The position numbers were made by a program, and so were the translations under genes. 57,513 nt of DNA, from positions 1 through 57,513 of IMG/VR virus record IMGVR_UViG_3300017763_000020. One strand, given 5' to 3'. Shown here one piece after another: positions 1 through 57,513 of this stretch. The notes under the pieces were generated by a model, which was not told the origin of the DNA, did no database searches, and saw nothing but the letters and a program-made list of their open reading frames with translations. The stretch is from a virus. Position 1 is the stretch's first letter, and every line of letters begins with the position of its first letter.

Positions 1-1111
1 TAGCGTATAGTTTTTTACCATGTTCGATCCTGTGGAAAAGAACAAGACTGTTACCTCGTACTCTGGATATAATGTTCGAAATGAAATTAAGACGCCCTTC
101 GGAATTAATAACATAGTTTTGCTCAAATTTGAATACATCTTTACTTTCATATCTGTTTTGTGACATTTCTCTAAATGCATCCTTTGTAGATTGAGGAGCA
201 TAATCCATTTTAATAACTTTAACCTTACATTTTGCAATGTGTCCTTCATTTTGTAGGAAATTTGCAGAAACCTCAGTGATCAAAGGACCAGTATATGCCA
301 TTAGTGTAAGTCTATCTATTGTACCTTCTTTTGGAATAGTACCAGATAAACCATATCTGTATTTAGCGTTTACACACTTTTGTAATATTGTCTTAATTGA
401 AGTAGATTTGGCCTTATGTGTCTCATCAATTATTACTGCATCAAATTGTTCAAAATATTCTTTATTCTTTTTAACAAGAGATTGATATGTTCCAATTACT
501 ACATTTCTACCGGGTCTTATTTTTTGACCAGAATAAATTTGTTGTACTTTTATATCTACTGAGTTTCTATAATTATAATCTAAGAAATCTTCACTAGCTT
601 GTACAACAAGAGAAACGTTAGGTACAATAAAAAGAATTCTCTCTGATTTCTTTTTTTCTAATTGATATGCTACTGTTAAAAATGATATTAATGTTTTACC
701 TGCAGAGGTTGCAAGCTCTGATAAACATTTTCTGAATTTAAGGATATTAAATGCTGCTTCTATTTGATAGTCGCGAGGAGTTATTTCTGATTTCTCAAAA
801 AACTTTAAGGCCCATTCTGTAAACTCTTCCTGGTTTATTTCAGTGTCAAATAGGACAGTTATACCATTTAATTTAAGTTCATATCCGTATTCTTTACATA
901 TTGACATGACTTCTCTCCATAGTCCAGATGGAATCCACTTATCATCCTTTATGTAAGATATGTAACCGTCCCACAATCCTTTCTTAACTAATGGATTAAA
1001 TCTCCACGATTCAATTCTCTTGTTAAGAGAGATATTAAGTTGTTCAAGCTCCATTTCAGTTGCATCATCAATACGAAGCAACTGTCTATTTTCTGTTAAA
1101 CTAAGTTCCAC
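1..1111 (-). CDS. uvsW: UvsW-like recombination DNA helicase (C-terminus outside window)
   Basis: Superfamily 2 ATP-dependent helicase that in T4 unwinds branched intermediates and R-loops in recombination-dependent replication and repair. The translation from a GTG at 1111 gives the T4 UvsW N-terminal domain pattern (a WRFNPLVKKGLWDG stretch near residue 35 matches the T4 RFNP...WDG region). A Walker A-like ATSAGKT and a DETH box follow, then motif III as LSGT. About 370 codons are present; T4 UvsW has about 500 residues, so roughly the last quarter is missing past position 1. The GTG start is chosen because the overlapping ATG at 1113 is in another frame and stops after five codons, while GTG preserves the family's N-terminal length. 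The gene follows uvsY, the T4 partnership. Confidence 0.9.
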   Translation of the reverse strand, partial: MELSLTENRQLLRIDDATEMELEQLNISLNKRIESWRFNPLVKKGLWDGYISYIKDDKWIPSGLWREVMSICKEYGYELKLNGITVLFDTEINQEEFTEWALKFFEKSEITPRDYQIEAAFNILKFRKCLSELATSAGKTLISFLTVAYQLEKKKSERILFIVPNVSLVVQASEDFLDYNYRNSVDIKVQQIYSGQKIRPGRNVVIGTYQSLVKKNKEYFEQFDAVIIDETHKAKSTSIKTILQKCVNAKYRYGLSGTIPKEGTIDRLTLMAYTGPLITEVSANFLQNEGHIAKCKVKVIKMDYAPQSTKDAFREMSQNRYESKDVFKFEQNYVINSEGRLNFISNIISRVRGNSLVLFHRIEHGKKLYA

Positions 1112-1136
1112 ATTTAATGGGACTTTTTATTTTTAG

Positions 1137-1559
1137 TTACAGGTCTTTAAGTGCTAACCTATTTCTAATGGCAAATCCCATGTTATCTAGGGTTTTTACC
1201 GATTCTTTCATGAAATCTAATTGATTTTCTAAAAGAGATAATTTTGTATGTTCTTGTACTAGATCGTTTTCAATAAAACGCTCTTTTTGTTTTTCGCCAA
1301 GCTTATAGTCATATTCAAAGTATCTAATATATGCCTCTCTCCACCTGGAATTTATGTTGTTTTTTTGTTCTTTAACCTTAGTATTTAGGTATGCTATTTG
1401 TTCTACCATAGTTTGTCTAGAAGATAATACTCCTGATATGGTTTCTTCCATTGCATTTATATTTCTTAGAGAACTTGCTAGATCTTTAATGTTTTTTGAC
1501 CATCCAGCCCTTTGTGAACTCAATTTTTCATCGAGTGCTAATATCTTTTCTTTACTCAT
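1137..1559 (-). CDS. uvsY: UvsY-like recombination mediator
   Basis: Predicted small helical protein of 140 aa; T4 UvsY has 137. UvsY helps load the UvsX recombinase onto gp32-coated ssDNA. The C-terminal part resembles T4 UvsY: a LDFMKESVKTLDNMGFAIRN segment aligns by eye with its LDFCSGALDAIKSRGFAIKH region, preceded by a helical, charged region with aromatic residues at matching places. It lies immediately upstream of uvsW, as in T4, and directly abuts the 75-aa gene upstream (its start at 1559 touches that gene's stop). The N-terminal half is much diverged. The assignment rests on the C-terminal match, length and synteny, so it is likely but should be confirmed with a profile search. Confidence 0.72.
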   Translation of the reverse strand: MSKEKILALDEKLSSQRAGWSKNIKDLASSLRNINAMEETISGVLSSRQTMVEQIAYLNTKVKEQKNNINSRWREAYIRYFEYDYKLGEKQKERFIENDLVQEHTKLSLLENQLDFMKESVKTLDNMGFAIRNRLALKDL

Positions 1560-1787
1560 TTAAAATAATGATTTTTTGTTAGGATCTGGTTTTATGTGCT
1601 TAGAAGTTGTTTGTCTTTTCTTAAACTTAGGCTTGCTAAACTCAATATCAGGTGTATTCGGGTCATCAGGAATTTCTACTGCCTCAAAGTCTATGAGTAG
1701 TTTATGCCCTTTAAATCGGTCTCTATCGTTATAAAAATCTTCTAGGTTTTCTTCAACCATAAATGTTAGTTCTTCTAAATATACCAT
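1560..1787 (-). CDS. Hypothetical protein, 75 aa
   Basis: Not recognised. Small charged protein with an acidic N-terminal half and a basic, lysine-rich C-terminus. It overlaps the 3' end of the primase gene by 13 bases and its stop abuts the start of uvsY, so it is translationally packed within the replication and recombination operon. No Cys motif, membrane segment or signal peptide is visible. Context suggests an accessory replication protein, but that is only guilt by association. Confidence 0.65.
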   Translation of the reverse strand: MVYLEELTFMVEENLEDFYNDRDRFKGHKLLIDFEAVEIPDDPNTPDIEFSKPKFKKRQTTSKHIKPDPNKKSLF

Positions 1788-2857
1788 AAATCTAGTTGGC
1801 TTGATGTAAAATAGTTATTGATATTTTTAAAGGCATCTGACTTTAACTCAAAACATTTAATCATCAAATCATTAAGATCTTTGATATTATATGTATCTAA
1901 ATTACTGTCCTTTAGAAATTTGGACCACATAAATACTGGTCTTCCTTTCTTAAGCTTCTCTATCATTTTCTTTTTACCAGTGTCGTCGTTATCGAACATA
2001 TATCTTACTGTTTCGATTTCATCAAATTCTTCAGTAGATCTTCCAGCTGTTGCTAACGCCAACGAGTTTGACATAAATTTAGCATCAAGTGGTCCTTCAA
2101 ATAAAGTTACTGGCCTTTGAAAAGACACTCTCATAATCCCGAATAATGTAGAAATCTTTGCTAGTTGATTAGACTCTGCTTCTTCAATTTTTAAGGGTTG
2201 ACCCATTTCTTCATAAAGCTTAGGTAAGTCATATGAAAGGTATCTTTGTCCATATCCTTTCATTCTTCTAGTTTGTGCACCTATAATTTTATTATCCGTA
2301 CTTAAATTTAAAATCCACAATCTATGTTCTTTGGCAGAATATAAGAACTCGTCTAATTTTTTATGCAATAACCTATCTTTAAGTTGAAACCATATCCATT
2401 CACCTGGTTCAATAGATTTAGCCTTAAATTTTGATTTAAACAAATCAATGTCTATTGCATGTTTTTGCACATCTTCAAATAAAGTAGGTTTAAGAACATT
2501 TTCTGATCTTACTTGTAATTTATTTTGTTGTATGTAATCTATTACTGCAAATGAATCACCGCTTTTACTAAGCTTAATTCCATGATCCTTTAAGAATGTG
2601 TGTAGATTTGTATGGTGGCCGCAATTATAACAGTGATATTGTAGCGTGTCCCAAAATATATTACCACGTTTTGCAGTATCATCTTTATGGGAATCACCAC
2701 AATAAGGGCATGCAAGGGTTATTCGCCCATGCATGCTCTTTAGTGATTGCTTATTTGGATTAGAATGTTGTTGAGTAGTTACTTGTATAAGTGCGTACTC
2801 TATTCTTTCCTTTAGCTCTTGTGTTAATTCTATGTTATTATTAGATGTCGAGGTCAT
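1775..2857 (-). CDS. 61: DNA primase, T4 gp61-like
   Basis: Synthesises RNA primers for lagging-strand replication together with a replicative helicase. An N-terminal zinc ribbon is visible (C50, C53, C76, C79, in CPYCGDSHKDD and YHCYNCGHH). A Toprim catalytic core follows, with E254 in a TLFEGPLDAKF stretch and an acidic D289-N-D291 motif, and a C-terminal IKDLNDLMI segment matches the T4 gp61 KDVNDMI region. At 360 aa it is slightly longer than T4 gp61 (342). It overlaps the end of gp32 by 17 bases, implying coupled expression. Confidence 0.9.
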   Translation of the reverse strand: MTSTSNNNIELTQELKERIEYALIQVTTQQHSNPNKQSLKSMHGRITLACPYCGDSHKDDTAKRGNIFWDTLQYHCYNCGHHTNLHTFLKDHGIKLSKSGDSFAVIDYIQQNKLQVRSENVLKPTLFEDVQKHAIDIDLFKSKFKAKSIEPGEWIWFQLKDRLLHKKLDEFLYSAKEHRLWILNLSTDNKIIGAQTRRMKGYGQRYLSYDLPKLYEEMGQPLKIEEAESNQLAKISTLFGIMRVSFQRPVTLFEGPLDAKFMSNSLALATAGRSTEEFDEIETVRYMFDNDDTGKKKMIEKLKKGRPVFMWSKFLKDSNLDTYNIKDLNDLMIKCFELKSDAFKNINNYFTSSQLDLWYI

Positions 2858-3767
2858 TCAAGAAAGAATCAAGATCATCATCTGTACTAACTGCAGCAGT
2901 TTCTTTTGATTCTGTCTTTGCAGGAGCCGGAGCTGCTGCTTCAACTACTGTTGTTGCACTTGTAGTAGCTTTCTTTGGTGTAGATGTTGAACTACTTGTC
3001 ATCGCAGAGATAGAATCTCCAGGATTTAAGTACATTCTTAGTACATCGTTTACAAAAGACCTAGTATCTTCGTCCCATGCTTTGTAGTCATAGTTCACGA
3101 GAGATGGTGCATTCTCAAGCTCAGTTTTAATTGCAGTCATTGTCTCTTTGTTTCTTTCTGCTGGAGAATCGCCCATTAAAATTGCAGAAGTACTAGCAGA
3201 GAACTTAGATTTATCGTAGTTGTTATATTCACCTTGGCGAGTAATGATCAATTCGAAGTTTTTGCCTTCAAATAGGTCAAACACCTGTGTTGGTTCACCG
3301 AAATCTGGCTTAAGCTCAGCATCGATTTTTTCTTTGATCTTGTAACCGAATTTGAATACTTTGTAAGTACCTTCTAATTCTGGATTTTGTGGATCTTTTA
3401 CGATCTTAATTAAAGAATAGTACTGCTGACGTCTCTTTAATTTCTCTGATGACTTGCGATCTACTGCTGAATCTGATTTTCTCAGTTTCCAGAATACATC
3501 TGCAATTGGGCATTTTTCACCTATTGAAGATGGTGAATCTACCAATTTACCGTCACCACTAGAATTAGTTAACCAGTGTACGTATTTTTGAATTAGAGAA
3601 TTTCTTGGATTCTCTGGATTTGGAACAAAGCGGATTAGTGCTTTATAAGTTCCGTCTTTGCCGTCATCGGCAGTTGGTTTGTAAACTTCGTTTACTGTTG
3701 TTCTTTCGGGCTGATGCGTTTCTACGTCTTCTACGCCCAAGTTAAAAATGTCAAATGATTCGCTCAT
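2841..3767 (-). CDS. 32: Single-stranded DNA-binding protein, T4 gp32-like
   Basis: Coats ssDNA during replication, recombination and repair and recruits other replisome proteins. The OB-fold core matches T4 gp32 by eye: LIKIVKDPQNPELEGTYKVF and YNNYDKSKFSASTSAI correspond to its VVKDPAAPENEGKVFKY and FSNYDESKF regions. An Ala/Ser/Thr-rich linker follows, then an acidic DDDLDSFLNDLDI tail like the T4 C-terminal protein-interaction tail. Length is 308 aa against 301 in T4. Unlike T4 gp32, which binds zinc with His64, Cys77, Cys87 and Cys90, this protein has a single Cys (C86) plus H64, so the zinc site appears lost. Confidence 0.92.
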   Translation of the reverse strand: MSESFDIFNLGVEDVETHQPERTTVNEVYKPTADDGKDGTYKALIRFVPNPENPRNSLIQKYVHWLTNSSGDGKLVDSPSSIGEKCPIADVFWKLRKSDSAVDRKSSEKLKRRQQYYSLIKIVKDPQNPELEGTYKVFKFGYKIKEKIDAELKPDFGEPTQVFDLFEGKNFELIITRQGEYNNYDKSKFSASTSAILMGDSPAERNKETMTAIKTELENAPSLVNYDYKAWDEDTRSFVNDVLRMYLNPGDSISAMTSSSTSTPKKATTSATTVVEAAAPAPAKTESKETAAVSTDDDLDSFLNDLDI

Positions 3768-3853
3768 AATACCTTTAAATTGTTTAATTGTTTAATACTT
3801 GAAATTACTTTAATGTTCTTTCGTTACCTTATAGTGTATAATAATAAATAGTT

Positions 3854-4024
3854 TCAACTTATTTCTAAGATTGCTCCTGAAGGTTCCTTCCATCTATTTT
3901 CCTCTAACTTAATCAGTCCTGACTTGTGAAGTAACTCTGACGCTTCCTTTTCAGTAAGCTGGTTCGCTATCACCATTTTTTCGAGGATCTTAATTAGACG
4001 AAGGTATTCAATAGTAATCAACAT
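3854..4024 (-). CDS. Small hypothetical protein, 56 aa
   Basis: Found by reading the otherwise empty interval upstream of gp32. An ATG at 4024 opens a 56-codon frame ending in TGA at 3854. The product is a helical charged peptide with a LTEKEASELLHKSGLI stretch and a WKEP segment, a composition typical of real small phage proteins. A GATATATAATATG promoter-like motif lies about 30 bases upstream. Function unknown; it could be a small regulator or replication accessory protein. The 86 bases between its stop and the gp32 start are AT-rich leader sequence. Confidence 0.55.
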   Translation of the reverse strand: MLITIEYLRLIKILEKMVIANQLTEKEASELLHKSGLIKLEENRWKEPSGAILEIS

Positions 4025-4052
4025 ATAAATTAATACTTTAATTATTATACAT

Positions 4053-4062
4053 ATTATATATC
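4053..4062 (-). promoter_or_regulatory. GATATATAAT promoter-like motif
   Basis: Minus-strand GATATATAAT, 28 bases upstream of the 56-aa gene that leads into gp32. The same motif precedes several other transcription units in this window. It resembles an AT-rich phage late promoter but is not identical to T4 TATAAATA. Promoter activity is inferred from recurrence and position only. Confidence 0.5.
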
Positions 4063-4107
4063 TTAGTTCCCAATTGTTTCATGGAGAGGCTTATTAAAAA
4101 TAAATAA

Positions 4108-4135
4108 TAAAAAAATGAAACAGTTTCTCACAACT
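4108..4135 (-). terminator. Weak candidate terminator after the RuvC-like gene
   Basis: On the minus strand a short imperfect hairpin (TGA-GAAA / TTTCA arms around a CTG loop) is followed by a run of seven T and further AT-rich sequence. It sits downstream of the resolvase gene and upstream of the promoter-like motif at 4053. The stem is short and bulged, so this is a weak call. Confidence 0.3.
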
Positions 4136-4172
4136 AGCATATAACAAATGTTATCTAAGTCTGGAGGAAAGA

Positions 4173-4826
4173 TTAGGTGGAGGGGTTTGAAACGTATGTA
4201 ACCAAGAAATACGCATCGACTAGGTCGTCTAACGGCTTCGGGATCTTTTTCCCAATTTCCAAGTTTTTAACCATAGAATGCAAGGGGCTTCGAGCCAAGA
4301 TTGGGTCATCGTTCACATTTTGCTGATAAGCCTCAAACAACTGAAGCTTGTTCATGTTACCTTTACCAGCAAACTTCTTAATAGTTGTAGGAGCCACAGT
4401 CAATATGTCTTTAACGTGAAGTTGAGTAATCATCTGTTCTTTAAGAATAGCAGCACCTGCAGCCATGTCAATTATATTGTTAGTTCCCATTTTAGAACCA
4501 TAAGAAGTACCTTCAAATGCAACTATATAATCTTGTTTAGATTTTGTAACATTAAGGATAATATTAATAATAGCGTCAGCAGTTGCCATATATCTTCTTA
4601 CCTTTGCTAACTCATTCTTTGAATAATCTCCAAATGTGGTCTTCCAATCTTCTTGATAAATTAATGTGACATCATCTAATAAGCCTATATCTTCCTGAAG
4701 CTTTTGTTCCTTTTTGGTACCTAAACCTGGTTTAACGTAACTTATATAATGATGTGTGTTGGATTCTGTATTGAAAATACAAATACCTGGAGAATTTAAA
4801 GAAAAATCTACTGAAACGTAATTCAT
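4173..4826 (-). CDS. RuvC-like Holliday junction resolvase
   Basis: Predicted RNase H-fold endonuclease that resolves four-way junctions. The N-terminal beta-strand carries the first catalytic acid (D7 in YVSVDFSLNSPG), the second is E105 in VAFEGTSYG, and the C-terminal helix carries D200, D201 and D204 in PLDDLVDAYFL. A VAPTTIKKFAGKGNMNK stretch (144-160) matches the usual RuvC-family region before the final acids. T4 uses the unrelated endonuclease VII (gp49) to debranch DNA before packaging, so this protein may do that job here. It starts directly after the stop of the 122-aa gene upstream and lies next to the gp32/gp61 cluster. The family call is good; the exact role is inferred. Confidence 0.75.
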   Translation of the reverse strand: MNYVSVDFSLNSPGICIFNTESNTHHYISYVKPGLGTKKEQKLQEDIGLLDDVTLIYQEDWKTTFGDYSKNELAKVRRYMATADAIINIILNVTKSKQDYIVAFEGTSYGSKMGTNNIIDMAAGAAILKEQMITQLHVKDILTVAPTTIKKFAGKGNMNKLQLFEAYQQNVNDDPILARSPLHSMVKNLEIGKKIPKPLDDLVDAYFLVTYVSNPST

Positions 4827-5195
4827 TTAGAATCTTTTACCAAGACTAGCACCTAGTGCGGCACCGACAAGTCTTGAAGTTAATAAATCATATAATATAC
4901 CCTTTTGAATACCTAGTACTCTAGCTAATAATTTACCAACTGATTTACCTAAGGCAAAACCAGTTAAACCACCTATTATTGATCCTAAAAGACCTTCATT
5001 TGTCATCTCTTCATTAAGCTTATCTAAATCATAAGTACCGTCTTCCTTTTGATATGTATTACAAAATTCATCGATAGCTGCATCTATTTTAGCCTCTAAT
5101 TCAGGAGACCATTCAGAGTTTAGATTCTCTTTAAGAATATCCATGTCTTGATCAGTAATCTTCTCTTCGACTAAGTATTTATTAAATGTTTTCAT
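4827..5195 (-). CDS. Putative capsid-targeted protein with glycine zipper, 122 aa
   Basis: Unknown function. The N-terminus MKTFNKYLVEE resembles the T4 capsid-targeting sequence MKTYQEFIAEA, with a possible prohead-protease site after L-V-E10 and a second after L-N-E62. The middle is acidic. Residues 69-95 and 108-120 are rich in regularly spaced glycines (GSIIGGLTGFALGKSVG and LVGAALGASLGK), a glycine-zipper pattern typical of membrane-inserting helices. No signal peptide is seen. It could be an internal head protein that interacts with membrane on DNA entry, but this is inference. A GATATATAC motif lies just upstream of the start. Confidence 0.6.
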   Translation of the reverse strand: MKTFNKYLVEEKITDQDMDILKENLNSEWSPELEAKIDAAIDEFCNTYQKEDGTYDLDKLNEEMTNEGLLGSIIGGLTGFALGKSVGKLLARVLGIQKGILYDLLTSRLVGAALGASLGKRF

Positions 5196-5197
5196 AT

Positions 5198-5207
5198 TGT
5201 ATATATC
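5198..5207 (-). promoter_or_regulatory. GATATATACA promoter-like motif
   Basis: Minus-strand GATATATACA ending three bases before the start of the 122-aa gene. It is a variant of the recurrent GATATATAA motif. Being so close to the ATG it would give an almost leaderless mRNA, so it is less certain than the copies farther from a start. Confidence 0.3.
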
Positions 5208-5215
5208 TTTCTTTA

Positions 5216-5767
5216 TTATGCTCCAGAGAAATCCTTAAAAGGAAGTTCTGTTTTATGTTTCTTTACAAATTCTTTATATGCCTTTTTCTTTTCGGCACTT
5301 TTTAAAACCTTATACATTTCTCTTAATCTATCAGCATGTGCTGATCCACTTTTATATGATCTGTTATCATCTGCATATTGATAGTGTTTATCAAATGATT
5401 TCATAGATGCTAAATATTGATCTAACGGTGATACAAACTTTTGTAAGAACATTTGTTGAATTTCATATTCAGAAGATTTTTTCTTGTTTAAATAGAATTC
5501 ATATTGTCCTCTCCAGTTAGTTCTTTTATATGCGTGTAAAATATCTTTACCTTCAGCGTGTTTTATAGTAATTTCCCACTTAATACCTTTATCGCTCGAT
5601 TGATCTACATATATAACATCATCTAAGTTATCTGCAATATCAGCATATGTTAGTAATTTAATAATACTCATACGTAAATCTTCTTCTATTTCGGATGGAG
5701 TTCCCCATCTTCCTCTTTCAAAATCTTTGTAAGAATAATAACTTTCTAATGTAAGTAAATGTTTCAT
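5216..5767 (-). CDS. Hypothetical protein, 183 aa
   Basis: Not recognised. It begins MKHLLTLESYYSYKDFERGR, superficially like the MK-leader proteins of this phage but without a clean [LI]-x-E cleavage motif. The protein is helical and rich in Lys, Tyr and Glu, with a strongly basic C-terminal third. No catalytic motif, Cys cluster or membrane segment is seen. It lies between the tail-tube-like gene and the glycine-zipper gene, so it may be virion-associated; this is only context. Confidence 0.65.
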   Translation of the reverse strand: MKHLLTLESYYSYKDFERGRWGTPSEIEEDLRMSIIKLLTYADIADNLDDVIYVDQSSDKGIKWEITIKHAEGKDILHAYKRTNWRGQYEFYLNKKKSSEYEIQQMFLQKFVSPLDQYLASMKSFDKHYQYADDNRSYKSGSAHADRLREMYKVLKSAEKKKAYKEFVKKHKTELPFKDFSGA

Positions 5768-5777
5768 ATCTTATATA

Positions 5778-6329
5778 TTAGTCTAATTCTATTCTTAGTT
5801 TAAGTTGATTGTAATAAAAATTAATTTCAAATGTACTGAATTCAGATATGTTGTCTGAGAAGTTTAAATTAAGTTCATTAATAGAGTTCATTATTGGTTT
5901 AGCAAACTGCATATATGCAACTGATGCACCTTCAGAATCTAAAATCCTTAACGTTAAAGGTTCTGTATATGGCTCTGTGGTTGATCTTGCATAATAATAT
6001 AACAAAGTGTCCATCATTATCCAATAATTTATAAAACCGTCTAACAGTTGCATAGTTACTGTAAACTGTCTTTCAATTGTATTTTGAATAGGAACTGCAC
6101 CTCTTTGGTATCTTATAGAACCATCATTATCTGCTTGTGATATAGGGTCGAAAGAAACACCTGGTATATTTACACCTTGTATAGAATAATTAACAAAATC
6201 TATAGGTTCTGCTAACATTGATCCAGGCACCTTTGTTAGGTACGTTTTATATTTCTCGGCTACTTCTGCTGGTATAAAATTCCTAGGGAACTTAAAGTCA
6301 AATGTATTATTCCTACTATTTAAAATCAT
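5778..6329 (-). CDS. Putative tail-tube-fold structural protein (gp19/gp54-like)
   Basis: 183 aa with the layout of myovirus tail-tube proteins: an N-terminal residue stretch, a GVNIPGVSF segment resembling the tube-protein loop, a QFTVTMQLLDGFINYW strand-helix region, and a C-terminal strand in which FSTFEINFYYNQ corresponds to the TFEVTLALDYW type of ending in T4 gp19. T4 gp19 is 163 aa. It may be the tube protein itself, or a baseplate tube initiator or other tube-fold protein, since several baseplate proteins share this fold. It abuts the 688-aa virion protein gene. Confidence 0.5.
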   Translation of the reverse strand: MILNSRNNTFDFKFPRNFIPAEVAEKYKTYLTKVPGSMLAEPIDFVNYSIQGVNIPGVSFDPISQADNDGSIRYQRGAVPIQNTIERQFTVTMQLLDGFINYWIMMDTLLYYYARSTTEPYTEPLTLRILDSEGASVAYMQFAKPIMNSINELNLNFSDNISEFSTFEINFYYNQLKLRIELD

Positions 6330-6330
6330 A

Positions 6331-8397
6331 TTATGCTTTTATAAATTCTCCAGAGGTCACATACGTTTGTTCAATACCATTGTCTACACTAATATAAAAC
6401 TTGTTGTTGCTCATGTTTCTAATTGCTTTAGCGTTAGCTTCGTTTATTTTAAATAAAACTTCACCTTCACCCATATCTATGTCTTTATTAGATATATGAT
6501 TAAATACTAATTTATTTGTGCCATCTCCAAACGATAATACTAATCTTTCAGCATTTTCAAAAGAAATAAATTGAATATCATCTCCTATTTTTTTAGAAAT
6601 TACAAATTTAAAATAACATGCAAACGGTGGAATACTAATTCTAATATCTCCTTCAACCATAAATGCAGAAGTTTCAATTTCTTCTACATCTTTGATCATT
6701 GGATTTTCACCTTCACCTTCTAATTTAACCTTAGAAGATGTTGCTATAATATTGTGTCTTTCCATAAATGCAGGCACAACTTTAACAGATCTAGGCACAC
6801 TATCCATAATCAAACTTTTAATTACTTTATTACCTGACAAATTGGGTAATATATTGTAAACCTCAGTCATTATATTCGGGCTATTGATTTTTAGTGCCGA
6901 AAGTTTTTTACCGTATTTGCCAGCCTGATTTAAAATCATACTAGCTCTTTTAACTATTTGTGTATTGTCTGTTTGATTATAAATTCGCATAGTTACTTCA
7001 ATAGAAAAGTTAACAGCAATATTTGCATTTTTTATAATAGGTCTAAACAGTATAGGATCATTAAAATCTTCATACTGTGTAAATGTTAATTCATTAGTCT
7101 TTACATATGCAGTACCTATTTGTTCAAATACATCTACATCAAATATTGCTATTATATCATCTGATGTTGTTTGAATTCTTTCTAACACATATGCCTCGAA
7201 TGCCCCTATAGAGTTATCTTTTTCGCCATATATTTTAAAATAGTCTCCATCGTTTGCATCTTCTATTACAACAGTAAAATCTTGATACTCATCTTCTCTA
7301 GAAACACTAAACTTATTTTCTTCACTTGTGTAAAAATAATCAAAACCATTACCGACCTCTAACCTGTCTATTAGTTTAAAACTAATTCCATAGTTTGTAG
7401 CCGGATCTAAATCACTTGATCCTATTGTTCCATCTCCATAAAATCTATCTTTAAATTCTGAATTCTGACCTATGATAGAAGGAATTTTAATTTCAATAAA
7501 TTTGCTCCACAAAGTTTCACCTAAAATAAAAGGTCTTGGATTAGCATATTCGTAATTACTAGTGTTAAGATACACTAACTGTGTTAAATAATTTTTAATT
7601 CCAGTTGTTCTATCTGCTGTAACTTCTAATAAGAAACCTTCATAGTCTCTTGCAGAAAAGCTATATCCGCTTTTTAAATGCAACCTTATAGAATCATATT
7701 GAATGTAATTAATATTTTGAGTAGCTTCTACTTGGTAATTAATAAGATCAGCTTCATTACCACCTGTCCAACCTGCATTATTGTTTATGTAATTAAACAT
7801 TTCATAATATCCTGTTGAATCATATCCTAATAATGCATATCTAGATTCATCATTAGGTACTTTAACACCATGATATCTTCCAATTGGTTGATTAATATCA
7901 TTACCAGTAACTTCATCTGGTGTAGAAAACAGAGGATTTGCTCTAGTATCTACTATTACTTTACCACCAATAAGATTTGGGTAATTATATTCAACTGTTC
8001 CGTTTTGATTAGGAATATATTTACCTATTTTAGTAACGGATGAATATGACCATATTCCTAAAGTTCCACTAACTGAGAATAATTCAGGATTATCTAATGC
8101 AGATAAATCAAATTTATAGGTTTTACCATTTTGTAAAAGTAAAGTTCTTGCAGCAAAGTTTTCAATAGATAAATATCCACTAATTGTTGTAACGTCAAAG
8201 TTTACAACATCACTACCTAGTTCATTTATTAAATGCCTAGAGGCAGTTGGTACATTTCTTACAGTGTCTAAGAATTTTACTTCACTGCCGTTATCGTCTA
8301 CTTCAATTTTAGTAGCGTCTGGATTACTTTGATCGTGATATATGAATTCTAATAAAACGTCTTCGTCTATCCTGAAATATCTTGATGATTTTGCCAT
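6331..8397 (-). CDS. Putative virion structural protein, 688 aa
   Basis: No family recognised. Beta-rich protein with many aromatic and Asn/Asp residues and no membrane segment or catalytic motif. It opens with MAKSSRYFRIDEDVLLEFIY and ends with a region like a beta-sandwich (residues about 560-688). It lies in an uninterrupted series of tail and adhesin genes, one base upstream of the tube-like gene, so a baseplate or fibre-associated structural role is likely. Evidence is composition and position only. Confidence 0.6.
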   Translation of the reverse strand: MAKSSRYFRIDEDVLLEFIYHDQSNPDATKIEVDDNGSEVKFLDTVRNVPTASRHLINELGSDVVNFDVTTISGYLSIENFAARTLLLQNGKTYKFDLSALDNPELFSVSGTLGIWSYSSVTKIGKYIPNQNGTVEYNYPNLIGGKVIVDTRANPLFSTPDEVTGNDINQPIGRYHGVKVPNDESRYALLGYDSTGYYEMFNYINNNAGWTGGNEADLINYQVEATQNINYIQYDSIRLHLKSGYSFSARDYEGFLLEVTADRTTGIKNYLTQLVYLNTSNYEYANPRPFILGETLWSKFIEIKIPSIIGQNSEFKDRFYGDGTIGSSDLDPATNYGISFKLIDRLEVGNGFDYFYTSEENKFSVSREDEYQDFTVVIEDANDGDYFKIYGEKDNSIGAFEAYVLERIQTTSDDIIAIFDVDVFEQIGTAYVKTNELTFTQYEDFNDPILFRPIIKNANIAVNFSIEVTMRIYNQTDNTQIVKRASMILNQAGKYGKKLSALKINSPNIMTEVYNILPNLSGNKVIKSLIMDSVPRSVKVVPAFMERHNIIATSSKVKLEGEGENPMIKDVEEIETSAFMVEGDIRISIPPFACYFKFVISKKIGDDIQFISFENAERLVLSFGDGTNKLVFNHISNKDIDMGEGEVLFKINEANAKAIRNMSNNKFYISVDNGIEQTYVTSGEFIKA

Positions 8398-8402
8398 ATT
8401 GT

Positions 8403-9206
8403 TTAGAATCTCAAAAATTTAGGTGACCAATACACTCCTAAACCAATAGAAGGACCAGTACTAATTACTTGATTATTATTTAAGTTTATTCCATAACCAA
8501 CTCCAATTCCAATAGACCATCCTGATTTCTTTTCAAGTTTTCTATTTAAACGAGTGTTGATTAAGTTTATGTTTTCAATGTCTTTAATTTCTATACCAGG
8601 ATAACTAGTACTTAATTTTAATTTATCTGCGCCGTCTACACTTTCTATAGCAGCAAACAAACTTAATGTTTGTTTTAATTCAAATTTACTATCTAAAACT
8701 CTAAATTGACCGAAATCATATTTTAATGTAGAAGTTCCAAATAGAGATCTGCTGTTACCACTACCATAATCTTTAAATGATTCATATTTAACTTCAGCAG
8801 TGGTTGAATCTATTTGAGTTACGCTTGTATTTGCTAGTAAACTATCTTTAATTTCTAACTCAGCAGATATCAATGAATTAACATCTGATAAATCATCATT
8901 TAAGTCTAGTGCTTTTTTATACTTATTAGTCATCTTGATGAGTTTATTATCTTTAATTGATAAATCAACTTTATAAGATCTTATTTGTGCCAATTGATCA
9001 CCGTTATCATTTTTTAAAACTGTAACAGAATCTTGGGCAGCTAATAAATTATTTAAAGAAATATTAGCATCTTCTTGTGCATATTTAACATCTTGTTTCA
9101 AAGAGGCCACTTGGTTGCATTGTCTTAAAAATAACAACACAAAAAGAGCACCCAATACAAATGTAAGGGTGTTCTTATTGCCAAATATTTTCTTAATTAT
9201 TTCCAT
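8403..9206 (-). CDS. Membrane-anchored coiled-coil protein with beta C-terminus (spanin candidate)
   Basis: 267 aa. Residues about 14-28 (LTFVLGALFVLLFLR) form a single transmembrane helix after a short basic N-terminus, giving an N-in orientation. Residues 33-130 are predicted coiled coil. The C-terminal 40 residues alternate Gly and hydrophobic residues (WSIGIGVGYGINL and GPSIGLGVYW) and end in Phe, resembling the terminal hairpins of outer-membrane beta proteins. This layout would span the periplasm and is reminiscent of spanin-type lysis proteins, though it is not a known spanin class. The Cys at residue 30 lacks a lipobox. It follows the adhesin genes. Function is hypothetical. Confidence 0.55.
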   Translation of the reverse strand: MEIIKKIFGNKNTLTFVLGALFVLLFLRQCNQVASLKQDVKYAQEDANISLNNLLAAQDSVTVLKNDNGDQLAQIRSYKVDLSIKDNKLIKMTNKYKKALDLNDDLSDVNSLISAELEIKDSLLANTSVTQIDSTTAEVKYESFKDYGSGNSRSLFGTSTLKYDFGQFRVLDSKFELKQTLSLFAAIESVDGADKLKLSTSYPGIEIKDIENINLINTRLNRKLEKKSGWSIGIGVGYGINLNNNQVISTGPSIGLGVYWSPKFLRF

Positions 9207-9209
9207 TTT

Positions 9210-9911
9210 TTATCCGTTAAATTTAACGCCTCCCTCATCGTCTTCCTCCGGGAGTGATGTACCTTGAATTCTATAGAAGAAGCTTTCACCAACAGTTAAA
9301 CCTCCGAATGTTAATGCAATGTCACCATCTATGTCGTTTTCAGCGGAAATTGTAGGATTTATCGTATAAGTTCCAGTCCATGTTGTTACTTGGCCTTTAC
9401 TTGTCTGTTGTGAACTACCTGATACGTTTCCGTCCATTACCACACTCATGTTAGAGTTACTTACGTCATCAGGGTTTGTTGGAAAAATGTTTTCTCCAAC
9501 ACCCGTTAATGTAAACCCAAGACTTAGAGGGTAACTACCAGTGAATCTTGTACCGGAGGAATTATGATCATCCAGTATAATTCCAATACTACTCGCCGGC
9601 TGAGATTCAGATGGTGTAGGGGTTGGGGTTGGAGTTGCACTCGCACTCGATGTTGGAGTTGGAGTTGGACTCGCCTGTACGCTGCCACTACCTGCTTGAT
9701 TTACTGTAATAGAATTAGTGGTTGCACCATCGGAATGATTAACTGTTAATACTGCTGATCTGTTCTGATTGGTTGTATTATCAGATACCGTAATCTCCCA
9801 CGTATCAGAGCTTCCAACTTGATTAATGGCTATCCATCCTGCAGGATTTTGCCATTCATAATTATCATCGCTTGGAACTACTGTTACTGTTCTTGTGTAT
9901 GTATGTGCCAT
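9210..9911 (-). CDS. BACON-domain adhesin or fibre protein
   Basis: 233 aa. Residues 1-75 fit a BACON domain: GWIAINQVGSSDTWEITV is followed by NRSAVLTVNHSDGATTNSIT and a closing VNQAG. BACON domains are typical of Bacteroidota proteins and some of their phages and are thought to bind glycans or mucin. A low-complexity Pro/Thr/Ser linker (about residues 80-106) connects it to a C-terminal beta domain of about 125 aa. The linker resembles those of the two neighbouring large fibre genes. A TATAAATA late-promoter-like box lies 26 bases upstream. A receptor-binding role is inferred. Confidence 0.7.
   Translation of the reverse strand: MAHTYTRTVTVVPSDDNYEWQNPAGWIAINQVGSSDTWEITVSDNTTNQNRSAVLTVNHSDGATTNSITVNQAGSGSVQASPTPTPTSSASATPTPTPTPSESQPASSIGIILDDHNSSGTRFTGSYPLSLGFTLTGVGENIFPTNPDDVSNSNMSVVMDGNVSGSSQQTSKGQVTTWTGTYTINPTISAENDIDGDIALTFGGLTVGESFFYRIQGTSLPEEDDEGGVKFNG
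9597..9680 (-). repeat. PTPTPS-type linker repeat, copy 1
   Basis: GC-richer low-complexity DNA encoding a Pro-Thr-Pro-Thr-Ser linker in the BACON protein. Similar tracts occur at 10585-10656 and 19016-19093 in the other large fibre genes. Such shared linkers can act as recombination seams between domains. Confidence 0.7.
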
Positions 9912-9936
9912 TTTTTATTTTGTTTTATTTCTTTTA

Positions 9937-9944
9937 TATTTATA
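9937..9944 (-). promoter_or_regulatory. TATAAATA late-promoter-like box
   Basis: An exact match to the T4 late promoter consensus TATAAATA on the minus strand, 26 bases before the start of the BACON gene. The surrounding DNA is very AT-rich, so chance occurrence is possible. Confidence 0.35.
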
Positions 9945-9954
9945 TTTATTAATC

Positions 9955-11640
9955 TTAAGAAGATGTACTATAATCACTACATTTATTTGTAGTCATTTCT
10001 AAGCCTAGTCCACCTACTCTATTGAACCAAACATCTTCACCGTTAGAATGATCTATATAATATTTACCTTCTTCTGCTTGTGTTGAAGAACCATTGGCTC
10101 CTACATATAATATCGTTCCGTTTTGCCAAACTGCATCAGCTGATGAATATACACTTGATCCGTTTCCTATTTCACCACATGCAGCTTGTGCACTACTACC
10201 TTTATAAACGTTAAAGTCAATACAAGTAAAGGCTTGCATTAAACCACCGATTAAAGTATAAGTTGCATTACTATTAGTAGGGTGTGCTATTATTAAATCG
10301 TCTAACTGTAAACCATTTGCTGGACATCCACCAGTATCTATACTGTCGATGTGTATATTACCATATGTTCTCAGACCTGCATATGTACCGTGAGTAAATG
10401 TAACACTAATTCTAGAATCGGCTTGAACAACCGTCGGTACATCATTACCAGATGTTTGTCCACTATAATTATAAGAATATGTTAGTGAGGCTGAGCCAGG
10501 CCCTCCTCCTTTTCCACCATTATCATCATCTAATGTATATTGAGCAAGTGATGTGTTATTAAATGTAACAAATATATCGTCTGCCGATGCCGAACTACTT
10601 GGAGTCGGAGTCGGAGGTATTGCACTTGAACTTGGAGTCGGAGTCGGAGTTGAAGAACCTCCAACTGGAGTTCCATCTGCGTTTGCATCTATATTTCCAC
10701 TGGGTGTATTTCCACCACCGATAGATATGCTATTACTATTAACTGGAGTTCCATCTGCGTTTGCATCTATATTTCCACCACCTATAATTACAGAGTTAGA
10801 TACTCCGGCTCCACACTCAGTACATAGTTCTTTCCACTCATTACTAGCAAAATAACCTTCAAATGTATTGGTGTTTGAATTATATCTAATCATACCAGCA
10901 CTTGGTGCTATTGGGTCTGACGTATTATTTAATTTAACATACCCTTTAAATTCAGCATTCGAATCTACATCTAATATTCCATTTCCTAAAGTTTCTAATT
11001 TAATATTAGAATCTCCTCCAGACTGAATATTAACACCTGATCCACCTGTAATATTTGTATTATTATTAGAATCTAAATCTATATAATCTACACTTATTGC
11101 AAATTGAATATTAGAAGCTTGAAATGCATTTTGAATAGCAAATCTAGTTATAGATTGACCAGGATCATATGATCCTGTAAATACTATTTTTTCACCACTT
11201 ATATCATCTAATAATGTAATATAATTATCAAAGGCAATAGAATCTTTCTTTATAGTTAATTTAGAGTTGATTCCAGTGTTTGTTCCATCTTGCGTTAAAG
11301 TTTCATCGAAAGTTTCATCACCTATAAAAACCACAGGGGTGTAAGTTAAACCTAATCTCTTTGGTTTTAAAATTTTATAAGTGGTGTCGTTACTTGGATC
11401 TACAGAAGACCATGGAGTATTAGTAGTACCAGTTTCACCTTTTAGTCCCTGATCACCCTTTATTCCCTGGTCACCTTTAGTTCCAGTTAAACCTGGATTT
11501 CCCTGGTCACCTTTTTGTCCCTTTAGTCCTCTTGGACCACCTCCGTTTGCAAGTATCTGGTCAAAATTATAGTTGATTTTCTCAAACTTAATAGAATCAG
11601 AATCACTTGGATGTAATATTTCTCTAATGTTGATTGCCAT
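9955..11640 (-). CDS. Collagen-like tail fibre protein, 561 aa
   Basis: Fibre-like architecture. Residues 1-33 form an N-terminal module (MAINIREILHPSDSDS then INYNFDQILANGG) also found at the start of the 186-aa protein encoded at 25651. Residues 35-71 are twelve Gly-x-y collagen-like triplets. A beta-rich region follows, with a twice-repeated GNIDANADGTPV segment encoded by an exact 38-base repeat. Next come Pro/Thr/Ser linkers (about residues 328-352) and a C-terminal beta domain of about 200 aa with several Cys. The shared N-terminus suggests a common docking site on the baseplate; the C-terminus would be the receptor-binding end. Function is inferred from architecture. Confidence 0.7.
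   Translation of the reverse strand: MAINIREILHPSDSDSIKFEKINYNFDQILANGGGPRGLKGQKGDQGNPGLTGTKGDQGIKGDQGLKGETGTTNTPWSSVDPSNDTTYKILKPKRLGLTYTPVVFIGDETFDETLTQDGTNTGINSKLTIKKDSIAFDNYITLLDDISGEKIVFTGSYDPGQSITRFAIQNAFQASNIQFAISVDYIDLDSNNNTNITGGSGVNIQSGGDSNIKLETLGNGILDVDSNAEFKGYVKLNNTSDPIAPSAGMIRYNSNTNTFEGYFASNEWKELCTECGAGVSNSVIIGGGNIDANADGTPVNSNSISIGGGNTPSGNIDANADGTPVGGSSTPTPTPSSSAIPPTPTPSSSASADDIFVTFNNTSLAQYTLDDDNGGKGGGPGSASLTYSYNYSGQTSGNDVPTVVQADSRISVTFTHGTYAGLRTYGNIHIDSIDTGGCPANGLQLDDLIIAHPTNSNATYTLIGGLMQAFTCIDFNVYKGSSAQAACGEIGNGSSVYSSADAVWQNGTILYVGANGSSTQAEEGKYYIDHSNGEDVWFNRVGGLGLEMTTNKCSDYSTSS
10585..10656 (-). repeat. PTPTPS-type linker repeat, copy 2
   Basis: Encodes TPTPTPSSSAIPPTPTPSSS in the collagen-like fibre. 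Its 24-base core at 10618-10641 is identical to 19055-19078 in the 2721-aa gene, which suggests recent exchange between the two genes. Confidence 0.75.
10663..10700 (-). repeat. 38-base direct repeat, copy A
   Basis: Identical to 10741-10778. Encodes part of GNIDANADGTPV in the collagen-like fibre protein. The copies are 78 bases apart (start to start), in frame, so unequal recombination would change fibre length without breaking the frame. Confidence 0.9.
10741..10778 (-). repeat. 38-base direct repeat, copy B
   Basis: Second copy of the repeat at 10663-10700, in the same reading frame of the same gene. Confidence 0.9.
11428..11538 (-). repeat. Collagen-like Gly-x-y tract
   Basis: Encodes twelve consecutive Gly-x-y triplets (for example GPRGLKGQKGDQGNPG) near the N-terminus of the 561-aa fibre. 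Such tracts form trimeric collagen-like helices in other phage fibres. Confidence 0.9.
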
Positions 11641-11641
11641 T

Positions 11642-14600
11642 TTATGACTTTATTTTTATCATAGGTTTTATATCATAAGAGTAGCCTAATCTTTTATTAT
11701 ATATCAACCTAAAATTCATTGGCTTTTGCACATGACTTCTATACGCAAAATTATTCTTGTCAAGAGTAAATCCGTCACTGTCTAATTGATCAATAGTTAC
11801 CGCATTTATAATCTTAGAACCTTTACCTTTAAATTGTTTAGTGTACAATCTAATAGAATCTAAAATATATGTTTCTATTAAATTATTTTCAGCATACATT
11901 AATGCATCATCGTTTAATGTTTCTTTATTTCCAGCCGAATTAGATGGAGTAACATATTGTGAAATACTTTCTAGTACACCTTCTTTTGCTAGTTTAGTAA
12001 TTAAAATATCAGCTACATAAAAATCTGCTATTATGTAATTTATATTTTCATATACTACAACGTCACTTGTGTTAGCGCTGTTTATCAGAATTTCGTCCAA
12101 TTCTTCTTCAGAATTAACATAAGATGTATTAAAATCAAGAAGTTCATATGAATATTTAGGCTTCATAATAGTTGATGCTAAATAAGATCTTTCTTCATGT
12201 GTATCAAATGTACCAGGTATGTTGGTAGAATTTCCACCAGCTAATGACCTAGTATAATATTCAGAATCCCAAGAGGATCTAAATACATTAATGTCTTTTT
12301 TATCAATAGCAATCTCTCCAATAAGAGGGTATAATGGTAATTTATCACTCGTTGTTGAAAGTTTAGTTACACCACTTGGATTAATTTCATTTACTTTATG
12401 ATAGAAATGATTTTGAATCAATCCCCAGTTTGAATCATGTGTTCCATCGTCACTAATAAAACCTAAGTTAAACATAACGCCACATCTGTTATATCTTCTG
12501 TAGTATGCATCTGCTCTATTAAATTCACTTAAGTTTGTTAAAGAGTGTTTATATAGCAATTCCTCAAATTTAAGTTCATTTGCATTATTTGTCAAGTGTA
12601 ATCTATTAACTTTAAAGTGAGAATATGGATCTGTAAATGTAACGACAGGTTTCATGTCTACTGTGTAGTTTCCATTATGTCTAATTAAAAATGGATAGTA
12701 TTCAGATTCTGACATTAAATTATAACCTATATTACCTTTAAACAATTTAAAACTTTTAGGTTTATCAGTATCTTCTTCTATATTAAGCTCAGACCTTTGT
12801 ATTACTTCTGTTCCATCACTAAAGTTTATAACAAATCTATTGTTATGTGTAGTTCCATCAACATCAATCGTAGTGTATACAATCTCGTCGTTGTTTAGGT
12901 TAACTAAATCTGCAACTGATTTTGCTGTTAGTTTTTCTAAAATAACTTTGTGTGCGTTGGCTCCACCGCCAACATATGTGTATTCTGCACCCCTTTGAAT
13001 AGAATTAGGTAAAAATTCAACATTTAAAATATCAGTACTATCAGATATATTGACAGGTTTACCAGATATCTTTAATGAATTATCTGAATCTACTGCGGTT
13101 ACTGAAACTTTATAGATAGAATTAGTATCGTCATTTGGAAATAAATCTAAAAGAATCTCTCCATATAAACCATCATCACCCAATGTTATTTGAGAATCAA
13201 ATTTTGGTAAAGATCCATTTATGTGTGACATGCCCGGAATCGTGTAAGGTCCTTCGTCTGACCAGTTAATAGAAGGGTCATTAAATTGTAATGCACCATT
13301 AAATTTAGTATCTGCATATGTAAAATCTTCTTGGTCAGAATCAAACACTATTTTGTGATTTAATTCATAAAGAAGTTTTCTATTCATATTATTATCAATC
13401 CAATAATCACCTAAATTCAACGTAATATACATTATAACGAATTTAAACTTTTTATTTTGAATTACCTCATATGATATGCTATTTGTATCGGCATCTTCGT
13501 TTACTTTAAGTAACACACTAAATTTATAACCATTGAATTCACTGCTCTTCACAACTTCTGTTGCAGTTGTTTCTAAAAATTCTTTTCTATTTTTGAAATC
13601 AACTTTAATTCCTTTAAATATAGTACTAGCATGTGACATATTATTACCACCACTTATTATTGAATATTTTTTTAGTATATTAGTTTTAATAAATGAAGTA
13701 ATTGAACTTCCTATTGAATTTATTTCAGGATCACCTTCTAAAATATCATCGTAAATATCCACTAAATCTTCTTCAGTAAGTGTTTTTTCAAAACCATCGC
13801 TTATCATAAATGCATTAAAATAATCATTGGTTGTGCTTTTAAATAAGTTGGCACTTAAATCAAATCCCTCTATAAAATTAACATAACTAAAAGTATCGTT
13901 GATTTCGTTATACTTTAAATATTTTGGTGGTTTTTCCATGTAAAACCACTCATGCGTCATTGATTCTCTATTTCTTTCAGATACAGTTAAATCTGGAGAA
14001 AAATTAGTTCTACCGAAAGCTTCATTAACATTTAAATAGTATGGTTGCTCTCTAACAGTTACTGTATCTTTAAGTACCCATTTATTAATATTTGGTACTA
14101 TTCTAGAATTAATAGCATACTGCTTTAGGTTATTTTCTTTAAGTCTATCATACTCCGAAGTTATTTGATTATTTTCTTCATCATCTACTGACTCTTCAGT
14201 TAGTATCTTAGATAGATTAGAAAAATAATCAATAGGATCTAATTCAAAATCCTCGCTAAAAATATCACTAGCTCCTAATATTGTGGTTTCAATTCCAGTA
14301 GTAGGATCTACATTATTTATGGCATTTGTGTAAGGCTCATAATCTATTTCGGATTGAGTCTCATATACTAATTCTTTTATGTCAGAATTAGAAGTATCAT
14401 AAAAATCAACGTTTAAGTCATATATGTTGTATGCAGAAAATAAACCAAGTCTAACTTCGTTTTCGTAATAAACTTTACTGTCACCATCCTTTAAGTCGTT
14501 TTTGTTTTCTAATATTACTTTAGAATATTCACTGTCTGTTCTAGTAATATCTTCTACTACATCGATCACTTTGTTATAAACGCCCTTGTATTCTGTTTCT

Positions 14601-17600
14601 ATATAATCATTAGCACTTATTTCACTAATTGTTTCATTATTTACAAATACTGATTTTCCAGGTGCATTTCCTCCAGATAAGAAATAAGAATCATAATTTT
14701 CTAGAATAGCACAACCAGGTAATATATCTATAGACTCTCTTAATTGTAATCTATTAAATGTGTCAGCATTATCTATGCTTAAGAATTCGTTAACATTACC
14801 CTTTCCTAACAGTAAACAAGATTGCATTAATTCATAACCTGAAACAGAGCTTACGATATAAACCGAAGATCCTACATTATATGCTGAAAATCTAGTTTCG
14901 TTACTATCAATACAAGCTGCCAACGCCACCGCTATATCAGTAGACGTACCCTGATTAGAGTATCTATATCCTTCGAATCTCTTTGATTCTAACTGTGATT
15001 CTGCTCTGTATATGCTATTTTGTAGATTTAAATTAGTTTGGATTTCATCGTTTCTAATAATACAATCTCCTTGTGAAATTATCCTTAGATTTAAATCACC
15101 TAAATTTGCTATTTTTTCTGTAAAAAAGAAACTTTTAACACCCTGTAGATGTACACTATCAAACGTTATATCAAAAATATCTCTAAATAATTCAGAATCT
15201 TCCAAATCTGATTCTGTATTTCCAGCAGGAAGAGGCTGATCGTTTAAATCCGTTCCGGCAGTTACTTTATTAAAAATAGATTTAACAGTTGTTGCCATTT
15301 CAGCAGATGTCGTTATTGAAAATGTTTTAGGTGTACTTAGATCTAGAGGATTATCAATAGCAAATACAATTACCTCGCCCTCAACATGCTTAATAAATGT
15401 AAATTTATTAGCTTCCTCTTTAATATTAGTGATCCCTAGTGAATCGTTAGTGTATGGCGCATTTACTACATTTAGCTTAATGAAGTCGTAGCCATGATCA
15501 TTGTTTTCAACCAGATCAATTGACCTACCAGTTTGTTTTATACCTAGTTGACTAGATATGTAATTATCGCTATCTTCTATTGCAACCTTCCATTCACTAT
15601 CATCGTATACAGTATTGCTAGAAATATTGAAAAATCTATTACCTGCGTTTGCATACGCTAACATCGGCATAGTAGTAACCTGCTTATGTGATGGTATTGC
15701 TGTTTCTGGTAATGATGGATCTACTAAAGAATTTAATTCTTTAAATTGATGAATCTTGCCGTCTATTGAAAATATTCTACCATATCCAGAATCTATTTCA
15801 TCTACGAATAATCCAAAATATCTATTTACACTATAATCTGCTGCTAGGTCATCATTAAATAAAAATTCTAAATTAATTAGATTTGCCGAGGCAATTTCAT
15901 TTCTTCTAAAGGCATCCGTGATATAATCATTAGCTTCTATTAAAGGCTTATCGGTTAATATGTAGTCTTTATATAAGTATTCGCCCTTACTGGTAAATCC
16001 ACCTTTAATAAGATCTATACCGTTAAAGCTAGATTTTTCTTTCTTTTCAAAATTAACAGTAATCGGAGATTTAGGGAAAGTTTCATCTTGGACGTGGTTT
16101 CTTAAATACGTACCAATGTTAGAACTTCTAGTTAAATCAAATGATTTAATAATCTCTGCGTTTTGAAGAAGATTCTGTATTCTTCTAAAATTATCAGCAG
16201 CGTTGTCCTTTAGATCCAAAGAACCCACGGGATCATTAACTCTGTAGATAACAAAATTTCTAGGTATATGTGTATCTAACCAAATTGGAGCAAAAATTCT
16301 AAAGTCTTCTTCATGTGCTTTAGAAAAATTGTAATTAGCACCATATTGATATGATTCCTCGATTTGTTTTTCATAACTATCTAAAACAGTAATATCAGAA
16401 TAATCTCTTTTAGTTTGGAACATGATCTTATTAGGAGTCATGTTTACATTATAAAAATTAGCAACGTCATATGAATATTTTCCATCTTTATTAATTGGAA
16501 ACTTCTTATACTCAATTGATGCCAATTCTTTAGTTGCGTTTATACTTTCTAAATATAGATTATCGCTTTCGTTTACTACTAACTTAATATTTGTTGTAAG
16601 TTTAGGATTTGTTCTTAAGAGGGGTTTAGAAACATTGTCTAACTTATAATTAGTTTCTAGATTAAAGTTAGGACCTAATGCTTCAATAACATCACCATCA
16701 ATAAACGGTAAAGTGTATGTTGATAATGGTGTGTTATCATCTTTACAAGAATTGCATGCATCTCTTCCATATGAATAAATTTCATTCTCACTTCTAAAGC
16801 CTATATCACCCGCGTTAATAGCAGATATCTTAATTCCTTTTCTATCGAATCCTCTGGCTTTAACAACGTTTATTGCATCGCTTATCGTTTCTGACCATAC
16901 AGTGTGTACATATGTTAAGCAGCCAAATCCATTTGGTTTGAATGTTGCTGGGTCGTTAGGTCCCAAGTTAAGGCTTTCTAAAAATCCTTTAAGTGGACTT
17001 TCTCCTACTTCCACTGAATTACCTTCATCTGTTAGCGTCATGTCAAAGCCAGCATCTACTACATATAAATTCCAATATTGAGAAACTGTTCCTAACGTAT
17101 TGTCTTGATCGGTATTTGCAGTACATGAATAAAACGCATAATATACATTAGTGTCATTTAATCCACCGTCACCTGTTGTTACACCGACATTACTGTTCAT
17201 ATCAGGTCTAACATATTGTGCACAATTTCCAGGTTGTGTAATTTGTGAATCTTTTACAAATTGATTTTGACTATTAAAGCCATACCAATTATATTCAAAT
17301 CCGTCACCTTCGTTGTTCCATACAAAATATTCATCTACATCTATTGAGTATACTCCGCTTGGAGCCAAACCTTCTGTTAAGTTTTCAGTGGCTGCGTTTT
17401 CACTTATAAATACTGGGATATTGCCCTGTGCTATTTCAAGTAGAGTTGCGGGTGGAGCAGTTACTCCATCAATCTCAGGTAATCTATACCATATTTCATT
17501 ACTTTCAGTGTTTGAATTACAAAGATCATCAACATTAGTATCATAACTTAAGAAACCTAAACTATATGTGTTATACTCAATAGGATCAGGGCACTTAAAT

Positions 17601-19807
17601 TGATAACTATTTCCGGAAAATATAATCCAAGAATCATCACCACCTCTTTTAAAGTAATAAAGCGCTTCATTAAATGCTTGATATAAACCTGCGGGTATTA
17701 AACCTTCTAAATCATTGTTAAATCCGTTAGCATACTGATTTGCTCTATAACTACTAACAAACAACGGTGTATTATTTGCAACAAGAGTTGCTATGTCCTG
17801 TGATGGATCCGAAGGGTTTGAAATTCCATAAAATATATCTACTACTTCACCTCCAAAATCATTACATAAATTCGTTTCCGACCCAGAGTATCTAACTCTA
17901 GTTGATTGAAATAAATTAGATTGAGCATCACAATTATCAATCGATATAATAGCTCCATCGGCTCCTAATTGTACAACTTTTTCTAGCGCTCCTTGTTGTA
18001 TTTTACAATATCCAGAAGCATAAACACCGTTTCCATTAGCATCGTTGTATATTTTATCACCTACAGCAAGATCGCTTATCTGCGTTGCATTTTGTGTAGA
18101 AAACCAAACTGCAACTGTTGCAGGATCTAAACATGCATCATCTTCATTATTAAAAAATGAAGTTGCTAAAATTTCAAAATATGCCGGAAATTGAATAGCA
18201 ATAGTAATGTTAGTGTCTGTGGCAGATCCTTGACTATCTGTAGCGGTTAATATTATTGAATCGGGTCCAGTTTCACCACCATTTGGTATATATGAAACTG
18301 TAGAATTAGTAGTATCTAATGTGGCAACACCTTTTCCAGGCTGAACAGAAATAGCATATGTAATTGCATGTGTTTCTGCATCTATCGCAGAATAAGAAAT
18401 TATTTCCGCAGTAGTTTGATTTAACTGAGTAGTTATGTTATATGGTGTACCTTGAAATACTGGTGCAGTATTTGCTTCAGCAGATATATTAATAGTAATA
18501 GTACCCGTAGATGTATTTCCAGCAACATCTTGTGCTGTGTATGTAAATGTTTGTGTTTTGTTTCCTTGAGAAAATTCAACTAAAGGTGCTTGATATGTTG
18601 TTATTCCAGAAGCATCTAACGTTGTTAAAGATGATCCACTTAAAGCAGGGTTTAACGCGCCTAAAGTAATGGTTAAATCACCGTCACTGGTAATATCATC
18701 GCTTACAAGATTCCAAATATTAATATCTTCACTCTCTTCTGAATCAAGAGATATTGTTAAATTTTGTGCAGTTGGTGCACTATCACCAGTAATACTTTCA
18801 TCACATGATATTGTTGATCCAGAATTATTAAAACCACTCGATGGTACGTTTACTACAATCGCATATTGAGCACTACCTGATTGAATATCGCTTGGTGTTA
18901 TGCTTGCTACTGTACCTGCATCTATAGTAATTAAAGTCGTGTCAATTGTTGTACCTACTGGTAAACCTGCCAAAGCAGTCAAGCCTAAATTTGCGTCACT
19001 ACACTCAAACTCTGGTAACGCGCTCGCACTCGGACTAGGCGTCGGAGTTGGAGATATTGCACTTGAACTTGGAGTCGGTGTCGGAGTTGGTGACACATCT
19101 ATTATATCTATAGAAACTATAGATGTTCCTATAAGATTACTGCTACTATCTTGATTATTAATATCACCTAATACAAAGACCAACTGTTCTGTGCTTTCTG
19201 CAAGTGCATCGGTGGCTATTTCAATGGGTAGTACAGCTGAACATCTAAACTGATCACCATCCATAGTAGAAAATGTAATAGCACCGCCCTGCTCAGGATC
19301 CTCAAGATCATCGTAATCTGCAGCTGAAGATGAATCTAGATCATAATCTACCGTTACTCCATCTAAATCACCTATTGCCTCAATGTAAAGTGATATCACA
19401 TCACCTTCAGATGCACTAGTAATAGTAGCATCAGTATCGTCTCTAAACTCTACTATTTTGTACTCTACTTGACAATCTACGTAACTACTGATAGTTTGTC
19501 CAGTTGTACTGTCAATTTGTATTTCACCAAAATTATTATCCTTTAATGTCCACCAATTATTTCCAGCTACCGGTAATCCGCTTCCACCGAGATGATTTGA
19601 GTCAAGCGCACTGTTAGCCGCTAGAGTATTATCCTTATATAATTGTGAACCACTAGGAAGTGTTGTTATATCATATGGAGAAGATGGAGTACCGCTGTTA
19701 GTATCATCATACCACACTTCTATCTCTGCCGAAGTGCTACGACCAAAGCCACATGCTGACGTTTGATCTGCAGATCCTTGAAATAATTTAAAACTTTGTG
19801 CTGCCAT
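11642..19807 (-). CDS. Giant multidomain virion adhesin or fibre protein, 2721 aa
   Basis: The largest gene here. Residues 1-238 contain a Cys-containing N-terminal module (SAEIEVWYDDTNSG) and a Calx-beta-like stretch. A PTPTPTPSSSAISPTPTPSP linker covers about 239-264. Next come cadherin/Ig-like beta repeats (for example APVFQGTPYNITTQL and DSIILTATDSQGSATD). Several copies of a module related to the N-terminal one follow, recognisable by DDACLDPATVAVWF and DDLCNSNTESNEIWY. The remaining 1500 or more residues are beta-rich with no family recognised. No signal peptide or membrane segment is seen. Placement after baseplate wedge genes and the linker shared with neighbours suggest a tail fibre or baseplate-peripheral adhesin. 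Confidence 0.65.
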   Translation of the reverse strand: MAAQSFKLFQGSADQTSACGFGRSTSAEIEVWYDDTNSGTPSSPYDITTLPSGSQLYKDNTLAANSALDSNHLGGSGLPVAGNNWWTLKDNNFGEIQIDSTTGQTISSYVDCQVEYKIVEFRDDTDATITSASEGDVISLYIEAIGDLDGVTVDYDLDSSSAADYDDLEDPEQGGAITFSTMDGDQFRCSAVLPIEIATDALAESTEQLVFVLGDINNQDSSSNLIGTSIVSIDIIDVSPTPTPTPSSSAISPTPTPSPSASALPEFECSDANLGLTALAGLPVGTTIDTTLITIDAGTVASITPSDIQSGSAQYAIVVNVPSSGFNNSGSTISCDESITGDSAPTAQNLTISLDSEESEDINIWNLVSDDITSDGDLTITLGALNPALSGSSLTTLDASGITTYQAPLVEFSQGNKTQTFTYTAQDVAGNTSTGTITINISAEANTAPVFQGTPYNITTQLNQTTAEIISYSAIDAETHAITYAISVQPGKGVATLDTTNSTVSYIPNGGETGPDSIILTATDSQGSATDTNITIAIQFPAYFEILATSFFNNEDDACLDPATVAVWFSTQNATQISDLAVGDKIYNDANGNGVYASGYCKIQQGALEKVVQLGADGAIISIDNCDAQSNLFQSTRVRYSGSETNLCNDFGGEVVDIFYGISNPSDPSQDIATLVANNTPLFVSSYRANQYANGFNNDLEGLIPAGLYQAFNEALYYFKRGGDDSWIIFSGNSYQFKCPDPIEYNTYSLGFLSYDTNVDDLCNSNTESNEIWYRLPEIDGVTAPPATLLEIAQGNIPVFISENAATENLTEGLAPSGVYSIDVDEYFVWNNEGDGFEYNWYGFNSQNQFVKDSQITQPGNCAQYVRPDMNSNVGVTTGDGGLNDTNVYYAFYSCTANTDQDNTLGTVSQYWNLYVVDAGFDMTLTDEGNSVEVGESPLKGFLESLNLGPNDPATFKPNGFGCLTYVHTVWSETISDAINVVKARGFDRKGIKISAINAGDIGFRSENEIYSYGRDACNSCKDDNTPLSTYTLPFIDGDVIEALGPNFNLETNYKLDNVSKPLLRTNPKLTTNIKLVVNESDNLYLESINATKELASIEYKKFPINKDGKYSYDVANFYNVNMTPNKIMFQTKRDYSDITVLDSYEKQIEESYQYGANYNFSKAHEEDFRIFAPIWLDTHIPRNFVIYRVNDPVGSLDLKDNAADNFRRIQNLLQNAEIIKSFDLTRSSNIGTYLRNHVQDETFPKSPITVNFEKKEKSSFNGIDLIKGGFTSKGEYLYKDYILTDKPLIEANDYITDAFRRNEIASANLINLEFLFNDDLAADYSVNRYFGLFVDEIDSGYGRIFSIDGKIHQFKELNSLVDPSLPETAIPSHKQVTTMPMLAYANAGNRFFNISSNTVYDDSEWKVAIEDSDNYISSQLGIKQTGRSIDLVENNDHGYDFIKLNVVNAPYTNDSLGITNIKEEANKFTFIKHVEGEVIVFAIDNPLDLSTPKTFSITTSAEMATTVKSIFNKVTAGTDLNDQPLPAGNTESDLEDSELFRDIFDITFDSVHLQGVKSFFFTEKIANLGDLNLRIISQGDCIIRNDEIQTNLNLQNSIYRAESQLESKRFEGYRYSNQGTSTDIAVALAACIDSNETRFSAYNVGSSVYIVSSVSGYELMQSCLLLGKGNVNEFLSIDNADTFNRLQLRESIDILPGCAILENYDSYFLSGGNAPGKSVFVNNETISEISANDYIETEYKGVYNKVIDVVEDITRTDSEYSKVILENKNDLKDGDSKVYYENEVRLGLFSAYNIYDLNVDFYDTSNSDIKELVYETQSEIDYEPYTNAINNVDPTTGIETTILGASDIFSEDFELDPIDYFSNLSKILTEESVDDEENNQITSEYDRLKENNLKQYAINSRIVPNINKWVLKDTVTVREQPYYLNVNEAFGRTNFSPDLTVSERNRESMTHEWFYMEKPPKYLKYNEINDTFSYVNFIEGFDLSANLFKSTTNDYFNAFMISDGFEKTLTEEDLVDIYDDILEGDPEINSIGSSITSFIKTNILKKYSIISGGNNMSHASTIFKGIKVDFKNRKEFLETTATEVVKSSEFNGYKFSVLLKVNEDADTNSISYEVIQNKKFKFVIMYITLNLGDYWIDNNMNRKLLYELNHKIVFDSDQEDFTYADTKFNGALQFNDPSINWSDEGPYTIPGMSHINGSLPKFDSQITLGDDGLYGEILLDLFPNDDTNSIYKVSVTAVDSDNSLKISGKPVNISDSTDILNVEFLPNSIQRGAEYTYVGGGANAHKVILEKLTAKSVADLVNLNNDEIVYTTIDVDGTTHNNRFVINFSDGTEVIQRSELNIEEDTDKPKSFKLFKGNIGYNLMSESEYYPFLIRHNGNYTVDMKPVVTFTDPYSHFKVNRLHLTNNANELKFEELLYKHSLTNLSEFNRADAYYRRYNRCGVMFNLGFISDDGTHDSNWGLIQNHFYHKVNEINPSGVTKLSTTSDKLPLYPLIGEIAIDKKDINVFRSSWDSEYYTRSLAGGNSTNIPGTFDTHEERSYLASTIMKPKYSYELLDFNTSYVNSEEELDEILINSANTSDVVVYENINYIIADFYVADILITKLAKEGVLESISQYVTPSNSAGNKETLNDDALMYAENNLIETYILDSIRLYTKQFKGKGSKIINAVTIDQLDSDGFTLDKNNFAYRSHVQKPMNFRLIYNKRLGYSYDIKPMIKIKS
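19016..19093 (-). repeat. PTPTPS-type linker repeat, copy 3
   Basis: Encodes the Pro/Thr/Ser linker at residues 239-264 of the 2721-aa protein. It contains the 24-base segment 19055-19078, identical to 10618-10641. Confidence 0.75.
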
Positions 19808-19853
19808 TTATCGTGTTACTTGTTTTATTAATAGAGTACTAACTACTTTCTCT

Positions 19854-19863
19854 ATTATATATC
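19854..19863 (-). promoter_or_regulatory. GATATATAAT promoter-like motif
   Basis: Minus-strand GATATATAAT about 46 bases upstream of the 2721-aa gene, in the 83-base gap after the 1266-aa gene. One of the clearest copies of the recurrent motif. Confidence 0.55.
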
Positions 19864-19890
19864 TAACACAATAACAGTAGCTTTTCCATA

Positions 19891-22800
19891 TTATCTTACG
19901 GAATAACCTTTAAAGTTGTACATTCTTCTATCAACTGCAGGTGCAGAGAAGCTTGGTACGTTTCTAACTAGTTGGGCAGCTCTTATTGAGTTTAAGTTTT
20001 TACCTTTTGCACTGTACTTGGCAAATATTTCTAAATCAAATGTAAATTGCTGATCGTATTTGTCAAAGATATCAAAACCAATCTTTTTAGTATATGTTAA
20101 ATTAGGGAAAGTTAATTTAGCTTGTCCACCAATTCTTCCTCTGTCAGATTCTGGGTCATTTCCAAAGTAATCAGTCATTCTGTATTGGAATACAACATCT
20201 ACCGTAAGTGCATTCGAATTATCCAAACCTGATTTATCTCTACCTTTAATAGATTTTCTAGATTGTTTAGTTTCTCCATCAACCGATAAAGTATTTAAAT
20301 TAATAGGAGACATAAATAAGAAAGATCCACATGATCTTCCACCTAATAAGAATTGATCATTAGAATCAAACGACATTTTAAATGTTCTATCTCCAGATGC
20401 TATAATCTGACTGTCCTTAGTGTCTTGGAACCCTAATTGTTGCTTAGCTTTAACATTGTTAATGTTAATAAAGTTGGCTCCAAATGCACCAATAGATCTA
20501 AATGATTTACCAGATACAAATGTAGCAGGTATTGGCATTGTGTTTGTAGCTTGATTTACAAGAAGTTGTAATGACTCTTTTTGATCAGCTTCAGAATATC
20601 CGTTAGGCGACCAATCAGAATATAAGTTCTCTAAATCAGGATGATCTTTATGCATATAAAGACCAGTGTTGTATGCTGCTGCACCTATTGTTCCAACAGA
20701 ACACACATCTACCATATTTGCACCAAAGTCCATATTTAGGTTTGACACTCCTTGTGCTACGCCGAATGAACCGGTCCAAATAAAGTCGTTTGATGTACCA
20801 TCACCAGTAGGTTGGTTTAAACTAATACCACTACCAACAGGCATATTACTGTCTTCAAATGCAGCATAACTTAATGTATATTCGTAATTAGTTAAACTGG
20901 CAGGAGCTCCATCTATTAATGATTCAGTGATGTACAGCGAATTTTGATTTGCAACATCCATATATCTGTTGTAGATAAATTGTCCTCTTCTTTGTGCAGA
21001 TTGATACGGTGCAGATAATAATAAATCTTCTACGTTAGCAATCGCAGATGGAGAAACATTTTGATATTGTATTGGAGCTAAATCATATTTACCTTGAGAT
21101 GTATAATACGTATCAGAAGCCACTTTAGTATCGATACTTGTAGTTTCTTGATCATTTAACTGAACTCCAAATCCAAGACCATGTTCTTGTGAACCTGCGC
21201 CCGATGATTTGTAAACTGGTTTTGCTCTATCTCCAGTTAATCTTGCAACTAATTCTAATTGAGTTGCCTTAGTATTTTCTAATAATAGCTTAAACGTCTT
21301 AGTAACGATGTGACCTTTTTTAACTGAAAGCTCAGCAACTTCGTCAACATAATATCCAGCAAATATTTGATTAACTGTGTTATTCTGAATAACTGATACT
21401 GTACCATCTTCTGATCTTAACGTAACTACTAATTCACCAACTTCAGCTTCGATACCTTCTTTAAGTGCAGCTATTTCAGATTCCAATGCAATTAGTTTAT
21501 CAAACACTGAAATAGGTTTCTGTTCTGCTGATAAGAATCCCGATGCAATTGACGTTGCATTGTGTGCATATAGTTTTTCATTAGCAACAAAACTTTCTTC
21601 AACGTGTGTAAATACTCCTTTAGAAGTTAATTCTTCAGATATTTTAACAGAAGCAACTTCAGCTAAGTTTTTCTCAATCAATCCATCTAAATCAGTTGTG
21701 TCTATTTCGGCCTCTGGGAAATCAATAGTTATTGACTCTGACCAATCAGAATAAATTGGGTTTGCAGGATAACCAGCTTCAGAAATAGATCTTACTCTAA
21801 TTTCAACTAGTTCATTTTGATTAATGGCAATATCTAATTGGTTAAAATTAATTTCTTGAGCATCTTCTACTAAAGATTCTTTCCACTCAAACTTCATTGG
21901 TTTAAGTCTTTGAGTTATGTTTTGAATTGTAGGTTTTACTCTACCCCTTGGTCTAACCTTAGTTTTAATTTCATTCCAATTTGAGAATACTGCAGTTTTT
22001 TCTCTAGTACCGTCTGTAAATGGCAACTGTGAAACTTCACTTGATTTACCATTGGTTGACAAGTATCTGTATTGAACAGAAAACTGTACAACATTTTGTG
22101 GAACTGTGTCTGCAACCTTTTTAGGAGCTGGCACTGCCCAAAAACCCCTAACTCTAAACTTAGGTGTAATGTTAGTAGCATTGGTACTTGAAGCTAATGA
22201 TTGAATTTGATTTACTAAACTATTGTAAAGTTTAGTTTCACTAGCTCTTTCATCTATTAATGAGTTAAGCTCACTTTTATCTTTATCTCGTTGAACCTCA
22301 GACTCGTATTTTTTAGTTGAGATTTCAGTCCTTTTCTTAGAAATAGTATCGTCTAATTTCTTAATAGTCTCTTCAACTGATGTTTTGTCTGCCGAAAACT
22401 TCTTGATCTTATCAGATGCGTCATTCTTAGTCAGGTGTCTGTTAATTTGTACAACCTTAAAGTTACTGTTATCCAAAGTTGGAGCATCAGGTGTAACACC
22501 TATTGTCGCTGGAGGGATAGCATCGTCTTTAAGGGCTTTAATATATTGACCGAAATCTGCAACGTTTTCCTTGTAATAATCATCTAATCTAATAAATGTC
22601 CCATCTTCTTGAAGAAGAGTTAATTCATTAGTATATAGACCAATACCCGGTGACCATTTTTCTGCCAACATGTTTGAATCTGGATCAATAGCTTTAATAA
22701 ATACTAAAACCCTTTCGTTGAATCCACAATTAACCTGAACAGATAGTCCGTTTCTAGTGTATTTGTAAATAGATAATGCATCGGCTCCTATTTTAAGCGC

Positions 22801-23691
22801 TTCATATCCTTCTATTAGTTCTAATTCTAATTGTCTTGTAGACCCGTCTATTTTTGAAATCTTAAATCTAGTATTCTTATTACCGTTGTTGAGCATTAAC
22901 TCATCACCAGTTTTAAGAAGTTCAGTATCATCTAACTCTTTACCATTGTCAGAATATGTTAATTTATCAACAGTTATTAATTTAACTGATTTCTTTTTAG
23001 TAACGCCATTAACAACGACATCCTTTTTCATCGTATCAATAGAAGTAATATCAAACTTACCAGCATATTGACTATTTCTAAAAGGCAAATCTCTAACTTC
23101 CTCGTCAACAATATATGATAAGTTGTTATTTACAACGTCTCTAATAACTGTAAAATAGTCTAAATTTTCTAGATTTTTAAAATTACTTTTAAAGTAATCC
23201 ACTGTATTTTCATTAGTAGAATCAAAAATAATTCTTTTAATCAACACTCTTTCAGTGTCGTCTGGAACTTGTCCAGAAATATTTAAAGATGTTGTTAGTA
23301 ATGGATTTAAGAAATCTTCAAAGAAGTAATTACTTTTAGTAGCAAAACGCTCAGGTCTAATTACACTTGTAATGTCGTTTGCTGGCGTTTTTAAGGCTGA
23401 AGTAATAATACTTTGAAAACTACCATCGGGTAATTTGATTTTAGTATTACCTTTGCCTAAACCTGTAAGTGCCTTAAGATTAGTGTCTAATCTTTCTAAC
23501 TCACGTTTCATATAACCAAATGCAGGTACATAAACTGTAGTAGTTGTACCATCTGGTGCTAAGATTTCCAAAGGAATATCTTTCTTTTCAGTAGTTACCG
23601 CTTCGTTAACTCTTTCATATACTTTTAAAGAGTTAGCATTGATTTCAAGAAGCTTCTTGAGCGTGTTAGAAAGTGAGTTGTTAGTATTCAT
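19891..23691 (-). CDS. Large virion structural protein with coiled coil and Fn3-like region, 1266 aa
   Basis: No precise family recognised. The N-terminal part is charged and helical. Residues about 430-495 form a coiled coil (ADKTSVEETIKKLDDTISKK and following). The next 200 residues resemble fibronectin-III or Ig-like beta domains (VQFSVQYRYLSTNGKSSEV and LVEIRVRSISEAGYPANPIY). The C-terminal 500 residues are beta-rich. It is separated by one base from the 645-aa gene upstream and lies among baseplate genes, so it is probably a baseplate-peripheral or fibre-network protein, perhaps in the place of T4 gp10. That equivalence is a guess. Confidence 0.6.
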   Translation of the reverse strand: MNTNNSLSNTLKKLLEINANSLKVYERVNEAVTTEKKDIPLEILAPDGTTTTVYVPAFGYMKRELERLDTNLKALTGLGKGNTKIKLPDGSFQSIITSALKTPANDITSVIRPERFATKSNYFFEDFLNPLLTTSLNISGQVPDDTERVLIKRIIFDSTNENTVDYFKSNFKNLENLDYFTVIRDVVNNNLSYIVDEEVRDLPFRNSQYAGKFDITSIDTMKKDVVVNGVTKKKSVKLITVDKLTYSDNGKELDDTELLKTGDELMLNNGNKNTRFKISKIDGSTRQLELELIEGYEALKIGADALSIYKYTRNGLSVQVNCGFNERVLVFIKAIDPDSNMLAEKWSPGIGLYTNELTLLQEDGTFIRLDDYYKENVADFGQYIKALKDDAIPPATIGVTPDAPTLDNSNFKVVQINRHLTKNDASDKIKKFSADKTSVEETIKKLDDTISKKRTEISTKKYESEVQRDKDKSELNSLIDERASETKLYNSLVNQIQSLASSTNATNITPKFRVRGFWAVPAPKKVADTVPQNVVQFSVQYRYLSTNGKSSEVSQLPFTDGTREKTAVFSNWNEIKTKVRPRGRVKPTIQNITQRLKPMKFEWKESLVEDAQEINFNQLDIAINQNELVEIRVRSISEAGYPANPIYSDWSESITIDFPEAEIDTTDLDGLIEKNLAEVASVKISEELTSKGVFTHVEESFVANEKLYAHNATSIASGFLSAEQKPISVFDKLIALESEIAALKEGIEAEVGELVVTLRSEDGTVSVIQNNTVNQIFAGYYVDEVAELSVKKGHIVTKTFKLLLENTKATQLELVARLTGDRAKPVYKSSGAGSQEHGLGFGVQLNDQETTSIDTKVASDTYYTSQGKYDLAPIQYQNVSPSAIANVEDLLLSAPYQSAQRRGQFIYNRYMDVANQNSLYITESLIDGAPASLTNYEYTLSYAAFEDSNMPVGSGISLNQPTGDGTSNDFIWTGSFGVAQGVSNLNMDFGANMVDVCSVGTIGAAAYNTGLYMHKDHPDLENLYSDWSPNGYSEADQKESLQLLVNQATNTMPIPATFVSGKSFRSIGAFGANFININNVKAKQQLGFQDTKDSQIIASGDRTFKMSFDSNDQFLLGGRSCGSFLFMSPINLNTLSVDGETKQSRKSIKGRDKSGLDNSNALTVDVVFQYRMTDYFGNDPESDRGRIGGQAKLTFPNLTYTKKIGFDIFDKYDQQFTFDLEIFAKYSAKGKNLNSIRAAQLVRNVPSFSAPAVDRRMYNFKGYSVR

Positions 23692-23692
23692 A

Positions 23693-25630
23693 TTATCTTA
23701 AAATATCTGCTTCAAAGAGATAGGTTGCAGGATCTACACATACTATCTCAATATATGGTTTATTTGTTAAAAGTTGACTAACATCTATTTCAGCAACTAG
23801 TTTATCAAATCTATTGACTTTATCAGAATAGATTTTAATATTGTTACCTTGCATGTCAATCGTGTCGAACGCTATCTTATATGTTTGACCGACTTTCCAT
23901 GAAATAGAACTATCGTCAATGTATATATTCAGATCATTATTAGGATCCGATGAAAATAGATTCTTTAAACTTAATCTATTAGTGTATTCTTGTAGCTTTG
24001 ACCAAATCGCGAATTTATCTGCACCTGAGCCAGAAACATTTGCGTTAAATTGATTAGTTGCATCTAATTTTAAAGCCAATGATTCGGCTGCCATGTTATA
24101 CAACCATGCTTCACCTAAAGAATATCCATAAACTGTATTATTAATCTTTATTTTATTCTCAATAGTTTTATCTACGGCTGTACCTTTACCGTTAAATATA
24201 ACATCTGTATTATATTGTAACTCTACAGGTATTGTTCCGTCGACCAATCTATTAATTTTATCATGTGCCTTAGTTATCAGATCTAATAGTGATTTAGAAT
24301 CTTGCAATTGAATAGACGCATCTTCGAAATCTGATTCTACCGCAACTAGTCTATTAACAATATCTTCACTATCATTGGAACTTAAAACGATAGATTCTAA
24401 ATCATATAATCTTGTATTAATCCCTAAGTATCTGGTGTTAGCCTCTAAAAGTAATTGTGTTGCATTTTCAAGAGCAGTAGTAGTGTCCATGAATAAATCC
24501 ATAGAGAATGTTGTAAAATCATTAATAGAAGTTTCAACACCTACGTTGTCTAGAGAAGAATTAAACTTTAAATTTAATTTTAATGAGTATGCATTACCGT
24601 TAAGTCCAGTAACTTCATTCGGTTTATACTTAATTTGCTCATGAATCTTTGTACCTGGACCGAATGCATCTTTGATATCATCTAAAATTAAAACACCATA
24701 TAAATTAGTAGCTCTATTGGCTGGCACTGATTCACTATAAAGGTCATAATAAACTAATATCGCATTAAATCTAAAATCCTGTCCTTTTTTAGAATATTCT
24801 AAAATAGAAGTTGTGTCTGGATCTTGCTCTATTGCTGCATAACTTCCAGCGTTAAATTCAATCTGTACAGAATTGGTTGCATTAGTTTGTATATCGTAAT
24901 ATGGTCCACTTTCAGCATTATATTCATCAACAATTGAATCAATATTAATATTTGGATCTGGGTGTGATTGACCTGCTCTACCTTCAATATAATCTTCTGC
25001 ATATAATTTAGTAGCAGTTGTGTTATAGTTTGTTGGTCTAAACAATACTAATGGTGTATAACCCACTGATGTTGGAACGTTAACGTAAACTTCATGATAT
25101 GTGTTATCAGAATAAGTTACGTCGTTCTCTGCGTCAATAGTACCGAGATACTTAACTAGCTTCTCGTAATTACCACCACCTAATATAGCATTATCATTCT
25201 CTGCATATAAACCATTAACACTCTCGTTGGAATCTGTTGGTCTAAAATCTACAGCGCCTAATTTAGACATCCATTTAAAGAATACCTTTTCTGCATCCGA
25301 TTGTAAAATAATCGGATCATAGTCATCATCTCTTAAAAGAAGTTCTTCTAAGTTAAGAGCATAATTTTGAAAGGTTTGTGCGAAATCGACATTTGGCATC
25401 GATGCAACATAAGATTGACCTGAGGCTTGTTTTAAGCCAAGTTCATAGTCAATAACATTAGAACCATTTACTGATTGTGTAAAATCCGGTAAGTCAAGTA
25501 ATGCATACTTGCTAAATTCAAATTTTAGATCAGGATTATTAAAGGCCCTAGTTATGTCTCTCGCAGCCGATGCGAATGCATACATTGTGCCGCCTTGCGG
25601 CTGAGGTATTCTAACTAAAGGAGTCGCCAT
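23693..25630 (-). CDS. Virion structural protein, 645 aa (baseplate region)
   Basis: Starts MATPLVRIPQPQGGTMYAFA and continues with ARDITRAFNNPDLKFEFSKY, a form I associate with structural proteins of other marine T4-like phages, though I cannot name a family. Mixed helical and beta composition, no membrane segment or catalytic motif. It lies between the short fibre-like gene and the 1266-aa gene, within the baseplate and fibre block. Likely a baseplate component; exact equivalence to a T4 wedge protein is not established. Confidence 0.6.
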   Translation of the reverse strand: MATPLVRIPQPQGGTMYAFASAARDITRAFNNPDLKFEFSKYALLDLPDFTQSVNGSNVIDYELGLKQASGQSYVASMPNVDFAQTFQNYALNLEELLLRDDDYDPIILQSDAEKVFFKWMSKLGAVDFRPTDSNESVNGLYAENDNAILGGGNYEKLVKYLGTIDAENDVTYSDNTYHEVYVNVPTSVGYTPLVLFRPTNYNTTATKLYAEDYIEGRAGQSHPDPNINIDSIVDEYNAESGPYYDIQTNATNSVQIEFNAGSYAAIEQDPDTTSILEYSKKGQDFRFNAILVYYDLYSESVPANRATNLYGVLILDDIKDAFGPGTKIHEQIKYKPNEVTGLNGNAYSLKLNLKFNSSLDNVGVETSINDFTTFSMDLFMDTTTALENATQLLLEANTRYLGINTRLYDLESIVLSSNDSEDIVNRLVAVESDFEDASIQLQDSKSLLDLITKAHDKINRLVDGTIPVELQYNTDVIFNGKGTAVDKTIENKIKINNTVYGYSLGEAWLYNMAAESLALKLDATNQFNANVSGSGADKFAIWSKLQEYTNRLSLKNLFSSDPNNDLNIYIDDSSISWKVGQTYKIAFDTIDMQGNNIKIYSDKVNRFDKLVAEIDVSQLLTNKPYIEIVCVDPATYLFEADILR

Positions 25631-25650
25631 TTATTTATTAATTTTGTTTA

Positions 25651-26211
25651 TTAAACGATAGTTGCTTTATGTGAGCTAACTACGTACCAAGTATTTCCAA
25701 AACATCTTAATGTAATCGTTGAGTTAAGTCCATCAAGTGCAATTGAAGTCGCTCCTAAAGAAACACCCGCAGCTACTAAAAGAGTAGATGCCGCTGTCGC
25801 GATAATCATAACTTCATGACCATCGACTGCAGCTGGCATTGTAAAATCAGCATCCACGAAGTATGTCGATTTTTCAAGCGTTGTCGGTGCAGCGATTGTC
25901 GTGGCAGTTGAAGCAGAACCTACAACACCGCTAAATATCACTTTGCCAGAGGCCGTGATAGCGTTGTTGAATGTAAAGTCTGTTCCTACTGTTCCACCAT
26001 TTGAATTAACTTGGAATAACGTTAAATTGTTTTGCAAAACTGTAATAGCTGAAGTAGTAATGTTAGTTACTCCACTTAAAACCGAAGTTGTCGGGTTTAA
26101 TAGAGCAGTTACACTAGCTAACTCATCGTTTAATAACTCAAAGTTATTATTAATAGTTGGTCTCGATGATGACACCGAGTCAGTTCCTAAGATTTCTGTA
26201 ATGTTTGCCAT
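25651..26211 (-). CDS. Short fibre-like protein, 186 aa
   Basis: The N-terminal 30 residues (MANITEILGTDSVSSSRPTI then NNNFELLNDEL) match in pattern the N-terminus of the 561-aa collagen-like fibre, suggesting a shared docking module. The rest is Ala/Thr/Val-rich with repeating beta patterns, like phage short fibres or trimeric stalk proteins. No Cys-rich or catalytic region. It lies between the gp7-like wedge gene and the 645-aa structural gene. Role as a small fibre is inferred. Confidence 0.6.
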   Translation of the reverse strand: MANITEILGTDSVSSSRPTINNNFELLNDELASVTALLNPTTSVLSGVTNITTSAITVLQNNLTLFQVNSNGGTVGTDFTFNNAITASGKVIFSGVVGSASTATTIAAPTTLEKSTYFVDADFTMPAAVDGHEVMIIATAASTLLVAAGVSLGATSIALDGLNSTITLRCFGNTWYVVSSHKATIV

Positions 26212-26220
26212 TTTATTTAT

Positions 26221-28971
26221 TTATTTTACTTTTAGCATATTGCGTTTTACAACGTTTTTGTTTCCATATGTGTCTTCTGCTTCAAGAGATATGGAGTAAT
26301 ATCCAGGTTCCTTGAATATGTAAGTCAACCACATATTATTATAGTATATATCAGTGATTTCTGGATTACTTATATTCTGAATAGTCCACTTTGCATTCTT
26401 CGCTCCAGGGAACTTAGAAATGTCAGTAGAAATAGTCACGTGCGTAGATCTTTCAACCTCAGCATAATCTTTAAATATTTTAGTATCGTCCCATGTTGGA
26501 TTATAGTGTACTACGTGATTTTCACCACTAATACTAGACGTGCTTCCTAAATTTCCATTAATTATTCTAACATCAGAAAAATCATAAGTATATGAATATT
26601 CTTCACCTGTTGCTATAATAAATCTAAAGATATCACTCTCTAGTGGATCAATACCATCAACATCTTCTAATACTGGATTAAAATTAAATTTGTTTATAAC
26701 AAAATCTTCACTGTTATTTAATTCTTCAGCTATAGCATTCCATGCAAATATATCAGAAGTACTAGTTGGTGTTGGAGATGTTATCACATGTGTTCCTACA
26801 AAAGATTGACCTTTTTGATCAGTGTGTGTGATTTGTAAAGTTTCCCCTTGTGAGATGTCATTTATTTTAAAGCTAGCAGATAAATCTGTTCCAACTCTCA
26901 TTGCATTCCACCATAAATGATTTGTGTCTTTCCATCTAAATGTAGATTCATCATATGTGTAAGGTCCAGCATTTTCACTAAATCCTATTTCTGAATAAAC
27001 ATCAACAAATCTTTGTACTGTTGAGAATCTAACACCTTGATCATCTTCTCTGTGCACATAATTTGCTCTGTCTAGTGTTAAATACAAAGTAGCTATATCG
27101 TCTTCTACTTTAGTTAAATTATCTTGAGGGAAATCCCAATAACCACCTGATTTTGACCAATCTAATTTCTTAGAATTCCAATCAGTAATTTCTTTCCATT
27201 TGTATATGCCATATAATTCTAAATCTTTTAGTCTTATATTAATTAAGTCATCCATTCTAAAATGCGATCTATGTCCAAAGAGATCATATGTTCTCATTTC
27301 AACAGAATATTGACCAACAAATGGCAATGTAATAGGAAATACTAAAAAGTTATCAATTGGACCTCTAAACGTTTGATCATACCCTTGTTCTTTGTTAGTT
27401 ATAATCCATTCTATTTCATAAACCCATCTTTTCCACCAATTATCCCAAGTAACTTTAAGGTTTTCGTTAGCATCTACTGCGTCTTCCCATGTAAAATTAG
27501 CTTCAGACCAAATATCATCAAATGTTAATGTACCATCTAATGTAATAGGAGCACCTATCGGAATATTCTGATTATATGAATGTAATTCAGTATCGTAGTA
27601 ATTTTGATAAAATTTAGAATGTGCAGATATTAGATCTTCTCTTTCGTGTTGCTCAAGAGTGTCTTCGTTTCCATATTCTATATTCAGTAAAGTATTATAA
27701 TTAGAAGTGTCGTCGTTTTGATCTAAGTGGCTTTTAAGAACCATTGAAGTATCTTCTATAAATATAGGCCTGTCCTTTGGATGAGCTTCGAATTTTATAT
27801 TATGTCCTTCTGTAAAGAAACTTACACCGTTTTGAATATTCCAAACGTTTAGGTTTTTCTGAGCAAAATAGTCACCTTCACCCGTGATGTCAATTATCTT
27901 AGCATTTAATGGTAAGAAATCTTTTTGTAATCTGTTCTTAAGCCCATATAGTTTTATTAAAACTTCTTCAGGTGTAAAATCAAATACCTCTTGCACATTA
28001 GGAATATCCCAATGATCAAATGTCCCATCAGGTTCATTAATCCTATACACTAAACTAAACCTGCTGGTTTTCTTAATAGTACTACTAGGAACATTAAATT
28101 TTAATCTTTTACGAATCATTTCCCCACGCTTAGATGCATTGGGTACTGGTACTGCGTACATTTTACCGAAGCTTTCTGCTGATTTATCAACGTTAAGCCA
28201 GTATTCTTTTAGAGTAATTCTGTCATAGCCAAAGAAATCTATAGCATTCAATATGGCTTTATATGTTCCTACAAACGGCTTAATGTTATGTAACTCTAGG
28301 AGTAGTTCTTTACGCTTCTTGTTAAGTAGTTTAAAATCTGGAGACATTTCACTAATGTCATGTGTTTTAAACAACATAAAATCTCCAACGTCTAGTGTTG
28401 CACCAAAATTAGACAATAAAACACTAAGTCTTTCATCTTCTGCAATAACTTCACCATATATTTTTATCTTTGCAATAACAGTTTCTACACCTGCAATAGA
28501 CTGATACATGTAAAGTGTTCTTTGATGTGGACCATCTATCTTAGAGCTCAGTGCTAGATTAACCTGTAATGCAACTTGATTTGCAACTGACAATTCCTTT
28601 ATGCCATTAACATCGGTTGAGTCTATAATAGAGTTATCTTCTATATCAAACTCAACTGAAGTTTTATTATCAACAAGTATTTTACCTTCTGATAATTTAG
28701 TACTATACATTATAATGTCATCTGACATTCCTAACATATCTTTTTGCCATCTAAAAATAAATTTAGTTGCATCGCTAGTTTCTGCAACTGGTGCATTAGC
28801 TACTAAATCACCCAAATGCTTACACTCTTCTAATACGAAAAGATTAACAGTTTCATATAACTGAACAGAAACTTCATCTAAATAAAGACTACCTGTCCAG
28901 ATACCGTTTGCATCTTGTAGTAAATTTAGATCATTTTCTAGTCCGTTAAAAAATCTTAAATTATTATACAT
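26221..28971 (-). CDS. Baseplate wedge protein, gp7-like, 916 aa
   Basis: Probable baseplate wedge subunit. T4 gp7 is 1032 aa and follows gp6, and this gene is second after a gp6-like gene. A segment near residues 340-370 (VLIKLYGLKNRLQKDFLPLN followed by AKIIDITGEGDYF) is of a kind found in gp7-like wedge proteins of marine T4-like phages, from memory. PKD/Ig-like domains are visible, one around YSVEMRTYDLFGH and one at the C-terminus (GYYSISLEAEDTYGNKN), which could bind carbohydrate or decorate the baseplate. It overlaps the upstream 90-aa gene by one base. Confidence 0.55.
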   Translation of the reverse strand: MYNNLRFFNGLENDLNLLQDANGIWTGSLYLDEVSVQLYETVNLFVLEECKHLGDLVANAPVAETSDATKFIFRWQKDMLGMSDDIIMYSTKLSEGKILVDNKTSVEFDIEDNSIIDSTDVNGIKELSVANQVALQVNLALSSKIDGPHQRTLYMYQSIAGVETVIAKIKIYGEVIAEDERLSVLLSNFGATLDVGDFMLFKTHDISEMSPDFKLLNKKRKELLLELHNIKPFVGTYKAILNAIDFFGYDRITLKEYWLNVDKSAESFGKMYAVPVPNASKRGEMIRKRLKFNVPSSTIKKTSRFSLVYRINEPDGTFDHWDIPNVQEVFDFTPEEVLIKLYGLKNRLQKDFLPLNAKIIDITGEGDYFAQKNLNVWNIQNGVSFFTEGHNIKFEAHPKDRPIFIEDTSMVLKSHLDQNDDTSNYNTLLNIEYGNEDTLEQHEREDLISAHSKFYQNYYDTELHSYNQNIPIGAPITLDGTLTFDDIWSEANFTWEDAVDANENLKVTWDNWWKRWVYEIEWIITNKEQGYDQTFRGPIDNFLVFPITLPFVGQYSVEMRTYDLFGHRSHFRMDDLINIRLKDLELYGIYKWKEITDWNSKKLDWSKSGGYWDFPQDNLTKVEDDIATLYLTLDRANYVHREDDQGVRFSTVQRFVDVYSEIGFSENAGPYTYDESTFRWKDTNHLWWNAMRVGTDLSASFKINDISQGETLQITHTDQKGQSFVGTHVITSPTPTSTSDIFAWNAIAEELNNSEDFVINKFNFNPVLEDVDGIDPLESDIFRFIIATGEEYSYTYDFSDVRIINGNLGSTSSISGENHVVHYNPTWDDTKIFKDYAEVERSTHVTISTDISKFPGAKNAKWTIQNISNPEITDIYYNNMWLTYIFKEPGYYSISLEAEDTYGNKNVVKRNMLKVK

Positions 28972-29243
28972 TATCTAATAAATTTATCATCTTTTTCTAC
29001 AGTATAATTCTTGTAACCTTTAAATACTCTAACTCCTTTTATTAATACAAATAAATGATCATCTATAAAATATAAGAATTCTCTTAATATAGTATTTCTA
29101 ATTATGTGCTTTGAAAGCATCTTAGATATAAAACTTTCATCCATATACTGATTACCTACATTAAGCCTATTGTCATGTCTTGTTTTAGCAACATCATATA
29201 CTTTAGAAGTGTTATATTTTAGTAAGTCTTTAAATAAATTCAT
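28971..29243 (-). CDS. Hypothetical protein, 90 aa, in baseplate operon
   Basis: Not recognised. Small basic protein with an alternating hydrophobic C-terminal half (LREFLYFIDDHLFVLIKGVR). It sits between the gp6-like and gp7-like genes and overlaps the latter by one base. Probably a small wedge accessory protein; no family is evident. Confidence 0.65.
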   Translation of the reverse strand: MNLFKDLLKYNTSKVYDVAKTRHDNRLNVGNQYMDESFISKMLSKHIIRNTILREFLYFIDDHLFVLIKGVRVFKGYKNYTVEKDDKFIR

Positions 29244-29253
29244 GTCTTATTAT

Positions 29254-31086
29254 TTATTTCTTTAATGCTTTTCTATCACCTGCTTGTAACCTAGTATATA
29301 TTGTTCTAGGAACTGGATCACCGTCAAAATTAATACTTAATGCAGCTTCTGCGTTAATTAAAACATCATCTTCAATTTCATCTCCATCTCTATCTTGCCA
29401 TCCACCTCTAAATACTGCAACTTCTTCTTTCTCCATAATAATATCACCCCATCTATCTAAACCAACTACTGTTTCAGGTATAACTGTTGTTTCGTCTACT
29501 GTTACAGTTGAAACTTCTTCTATTCTTTTAAAGAACACATATTTTTGTTTTCCATTTCCAACATTTTCTAAAGTTACCGGATCTTGTGGTACAACAGAAA
29601 TTGTTTTAGATTCAAAGTAACCTAATCTTCTTGCAGTTTCTTCTGTTTCAGAAATAAACCTAACATTAACGGCATCGATACCTTCAATCTCTTCTAATAT
29701 ATAAATTATATCTGATTTTGGCAACTTATCTCTTCTAGTTACATTTAATAAGTATTCATCTATTTTAGATCTAATTTCGCTAGTTAATTCATCTTTTGTA
29801 AAACCTTCAAAAAATCTAATATTAACATCCATGCTATATTTTCTAATCTTAGGTTTAACAAAAACAACTTCAGTAGTTACCATTTGCTGTCCACTGTCTT
29901 GTAATACCTTAGACATTTTTTCATATTCATTATCATCGAAAAACATTTCTTCTTGAGGAATAGAAAAATAATCTTGGTTTTTAGCTAACTTCTTTCTAAC
30001 ATCTGGAATTGCAAAAATATAAATCACGTTATCATCATCTAGATACTGATCATCTGTTGTGTTATAAGCATCCAAATAAGAAAATATACCATATCTTGAT
30101 AAGAAGTATTCATAATTATCTGGAGTTGCCAATACAAATGACTTACTAGCAAGAGGGGTCATGATCTTTGTAAATTGAGTAGATTCTTTATCTGTTCCCA
30201 TTTTAGGAGAAGATGTAACGGTTATGTCTAAGAAATTATTTAAATCATGTGATGTACCTAAAGAATCTTCACCAGATGCTTGCCACTTTAAAGTTAAATC
30301 ATTTGAGTCATCTAAGTTTCCTTTCTTGCCGTCATGTATGACATACTCAACTTCTATTTTCGAACCCTGTGGAGGCACCATACCAAACGCAGTGTTTCCA
30401 AAATAAATATCTAATCCACCTGAAATACCTGTTTTAACAAGATACGCTTTTTCGTTTCTTTGTAAATCATAAAGAGATTCCTGTTTAGTCCATAATTCTC
30501 CGTTTACACTAATGTTTATTTTACTATGATCAGATAATCCTTTTGTTTGAGCATTAAATGATTGTAAAGGTTCGCCATCACCTGTAAAAGTTTGTGTTTC
30601 AAATTTACCTTGAATGATTGCGGTACTAATAACTTTATTATTACTTTTTTCTAATCTAAATCTATCTTTACTGGTCAATAATGTATATGTTAACCCGTTA
30701 AGGTCAAATTTTAATTCAGCTCTATTGTCTATTGTAATTCCAGCTCCTGAAATTTTATCAAAATCAACTCCAGGTTTCCATCTAAATTCAATTTCACCTG
30801 TAGCTGCAAAACCTCTAGTAGAGTCATGACCTGTAAGTCTACTCATACCATAAATAGATTCTGGATGTTGAGCTGTATATATGTTCTGTTCAACCAACGC
30901 ATCTTCAAGATAAAATAATATTAATTCTTGAATCTCAGTTATTACAGATATAATTTGAGCAAACGGCGATGCATCAGTAAATAATGTACCTGCTCGTCCA
31001 TAAACCCTAGAAATATAAACCCTAGCATCATCTTTGACCTGTTTTGCAGTTGCTCTTAATGTACTTATAAATTTTAACTCTGCCAT
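29254..31086 (-). CDS. 6: Baseplate wedge protein, gp6-like
   Basis: Predicted wedge protein that forms the inner baseplate ring and links wedges in contractile tails. It resembles T4 gp6 (660 aa; here 610): an N-terminal helical region, a DIYFGNTAFGMVPPQGSKIE stretch that aligns with the FYFGEGE...G region of gp6, and a central LSRYGIFSYLDA part in the place of its YDTFVSERFGSIIQAVQ. The late middle region resembles the baseplate J fold (VNIRFFEGFTKDELTSEI followed by SDIIYILEEIEGIDAVNV). The gp25-like gene precedes it by one base, which fits wedge assembly. Confidence 0.78.
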   Translation of the reverse strand: MAELKFISTLRATAKQVKDDARVYISRVYGRAGTLFTDASPFAQIISVITEIQELILFYLEDALVEQNIYTAQHPESIYGMSRLTGHDSTRGFAATGEIEFRWKPGVDFDKISGAGITIDNRAELKFDLNGLTYTLLTSKDRFRLEKSNNKVISTAIIQGKFETQTFTGDGEPLQSFNAQTKGLSDHSKINISVNGELWTKQESLYDLQRNEKAYLVKTGISGGLDIYFGNTAFGMVPPQGSKIEVEYVIHDGKKGNLDDSNDLTLKWQASGEDSLGTSHDLNNFLDITVTSSPKMGTDKESTQFTKIMTPLASKSFVLATPDNYEYFLSRYGIFSYLDAYNTTDDQYLDDDNVIYIFAIPDVRKKLAKNQDYFSIPQEEMFFDDNEYEKMSKVLQDSGQQMVTTEVVFVKPKIRKYSMDVNIRFFEGFTKDELTSEIRSKIDEYLLNVTRRDKLPKSDIIYILEEIEGIDAVNVRFISETEETARRLGYFESKTISVVPQDPVTLENVGNGKQKYVFFKRIEEVSTVTVDETTVIPETVVGLDRWGDIIMEKEEVAVFRGGWQDRDGDEIEDDVLINAEAALSINFDGDPVPRTIYTRLQAGDRKALKK

Positions 31087-31087
31087 T

Positions 31088-31444
31088 TTATCTAATGTTT
31101 AATTGTACGAGATATTTACTGTCTACTGTAATATCAATATATGCAATATCTCTAACGCTACCTTTAAGAAAGTTAATCTTAGTTGAAACGCTGTATTTTT
31201 GTGCTAAAGGACAATAATATTTAATTTGTGTATCTAACACGTCTTTTAGCTGACCTTCATTATATCCTAAAGAATATATGTAGTTTTCTAAATCACATCC
31301 AAATCCAGGTGATCCTAAAACATCAGCCTTTCCAGTAAATAAAATAGTCTCAATTTGTTGAATGAGCTGTTCTATTTCTCCATTGGTTTGAACCTGTGTT
31401 CTATTCCAGTTTGGGTCTCCTAAAGTTTTTATATAAAAATCCAT
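31088..31444 (-). CDS. 25: Baseplate wedge protein, gp25-like
   Basis: 118-aa homologue of the T4 gp25 / lysozyme-like sheath initiator family (T4: 132 aa). It has the typical order of features: an N-terminal strand, EIEQLIQQIETILFTGKADV, the hallmark LGSPGFGCDLENYIYSL loop in the position of the family's P-x-x-G-x-x-L region, and C-terminal strands ending DITVDSKYLVQLNI. It initiates sheath assembly and joins gp6 in the wedge. It abuts gp6. Confidence 0.85.
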   Translation of the reverse strand: MDFYIKTLGDPNWNRTQVQTNGEIEQLIQQIETILFTGKADVLGSPGFGCDLENYIYSLGYNEGQLKDVLDTQIKYYCPLAQKYSVSTKINFLKGSVRDIAYIDITVDSKYLVQLNIR

Positions 31445-31465
31445 TTATATATGTATCTCAATTTT

Positions 31466-32335
31466 TTAACTATGGAACATGAAGTCTACACCTTCATCTC
31501 CTTTGATTTCTTCTTCTATGGACTCTAGTTCACTGTCACCCATATCTTTTATAGCACTGTAGTCAAATTCGACGTTACCGGGTAAAGCAAATTTAAAGAT
31601 ACCTAACTTAGCACCTAATGATTGCTTTATTTTAGCGCTAACATATCTAAAGAATATTTCGTCATCAAATAACGCACAGTCTGGAATAGTCTCATAAAGC
31701 TCTAATATAACGTCACCCTTTGGTGTGTCACCCATAATCTTTAATTCACCCGTGTTTCTTTGGTACTGATAAGAAATAGGATTTTCTAAAATTTGTCTTG
31801 ACATGTCAGCTAGCGAAGCATTTAATACATAGTATTGTAATTCTTCTGCAGCTTCTGCAGGACCTGATCCATTATACATGTTTCTAAATAACATTCTTTC
31901 TAATGCAAAATCTGCACCAGGCTGGAATCTAAGATCCATTCCAGATCCAACTGAATTCCAACCAGATGTTAAATCATATACACCATATACTGAAAATACT
32001 CCGCCACCACCGGCTCCTGGTGTTCCAGAAGCTGCAGGCGCTGGTAAATTAAGAACTCTGTTTTCTCTAAAGTACTCTGAATTGAAAGTCTCAAATGGAA
32101 TATGATAATAGTTCTCTCTTACAGAATCCTCATATTTCTTATACATCCATTTTTTAGCCCTGTTAATTATGTTAATAACTTCTTTTTGTGGCAGGTTTAC
32201 AGGCAACATACATGCACCTGTAATTTCATCTGCAATTTCTGTTAAAAAATCGTTTAGACAAGTTGTTCCAAAATCCCGAGGTGTTATTAAATTGTTATTG
32301 TTACCGTCGTAACCACCGCTTCTAATTTCACTCAT
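31466..32335 (-). CDS. 13: Neck protein, gp13-like
   Basis: Resembles T4 gp13 (309 aa; here 289), the protein that completes the head neck and connects to the tail. By eye, QKEVINIINRAKKWMYKKYE matches its N-terminal helix, GELKIMGDTPKGDVILELYE matches [20 protein letters not shown], and the C-terminal RYVSAKIKQSLGAKLGIFKF followed by PGNVEFDYSAIKDMG matches its KDYATALAKELNG...LPGGVTIDG region. A Gly-rich loop (GTPGAGGGG) is an insertion. Its place beside baseplate wedge genes differs from T4, where gp13 lies with gp14 and the head-tail genes. Confidence 0.72.
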   Translation of the reverse strand: MSEIRSGGYDGNNNNLITPRDFGTTCLNDFLTEIADEITGACMLPVNLPQKEVINIINRAKKWMYKKYEDSVRENYYHIPFETFNSEYFRENRVLNLPAPAASGTPGAGGGGVFSVYGVYDLTSGWNSVGSGMDLRFQPGADFALERMLFRNMYNGSGPAEAAEELQYYVLNASLADMSRQILENPISYQYQRNTGELKIMGDTPKGDVILELYETIPDCALFDDEIFFRYVSAKIKQSLGAKLGIFKFALPGNVEFDYSAIKDMGDSELESIEEEIKGDEGVDFMFHS

Positions 32336-32338
32336 TTT

Positions 32339-33649
32339 TTAATTTATTTTTTTACTAACTACAACTTCAGTAGTATCTCCTATTCTAGCATCCTTTCCTA
32401 AAAAGCCTTCTCTGTATATACCACCAATTGTTCTACCTTTAAATACGCCATCACGTCCAAATATAAAACAATTAGTAGCAGTTACGCTACCGTTAACATA
32501 ACATGATTCTATTTTGCTGTCTTTTATTTCAGCACTGCTATAAAGATTACATCTTTTGAGCATAGATCCAATTACTTCACCCCCATAAATCGATGCGTTT
32601 TCTACATTACCTTTTAATTCGCAATCTATAAATTCATATCCGTCCAAAAGGAATATAGCCGAGAATACACCGTCTTTTACTTGAATAGTACCATAATCTG
32701 AATCATAATTGATAATACCTCTTTCCATTGTACCGTTGGCTATTAAATCAATTACTTTATTCTTTATTCTAGCCCACTGAACTTTAATAACCTGATCGTT
32801 GTCTTGTAAATCAACTAATATGTGTATTTTAGGAAAGTACTTATTTACTTTAGTGTGGTCTTTTAAAGATTCTATAAGTGGTTTATTCTTATTAAGAATT
32901 CTTTTAAGTTCTATTCTATTTTGTATTGAAAACCTAGGATCATTACATGATTTCCACATTTGCATAATAAACCTTTCACATAAATACAATATCTCGTCTT
33001 TACGCTTATGATAGTCTTCTCCACCGATGTATCTAAACTCTAAGTAATTTTTCTGTGCCTTTTCAAAGTTTATGCCATAGTATTTAGAGTTAGCAAAAGT
33101 AAAATTCATTGGTGAAATATGATCTTCATCAAAGTAATATGCTTCTCTTGCTGGCATAACCCATTTTATACTTTTAGCATATGTTGAACCTTCTCGAGAA
33201 GGGAAGAAATTATAAACTTGTTGCTCATCAAAATCTAAAATAAATTTAAGAATATTCATTTTAGAAACCATTAACGGATCTTCTAAGTAGTCAGTTTGAA
33301 ATGACATGTTTAAGTGAATACTAGCACGATCGTTAGTATATCCGTTTTTATCAATCCAATCCAACATTTTAATAATAATTACCCTAGCATTTCTGTAAGG
33401 AATTGGACCAGTTACCAGTTCTATAAGTCCTTTACCACCTGACATATCAGGTTCCATTTTAAAGACTTTGTCATCAGGTACAAAATCAGAATGTGCCTTT
33501 TCTTCTAATTGAATTTTTCTATTCAATAAATCAGAAATAGACTTCTGGGTCTCTTGAAGGCTCAAGTTAGAATAGAACTCGAACTCCACACCTATTTGTG
33601 CAGAGTTCAAGATCTGTTCCTTTGTAGATTTTATATTAAGTTTTTGCAT
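32339..33649 (-). CDS. Amidoligase-like protein with C-terminal beta-helix
   Basis: 436 aa. The N-terminal half has motifs of the amidoligase / glutamine synthetase-like superfamily: GVEFEF at 20-25, an EPDMSGGKGLIELVTGP stretch (66-82), and SIHLNM (110-115). These are in the usual order of metal- and ATP-binding residues. The C-terminal region (about 315-430) is a repetitive beta pattern (GYEFIDCELKGNVENASIYG and DSKIESCYVNGSVTATNC) suggesting a parallel beta-helix. Such enzymes form amide bonds on peptides or proteins; substrate unknown. It lies between the S1-domain gene and gp13 in a structural operon, so virion modification is possible. Motifs are seen; the activity is inferred. Confidence 0.55.
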   Translation of the reverse strand: MQKLNIKSTKEQILNSAQIGVEFEFYSNLSLQETQKSISDLLNRKIQLEEKAHSDFVPDDKVFKMEPDMSGGKGLIELVTGPIPYRNARVIIIKMLDWIDKNGYTNDRASIHLNMSFQTDYLEDPLMVSKMNILKFILDFDEQQVYNFFPSREGSTYAKSIKWVMPAREAYYFDEDHISPMNFTFANSKYYGINFEKAQKNYLEFRYIGGEDYHKRKDEILYLCERFIMQMWKSCNDPRFSIQNRIELKRILNKNKPLIESLKDHTKVNKYFPKIHILVDLQDNDQVIKVQWARIKNKVIDLIANGTMERGIINYDSDYGTIQVKDGVFSAIFLLDGYEFIDCELKGNVENASIYGGEVIGSMLKRCNLYSSAEIKDSKIESCYVNGSVTATNCFIFGRDGVFKGRTIGGIYREGFLGKDARIGDTTEVVVSKKIN

Positions 33650-33672
33650 CTAGAGTATGATATTACCGTTTG

Positions 33673-33682
33673 ATTATATATC
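33673..33682 (-). promoter_or_regulatory. GATATATAAT promoter-like motif
   Basis: Minus-strand GATATATAAT 23 bases before the start of the amidoligase-like gene, in the 48-base gap after the S1-domain gene. Confidence 0.55.
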
Positions 33683-33697
33683 ACACTCATGTTGAAC

Positions 33698-34996
33698 TTA
33701 TTGTGGTAGTTTAAGAAATACTTTCATTGAGTCAACATCTATTCTTGTAATCTGTACAGTAATTTCATCACCGGGTTTAAAGACTGACATTGTTTCTTCT
33801 CCTATTTCACTAATATGTAACAATCCTGTTACACCTTCTTCTATAGTAATAAATAAACCATAATCCTTTTTTGTTTTAACAATAGCAGTAACATTAGAAG
33901 GAATCTGAATTCTAGTTGTAATGTCCGACCATGGATTAATTTGTACGTTTACTTTTTGTGTTAGTGTAATTTTCTTTTCACTTACAATGTCTTTGACTTT
34001 AAATGAAATTTGATCACCGGGTTTAATTTCTCTGGCCTTAAACTTAACTAATGTCTCTTCGTCTAAGTCATTATTATGAATCATACCAGTTAAACATTTA
34101 TTGAACTCAACAAATACTCCGTATTTTGCAGTACCAGTTACATGTCCTGTTTGCTCATTATCAATAGCTTCTTTTAATTCTTCTATTGCAGTAGGAATTA
34201 ATGCTTGTAAATATTTTCTATGTGAAACAACTAATGTGCCTCTGTCTGGTGAGAAACTAACAGGAACAACATACATTTCAGTCCCTATAATAGAGCTAAA
34301 GTCGTGTAGCTTGTTAATTCCAGCTAATGATCCAGGCATAAAGCAATCTATTCCTTGAACGTTAACTATGTAACCTCCGTTTTCTATCATATTTACAACT
34401 GTACCTACCCAAGCAGTGTCACCTTTTTCAACACCGTCTCTTAGATCCATAAATGTTTTTTGCTTAACACCACCACTGATGCTTCCAATAACATGTGATC
34501 CTGGTCTATATGTTGTGATCAACACTGAAGTAGCTTCTCCAGGCTTAAGGGATTGAACATGTTCAGGCTCTTTTTCAAACTTAATATAAACAGATTCTCT
34601 ATAACCCACATCGACCGTGATAAAGTCTGAAGTCACAGCATAAACTGTTCCATCATATATTCCACCTTCAATCAATTCAGGTAGCATGTTGACGTTAGAT
34701 TCATATACTTCCATTTTATCATATAGCTCTTGAGCGTATAATTCTCTGGAATAAACCTTGTCACCGTTTCTGGTTTTAATATGTGGATTTGGTTTTCTAA
34801 GTCTAGTTACACAAGTAGCTTCATATTCGTCCCACATGAATTCTCCTTCTGCATTATACCACTGATCGTTGGTATCTTCTATTTCCTCTTTCTTAGTTGT
34901 TGATTCTACTACTGTTTCAGTATTTGATTCTACTGTCTTTTCTGCTAGAGTGACCGTAGTTTCGCCGATTCTAGCTCTTTTTGATTTGTTTGTCAT
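33698..34996 (-). CDS. S1-domain protein, ribosomal protein S1-like
   Basis: 432 aa with four S1 (OB-fold) RNA-binding repeats at about residues 110-175, 190-260, 283-348 and 365-430. The last two are the clearest: TGHVTGTAKYGVFVEF with LTGMIHNNDL, and TAIVKTKKDYGLFITI with VTGLLHISEI. The N-terminal 100 residues are charged, with an acidic linker and no recognised domain. Bacterial S1 has four to six repeats and presents mRNA to the 30S subunit. A phage copy could bind ribosomes or mRNA to favour phage translation, or bind phage RNA. It lies among structural genes behind its own GATATATAAT motif. The domain call is strong; the role is inferred. Confidence 0.85.
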   Translation of the reverse strand: MTNKSKRARIGETTVTLAEKTVESNTETVVESTTKKEEIEDTNDQWYNAEGEFMWDEYEATCVTRLRKPNPHIKTRNGDKVYSRELYAQELYDKMEVYESNVNMLPELIEGGIYDGTVYAVTSDFITVDVGYRESVYIKFEKEPEHVQSLKPGEATSVLITTYRPGSHVIGSISGGVKQKTFMDLRDGVEKGDTAWVGTVVNMIENGGYIVNVQGIDCFMPGSLAGINKLHDFSSIIGTEMYVVPVSFSPDRGTLVVSHRKYLQALIPTAIEELKEAIDNEQTGHVTGTAKYGVFVEFNKCLTGMIHNNDLDEETLVKFKAREIKPGDQISFKVKDIVSEKKITLTQKVNVQINPWSDITTRIQIPSNVTAIVKTKKDYGLFITIEEGVTGLLHISEIGEETMSVFKPGDEITVQITRIDVDSMKVFLKLPQ

Positions 34997-35021
34997 TTTT
35001 TTTATATTAAGAGTGTAACAT

Positions 35022-35031
35022 ATTATATATC
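35022..35031 (-). promoter_or_regulatory. GATATATAAT promoter-like motif
   Basis: Minus-strand GATATATAAT 25 bases upstream of the S1-domain gene, between it and the 630-aa structural gene. Confidence 0.55.
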
Positions 35032-35041
35032 CTTCTATTTT

Positions 35042-36934
35042 TTAGAACACGACAGGTACAAAACCTACCATTGGGACAGGTCCAGCAGGTGTCGGAATTC
35101 CACCTAAATAAAGTAATTTAAATTCTAATAAATGCATAGCATATGTTGCAGCTAATGCGGTAGCGACTACTGTCGCTGGTGGTTTTGTTGGTGGAATCAT
35201 AAATGATTTACCAGAGTTCCAAGCTCTTCTCAAGTTATTAGCCAATCTCGTTTTACCACCATAATAAATAGGTACATAAATACCTGTAAGTGGTGGTGCT
35301 ATTAATGCCGGAGGCATAGATGTTGTTGGAGCAAAAGGTTTTACAATACACGCATACCAATATGCAATAGTAATGGCTGCCATTTCTTCATATGGATCTC
35401 CACCTGGCCAAGTATACGCAATTTCAGCACCTTCTTCTAACTCATCACATTCTTCTGCAGCTTCTTTTGATTTCTTAGCTTGATCGTATTGAAACTTAAA
35501 AACAGTACCGCCTTGTTTTGGATCAATATTTAAAAATTGAGTTAATGCTGCTTTAGCATCAGTAGAGTCTGGGCTAATACTTGTAATAGCAGCAGGTATT
35601 TTAGTCCAGTGTCTTTCATATTCATTATTTACATATTGACTTTCAACATATTGATCTGGTTTATCATACCATAAAATACGACCTGAATCACTTAAAAGAA
35701 TATCAGCAGCTTCACCTTCGTCTAAGTTATTATTATTGTTATATGAATTTAAACGTTGAACATTATCTATTGTACTGTTGTCATATGAAAAGAAAGCAAC
35801 AACGTGATCTGTTAATATTCTAGGTCTTTTACTTTCATATTGTGGTAAATCACGTTCTCTATTAAAAGAGACTTGACATTTATATTCATCTAGTGGACAA
35901 AGCACATCTTCACTAACACCTGGAGATGGCATTGGAGTTTCTGCTTTTCTACCACGTGACATTCTTTTAATTAAATCATTTTCATTATAAACGTATTCAC
36001 CTCTGTTACCGGTCGCCACAACTGTAACCTCGTACACTGGAAACACAACATCTATTGCTTCTTTAAATAATTTAGAAACTCCATCCACTATTTGTTCCCA
36101 ATTATTATAACCTGCATTTTTTATGTCGGCTCTTACTTGATTATCTACATTTACATATGGGAATCTATTTTTCCACTGTGTGCTAGCATAATAATAATCA
36201 TTTGAGACATAGTCTTCGTAATTTGCCTTACCTAAACTCGTGGCCCATCTAATATAATTAAATTGAGCGCCTACACTGCCTATTTTATCGAATTGCTGTA
36301 GAAGTCTATTTGTAAATAAATCAATAATATCACTTGCAGATTCTTCGCCGTCCAAACAATGAAATTGAAAAAATCTAAATTTATATAAATCATAAAATGG
36401 ATCCCCTTTGGATTCTTCAATAAACTTACTAAATTTTTTTTGAATTTTCTTCTCTTCTTCTATTGGATCTGGAGGCACTATAGGTTCGGGACAAAGATCA
36501 GCATAGTCAGGATGGGACTCTTTACCAACTTCAGTTGTGTTTCCGTCCTCATCTTTTTGGTCCATTAATGGTATATCACCTTCTTTTAATAACCTCTCAA
36601 ACACTAAACCATATCCATTTAATAATAATTGTTCAGCAATACCATTATTTGTATGTGTTGCTCCAACTGGTGTCATAGCTTTACCTTTAACTGCATCTAA
36701 ATAATCTTGTGCAATGGCTTTACCAAAATCATATCTACCACTTAACGGTGCTGGATTAACAGAATTTATGTATGGTGCTGGACCTGTAATAAATGCAGCA
36801 TTTGCGGGATTTCCTACTTCAGTAGAAAACTCTGGCATATCATATGACAATCCAGCTCCACCTGGTTTTGTGAATTGGTGGCTTGAAATTGTATTAGCCG
36901 CTGCGCTGATAAATGATGGCCAAATTACGGGCAT
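35042..36934 (-). CDS. Putative baseplate/hub-region structural protein, 630 aa
   Basis: No family recognised. The N-terminus has a hydrophobic stretch followed by Pro/Asn-rich loops, the middle is charged, and the last 120 residues are strongly Pro/Ala/aromatic-rich (PFAPTTSMPPALIAPPLTG, ATVVATALAATYAMHLLEF), which may form a membrane-active or buried region. It begins two bases after the gp5-like gene ends, in a cluster with gp27- and gp5-like hub genes. A hub or tail-lumen component is plausible. A tape-measure role is unlikely given the length and lack of long coiled coils. Confidence 0.55.
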   Translation of the reverse strand: MPVIWPSFISAAANTISSHQFTKPGGAGLSYDMPEFSTEVGNPANAAFITGPAPYINSVNPAPLSGRYDFGKAIAQDYLDAVKGKAMTPVGATHTNNGIAEQLLLNGYGLVFERLLKEGDIPLMDQKDEDGNTTEVGKESHPDYADLCPEPIVPPDPIEEEKKIQKKFSKFIEESKGDPFYDLYKFRFFQFHCLDGEESASDIIDLFTNRLLQQFDKIGSVGAQFNYIRWATSLGKANYEDYVSNDYYYASTQWKNRFPYVNVDNQVRADIKNAGYNNWEQIVDGVSKLFKEAIDVVFPVYEVTVVATGNRGEYVYNENDLIKRMSRGRKAETPMPSPGVSEDVLCPLDEYKCQVSFNRERDLPQYESKRPRILTDHVVAFFSYDNSTIDNVQRLNSYNNNNNLDEGEAADILLSDSGRILWYDKPDQYVESQYVNNEYERHWTKIPAAITSISPDSTDAKAALTQFLNIDPKQGGTVFKFQYDQAKKSKEAAEECDELEEGAEIAYTWPGGDPYEEMAAITIAYWYACIVKPFAPTTSMPPALIAPPLTGIYVPIYYGGKTRLANNLRRAWNSGKSFMIPPTKPPATVVATALAATYAMHLLEFKLLYLGGIPTPAGPVPMVGFVPVVF

Positions 36935-36936
36935 AA

Positions 36937-37653
36937 TTATTTACCTTTTTGTTGATAGTTAATGTGAGTGCTTTTTAGTTTAGCGACTGTCGCAGGTGTA
37001 GGTGGCATCGGTGGACCTGATGGTCCAACACCTGTTGGATGAATATGTGCATTATAATCATCTAACCACATCTGCAACCAATCTTGTAAAGATTGACCTC
37101 TCACTGCTGGCTCTGTCTCATCTGCTCCAGGTTCACCTTCATTTGAGATAAAGATATCACCACAGTCCAAGAACATCTTTGCGTCTGTGCTTATCTTAAT
37201 AAATCCTTCTTCGTCTATTTGCATCATTGGCCTTTCTTTAGCACCACTTCCTCTAGTAATAACTAAACCATCTTCGGGCGAATGATATATTCTAACATTT
37301 CTTTCTGCATCATATACTAAACTAATTACGTCATGTGGTGCATCAGATGCTTCTAATATATCTGTCTTTAAATCTGGATTTTGATCAATCTGAAACCAAT
37401 ATTCTGGGTGGTAAATATTTCCATTATCAAATCTAACTGCAACTATATCACCAACTCTTGGAACTGAATGTGCACCAACTTGATCTCTATTCATAGGAGT
37501 TGCCCATGGAATAGCGTCTTCTGTTAGTGTATCGAATTTACCATAAACCTTTACTCTACATCGTCCTTGTAGTAACGGATCTTCATTAACAACTACCTCA
37601 CCAAGCCAGTGAGTTTCTCTAATATTGTCTTTAAAAAGTTCTTTATCATTCAT
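36937..37653 (-). CDS. 5: Baseplate hub/spike protein, gp5-like OB-fold without lysozyme
   Basis: 238 aa. Residues 15-95 form an OB-fold typical of gp5/VgrG-like hub proteins (GRCRVKVYGKF, AIPWATPMNRD, PRVGDIVAVRFDNGN). Further beta segments follow (MQIDEEGFIKISTDAKMFLD), then a C-terminal NAHIHPTGVGPSGPPMPP region common in spike proteins. T4 gp5 (575 aa) has a lysozyme domain and long beta-helix; both are absent here, so the peptidoglycan-cutting activity must lie elsewhere or be missing. It overlaps the 457-aa gene upstream by eight bases. Confidence 0.75.
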   Translation of the reverse strand: MNDKELFKDNIRETHWLGEVVVNEDPLLQGRCRVKVYGKFDTLTEDAIPWATPMNRDQVGAHSVPRVGDIVAVRFDNGNIYHPEYWFQIDQNPDLKTDILEASDAPHDVISLVYDAERNVRIYHSPEDGLVITRGSGAKERPMMQIDEEGFIKISTDAKMFLDCGDIFISNEGEPGADETEPAVRGQSLQDWLQMWLDDYNAHIHPTGVGPSGPPMPPTPATVAKLKSTHINYQQKGK

Positions 37654-39019
37654 GTACGTTATCGTTTAAGTTACCATCTGGTGATGAATCTACACCTGTG
37701 TTTGGACCACCATATACATTATCGTTAATTGGATCATCTCTGTCGGCTGGTATATTATCATATACTTTCTTGGGTGTAATATTACCATCTGGCGATGAAT
37801 CTAATGCAAAATTATCAGTTGGGTGTATGTTACCTGGTGATAAGTCTCCAGGAACACTGTCACTCTTGCCGCTAAATAATTGTCCAGCTAAATTAGCAAT
37901 AGCGTTTACACTTCCAGAAGTAATAGCATCTTGTATATTACTCAGCGTGTTGGCACCGTGCACATTTCCTAATAACAAACTAGCTGTTAAATTATCAATT
38001 GCTTGATCAGCTAAGCTCGCTAAAGGACCGCTAAGTCCAGTTCTACTATTACCATAGACGTTTGCTATTCCGTTCGGTTCTTGAGAAAATGCACCCTTAA
38101 AATTATCTATTTTACCCATTACGCCTTCTTTAATAGATTTAAGCTTATCGTTAGCTGCATCTTTAACTGACTGTAAAGGATCAAACGGACCAAAATCATA
38201 TGGATTAGGATTTCCGACAACACCTAATCCTTCGGTCGCTTCTGCATCATTCGGATATTTTTGACCAGCATTGCTCACCGATTGCCACTTAATAGCGATT
38301 TTAGGTTTTCTTAGTTCAGGGTTTTTTGTAATATCTGCATACATAGTAGATATAGCATCAATGTCAAACTCACAAAAATCAAATTGTAATTTAATAAATG
38401 GTTTTGCTGTTAAATTTAATTGTTGATGTAAAGTTTTAGGTTCGGTCTGATCTTTATGAGCCGGTCCTCCCGGTTTGTATGCAAAATCTAAATCTTTAGC
38501 GTGCGTATCTAGTTGAAATTGTCTAATTTCAGAAATGTATATCTGCATTCTAAAATGCCTTAAATTAAATGGAATTATTTCAATCCATCTGTTAAAATCA
38601 TATACAGATCTTTTGTATAAGTCCATTAAAGATATAACTGTTAAATCAACCGTTTCTTCTAAACATTCTATTTCTAATTTAGGATCTTTTGCACCCCAAT
38701 AAGGCTCTGATAAGTTTTCATATATCTGTGACTGTTCTAAACCAGAAAGTGTTTGCCAAAACCAAGGCATATCTGTATTAATTTTAAATAATAAAGTTTT
38801 AAATGCAGTTAGATTAGCTGCCAATCCTTTACCATAGTCTCCACCTACTGTTTCTAATAAATATTTCTCAGCAGCTCCATTAAAAAGAGGAGATCCATCA
38901 GATTGCTTATCAAACATGATTAACCAACTTAAGTAAGTTGGATCCTCGTTAATTGTTCTAAGCGGACTTCCCTTTCTAAACTCAGTTGTATTTTTATATA
39001 AATCTTGTTGACCTGCCAT
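37646..39019 (-). CDS. Baseplate hub-region protein, 457 aa
   Basis: Not firmly recognised. Residues 110-250 have a tube-like beta pattern (LRHFRMQIYISEIRQFQL and PFIKLQFDFCEFDIDA, then KPKIAIKW) that could be a gp54/gp48/gp19-type tube fold. The C-terminal 170 residues are Asn/Gly/Asp-rich and repetitive, with SSPDGN occurring more than once. It lies between the gp27-like and gp5-like genes and overlaps the latter by eight bases, so it is probably a hub or tube-initiation protein. Confidence 0.55.
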   Translation of the reverse strand: MAGQQDLYKNTTEFRKGSPLRTINEDPTYLSWLIMFDKQSDGSPLFNGAAEKYLLETVGGDYGKGLAANLTAFKTLLFKINTDMPWFWQTLSGLEQSQIYENLSEPYWGAKDPKLEIECLEETVDLTVISLMDLYKRSVYDFNRWIEIIPFNLRHFRMQIYISEIRQFQLDTHAKDLDFAYKPGGPAHKDQTEPKTLHQQLNLTAKPFIKLQFDFCEFDIDAISTMYADITKNPELRKPKIAIKWQSVSNAGQKYPNDAEATEGLGVVGNPNPYDFGPFDPLQSVKDAANDKLKSIKEGVMGKIDNFKGAFSQEPNGIANVYGNSRTGLSGPLASLADQAIDNLTASLLLGNVHGANTLSNIQDAITSGSVNAIANLAGQLFSGKSDSVPGDLSPGNIHPTDNFALDSSPDGNITPKKVYDNIPADRDDPINDNVYGGPNTGVDSSPDGNLNDNVHE

Positions 39020-39037
39020 ATCCTATATATTCTATTT

Positions 39038-40534
39038 CTATTCCTTTAAATCTGCAACTTTAGTAGGCCACTCTCTTCTAATTAAAGTAACCTCTTGAGA
39101 TAAGCCAGAATCTAGGTCATAGTTTATGTTTATGTTTTCAATAATATAAAATCCTGTTAAAAATCTATCTACTACTTGTGAATTTGATACTTCTTCTCTT
39201 TCACCAGTATCTGGAATTATAGCCTGCTCACTAAAACCAGCTTCATCTTGTTTAGCTTGAGCTTCTTCAGCTGCTTTAATTTTAACTCCATCATAATGGT
39301 ACATAAGCAATGGAATCTTTTGAAACTTATAAAGAGCAGGATTAAAGCTACTTAAAGTAACCTTTACTTTCATCTTCTGTGTTTCCATTTCATTTTGCTT
39401 TTGAAATAATTTAGAGTAGATTGCATTTTTATGTGTATTACCTAAACCGTCATCTCCAGCATTTTGTCTACCCATATACTTAAACTTAACATTTTCTTGA
39501 TAACGTTCTTCTGTTCTTTTACCCTTTAATGGCTCTTCAATATCTCTAAGATTAGTAGAACTTAATGGCTCTATGTCAAATTGTTGTAATCTATCAGAAT
39601 CGCTATTATTATCATAGATCATTACGTTTCTTTTATTACCAGCTTTTAAACTTATTTTACTAGAATTATTAATAAGTTCAACTTTGTCAGCATAGTTATT
39701 CATACCTTGCACCTCGCGGTTATTAGTAAGTAACAATGGCATTTCAATATCATCAGGATCTTCTCCTTCTTGATCTCCATCTTCTCCATAAGAAACTGCG
39801 GCAGAAGCCAATGCAACTTGTAAATCGTTTATGTCGGGGTTAGATGAGTTAAAAATCTTATTAACTTCAACATAGTTCAAGTAATAATATTGATCTATGT
39901 AAAATTTAGTAAATGATTCTTCATCGATATATGAATCTTTAGCTATTGATTTTATAAATTCTAAATAAGTTTCATATGCCTGTATTCTAGATTGACTATC
40001 ATCAGTAGTATCTATGTTTGTTGCTAAACCTAATTGAAGTTCTCTTGCCACCATTTCTAAATGATCTAATGATCCAGCAGCATCTAATGTTTGACAATTT
40101 TCTGCAAATAGTTTAGGCACTTTAGCAATACCACTCATGTTAATTGTAGGTGGTTCACCATCAACTTCTCTTTCATTTGTTATTTCAGTAATATCGAAAT
40201 CCATATGAATAGATTTAAAAGTTTCTTGATTCTTAGAATTAAATAAAATAACAAAAGAATCACCGTCTCTAGGATAGTGATCAACGTCAAACGCCTGTTT
40301 ATTGTCTATAACTGAAATTTCACACTTAGGTACAATTCCAGATAAATCTAATTCTACACTTTGTATATTGTCTCTACCAAAAACATATTTATTCACCATG
40401 ATAAATGGCTCAATATTACCAGTGTTCTTAGTTTGTTTATCACCACCCTCTTCTTCACCAGCAGCGTACATTTCTATCTCTGTTGGCATTAAAGCTGGTT
40501 CTACTACGGCTAAAATATTGTGTTCTAAATCCAT
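39038..40534 (-). CDS. 27: Baseplate hub protein, gp27-like
   Basis: 498 aa, predicted hub protein of the gp27/gpD family that links the tail tube to the spike. The N-terminal beta domain has PKCEISVIDNKQAF and HYPRDGDSFVILFNSKNQET, in the manner of a tube-like domain. A helical insertion follows (GSLDHLEMVARELQLGLATN; then TYLEFIKSIAKDSYIDEESF), and late domains end with LTGFYIIENININYD and a QEVTLIRREWP strand. T4 gp27 has 391 aa; the extra length includes an acidic loop near residue 255. The downstream gp5-like and tube-like genes support the call. Confidence 0.68.
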   Translation of the reverse strand: MDLEHNILAVVEPALMPTEIEMYAAGEEEGGDKQTKNTGNIEPFIMVNKYVFGRDNIQSVELDLSGIVPKCEISVIDNKQAFDVDHYPRDGDSFVILFNSKNQETFKSIHMDFDITEITNEREVDGEPPTINMSGIAKVPKLFAENCQTLDAAGSLDHLEMVARELQLGLATNIDTTDDSQSRIQAYETYLEFIKSIAKDSYIDEESFTKFYIDQYYYLNYVEVNKIFNSSNPDINDLQVALASAAVSYGEDGDQEGEDPDDIEMPLLLTNNREVQGMNNYADKVELINNSSKISLKAGNKRNVMIYDNNSDSDRLQQFDIEPLSSTNLRDIEEPLKGKRTEERYQENVKFKYMGRQNAGDDGLGNTHKNAIYSKLFQKQNEMETQKMKVKVTLSSFNPALYKFQKIPLLMYHYDGVKIKAAEEAQAKQDEAGFSEQAIIPDTGEREEVSNSQVVDRFLTGFYIIENININYDLDSGLSQEVTLIRREWPTKVADLKE

Positions 40535-40551
40535 CTATTAATTAAATTAAC

Positions 40552-41400
40552 TTATTTGGCACATGGTGAATCTTCGCTTCCACTTGTATTACTAGTATCT
40601 GTTCCAGCAGGCGCAGTACCACCATTATTATTATCTCCAGTTGAATCTGCGGTATCTGATCTACTATCTGATTCATTTGATCCATTTGATCCACCTCGTC
40701 CTGATCCACCCTCAAATTGATTTTCAGCGGTGGTATCTGTCGTTCCGTTATTACCAGTGCCTCCATCGTTACCAGTACCATCACCGTTAGTACCATCACC
40801 GTTAGTACCATCAAAATCAGAACCTTGCTGTTCTTCTACAATCTCTCTTTGACTTTTTTCTTCATTTTGAGATGCAATAATTTCAGCAGTAATAGACTCA
40901 GTAACTGGATCTGTTTGAACCTGTGCACCCAACCTAACTTGATTTCCATTAAACTCGTAATTCTTTTTACCTACTGGAATAACATTAGGTGGCAAAAGAG
41001 TTTCTTTATTATATTTCTTTTTAAGAGCCTCTATTCTTTTTTGATCTTTCTGACTCAATCTTTTAGTATCTATAAACTGTCTTTTAACTATGTTATCTTC
41101 AAATGACATCGGTCTTTCTAATCTATAATATGCAGTATCAGGTGAAGGTACTAATATAATTTCACCCGGACTTATACTAAACGGATCAGATATTCTATTA
41201 TATTTTAAGATCATGTCTGTTTTAGTGTGATCTCCATAATATTTTAGTGCGATCAAATCTGGTCTAACTTTATCATCTTCAGTAACAATATGCTCTGCTA
41301 TAATTTCAGCATTTCCTTTATTTCTAAAGATCATGGTTGGCTGAGTCATTATTAATTTAACCGTATCGTATGTTTTATTTAATAGTGTTTTAAAATCCAT
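40552..41400 (-). CDS. 53: LysM-like baseplate wedge protein, gp53-like
   Basis: 282 aa. Residues about 43-86 look like a LysM-type fold (RPDLIALKYYGDHTKTDMIL, then NPRISD-like NRISDPFSISPGEIILVPS), as in T4 gp53, which joins wedges around the hub. A charged helical region follows. The last 90 residues are low-complexity Gly/Asn/Asp/Thr/Ser, partly a tandem DGTNG repeat, ending in SPCAK. The tail is unlike T4 gp53 and probably disordered. Neighbours are gp27-like and a tube-related gene. Alternative: a LysM protein that binds peptidoglycan. Confidence 0.6.
   Translation of the reverse strand: MDFKTLLNKTYDTVKLIMTQPTMIFRNKGNAEIIAEHIVTEDDKVRPDLIALKYYGDHTKTDMILKYNRISDPFSISPGEIILVPSPDTAYYRLERPMSFEDNIVKRQFIDTKRLSQKDQKRIEALKKKYNKETLLPPNVIPVGKKNYEFNGNQVRLGAQVQTDPVTESITAEIIASQNEEKSQREIVEEQQGSDFDGTNGDGTNGDGTGNDGGTGNNGTTDTTAENQFEGGSGRGGSNGSNESDSRSDTADSTGDNNNGGTAPAGTDTSNTSGSEDSPCAK
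40776..40812 (-). repeat. 15-base tandem repeat in gp53-like gene
   Basis: Two full copies and a partial third of a 15-base unit, encoding repeated DGTNG in the disordered tail of the LysM-like protein. Prone to slippage in multiples of five residues. Confidence 0.8.
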
Positions 41401-41414
41401 ATTATATCTTAATT

Positions 41415-43244
41415 TTATCCAGCGTTAAGATCTGAAACTCTCTTAAGGAACGCTTTAGTAACGTGTGGTGCAGTAGAATCTTTTCCACCGTATGCACTTA
41501 CATCAAACATCTCGTTTACATCAATAGATCCTTCAACGTCTGGTTGTAGATAAGTTCTACCTCTACCTGCATTAAACATTGACTCTATTTCACTTTTATC
41601 TCTTGGTCTACCAGGCTTCATTTGACACGTAAGCTTTAATTTAGTAGGAAAACCTTCATAACCAATTGGCCCGTCAAATTCTATTTTACTTTCCATCATT
41701 GCTAAGTTTCCACAAACTATCATCGGATTTAATGGATTACCTATAGTAACATGCCATTGTCCAGTTGGATCACCTGTTAAAAACGCAGCAACAGTTGATG
41801 CACCTTGTGGACCATTCATTAATTTCATTAAACCACCACCTACTATATTATCTAAAATCTTAGAATCACCTAGTGCGTTTATACCTTTACCGTTAGCAAC
41901 ACCTTTTACTGCATTTCCAAGATCGCCTAATGCAAAACCAGCAGCACCTTTAATTTGATCACCAACAGAACTTAAGAATCCTTTATAATCACCGCTTTTA
42001 AGTTTAGCAATATCGCCAAACGGTTTACCAATACTACCACTACCTAAACCTCTTGTAGCACCACCCCAGAAAGGAGCGTTGTTATATGTTAATGCAAGTA
42101 TATTAGATAAGGTGTCCATAAATGCAACTTTAGGACTGGTATCTGCATACCCTTTAAGGTCGTAGTGAAAATTAAGTTCAAAGGTTTGATCGAATTCCAA
42201 ACCTTGTTGTTTAGTTAAAACCTTTTTAATTACATTTAAAGGACCAAATACTTTATTAGGATATGTTTCGCTTGTTGGATCCCAACCAGCACCTTTGTCT
42301 TTTATTCTAATAGCTTGTTCTGGACTAACATTGTTTACACCAGCATTTACAGCACTAAGTAGCGGGCTTCCATCAATCATTGCACCTACTTTACCTTTTT
42401 TACCAGCACTTGCTGTAATTTTTTGAATTTCAGATTCTACCTCTTTCCAATTAAATTTAGTTCCAAACTTAAGAATGGCTTTCATTTCATTACCTAATTT
42501 AGGAGACATCCAAGTAATAGCTCTCGCTATATCTGGCATAGAGCCATCGACTGGCGTTCCGTCTTTTCCAGGAATCATCATATTCTTAAGATCATCCTGA
42601 ACAGGATATGGAAATCTTCTTAATGTAATTAAATAATCATTAGATATTTTACCGTAATGTTCTGCTTGTATAAAATCATTATAACTATAAGTATATGCAA
42701 TAGAAGGATGTTCTTTAGATTCATTTACGATGTTACTAGCAGTCGGGGTATATGCGAATTGCAAATTATTATGGAACACTGCCTTGTTATAACTATCTTT
42801 ACCACTGGCCATATCGTCTTTAGAAGAATCTGAACGGTTTTTATATTTATGTAAAGACCATGCGTTCATTTTAGAATTAAGACCTTTTCCTGCAGAAACA
42901 GATGTTCCAGCGTCCTCTATCTTGTCTCCACCTGTTCCACTAACAGTTTTACCAACAGTATATTTTCTAGAGTCTACGTCGTTTACCCCATACATACTAT
43001 TAGAATTAGGTGGAGTATCTTGTGCAGATGCATCGATAGTCGTATTACCTTGAGAATCTACTGTTGCACCATCTTCTTCGGTTTCTTCAACAGGGAATCC
43101 TCTTATTGGAAATCCATTCAATGTTGCCTCTCCATTTTCATCGATAATAGGAGCAAAAGTTTCAAACTGCTCACCAGCCCAATCTTCCAAAACATATTTA
43201 GGTCCAACCGGACCACTAATATAAGTAAAATAGTTATTTGGCAT
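41415..43244 (-). CDS. Tail tube/baseplate structural protein, 609 aa
   Basis: Not firmly recognised. Residues 1-130 are low complexity, the middle is Gly-rich with short helical parts (GAAGFALGDLGNAVKGVANG), and the C-terminus (QWHVTIGNPLNPMIVCGNLA then PTKLKLTCQMKPGRPRDKSE) has the look of the tube-joining ends of gp48-like baseplate proteins. T4 gp48 is 364 aa, so the match is partial. It starts a run of baseplate genes behind two GATATATA motifs. Confidence 0.5.
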   Translation of the reverse strand: MPNNYFTYISGPVGPKYVLEDWAGEQFETFAPIIDENGEATLNGFPIRGFPVEETEEDGATVDSQGNTTIDASAQDTPPNSNSMYGVNDVDSRKYTVGKTVSGTGGDKIEDAGTSVSAGKGLNSKMNAWSLHKYKNRSDSSKDDMASGKDSYNKAVFHNNLQFAYTPTASNIVNESKEHPSIAYTYSYNDFIQAEHYGKISNDYLITLRRFPYPVQDDLKNMMIPGKDGTPVDGSMPDIARAITWMSPKLGNEMKAILKFGTKFNWKEVESEIQKITASAGKKGKVGAMIDGSPLLSAVNAGVNNVSPEQAIRIKDKGAGWDPTSETYPNKVFGPLNVIKKVLTKQQGLEFDQTFELNFHYDLKGYADTSPKVAFMDTLSNILALTYNNAPFWGGATRGLGSGSIGKPFGDIAKLKSGDYKGFLSSVGDQIKGAAGFALGDLGNAVKGVANGKGINALGDSKILDNIVGGGLMKLMNGPQGASTVAAFLTGDPTGQWHVTIGNPLNPMIVCGNLAMMESKIEFDGPIGYEGFPTKLKLTCQMKPGRPRDKSEIESMFNAGRGRTYLQPDVEGSIDVNEMFDVSAYGGKDSTAPHVTKAFLKRVSDLNAG

Positions 43245-43261
43245 TATTTGTAATGGTTTAT

Positions 43262-43271
43262 TTTATATATC
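43262..43271 (-). promoter_or_regulatory. GATATATAAA promoter-like motif
   Basis: Minus-strand GATATATAAA 17 bases upstream of the 609-aa gene. A second, variant copy lies 47 bases farther upstream. Confidence 0.5.
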
Positions 43272-43308
43272 TAGAAAAATATATTACATTAATATAATTT
43301 TCTCTAAA

Positions 43309-43318
43309 GTATATATCA
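43309..43318 (-). promoter_or_regulatory. GATATATACT variant motif
   Basis: Minus-strand TTTGATATATACT overlapping the stop codon of the 199-aa gene; tandem with the motif at 43262. It may be a second promoter for the baseplate run or a chance AT-rich match. Confidence 0.35.
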
Positions 43319-43915
43319 AACCCATTCTACATCGTCCATTTCAGAAGATTCTGGACGATATAAAAGATCAGCGCTCCAATTTGGATCGGATGGTAACCGA
43401 TTACCTAAGAATTTTTTAAGGGATGCAACAAATTCACCTTGCGAATTATAAAAGAATTGTCCGTTGCTATATGTTGCTCTATTAGTAAGCTCATAGAGCT
43501 CCTTTATGCACATTTGTATTTGAAACGTTTGTATATTATTGAATAACTCAATCTGTTCGCTGCGAGTCTTGGTGCAGAACACGGAGTCTACCACTATTAG
43601 ATAGTTCTTCCATTTATCACCATTAAATAAATTATCTTCTATTTCTTTAACAGTACTGTAACCAGCTCTTTTGACATTTAATTTTGTGTCCTTTCCTTCA
43701 AAGTTTTTAATAAATCTTCCTCCAAAAATGTTCTTTTTTAGAAAGTATGCATTATCATAGAACTTTTTAATTCTAATCTGATACTTTGGATTAGTATCAT
43801 CAAATTTGACATCGTAGATAGTTGCCCTAACAGGGATAAGTACGTTAGGGTTTTGAGTAGTAGAGATCAATGCTTGAACTTGTTCTCCTTTAGAAAATAG
43901 TTTATGTTTAATCAT
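43316..43915 (-). CDS. Hypothetical protein, 199 aa
   Basis: Not recognised. An N-terminal beta part (GEQVQALISTTQNPNVLIPV) is followed by a helical region with two Cys and a C-terminal acidic tail (RPESSEMDDVEWV). It overlaps the 134-aa gene upstream by eight bases and lies just before the baseplate hub/wedge series, so a tail-assembly or chaperone role is possible. Evidence is context only. Confidence 0.65.
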   Translation of the reverse strand: MIKHKLFSKGEQVQALISTTQNPNVLIPVRATIYDVKFDDTNPKYQIRIKKFYDNAYFLKKNIFGGRFIKNFEGKDTKLNVKRAGYSTVKEIEDNLFNGDKWKNYLIVVDSVFCTKTRSEQIELFNNIQTFQIQMCIKELYELTNRATYSNGQFFYNSQGEFVASLKKFLGNRLPSDPNWSADLLYRPESSEMDDVEWV

Positions 43916-44312
43916 TATCTATAAACTTAACATTATCAAATCTGCTGAGAACACCTCTTTTAGGGTAATCACATCTATTGATAATAGTTAAGTCTAAGCT
44001 AATATCTCGATCTTGAACAAGATCAGTTATAAAGTCTTTAAATCCTAAAACACTTTTAGTGTCTAGTTCTTTAAACATGTATGCAATTGAAATCTCTTCA
44101 ACTTCACTAGAATCTGTGATTAGTTTTTGTAGCATTTTTCTAATATAGAGTGCCACAATAATAGACGATGGTTCTGATCCATATGGATCACTTTTAATCA
44201 AACGATTAAAAATATCAAAATATGATACCGCGAGATCATAATCTCTAGATTTCGCTAATTTTTCAAATTCTGTCTTAGTTTTGCACCAAACTCCGTCTAT
44301 TCTTAAAGTCAT
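43908..44312 (-). CDS. Hypothetical protein, 134 aa
   Basis: Not recognised. A mostly helical protein (SSIIVALYIRKMLQKLITDS) with two Cys, overlapping its upstream neighbour by one base and its downstream one by eight. The tight overlap chain 44632-43316 suggests one functional module, possibly tail assembly catalysts as found near T4 hub genes (gp26, gp51 and gp28 region), but sequence similarity was not seen. Confidence 0.62.
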   Translation of the reverse strand: MTLRIDGVWCKTKTEFEKLAKSRDYDLAVSYFDIFNRLIKSDPYGSEPSSIIVALYIRKMLQKLITDSSEVEEISIAYMFKELDTKSVLGFKDFITDLVQDRDISLDLTIINRCDYPKRGVLSRFDNVKFIDND

Positions 44313-44632
44313 TATTGTATTTGTGATCTATAGTGCTTAAGTCTAGACTCAAGTTCTTGGATCTTTAGTTTTAATTCTTTCTGATTAGGTTGATATTTTA
44401 CACCCCATCCAGATTGTATACTCAGTTCATTAGCATCTAACTGTGTTCCAGTTGACAGTCCTAAATCCATAACTAATTCCTTAAGAAATTTAATTTGATT
44501 TGGTCGTGTCTTAGAACCTTCAAACTCATATACGGTTCTAGATGTGTATTCTTCTCCACCACCATTAACGTTATCATCAAATACAAATTTAATTAAACCG
44601 TTATCGGCTGGTTCTATGCTAATTGTAATCAT
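44312..44632 (-). CDS. Hypothetical protein, 106 aa
   Basis: Not recognised. An N-terminal beta hairpin region (MITISIEPADNGLIKFVFDD) is followed by a C-terminal coiled-coil helix (ELKLKIQELESRLKHYRSQ). It shares one base with the downstream gene. Likely a small structural or assembly protein of the tail operon. Confidence 0.62.
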   Translation of the reverse strand: MITISIEPADNGLIKFVFDDNVNGGGEEYTSRTVYEFEGSKTRPNQIKFLKELVMDLGLSTGTQLDANELSIQSGWGVKYQPNQKELKLKIQELESRLKHYRSQIQ

Positions 44633-44640
44633 TCAGTAGA

Positions 44641-45033
44641 TTATTTTGTTCTGTTAGTTCTTGATTCTTTAACTTGTGCTAACAATTGCTTTCTCTTTTT
44701 CTTATCTTCTCGATAAGTCTCTTTATCTTTAATTGCATTAAGAGCCCATGCCTCTTCTAATAATTCCATTTCAGTAGCATTGTAACCTTGTTCCTTCCAT
44801 GAATTTTTTGCTAGATCCAACGCAGCTTCTAATCTAGTAGCATTTAATTCTTCAATGCGTCTAGTGTTTTCTGCATGCAACTTTTTTCCATATGCAATAT
44901 TTTCAGATCTAACTTTAGATCTAACTTCACCAAAATATGGCATCTTAGCAAGTGCCTTAATAATACCTTGTTGCTTTAAGTAAGCTCTTCTTTGTCTACG
45001 ATTTGGCGTTGCCTGATTTTGTTGTTGTTCCAT
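44641..45033 (-). CDS. Hypothetical basic helical protein, 130 aa
   Basis: A basic, mostly helical protein opening with a Gln/Asn-rich stretch and NRRQRRAYLKQQG, and a lysine-rich C-terminus. No family recognised. It overlaps the upstream gene's end by 38 bases. The overlap start is kept because the RRQRRAYLKQ segment looks like a genuine N-terminus; an alternative start is the Met at residue 31. Possibly nucleic-acid or assembly related. Confidence 0.55.
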   Translation of the reverse strand: MEQQQNQATPNRRQRRAYLKQQGIIKALAKMPYFGEVRSKVRSENIAYGKKLHAENTRRIEELNATRLEAALDLAKNSWKEQGYNATEMELLEEAWALNAIKDKETYREDKKKRKQLLAQVKESRTNRTK

Positions 45034-45592
45034 TATAATAATTTTTAATAAATGATTCTATTTGTTCTTTTAATTGCTCTCTTAGATTATCTATCTGACT
45101 TTCTACTAGCAGCCCTATTTGTGAATTAAGGTCTTTTTTAGTAATATCCATTTGATCTTTAAACAGATCATAAACATCCTTTGAAGGAATGTTAACTTTT
45201 ACTGGCATACTTGCATGATTTTTAGCACTCATTTTTCTGAGCATCTCCATCATAACATTAATTTCACTCGATGCTGGTTCTTGAAACTCAGTAGATCCTT
45301 TTTTCGAAGCAGTGTCAAGTGCTTCTTGATGATCTACATTTTTATCATTCTCAAATACATTAGCTGCAGGATTAAAACCAAGTGCAAGGTAATTTGCATC
45401 TTCCTCATTTCTAGCTAATAATAACATTTCACTTAATAAGTTACGTGCACATCTAGAACCATCATCAAATGCCATAAATTTTGCATCTGACTTGTCTTTG
45501 TCTTCGATAACTATTTTGCCAGCTTTTTCTGTTTTACCCCAAACATAAATATTTGCAGGAGTTTCTTTAATTTCTTTTTGATCTACACTCAT
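44996..45592 (-). CDS. Hypothetical protein, about 198 aa
   Basis: Not recognised. The open frame extends to 45667, but the internal ATG at 45592 (MSVDQKEIKETPANIYVWGK) is preferred: the longer version would overlap the upstream 73-aa gene by 47 bases and lacks an A-rich leader. The middle is acidic and helical, and the C-terminal 60 residues form a long amphipathic helix (SQIDNLREQLKEQIESFIKN). Likely a structural or assembly factor in the tail operon. Confidence 0.55.
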   Translation of the reverse strand: MSVDQKEIKETPANIYVWGKTEKAGKIVIEDKDKSDAKFMAFDDGSRCARNLLSEMLLLARNEEDANYLALGFNPAANVFENDKNVDHQEALDTASKKGSTEFQEPASSEINVMMEMLRKMSAKNHASMPVKVNIPSKDVYDLFKDQMDITKKDLNSQIGLLVESQIDNLREQLKEQIESFIKNYYNGTTTKSGNAKS

Positions 45593-45620
45593 ATCTTCTT
45601 TTATTTCAAGCGGTTTACGC

Positions 45621-45842
45621 TTATTTAGCAGAGTCTGATAAATTAGTGTTAGCAGTTCTACTATCATTATACTCTTGTTTTAAAAATTGTTTAATAAACT
45701 CAATTGAGCCTTCAGGGCCAATGATTGCATCTCTTTTTTGAAAAGGTACACACCATCTTTCTATGAATCTTTGGTTTCCATTATCTTTTAAGAATTGTTT
45801 TAATTCTTCTACTTCTGGTAAATACATTTTATTAAATCCCAT
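45621..45842 (-). CDS. Hypothetical protein, 73 aa
   Basis: Not recognised. Small charged protein with a WCVPFQKRD segment and a C-terminal helix. It sits five bases after the oxygenase-like gene, probably cotranscribed with it. Confidence 0.6.
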   Translation of the reverse strand: MGFNKMYLPEVEELKQFLKDNGNQRFIERWCVPFQKRDAIIGPEGSIEFIKQFLKQEYNDSRTANTNLSDSAK

Positions 45843-45847
45843 ATTTT

Positions 45848-46429
45848 TTATTTTTCTGTGTCAAAGAAGAATGTTTGAAACAATCTTCCATTATTAATAT
45901 CTGTTCCAAAATAATCGAGAGATGTGTGAAATAAATCACCTTGGTAAATCACTAGGCGATTGTATATGTTTCCAATAAAATCTACCATTTCCCATTTTGT
46001 CATGTCTCTAGAGTCTGTATATAGTCTTTCAGTTAGTTGTGTATCTATTTCTCCGTTAGAAAGCCTAGGTATCTTATATAGACCTGTTGCTTTATGTTTA
46101 AAAATTCCAGTTCCGCCCGTAAGTGGCGCATCAGGTGTTAAATATAAAACTCCAGCCCATTTATTATTTTCATCTGCATGAATCCAACTCCTGTCTTCTT
46201 GTGTTGTATATTGAAAAGCTCCTGTATATTCTTCAGTTAACCATGTTATTTTGCCATGAAGAGGTTCTATATGATCTGAAACATAACCTTTAATACTATC
46301 ATTTAAAAAAGGAAGAGTTCTGTTTCCGGGAAAATTACCACTAACATTATATTCTTGTGAAAGTGCAAATTCTCTAACCTCATCTGGGTTTTCATAAAAG
46401 TCGTCAATGATTATTGATGTGTACGCCAT
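45848..46429 (-). CDS. 2-oxoglutarate/Fe(II) oxygenase-like protein
   Basis: 193 aa. It has an H-x-D pair in SWIHADENNKWAGVLYLTPD (H84, D86), a distal H168 in IYQGDLFHTSLDYFG, and R182 in NNGRLFQTFF. This matches the Fe- and 2-oxoglutarate-binding set of the cupin-like 2OG oxygenases (resembling DUF6445-type proteins). Substrate unknown; marine phages often carry such enzymes, and possible targets are host or virion proteins, nucleic acids or small molecules. It overlaps the helicase gene by one base. The family is likely, activity unproven. Confidence 0.65.
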   Translation of the reverse strand: MAYTSIIIDDFYENPDEVREFALSQEYNVSGNFPGNRTLPFLNDSIKGYVSDHIEPLHGKITWLTEEYTGAFQYTTQEDRSWIHADENNKWAGVLYLTPDAPLTGGTGIFKHKATGLYKIPRLSNGEIDTQLTERLYTDSRDMTKWEMVDFIGNIYNRLVIYQGDLFHTSLDYFGTDINNGRLFQTFFFDTEK

Positions 46430-48159
46430 TATTTTATAGTTTTAAGCCTTTCTAAAAAGGATGGAGGGAAGAATCCCTTCTTATTTATCAGGTTTTTAAA
46501 GCTAGCATCTAGGATGTATGTAATAGCCCAATCATTCTCACTTCTTACTGACCTTCCAACACCTTGCATTACACTAATGCCCGTTTTCCAATCATACCAC
46601 TCGTTTGATTTATTTAATTTAGCTTTGATTAATGGTTCATTTAAATTAGGATACGGTACTTTAAAAAATATTTGAAATCTACTTGTATCATCCTTAAGAT
46701 CTAAGCCTTCTAATAAAGATGGTCCCATTAATACACCATTTTCTTTTTTCTTAAATAATTCAATCATACCAGCTTTTTCTTTAGAATTTTCATAGTCCAT
46801 AATTCTAAAAGGATGCTTAGTGTTTTGTTTAATATAGTTAGTAAACTCATATGATCCAGTGTGAATGATACCGCGCTGACCCTTATGTTTATCTATGATT
46901 TGATCTAAGATAGCAACAACATGTGGCAAACTCTTGACTTTCTCTCTATATGTTAGTTTGTGCCTGTTTATAAAAACAACCGGAGACTTTTCATAATTGA
47001 ATACATTATCTAATCTAATAAATTGTGCATTTTTAATTCCCATTATTTTTACAAAAGATCTTGGATCTCCAATGGTTGCACTCATAAATACTTTAAATCC
47101 TGATTTATCATGTAAGTATTTGTTTATCATGAGTGCCTCTTCAACACATTTAAATGTAGACTCTTCTTCTCTTTGATCAAGTACCATTTTATCTATACCT
47201 ACTGATTTTATAAGAGCAACATAATCGTTAATTTTACAATGAGTGTCTTTTAGTCTGTCAAAGATACCGAAAGCTTTTTGCCAATCTCTTGGAAGTGTTT
47301 GACTTTTATACCTAAGTTTAGCGGCTTTATTACCTTCATTTCTGATTTTACCATATATTTTAAGAATAGCATCGAATTCTTGTAATGCCTCAAACACGGT
47401 AGATTTATCTCCTTTCATTAAATCATTAACAAGACTTGTTAGTTTACCGCGAGTATATGCGCTACTACCAAAACCTTGCTTATTTGAAAATCTAGTAGCT
47501 TCTAGTATTTTATCTACTAACGAAGGATCAACTCTAGGGCTAAAATGTCCTTGAACAATCTCATCTATTTTATGTGCTTCATCGAAAAACACAAAATCTC
47601 TTTTTTCAAACGGGACAGGTCTATCATCTAGTTTCATTTTGGCGTCAACGTAATTTCTTTGAATTAACCAGAATGCATAATTTAATAAAGCTATCGGTTG
47701 ATCAATTGCTCTAGATCTATTTTGTAAATATTCACAAGAACTATAACAAGATAATTCTTTAGCAGCTTCATATCCCATTCCCTTTAGTTTACAATCTCCT
47801 AATGAGAATGGTAAACCATTTACACTACATTCATAATTGTCTACACCTCTAATAGATGGCCAATTTAATTTAAGTCTCATGAAATCTGATTCGTACTGAT
47901 CTTGTAATGTCAAATCACTAGTTACTAAGTAACCTCGTTTACCCATTTCTTTCATGACATAAGAAGACCACATTGCTATAAGCGATTTTCCGCTTCCAGT
48001 CGGTGCATCTATTACAACTGTAGAATCAGGATCTTTTTTATATGCTTCACATATTTTGGTTATGATTTCTCTTTGGTTTTTTCTAAATTTAAAACCTATT
48101 CCAAATGTGTTAGCCTCTAAGGCACTGTCTATGATTTGATCTATAGATCGTTCCAGCAT
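46429..48159 (-). CDS. DinG/XPD-family helicase with Fe-S cluster motif
   Basis: 576-aa superfamily 2 DNA helicase. A Walker A DAPTGSGKSL (51-60), DEAH box (193-196) and a late motif QGVGRSVRSEN are present. Between motifs I and II are four cysteines (C111, C123, C138, C142), the arrangement that holds a 4Fe-4S cluster in XPD, Rad3 and DinG. Such enzymes unwind 5'-3' and help with R-loops, repair or forks. T4 has no close equivalent. It overlaps the dCMP deaminase gene by 19 bases, so the two are coupled. Identity of the superfamily is strong, precise role open. Confidence 0.82.
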   Translation of the reverse strand: MLERSIDQIIDSALEANTFGIGFKFRKNQREIITKICEAYKKDPDSTVVIDAPTGSGKSLIAMWSSYVMKEMGKRGYLVTSDLTLQDQYESDFMRLKLNWPSIRGVDNYECSVNGLPFSLGDCKLKGMGYEAAKELSCYSSCEYLQNRSRAIDQPIALLNYAFWLIQRNYVDAKMKLDDRPVPFEKRDFVFFDEAHKIDEIVQGHFSPRVDPSLVDKILEATRFSNKQGFGSSAYTRGKLTSLVNDLMKGDKSTVFEALQEFDAILKIYGKIRNEGNKAAKLRYKSQTLPRDWQKAFGIFDRLKDTHCKINDYVALIKSVGIDKMVLDQREEESTFKCVEEALMINKYLHDKSGFKVFMSATIGDPRSFVKIMGIKNAQFIRLDNVFNYEKSPVVFINRHKLTYREKVKSLPHVVAILDQIIDKHKGQRGIIHTGSYEFTNYIKQNTKHPFRIMDYENSKEKAGMIELFKKKENGVLMGPSLLEGLDLKDDTSRFQIFFKVPYPNLNEPLIKAKLNKSNEWYDWKTGISVMQGVGRSVRSENDWAITYILDASFKNLINKKGFFPPSFLERLKTIK

Positions 48160-48647
48160 ACAACTTCTTTTACGGTAATACCTGCTTTTTCTAGTAATTC
48201 TACTCCAGTCATATCTCTATAACTTTCTGAATAAAATACTCTTGCAATACCTGATTGAATAATTAATTTTGCGCAGTCAAAGCAAGGTGACATTGTTACG
48301 TACATGTCTGCACCTTCTGAAGAAAGCGTAGAACGACTTATTTTTGCCAATGCATTTGATTCTGCGTGTAAGACTTCTCTTTTAGTTACTTCTTTAGAAC
48401 AACAACCATCTTCACAGTCATAGCCCTTTTCTTCTAAAACTTTCTTATGATTTGCATTATCAATATCTCTGACTTGCACCTCTTCGCAATCGTTCTCAAA
48501 ATTGTAAGGCGTTCCGTTATATCCTGTTGATATAATTTGTGTATCTTTTACAATAATACAACCAACGCGTCTACGTTTAGCATAAGAAAGCTTAGATATT
48601 TGGTAAGCCATCTGCATGTATATTAAGTCTACTGGTATTCTAGGCAT
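48141..48647 (-). CDS. cd: Deoxycytidylate (dCMP) deaminase
   Basis: 168 aa; converts dCMP to dUMP, the thymidylate precursor. It has the zinc-dependent deaminase signature: HAES (H94, E96) and PCFDC (C122, C125), with an N-terminal GCIIVKDTQIISTGYNGTP segment. T4 Cd is 193 aa. Additional Cys (C78, C82, C83) in a loop may bind a second zinc as in T4 Cd. Overlaps the helicase gene. It begins only about 10 bases after a terminator-like hairpin. Confidence 0.9.
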   Translation of the reverse strand: MPRIPVDLIYMQMAYQISKLSYAKRRRVGCIIVKDTQIISTGYNGTPYNFENDCEEVQVRDIDNANHKKVLEEKGYDCEDGCCSKEVTKREVLHAESNALAKISRSTLSSEGADMYVTMSPCFDCAKLIIQSGIARVFYSESYRDMTGVELLEKAGITVKEVVCWNDL

Positions 48648-48656
48648 ATCTCGTTA

Positions 48657-48689
48657 AAATAAAAAAGTCCATGTATTATACACGGACTT
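48657..48689 (-). terminator. Rho-independent terminator
   Basis: On the minus strand an 11-base stem (AAGTCCGTGTA / TACATGGACTT with one G-T pair) and a three-base loop are followed directly by six T and more AT. It is 30 bases after the 98-aa gene and ends it. Downstream the dCMP deaminase starts within about 10 bases, so some read-through or a closely placed promoter is needed. Confidence 0.8.
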
Positions 48690-48719
48690 CTTAAAAAGTT
48701 TATTAAAATGTGTGCCTGT

Positions 48720-49016
48720 TTATGACCAACCCTCTCCAAATTCAAGACAGTCTGCGAACTGTTCTACCGTTTCGATTTCTTGGGTTTGTTCTACATAAGA
48801 ACCATCTTCAGCTTCTGCCCATACGTTTTTACCGTTCCAAAAGAACGTAAACGCCGCATCATGACCGAATGGATTTTCCATTTCTGCAGTTTCAACTGAG
48901 ATTTCACCGCCATTACCATCGACGTTTTTAAATCCCATTGCTACTAGTTCTTTAGCTGCTCGTTTTGAGTTAAATCTTTCGTTAACAAACTGTTCAAATA
49001 ATCTTACGTGTTTCAT
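48720..49016 (-). CDS. Putative capsid-targeted internal protein, 98 aa
   Basis: Small acidic protein of unknown function. Its N-terminus MKHVRLFEQFVNERF is of the same type as those of the 232-aa and 196-aa proteins at 53-54 kb and resembles the T4 capsid-targeting sequence, with candidate cleavage after E13 (V-N-E). The remaining 85 residues are compact, with FTFFWNGKNVWAEAEDGSYV in the middle. An AGGA ribosome-site-like sequence precedes the start, unusual in this window. It lies directly downstream of the acidic core-like gene and is followed by a terminator. Confidence 0.6.
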   Translation of the reverse strand: MKHVRLFEQFVNERFNSKRAAKELVAMGFKNVDGNGGEISVETAEMENPFGHDAAFTFFWNGKNVWAEAEDGSYVEQTQEIETVEQFADCLEFGEGWS

Positions 49017-49033
49017 AATTCCTCGCGGTATTT

Positions 49034-49588
49034 TTATGCTTCGTCTTCTTCAGCCGCTCCTCTTGGATCTCCAGTAAATGCTTCTCTACATTGATCTATT
49101 TTATTACAGTAGGCTTCTTTCATTTCATTCATCATAGCCTCGTAAGTTTCATTAGCCATTTCAATATCTTCGTTAATCTTTTCGTAAGCTTCTTCTAATG
49201 CTTGAGCAGCTAGAGTAGCCGCTAGTGCAGCATTTTCTTTCATGTATGTTTCCAATGTGTGGTCTTCGTAATCATCACCACTGAATTCACATGCTTCCAT
49301 TACAACACTCTTGTAAGTTTTAACCATTTGTTCAGCAACCTTTAGTGCCTCTTCAGATTCTTCAGTTCCTTGTTCGTCTTCCTCTTCAGCTTCTTCTGTT
49401 TCTTCAACGTCATCAGCGTCTGCTACTTCTTTCTCCTCATCCTCTTCAACTTCTTCGTCGTTAAAATCTTCAACATCATCAGTTTCTCCTTCTGGTGCTG
49501 GGTACCCTTCTGGGTTTTCGTGTTCTCCTACGTCAGAACCTTTAAGATTCTTACTGTAATCCTCGAACGATAATATTTGTTTTGCCAT
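49034..49588 (-). CDS. Very acidic prohead-core-like protein, 184 aa
   Basis: Residues 20-80 are almost entirely Glu, Asp, Val and Ala (for example VEEDEEKEVADADDVEETEE), and the rest is helical (LAATLAAQALEEAYEKINED). Such extreme acidity is typical of T4 prohead core proteins like gp67, and of proteins that exclude nucleic acid or pack around DNA ends. The N-terminus, MAKQILSFEDYSKNL, is of a different type from the MK-leader. It lies between the 1161-aa protein and the 98-aa leader protein, fitting a prohead-core cluster. Role inferred. Confidence 0.55.
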   Translation of the reverse strand: MAKQILSFEDYSKNLKGSDVGEHENPEGYPAPEGETDDVEDFNDEEVEEDEEKEVADADDVEETEEAEEEDEQGTEESEEALKVAEQMVKTYKSVVMEACEFSGDDYEDHTLETYMKENAALAATLAAQALEEAYEKINEDIEMANETYEAMMNEMKEAYCNKIDQCREAFTGDPRGAAEEDEA

Positions 49589-49612
49589 AATATTTTATTA
49601 TTGTTTTCTTTT

Positions 49613-49622
49613 ATTATATATC
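49613..49622 (-). promoter_or_regulatory. GATATATAAT promoter-like motif
   Basis: Minus-strand TTTGATATATAATAAAAG, 24 bases before the start of the acidic core-like gene, in the 43-base gap after the 1161-aa gene. It may boost expression of the acidic and 98-aa genes. Confidence 0.55.
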
Positions 49623-49631
49623 AAACCCAAT

Positions 49632-52600
49632 TTATAAAGTTTCGATATTGTTATCTTTCATCCATACCGCTAACTTTTCAGTAGTACTATTGAATATTCT
49701 GCTTCGCTTAGTATCTAAGCCATGATTATTAAAATACTCTTTTGCTAGATAGTAACTTGGCTCTATTGATTCACCGTTTACTTGCATATCTTCTATGTGT
49801 CTGATAATCTCTAAACAAATCGTAGCAGCTTGCCAAAAGAAAGCACTATATCCGGTTAAATCATTATAGAATCTATTTATAAATTCAGAACCGTTTTTAC
49901 CAAATTCTTTTTCTCTCTTCTTTGAATCAGCATTTATAGGGAAAAACTTCTTACCAAAAGAATTAATCCAAATGATCATGTTTTGAGATTCAGAATCATA
50001 CACTGGTTCCATTAATCCTTGCTTAATAATTTCTTTACGTTGTTCCTCAATCCACTTAGGATATTTAATCTTGCCATTCTCTTTAATCCATTTATTATAC
50101 GTGTAACCATCTACACCTTCATTAAGTACTTTAACATACTTAAGTTTTTTAGATTCAACGAATTTTTCAGGATCATCTTGCATTACATTCTTTTCTAAAA
50201 ATGCTGCATCAACATTAAATGATTTGTCTATTTTCTTGATCAATTTAGCCATATTACCTAAAGAAATACCAGCTTCTTTCATGGCATCCTTTATTTTAAT
50301 ACTTCCATCTACAACTCTTTTAGCATATCCCATTGGTGAGAATTTACCTTCATTCATTCCTAGTAATCTTTCTCTTTCTTGCTCTAATGCTTGAAGAGTT
50401 TCATTATCTAATGGTTCACCATTTCCACCTTCTTCGTCTTCGATCTGTTGATCAATAACTTTAATAGCTTTTTTGATAGCAGACTTAGACATGCCTTCAG
50501 TAACTACAGATTCTTCAAGAGTTGAAACAAAGTCAAATAATATTTTACCTTCTGTTCTACCTCTTAAATCAATTAAAAGTTCTTCAGAGGCTGGACCCAT
50601 GTTTTTCCAACGTTTATCTGTTTTTTGAATCCTTCCTAATTTAGGTTCTTCTTGAAAAACATAAATCATTTGTAATTTATCTTCTAATCTAATACCAACA
50701 GCATCACCTTCTCTTTTTGAAAAGTAAATGTCACCATCATTTCCTGGTTTAGAAAAATCAGTTGATGTGTGTTTATCTTTTTCATTAACTACAGATTCCT
50801 TTATACCTCGCTTTTTAATTTCTTTTTCTATATTTTTAATTAATGTACCAGATACCTCTCTTATATTAGCAGGTCCAGTTTTTAAATGGTCTAGAGTTGC
50901 TATTAAATCAGTATCTGACATATCTTTAAGATTTTTATTTTCATTAACTACAGATTCATCAACGTCAACTGTTGCAAGTTTAGTAATATCTTTATATTGA
51001 TATAAGAAACCAATAATAGGATATTTATCGCCATCAGTAACTTTATAACCTACAGCATTCTTGTTAGTCTTAGGAGGATTAGGTATGTTTACTCTTTTCA
51101 TATCGTCTCCTTTAAATATAAAGGGAGCCATAAAACTCTTTTTAGGAGCATAATCAGTTTCAATTATTTCCCATTCACCAAATCCAGTTTTGATCTTATC
51201 ACCTACTTTAAATTTATCGGTAATATACTTCTCAGCTTCATTAAGTGGTTTAATGTACTTTAGTTGGTTTGACTCTTTCATGTTGTCTATTTCTTTTGAT
51301 TTTTTCATTGCCCAATCAACACCTTCGTCTCCACCCCAGATTAACCAAGAAACATATCCTTTGTCTTTCCACGGTGTTCCTTTTAATTCTGCTTTTATTG
51401 ATGAATTTTTTCTGTGTCTATTAAACGATGCCATTCTCTTTACAGTATCAGCTGAGATCTTTTCACCTTTAGCTAATTGATTTGCTCTTGTCCACCCAAC
51501 TGCAGTACCTGCATCTACTTCATCTCTTCCATGCTCATCTCTCCAGTCAAGTGCTTTTTTTGCATTCTTTTTGGCAGCAGCGGGATAATCGTTGTAAGTA
51601 TCTTCCTCGTTTATCATTGATTCTCCTAAAGATGGTGCGTTATCTGTTCCACATTTATGACAAGTATACATGTCATCTCCGCCATCCTGCTTTAACCAAG
51701 TCCATGAGCAATTGCCACATGTTATATTGTTAGGTGATTCAGATTCTTTCGACGGCTTTGAATGTTTGAATTTACCCAATTTATCGCTTAATCCAATTTC
51801 TGATTCTACACCTTCTTTAAGTCCTTTGTCATGACCACCATCTCTAACTTCTTTAGCAACATCTTTGTCTGCTCCACCCCATGTACCGTCACCTTTAGTT
51901 AAAAATGCATTTACTCGTGCATATCCCCATTGTTGTTCACTTGCACCTGGCCTGTGACCAGTTTTCCACGCGGCCATACCTCTTCTCATTATGATTCTAA
52001 TTAAACCAATTGGTACTCCAGTTTCTTCAGCCTTAGTTTTAAGAGCAGTTTCTATTTTAGCATCGGCTATTTTACCTCTATCGCCTTCTGCCTTTTCTTC
52101 ATTAATATTAGATTCATTATACGTATCATTTGGAAAAACCCAACCTATTGCGATATCACCTATTTGTTTCTCAATGGCACGCCATTGTCTTCCCCAATAT
52201 TTCTTATTAGCAATTGCAAAAGTAGCTTCATCATGTTCAACTTTATATGCTGGATTGTTTTTATTATCTTCAAATTCAAATTCGTATCCAGCTGCTTTTA
52301 ATTCTTTTCCAATATTTTCAAAATTACCAGCCTTTTCTACTGCGTTAAACCAATCATTGAGTGCAAAAGCATAAGGCTTAGCCTTTTCAGATATTTCTAC
52401 TGATTCATCTTTTTTATCACCATATAATTCGTGATATTTTTTGACATGTTTAGAAGTTTTTACTTCACCTTTAGCTTTGGCCTCTTTGTCACCTGGTAAT
52501 TCTTTATAAGCATCTGGATCGTCATCGTCCATTTCAGCTTGCTTTTTCATTTTATCTTCTTTTTTCTCTTCATCATCGTCATCTAAACCTCTCATATATG

Positions 52601-53117
52601 GATCTGGTCCTGGTTTTGCATCTGCTTCAGCGACTGCAAATTGACTGTCGTTATAAAGAGCTTCTAGCCATTCTAAAAATTCTGGTGTTTTCTTCATTAC
52701 CTTTTTATGTCCGTACTCTTTGAAGAATTCTTTTTGAAAAGAATCAAAGTTTTTATGGTTGTTAATCATCTGGTGTATATCAGACATAACACCTTCTAAT
52801 ATTGTAATTGGTCTATTTTCCATTTCTTCTATATCTATGTCTTTGGTTGTTTTTTCTTTTTTCTTAGCAGTGTCTATTTTAGCTTTAAGTATTTCAGCCT
52901 GCTTTTGCAACATTAATTTTTCAGCTTCGCTTTCAGATTGTCTAAGTTGTATCTTTGCTAATGAAGCTTGCATTTTTCCAGAAGGTTCTTCAGAATCTGC
53001 CATTTCTTTGGCTTTACTAATAGCATCCTCTTTTTTAGAAACCAGTTTACCAATCTTTTTATTGATGTCCTTAACTTTGCTTTTTACGCTAGGCGCCTTT
53101 TCATTAATGTATTTCAT
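49632..53117 (-). CDS. Putative capsid-internal polyprotein with many prohead-protease-like sites, 1161 aa
   Basis: Segmented protein. Candidate cleavage sites of type [ILV]-x-E follow E6, E108, E244, E340, E435, E504, E627, E726, E779, E874 and E1000, plus M-N-E923. Many sit in E-S-x-[IV]-[NTS]-E, or in KY[IV]KxLNE (621-627, 994-1000), close to the leaders of the neighbouring proteins. Segments include a coiled coil (7-108), an RRGMAAWKTGHRPGASEQQW region (378-397), a zinc ribbon (C467, C470, C486, C489), and a GWTRANQLAKGEKISADTVK plus YVSWLIWGGDEGVDWAM region (541-604); the last three resemble segments of other phage head-associated proteins. No enzyme motif is obvious. It overlaps the upstream gene by four bases. 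Segmentation is seen; processing is inferred. Confidence 0.75.
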   Translation of the reverse strand: MKYINEKAPSVKSKVKDINKKIGKLVSKKEDAISKAKEMADSEEPSGKMQASLAKIQLRQSESEAEKLMLQKQAEILKAKIDTAKKKEKTTKDIDIEEMENRPITILEGVMSDIHQMINNHKNFDSFQKEFFKEYGHKKVMKKTPEFLEWLEALYNDSQFAVAEADAKPGPDPYMRGLDDDDEEKKEDKMKKQAEMDDDDPDAYKELPGDKEAKAKGEVKTSKHVKKYHELYGDKKDESVEISEKAKPYAFALNDWFNAVEKAGNFENIGKELKAAGYEFEFEDNKNNPAYKVEHDEATFAIANKKYWGRQWRAIEKQIGDIAIGWVFPNDTYNESNINEEKAEGDRGKIADAKIETALKTKAEETGVPIGLIRIIMRRGMAAWKTGHRPGASEQQWGYARVNAFLTKGDGTWGGADKDVAKEVRDGGHDKGLKEGVESEIGLSDKLGKFKHSKPSKESESPNNITCGNCSWTWLKQDGGDDMYTCHKCGTDNAPSLGESMINEEDTYNDYPAAAKKNAKKALDWRDEHGRDEVDAGTAVGWTRANQLAKGEKISADTVKRMASFNRHRKNSSIKAELKGTPWKDKGYVSWLIWGGDEGVDWAMKKSKEIDNMKESNQLKYIKPLNEAEKYITDKFKVGDKIKTGFGEWEIIETDYAPKKSFMAPFIFKGDDMKRVNIPNPPKTNKNAVGYKVTDGDKYPIIGFLYQYKDITKLATVDVDESVVNENKNLKDMSDTDLIATLDHLKTGPANIREVSGTLIKNIEKEIKKRGIKESVVNEKDKHTSTDFSKPGNDGDIYFSKREGDAVGIRLEDKLQMIYVFQEEPKLGRIQKTDKRWKNMGPASEELLIDLRGRTEGKILFDFVSTLEESVVTEGMSKSAIKKAIKVIDQQIEDEEGGNGEPLDNETLQALEQERERLLGMNEGKFSPMGYAKRVVDGSIKIKDAMKEAGISLGNMAKLIKKIDKSFNVDAAFLEKNVMQDDPEKFVESKKLKYVKVLNEGVDGYTYNKWIKENGKIKYPKWIEEQRKEIIKQGLMEPVYDSESQNMIIWINSFGKKFFPINADSKKREKEFGKNGSEFINRFYNDLTGYSAFFWQAATICLEIIRHIEDMQVNGESIEPSYYLAKEYFNNHGLDTKRSRIFNSTTEKLAVWMKDNNIETL
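50118..50156 (-). repeat. Polyprotein leader-like repeat, KYVKVLNE copy
   Basis: Encodes residues 988-1000, ES-KKLKYVKVLNE, followed by G. Matches the copy at 51237-51275 (ES-NQLKYIKPLNE) and resembles the leader of the adjacent 196-aa protein. Confidence 0.75.
50496..50513 (-). repeat. ESVVTE-coding repeat
   Basis: 18-base segment encoding residues 869-874 (ESVVTE). Differs by one base from the identical copies at 50781-50798 and 50940-50957. Confidence 0.8.
50781..50798 (-). repeat. ESVVNE-coding repeat
   Basis: 18-base segment encoding residues 774-779 (ESVVNE), identical in DNA to 50940-50957. Confidence 0.85.
50940..50957 (-). repeat. ESVVNE-coding repeat
   Basis: 18-base segment encoding residues 721-726 (ESVVNE), identical to 50781-50798. 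The sequence on either side encodes unrelated residues, so the conserved unit is the motif itself. Confidence 0.85.
51237..51275 (-). repeat. Polyprotein leader-like repeat, KYIKPLNE copy
   Basis: Encodes residues 615-627, ES-NQLKYIKPLNE, followed by A. It parallels residues 988-1000 and looks like a relic of an N-terminal leader of a once separate gene. Confidence 0.75.
51606..51623 (-). repeat. ESMINE-coding motif
   Basis: Encodes residues 499-504 (ESMINE), between the zinc-ribbon segment and the next segment of the polyprotein. Confidence 0.7.
52098..52115 (-). repeat. ESNINE-coding motif
   Basis: Encodes residues 335-340 (ESNINE), at the boundary before the GHRPGASEQQW-containing segment. 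Confidence 0.7.
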
Positions 53118-53704
53118 ATTTCAATTGCTTTTATATCATATGCTGACGGTCCCCAAAATAATACTTGTTCAACGTCGTCACCAAAGTGATAATTTTTAAT
53201 TGCATCGGTGGATTTAAATGTAATCGGATAAGATCCCCAATGTTTTGCACCCTTTTTTAAACTTCCATATTTTTCTAACATGTCATCATAATCAAGACCA
53301 TAGTTATATCCAATATCTCTTTTAGGCTTGTGTCTTGAAGACCAATTCATACCCAGTTTGAGGTAATCCGCTTCACCGTAAATAAAGCCATTTTTAACAA
53401 TATTTTGTCTAATTTTTTCTGATGATACAAAGTGTACAATTAGTTTATCTGATGGATGATCTTCAGCAGGTGCATCAAAGAAATACATGGTCGGTAGTTT
53501 ACTATAATATTTTCGACTATTAACCTTTGTGATTAGATTAACTGCGTCAGACTCGGAATCAAGTTTTTCCTGAGGCAATAGATACTTTTTAATCCATTTT
53601 GCAAGCGACATATTAGTTCTATCGAAATGCTTCTTTAGAACATCAGTCTTTTTTCCACCTGCAGCTTCATTCAAAAAACTATTGTATGTGTTTATGTATT
53701 TCAT
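53114..53704 (-). CDS. Putative capsid-targeted effector, 196 aa
   Basis: The start at 53704 is preferred over the upstream ATG at 53725: it gives MKYINTYNSFLNEA, a T4-like capsid-targeting leader with a site after E13 (L-N-E then A), and one base of spacing from the upstream stop. The body contains VHFVSSEKIRQNIVKNGFIY, a GEADYLKLGMNW segment, and a C-terminal VEQVLFWGPSAYDIKAIEI strand pair. This ordering is faintly like ADP-ribosyltransferase-fold proteins, and T4 Alt is a packaged ADP-ribosyltransferase; no catalytic triad is certain. Downstream it overlaps the polyprotein gene by four bases. Effector function is a hypothesis. Confidence 0.6.
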   Translation of the reverse strand: MKYINTYNSFLNEAAGGKKTDVLKKHFDRTNMSLAKWIKKYLLPQEKLDSESDAVNLITKVNSRKYYSKLPTMYFFDAPAEDHPSDKLIVHFVSSEKIRQNIVKNGFIYGEADYLKLGMNWSSRHKPKRDIGYNYGLDYDDMLEKYGSLKKGAKHWGSYPITFKSTDAIKNYHFGDDVEQVLFWGPSAYDIKAIEI

Positions 53705-53705
53705 A

Positions 53706-54404
53706 TTAAAATTTCGGTATACCACCTATTTTTACAGCTCGTTTTCTCCAAAGATCTAACACTTCTTCTTTTTCTTGTTTACTAATTACGTCACCTTCTA
53801 TTTGAGTGTCTAAGTATCTGTTAACTGCATCACTCATTGGCTCTTTTCTTTTTTTAGCCTCGTATCTAAGTCCCTGTAAATTAGCATCTACTTCTTTAGG
53901 TAACATTAAATAATGAAAGTATGGTAGAAGACCTAAGTTAATTAGATTTCTTATTTCGCTATCATCTTCAATAGGTTTACCAGCTCTATAATTACCAGTG
54001 TCTACACCATCCTGTGTTATGTGTTCCATTTCATGTCTAATAACATCTGCTAAATGAAAATATACAGTAGACCATTCTCCTGGAATCCAATCAGGATTTA
54101 TACCAAAATCTATTAGAATATATGGAGTTTGATAATCACCATCATCGTCTTCATCTCTACCATCTGCACCAGTTGAAGGTAAAACTTCAAAGCCTTTAAA
54201 TTTCTTATCGATATGAATGGTTGCATCAAAGTCAAATTCTAAACCTCGTTCTTCGATTTGGTCCACATAATTGATAACTGCTTTGCCACCTTTATATGTG
54301 TTTACCCATTTCCTAAACGTTAATTTAGTTAACTTTGAAGCAAGTCCATCGTATGCACTTCTACCTTCTCCTATAAAACTCTCGTAAGCTTTGATATGTT
54401 TCAT
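53706..54404 (-). CDS. Putative capsid-targeted metallopeptidase, 232 aa
   Basis: The N-terminus MKHIKAYESFIGEG is a T4-like capsid-targeting leader, with a candidate prohead-protease site after E13 (I-G-E then G). The mature part has a zinc-metallopeptidase motif HEMEH (H124, E125, H128) within ADVIRHEMEHITQDG, and a possible third ligand at E171 in LPKEVDANLQG, in a helix where gluzincin-type enzymes carry a Glu. No signal peptide or membrane segment. A protease delivered with the DNA could act on host proteins or assist internal processing. It starts just after a terminator and a GATATATAAA motif. Protease motif is seen; delivery is inferred. Confidence 0.7.
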   Translation of the reverse strand: MKHIKAYESFIGEGRSAYDGLASKLTKLTFRKWVNTYKGGKAVINYVDQIEERGLEFDFDATIHIDKKFKGFEVLPSTGADGRDEDDDGDYQTPYILIDFGINPDWIPGEWSTVYFHLADVIRHEMEHITQDGVDTGNYRAGKPIEDDSEIRNLINLGLLPYFHYLMLPKEVDANLQGLRYEAKKRKEPMSDAVNRYLDTQIEGDVISKQEKEEVLDLWRKRAVKIGGIPKF

Positions 54405-54406
54405 GG

Positions 54407-54416
54407 TTTATATATC
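54407..54416 (-). promoter_or_regulatory. GATATATAAA promoter-like motif
   Basis: Minus-strand GATATATAAA lying between the T-run of the terminator at 54419 and the start codon at 54404. Only two bases separate it from the ATG, so transcription from it would be leaderless or begin inside the gene. Confidence 0.35.
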
Positions 54417-54418
54417 AC

Positions 54419-54448
54419 AAAAAAAGGGGAAGCTATTCGCTTCCCCTT
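54419..54448 (-). terminator. Rho-independent terminator
   Basis: A perfect 10-base stem (AAGGGGAAGC / GCTTCCCCTT) with a five-base loop, followed on the minus strand by seven T. It ends the transcript of the 81-aa gene whose stop is about 30 bases upstream. The strongest terminator in the window. The stem could also work in the other direction but there is no opposing gene. Confidence 0.9.
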
Positions 54449-54477
54449 GACCCCAGTGTATATTATGCCTAAATAAT

Positions 54478-54723
54478 CTAACTGTTAACGGAGCCTGAAT
54501 CAGCCAAAGCTGTACCATCGTCCGTTGTTGTGAAAATTTCGTTTAATGTTTCAAGGCAATCATCTGCATCTGCATATGCTTTTACTAAATTATCCATTTC
54601 TTCTAGAATCTGTGGGTGTTCACCGATACCAGCTGAGTTTTTCATGTAAACTTCTAATGTTGCAAGGGCTTCTAACTTTTGCGCTTCATATTTTAATCTT
54701 AGCGCTTCTACTTTTAAATTCAT
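54478..54723 (-). CDS. Hypothetical acidic helical protein, 81 aa
   Basis: Not recognised. MNLKVEALRLKYEAQKLEAL begins an amphipathic helix, and the rest is acidic with a Thr/Asp/Ser-rich C-terminus. It is the last gene before the strong terminator at 54419. Small helical proteins of this kind are common in marine T4-like phages; function unknown. Confidence 0.62.
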   Translation of the reverse strand: MNLKVEALRLKYEAQKLEALATLEVYMKNSAGIGEHPQILEEMDNLVKAYADADDCLETLNEIFTTTDDGTALADSGSVNS

Positions 54724-54727
54724 AAAT

Positions 54728-54928
54728 CTATTTCTTTTTTAATTCATCGATTATCATTTGCAATCCTCTAAATAATATAGCGGGCACAGCAAATGTCCAG
54801 AATTGATCTGTGTTTATTTTAAATAATGCTACTAACCAAAATATATTGGATTGTACTCCCATTTGATTATTTAACATATACGTTAAAAATTTACCAAAGT
54901 AGCCGAGTAATTTGTTTAGGTGTTTCAT
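54728..54928 (-). CDS. Small membrane protein, 66 aa
   Basis: Residues about 28-40 and 43-60 are hydrophobic (SNIFWLVALF; FWTFAVPAILFRGLQMII), with a basic N- and C-terminus, so one or two membrane helices. Opens MKHLNKLLGYFGKF, without an [LI]-x-E site. Could be a holin-like or superinfection protein, but no family is evident. Four bases upstream of the 81-aa gene. Confidence 0.55.
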   Translation of the reverse strand: MKHLNKLLGYFGKFLTYMLNNQMGVQSNIFWLVALFKINTDQFWTFAVPAILFRGLQMIIDELKKK

Positions 54929-54947
54929 AAATGTAATTTTATAAGGG

Positions 54948-55877
54948 TTATACTAATTGATGTTTAAATTGTTTCACATATTTTTGAAGAGCTAATTCTT
55001 TAGCTTTAGCTTCTAATTCAATATCTAGATCTAAACCATATGTTTCTATGTGCTCATAGATATAATCTGAATGTGCACGCTTATTTGTCTGTGTTTCGTC
55101 TTCGTGTAATTGTTGACATGAAGAATAATGTACTAACTGTTTGATGTCCTTAGGCCATGTGGTAGATGCCAGTTTAAGAGCTTCTTCCTGAGATAATTCT
55201 CCAGGATGACACCAATGGTGATGATAGTCAAATGTAATAGGAATGCCTATTTTATTATGTACGCCAACATATAAATCTTCGGTAGTGTATTGACTTTCCT
55301 TATCATCGTTTTCTACAACAAGACGTTTACGTACACTTGCATCTAACAGATAAAAGTTATCTACGAATCTTTGCATTGCTTCGGCTTTTCCACCTTGAGT
55401 AGTATTGACATGTATATTGATAGGTGCAGAATGATCACGTGGTAATCCAAGTAAATCCATAATTTCACCATGCTTATTAAGATCAATAATACATTTGTCA
55501 ACTACTCTCTGAGTAAGAGATGCTAAAACATCGAATGGACCAGGGTGAAATGTCAAACGTTGACCATTATCCATTGCTATTTTGCCAGCGCCTTTAAGAG
55601 TATTAGCAATTTTAGTATAATCTGGTAAATCAGATAATTCATACTCGCTCATCCATGGAAACATATCAGAGCTGATGCGGAATAGCTTGATACCATTGCG
55701 ATTGTTCCAATTGATAATCTTAACCAAATCCTTAGCGTTAAGCAGTGCTAACTCTGAAGCATACTCAATACCTTTAGCTGCAAACGTACGTTTGATCATA
55801 CTACGATTTGTAGTTATTTTATCTGATTTCTGTAAAGTTGTATTGATACAACAATATCCATAGTTGTTATTTGTCAT
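54948..55877 (-). CDS. UV-damage endonuclease, UvdE-like
   Basis: TIM-barrel-type endonuclease that nicks 5' of UV photoproducts and starts alternative excision repair. NYGYCCINTTL and KLFRISSDMFPW near the N-terminus, LTFHPGPFDVLAS, PINIHVNTTQGGKAE, RLVVENDDKESQYT and PITFDYHHHWCHPGE are typical UvdE strands with metal-binding His, Glu and Asp. About 309 aa, similar to bacterial UvdE. The ATG at 55877 (MTNNNYG) is preferred over 55883; both overlap the upstream membrane-protein gene (11 or 17 bases). T4 uses DenV for this job. Confidence 0.88.
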   Translation of the reverse strand: MTNNNYGYCCINTTLQKSDKITTNRSMIKRTFAAKGIEYASELALLNAKDLVKIINWNNRNGIKLFRISSDMFPWMSEYELSDLPDYTKIANTLKGAGKIAMDNGQRLTFHPGPFDVLASLTQRVVDKCIIDLNKHGEIMDLLGLPRDHSAPINIHVNTTQGGKAEAMQRFVDNFYLLDASVRKRLVVENDDKESQYTTEDLYVGVHNKIGIPITFDYHHHWCHPGELSQEEALKLASTTWPKDIKQLVHYSSCQQLHEDETQTNKRAHSDYIYEHIETYGLDLDIELEAKAKELALQKYVKQFKHQLV

Positions 55878-56100
55878 TTCCAAAAAGTGCTATAAAAAAA
55901 TTAATAAGAAATAGAGTGAGAAATATTGGCCAAACTAATGTTACACCGAATCGCTGTAAATGAGTAAACCTAAAAAACTCGTCTTTGATAATACCTGAAA
56001 CTATTAAGTCATACATAAGATTAAAAAGTACACCACATAATGCATAATATGACATCCATCGTATTTCAATAGCATAAGTGTTTAATAAATAATCTAGCAT
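55867..56100 (-). CDS. Small membrane protein, 77 aa
   Basis: Two hydrophobic segments (about residues 15-32 and 51-72, the second as VTLVWPIFLTLFLINFFIAL) imply two membrane helices. Not recognised. Overlaps the UvdE gene. A holin or immunity protein is possible but unsupported. Confidence 0.58.
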   Translation of the reverse strand: MLDYLLNTYAIEIRWMSYYALCGVLFNLMYDLIVSGIIKDEFFRFTHLQRFGVTLVWPIFLTLFLINFFIALFGNDK

Positions 56101-56122
56101 ATTTCTTATATTGTGGTATTAC

Positions 56123-56713
56123 CTATTGTTTCAATTGTTCCCAGTTTAAAAACCGTCTCCAATTATGTTCTTTGATTAGACCTGTCCAAAGCTTGATATA
56201 TTTTCTTTCTTTAGGCTTTAGAATATGTCGAGGCTGTTCGTTGATAAATCTTTGCATTTTTTCTGGATCAAACTTTTTACCTAATGCAATACTCTTACAT
56301 TTAAAATACAACTCTCTAGTAGTTCCATCAAATATTTCCATTATATCCGATACCCTTTCCTTTGTCATATCAAACTCGTTAGCTAAATCTTCAGCTAATT
56401 TTAAAAGAAGTTTTTGTTCCGCCTCTAAATGCTTTTTCATCATGACAGCTTTACGTTTGTTGTATTGTTTTCTATCATAATCAACTGCTTCTATCAAAGT
56501 TTCACCTTCTAACCAAGGACTTTCTTTTTTAATAGCTTCTACTTTGGCTTCGTAGATCTTATCTTCTAAATACACTTCCCTACCTAAATGGTTAAATTCG
56601 TATTCACCAAATTCTATTCTTTGCTGAAGTTCACTAGCACCTTTAAATAAGTATTTCTTAGGTAGTTTAACAACTCCATGAAATCTACGCCACCATGTAA
56701 ATTGTCTACTCAT
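56123..56713 (-). CDS. Hypothetical helical protein, 196 aa
   Basis: Not recognised. A basic aromatic N-terminus (MSRQFTWWRRFHGVVKLPKK) is followed by long charged helices (MKKHLEAEQKLLLKLAEDLA) and a basic C-terminus (WRRFLNWEQL). Composition suggests nucleic-acid or protein binding. It shares one base with the upstream 92-aa gene. Confidence 0.62.
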   Translation of the reverse strand: MSRQFTWWRRFHGVVKLPKKYLFKGASELQQRIEFGEYEFNHLGREVYLEDKIYEAKVEAIKKESPWLEGETLIEAVDYDRKQYNKRKAVMMKKHLEAEQKLLLKLAEDLANEFDMTKERVSDIMEIFDGTTRELYFKCKSIALGKKFDPEKMQRFINEQPRHILKPKERKYIKLWTGLIKEHNWRRFLNWEQLKQ

Positions 56714-56991
56714 TAGGAAAACCTTTTTAACAATTCATCTATTTGTTCCTTTGATGTCCAACCTGAAACCTCGTCAACGTTATCCATAAAGTTGTCTGTA
56801 ACAAATCTACCGTCTTTATCAAATACAGCAACCTCAAAAGATGAGTACATTGTAGAATCTAGTAAATCCTCTCTGGGCGTAGAGTAAACGAACGAACCAG
56901 CTTGAACACTTACTGTAACGTCTTTAAATTCTACGGTAGCTCCTACTCCACCGTGAGTTTGCTTCTTAAATTTTAAATCTTCAAATCTCAT
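56713..56991 (-). CDS. Hypothetical protein, 92 aa
   Basis: Not recognised. Beta-rich small protein with GGVGATVEFKDVTVSVQAGS and a C-terminal helix. Overlaps the 196-aa gene by one base and follows the phosphatase gene at 14 bases. Probably early accessory protein. Confidence 0.62.
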   Translation of the reverse strand: MRFEDLKFKKQTHGGVGATVEFKDVTVSVQAGSFVYSTPREDLLDSTMYSSFEVAVFDKDGRFVTDNFMDNVDEVSGWTSKEQIDELLKRFS

Positions 56992-57005
56992 ATCTTTTAT
57001 TTTTA

Positions 57006-57473
57006 TTAAAAATTACCAGGTGCAACTTGCATACAAGTTAAACCCATATCTCTCCACATATCAACTACTTTTTGCCTGTCATCAAATACACAAACTACAT
57101 CATCAATATGACCTTGTGTTGGAAATAAGTCATTAAACCATTTCTTCTTAAGATCGTCATCTGGCATAAACTGAAAGTCTCTGCTAGTCGGTCTCATCTT
57201 CAATACATTAAATGGTACATCAAACTTTTTTAACCATGCTTTAGTAGCATCTTTAGTAGCTTTAGATCTTCCACTAAAAATAACAATCATGTGTCCAGCT
57301 GCATCTAGCATTTGAGCCATTTTAATTACAGCATCATGTGGTTGGTCAAGATCAATGTTCTTAGGATCAAAGAAAGTGTCCCAATCCATTTTACCATTGT
57401 CCTTTATAGAAATAGCTCTTCGCTTATCGATGAGAGCTAAAGTTCCGTCTAAATCAAATATTACTTTTTTCAT
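57006..57473 (-). CDS. Polynucleotide 3'-phosphatase-like HAD enzyme
   Basis: 155-aa HAD-superfamily phosphatase with the D7-L-D9-G-T nucleophile motif, IVIFSGRS motif II and the C-terminal FDDRQKVVDMWRDMG motif. It is similar to the C-terminal phosphatase domain of T4 polynucleotide kinase/phosphatase (PseT), but no kinase domain (no P-loop) is present. Likely removes 3'-phosphates from nucleic acid ends, possibly with an RNA ligase encoded elsewhere. The 40 bases upstream (57474-57513) are AT-rich with a TATAAT-like box, probably a promoter region cut by the window end. Confidence 0.8.
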   Translation of the reverse strand: MKKVIFDLDGTLALIDKRRAISIKDNGKMDWDTFFDPKNIDLDQPHDAVIKMAQMLDAAGHMIVIFSGRSKATKDATKAWLKKFDVPFNVLKMRPTSRDFQFMPDDDLKKKWFNDLFPTQGHIDDVVCVFDDRQKVVDMWRDMGLTCMQVAPGNF

Positions 57474-57513
57474 TTCTTTTGCTTTTAATTATACTACTAA
57501 TATACCACAAATA

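Follow-up and report, generated by a model that had tools for sequence, protein, structure and literature searches.

A predicted zincin metallopeptidase with a T4-type capsid-targeting leader: a protease probably injected with the DNA of T4-like phages

Introduction

The internal proteins IPII and IPIII of phage T4 both open with MKTYQEFIAE↓A (T4 record), and mutagenesis of IPIII has assigned Y4 and F7 to targeting and I8 and E10 to processing (PMC9026906). In the literature covered here, an incomplete set, capsid-targeting sequences are described for T4 itself only and for no cyanophages or marine phages. Zincin domains are part of phage polyvalent proteins, which are thought to travel with the DNA (survey by Iyer et al. 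2017, PMC5512222), and for the zincin of group 1 jumbo phages a role in maturation has been suggested (PMC7824862).

Here we analyse a gene in a 57,513-nucleotide stretch of viral DNA (IMG/VR record IMGVR_UViG_3300017763_000020), referred to as the window, the product of which carries a T4-type head-loading tag on a predicted zinc metallopeptidase and is therefore probably injected into bacteria with the phage DNA.

Results

A predicted Glu-type zincin

The open reading frame at 53706..54404 on the minus strand starts with ATG and encodes a protein of 232 residues. Its HEMEH motif (residues 124-128; 54021..54035, minus strand) is predicted to supply two zinc ligands and the catalytic Glu, and E171, which lies within LPKEVDAN (53892..53894, minus strand), is the proposed third ligand. 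In an alignment of 37 sequences, the identity of which to the window protein ranges from 88% down to 34% (up to 66% divergent), H124, E125, H128 and E171 are unchanged throughout, and the 20 invariant columns also include R123, E127, K170 and A174. The AlphaFold2 (AF2) model built from this alignment (pLDDT 90.7, pTM 0.87) contains a helix at residues 17-38, strands at 43-52, 55-65 and 95-102, a helix at 111-132 that holds HEMEH and a helix at 169-186 that holds E171, whereas residues 1-15 are disordered (pLDDT <50) up to a point just ahead of the fold. Thus, HExxH is placed on one helix and the conserved Glu on the next, after a helix and a beta-sheet, and this order of elements agrees with the zincin core as given by Iyer et al. 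(PMC5512222). Judged on element order, the model is zincin-like. The original prediction had read this open reading frame as a capsid-targeting-type leader joined to a HEMEH zinc-protease motif, which is correct, and its suggestion of E171 as a third ligand is supported both by the invariance of this residue and by its location in the helix following the HExxH helix.

No Pfam peptidase family was matched by any of the 37 members at E ≤ 1, Pfam and PHROGs returned no informative family for the window enzyme, and sequence and fold searches of the PDB yielded no confident homologue or template. The best viral fold matches (BFVD) are uncharacterised phage proteins. Given the absence of a family match in Pfam or PDB, the predicted fold represents an undescribed zincin family. 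We infer that the enzyme is a Glu-type zincin metallopeptidase for which protease activity is predicted. T4 IPIII is itself structural (PMC9026906), and in line with this precedent the protein could be a catalytically dead zincin with a structural or DNA-bound role inside the head; the invariance of E125 and of all proposed ligands in very divergent members makes this scarcely credible.

A leader matching the tested residues of T4 IPIII

Residues 1-13 of the enzyme, MKHIKAYESFIGE (54366..54404, minus strand), are followed by GRS and form a capsid-targeting-type leader with a predicted prohead-protease cut after E13. Y7, F10, I11 and E13 correspond to Y4, F7, I8 and E10 of IPIII with identical spacing, so that all four experimentally tested residues match, and these key residues are invariant or conservatively varied in most relatives that have a leader. 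In G001, the closest long relative (212 kb), eight of 261 ORF starts fit a strict pattern built on the T4 residues, whereas 2000 shuffles of the N-termini gave a mean of 0.17 and never more than 3. A first leader pattern had shown the weaker enrichment of 8 against 2.2, and a looser one gave 11 against 2.4; all of these patterns were picked after the leader of the family was known and the enrichment is, therefore, not blind. Of 155 ORFs located downstream of the enzyme gene in relatives, at positions +1 to +4, 37 are leader-tagged, compared to 1.1 for shuffled N-termini. Separately, several genes of a 642-kb uncultured phage (LR756502.1) begin with MKYIKLFESI or MKIKTYSLFLES, and these leader-like starts suggest a comparable tag in a megaphage.

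Stand-alone, leaderless and fused relatives

A profile scan of IMG/VR identified tblastn-confirmed relatives in 214 stretches, 80 of which were retained (an earlier, first scan comprised 25 loci), and further relatives are present in Flavobacterium phage immuto and in four MAG contigs. Hosts are named only for immuto (the cultured isolate 2-6A, host Flavobacterium sp. LMO8) and by a few MAG assignments. The phages that carry the enzyme form an aquatic, T4-like family, and the phage of the window is placed in the T4 superfamily, with hosts that are probably Bacteroidota.

In most relatives the enzyme stands alone behind a leader. Distant relatives carry it as one module of a polyprotein of 500-1200 residues, directly after an [LIM]xE↓G site. 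Within the main fused clade, the sequence [LIM]xE↓G(R/K)YD lies exactly at the domain start although the upstream modules are unlike: some are a further HExxH domain, some a zinc ribbon and some other linkers. In the tree, 11 fused forms are grouped on one side and a second fusion, with a less exact junction, lies elsewhere; leaderless forms are basal to the stand-alone clade, and the tree as drawn implies at least two changes. One fused relative, immuto gp088 (L001:9904-12627), is annotated as NMN adenylyltransferase; it also has two HExxH domains and a nucleotidyltransferase-like N-terminal region, and a predicted cut at VMAE would free a C-terminal fragment that begins with GRYDTV. The second HExxH family (HEMIHH...IEKEAY) occurs in the polyproteins of relatives, as at L066:9542-10006, L080:9320-9784 and L117:9497-9961. 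Its 13 aligned members gave no clear Pfam family, and comparison with the window enzyme (hhalign) aligned 36 columns around HExxH with a probability of 45%; an origin of the two HExxH modules by duplication is unproven. Linker cassettes of the types KDPFGLNQFAREL and HKGKSSPFGSAYExLxE recur between modules in polyproteins L070, L080 and L117-L119.

A few relatives lack the leader and have in-frame stops upstream of the start; some of these begin where the mature enzyme would (MGRSKYD, MSRSKYD). The enzyme can, therefore, be made without the packaging tag, and as judged from these leaderless versions not every member of the family need be packaged. The same homologues would fit a protease that works in the cytoplasm of the producing cell, with a leader that is no packaging signal. 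This reading is decidedly improbable given the exact match to the tested residues of the T4 capsid-targeting sequence, the strong overrepresentation of the leader among otherwise unrelated proteins and the conservation of the cut site where the domain has moved into polyproteins.

Leader-tagged neighbours and a modular polyprotein

Beside the enzyme gene, relatives encode dozens of leader-tagged proteins with unrelated mature parts, and this cargo includes GNAT proteins and 2H phosphoesterase/Acb1-like proteins, the Acb1 matches being under the Pfam cut-off. Leader-tagged 2H phosphoesterases with a weak match to anti-CBASS Acb1 directly follow the metallopeptidase gene at L012:3747-4295 and L023:10693-11250 and have distant relatives in uncultured phages of 480-640 kb; leader-tagged GNAT acetyltransferases are part of the same cassette (L006:10702-11046, L023:12425-14164).

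In the window, the gene at 53114..53704 (minus strand) encodes a leader-tagged protein of 196 residues (MKYINTYNSFLNE↓A) that has four close relatives in total and no PDB match; an ADP-ribosyltransferase-like identity of this product was not supported by the PDB sequence search. A leader-tagged protein of 98 residues (MKHVRLFEQFVNE↓R) is encoded at 48720..49016 (minus strand), and its homologue in G001 scored as a leader hit. Between these two genes, 49632..53117 (minus strand) encodes a modular polyprotein of 1161 residues with eight [ILVM]NE sites, two of which are at the starts of folded modules (residues 504 and 1000). Eight such sites compare to 1.3 expected and were reached in 0 of 5000 shuffles. 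The enrichment is absent from the remaining window proteins taken together, and the loose [ILVM]xE pattern is not enriched in the polyprotein (25 against 22.5). The homologue in G001 is the strongest [ILVM]NE outlier of that genome. Two modules of the window polyprotein are found in relatives as stand-alone leader-tagged proteins, the cut sites of which align with the internal sites at 504 and 1000. A separate AF2 run on the polyprotein had a mean pLDDT of 58.6, and segment confidence alone was used from it. The sites at 504 and 1000 coincide exactly with the ends of low-confidence segments, and seven of the eight sites lie in such segments, which make up ~48% of the chain. The polyprotein also contains internal copies of the leader, LKYIKPLNE and LKYVKVLNE.

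These data bear on the main rival to an enzyme that acts on host proteins, namely that the packaged enzyme processes co-packaged phage polyproteins, either in the head or after ejection. The enzyme is fused to a polyprotein in distant relatives, the polyprotein gene adjoins the enzyme gene or lies one gene off in the window and in G001, and self-processing has been proposed for zincin domains of polyvalent proteins (PMC5512222). However, the recurrent [ILVM]xE sites have Glu at P1 and are of the gp21/S77 type, the same motif starts the major capsid protein (MCP), these sites would also release the enzyme itself, and the enzyme is kept in relatives without an adjacent polyprotein. We regard this alternative as rather unlikely.

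A late-promoter-like box ahead of the enzyme gene

The sequence GATATATAA, a late-promoter-like box, is located at 54408..54416 (minus strand), 3 nt ahead of the ATG. The window contains eight of these boxes, every one on the gene strand, against 1.9 expected, and in G001 the distribution is 27 to 1 against ~3 expected; in G001 the box lies upstream of the portal, MCP, tail sheath and tail tube genes. An ATATATA box with the same 3-nt spacing to the ATG is present in 15 of the 28 relatives checked, mostly behind a terminator hairpin. The box is likely a late promoter. The RNR and SSB genes are also preceded by it, at larger gaps, and it may, therefore, not be strictly late. The box lies 3 nt before several leader-tagged genes and mostly 20-30 nt before structural genes, and the 3-nt spacing possibly corresponds to a leaderless mRNA. 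The exact T4 late box, TATAAATA, occurs twice per strand and not at the enzyme gene, and GATATATAA was adopted instead. A terminator-like hairpin with a T run, read from the sequence at 54419..54447 (minus strand), would close the upstream transcript, and many relatives have comparable hairpins at the same place.

A dedicated prohead protease in the relatives

A separate protease of the T4 gp21 type (S77) is encoded in 11 of 12 contigs of relatives, and MANLINE↓(S/A) or a similar sequence starts most of the relatives' MCPs. Thus, the expected cutter exists, and the enzyme is not needed for this cleavage. No S77 protease was found in the window, a fragment of 57.5 kb without recognised head genes, and the window enzyme does not match the S77 serine-protease sequence. 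S77-type (L/I)xE cut sites sit ahead of the enzyme's own domain. In L085-L094 the S77 protease is the N-terminus of a long ORF (above 630 aa) and apparently fused to a scaffold-like region; the immuto S77 protease is separate.

The original prediction had also allowed for a maturation protease acting within the prohead. A head-type leader and a late-promoter-like box are what a maturation or scaffold-clearing protease active only within the prohead would have. The dedicated S77 protease and the S77-type sites before the enzyme domain argue against such a role, as do the distance of the enzyme gene from the head cluster (in G001, 55.5 kb compared to 145-152 kb) and its neighbours, which are variable cargo and not head genes. 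We consider this role very unlikely.

Discussion

The reading of the gene product as a leader-tagged zinc peptidase with E171 as third ligand is supported by conservation, by the predicted fold, by the promoter context and by the company of leader-tagged genes. In total, we suggest that the enzyme is an internal-protein protease with a capsid-targeting sequence that is trimmed by the prohead protease, ejected, and cleaves a protein at the onset of infection, a reading to which we assign a probability of roughly 0.6. In this model, the gene would be expressed late from the promoter-like box common to head and tail genes, the 13-residue N-terminal sequence would bring the enzyme into the prohead core, and an S77 (gp21-type) cut after IGE13 would leave a folded zincin that begins at G14. 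The mature enzyme would be retained in the head and ejected with the DNA, and the zinc peptidase would then cleave a protein inside the cell just entered. Late synthesis, core entry and trimming after E13 are suggested by sequence evidence together with the T4 precedent; packaging in the head is strongly suggested by the leader, by its recurrence on unrelated cargo, by the [LIM]xE↓G site ahead of the enzyme in polyproteins and by the shared box, and delivery with the genome can reasonably be inferred. Cleavage after E13, ejection and proteolytic activity would follow in this scheme. The target is the least certain step: it may belong to the host, and the company of 2H/Acb1-like and GNAT proteins favours a part for the enzyme in host takeover or counter-defence.

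More tentatively, and as something possible rather than probable, a widespread clade of aquatic T4-like phages, probably of Bacteroidota, could load a large and exchangeable arsenal of leader-tagged enzymes, among them the metallopeptidase, GNAT and 2H/Acb1-like phosphoesterase proteins. Part of it would be made as polyproteins with internal fossil leaders, which the prohead protease would cut into separate cargo in the head, with the conserved metallopeptidase cleaving host defence or regulatory proteins at DNA entry.

If our main reading is true, the short list of enzymes that T4-like phages are known to inject gains one that cuts proteins, and with it a zincin family that neither Pfam nor PDB contains. 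The leader would also serve as a simple tag in the sequence by which a large group of uncultured phages could be searched for pre-loaded effectors and counter-defence proteins, a repertoire that is invisible to homology because the 13-residue leader is the sole common part. With the tag and the cut site defined, virion proteomics could directly test each candidate for packaging.

Several described systems share parts of this scheme. In group 1 jumbo phages a conserved, uncharacterised phage zincin likewise occurs alongside an S77 protease (PMC7824862). The polyvalent proteins, for example P1 DdrB and the N4 virion RNA polymerase, likewise contain a phage zincin-like domain, for which fusions to nucleotidyltransferase and other modules are described (PMC5512222). 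No member of the family described here has a Pfam match, and its membership among the 12 clades given there is therefore unproven; the enzyme is usually stand-alone, and a multidomain early-effector context is found in its fused relatives and not in the window protein. The prohead-protease-type sites at module boundaries point to a release route not found in the passages of that survey consulted here. The ejection proteins of phiKZ and SPN3US are likewise inner-head proteins that have a propeptide cut by the prohead protease and enter the cell (PMC5694885), as proposed here; their propeptides are mostly above 100 residues and end in AXE or SXE (PMC5694885), whereas the leader described here has 13 residues and the cut site [ILVM]xE. 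With T4 IPI, IPII, IPIII and Alt the enzyme shares the short N-terminal leader with Y/F-x-x-F-[ILVM]-x-E, the late-type gene context, the predicted S77 cleavage and diverse mature parts with the leader alone in common. Unlike in these T4 proteins, the mature part of the putatively packaged protein is a predicted zinc metallopeptidase, and copies of the leader and the cut site occur internally in polyproteins.
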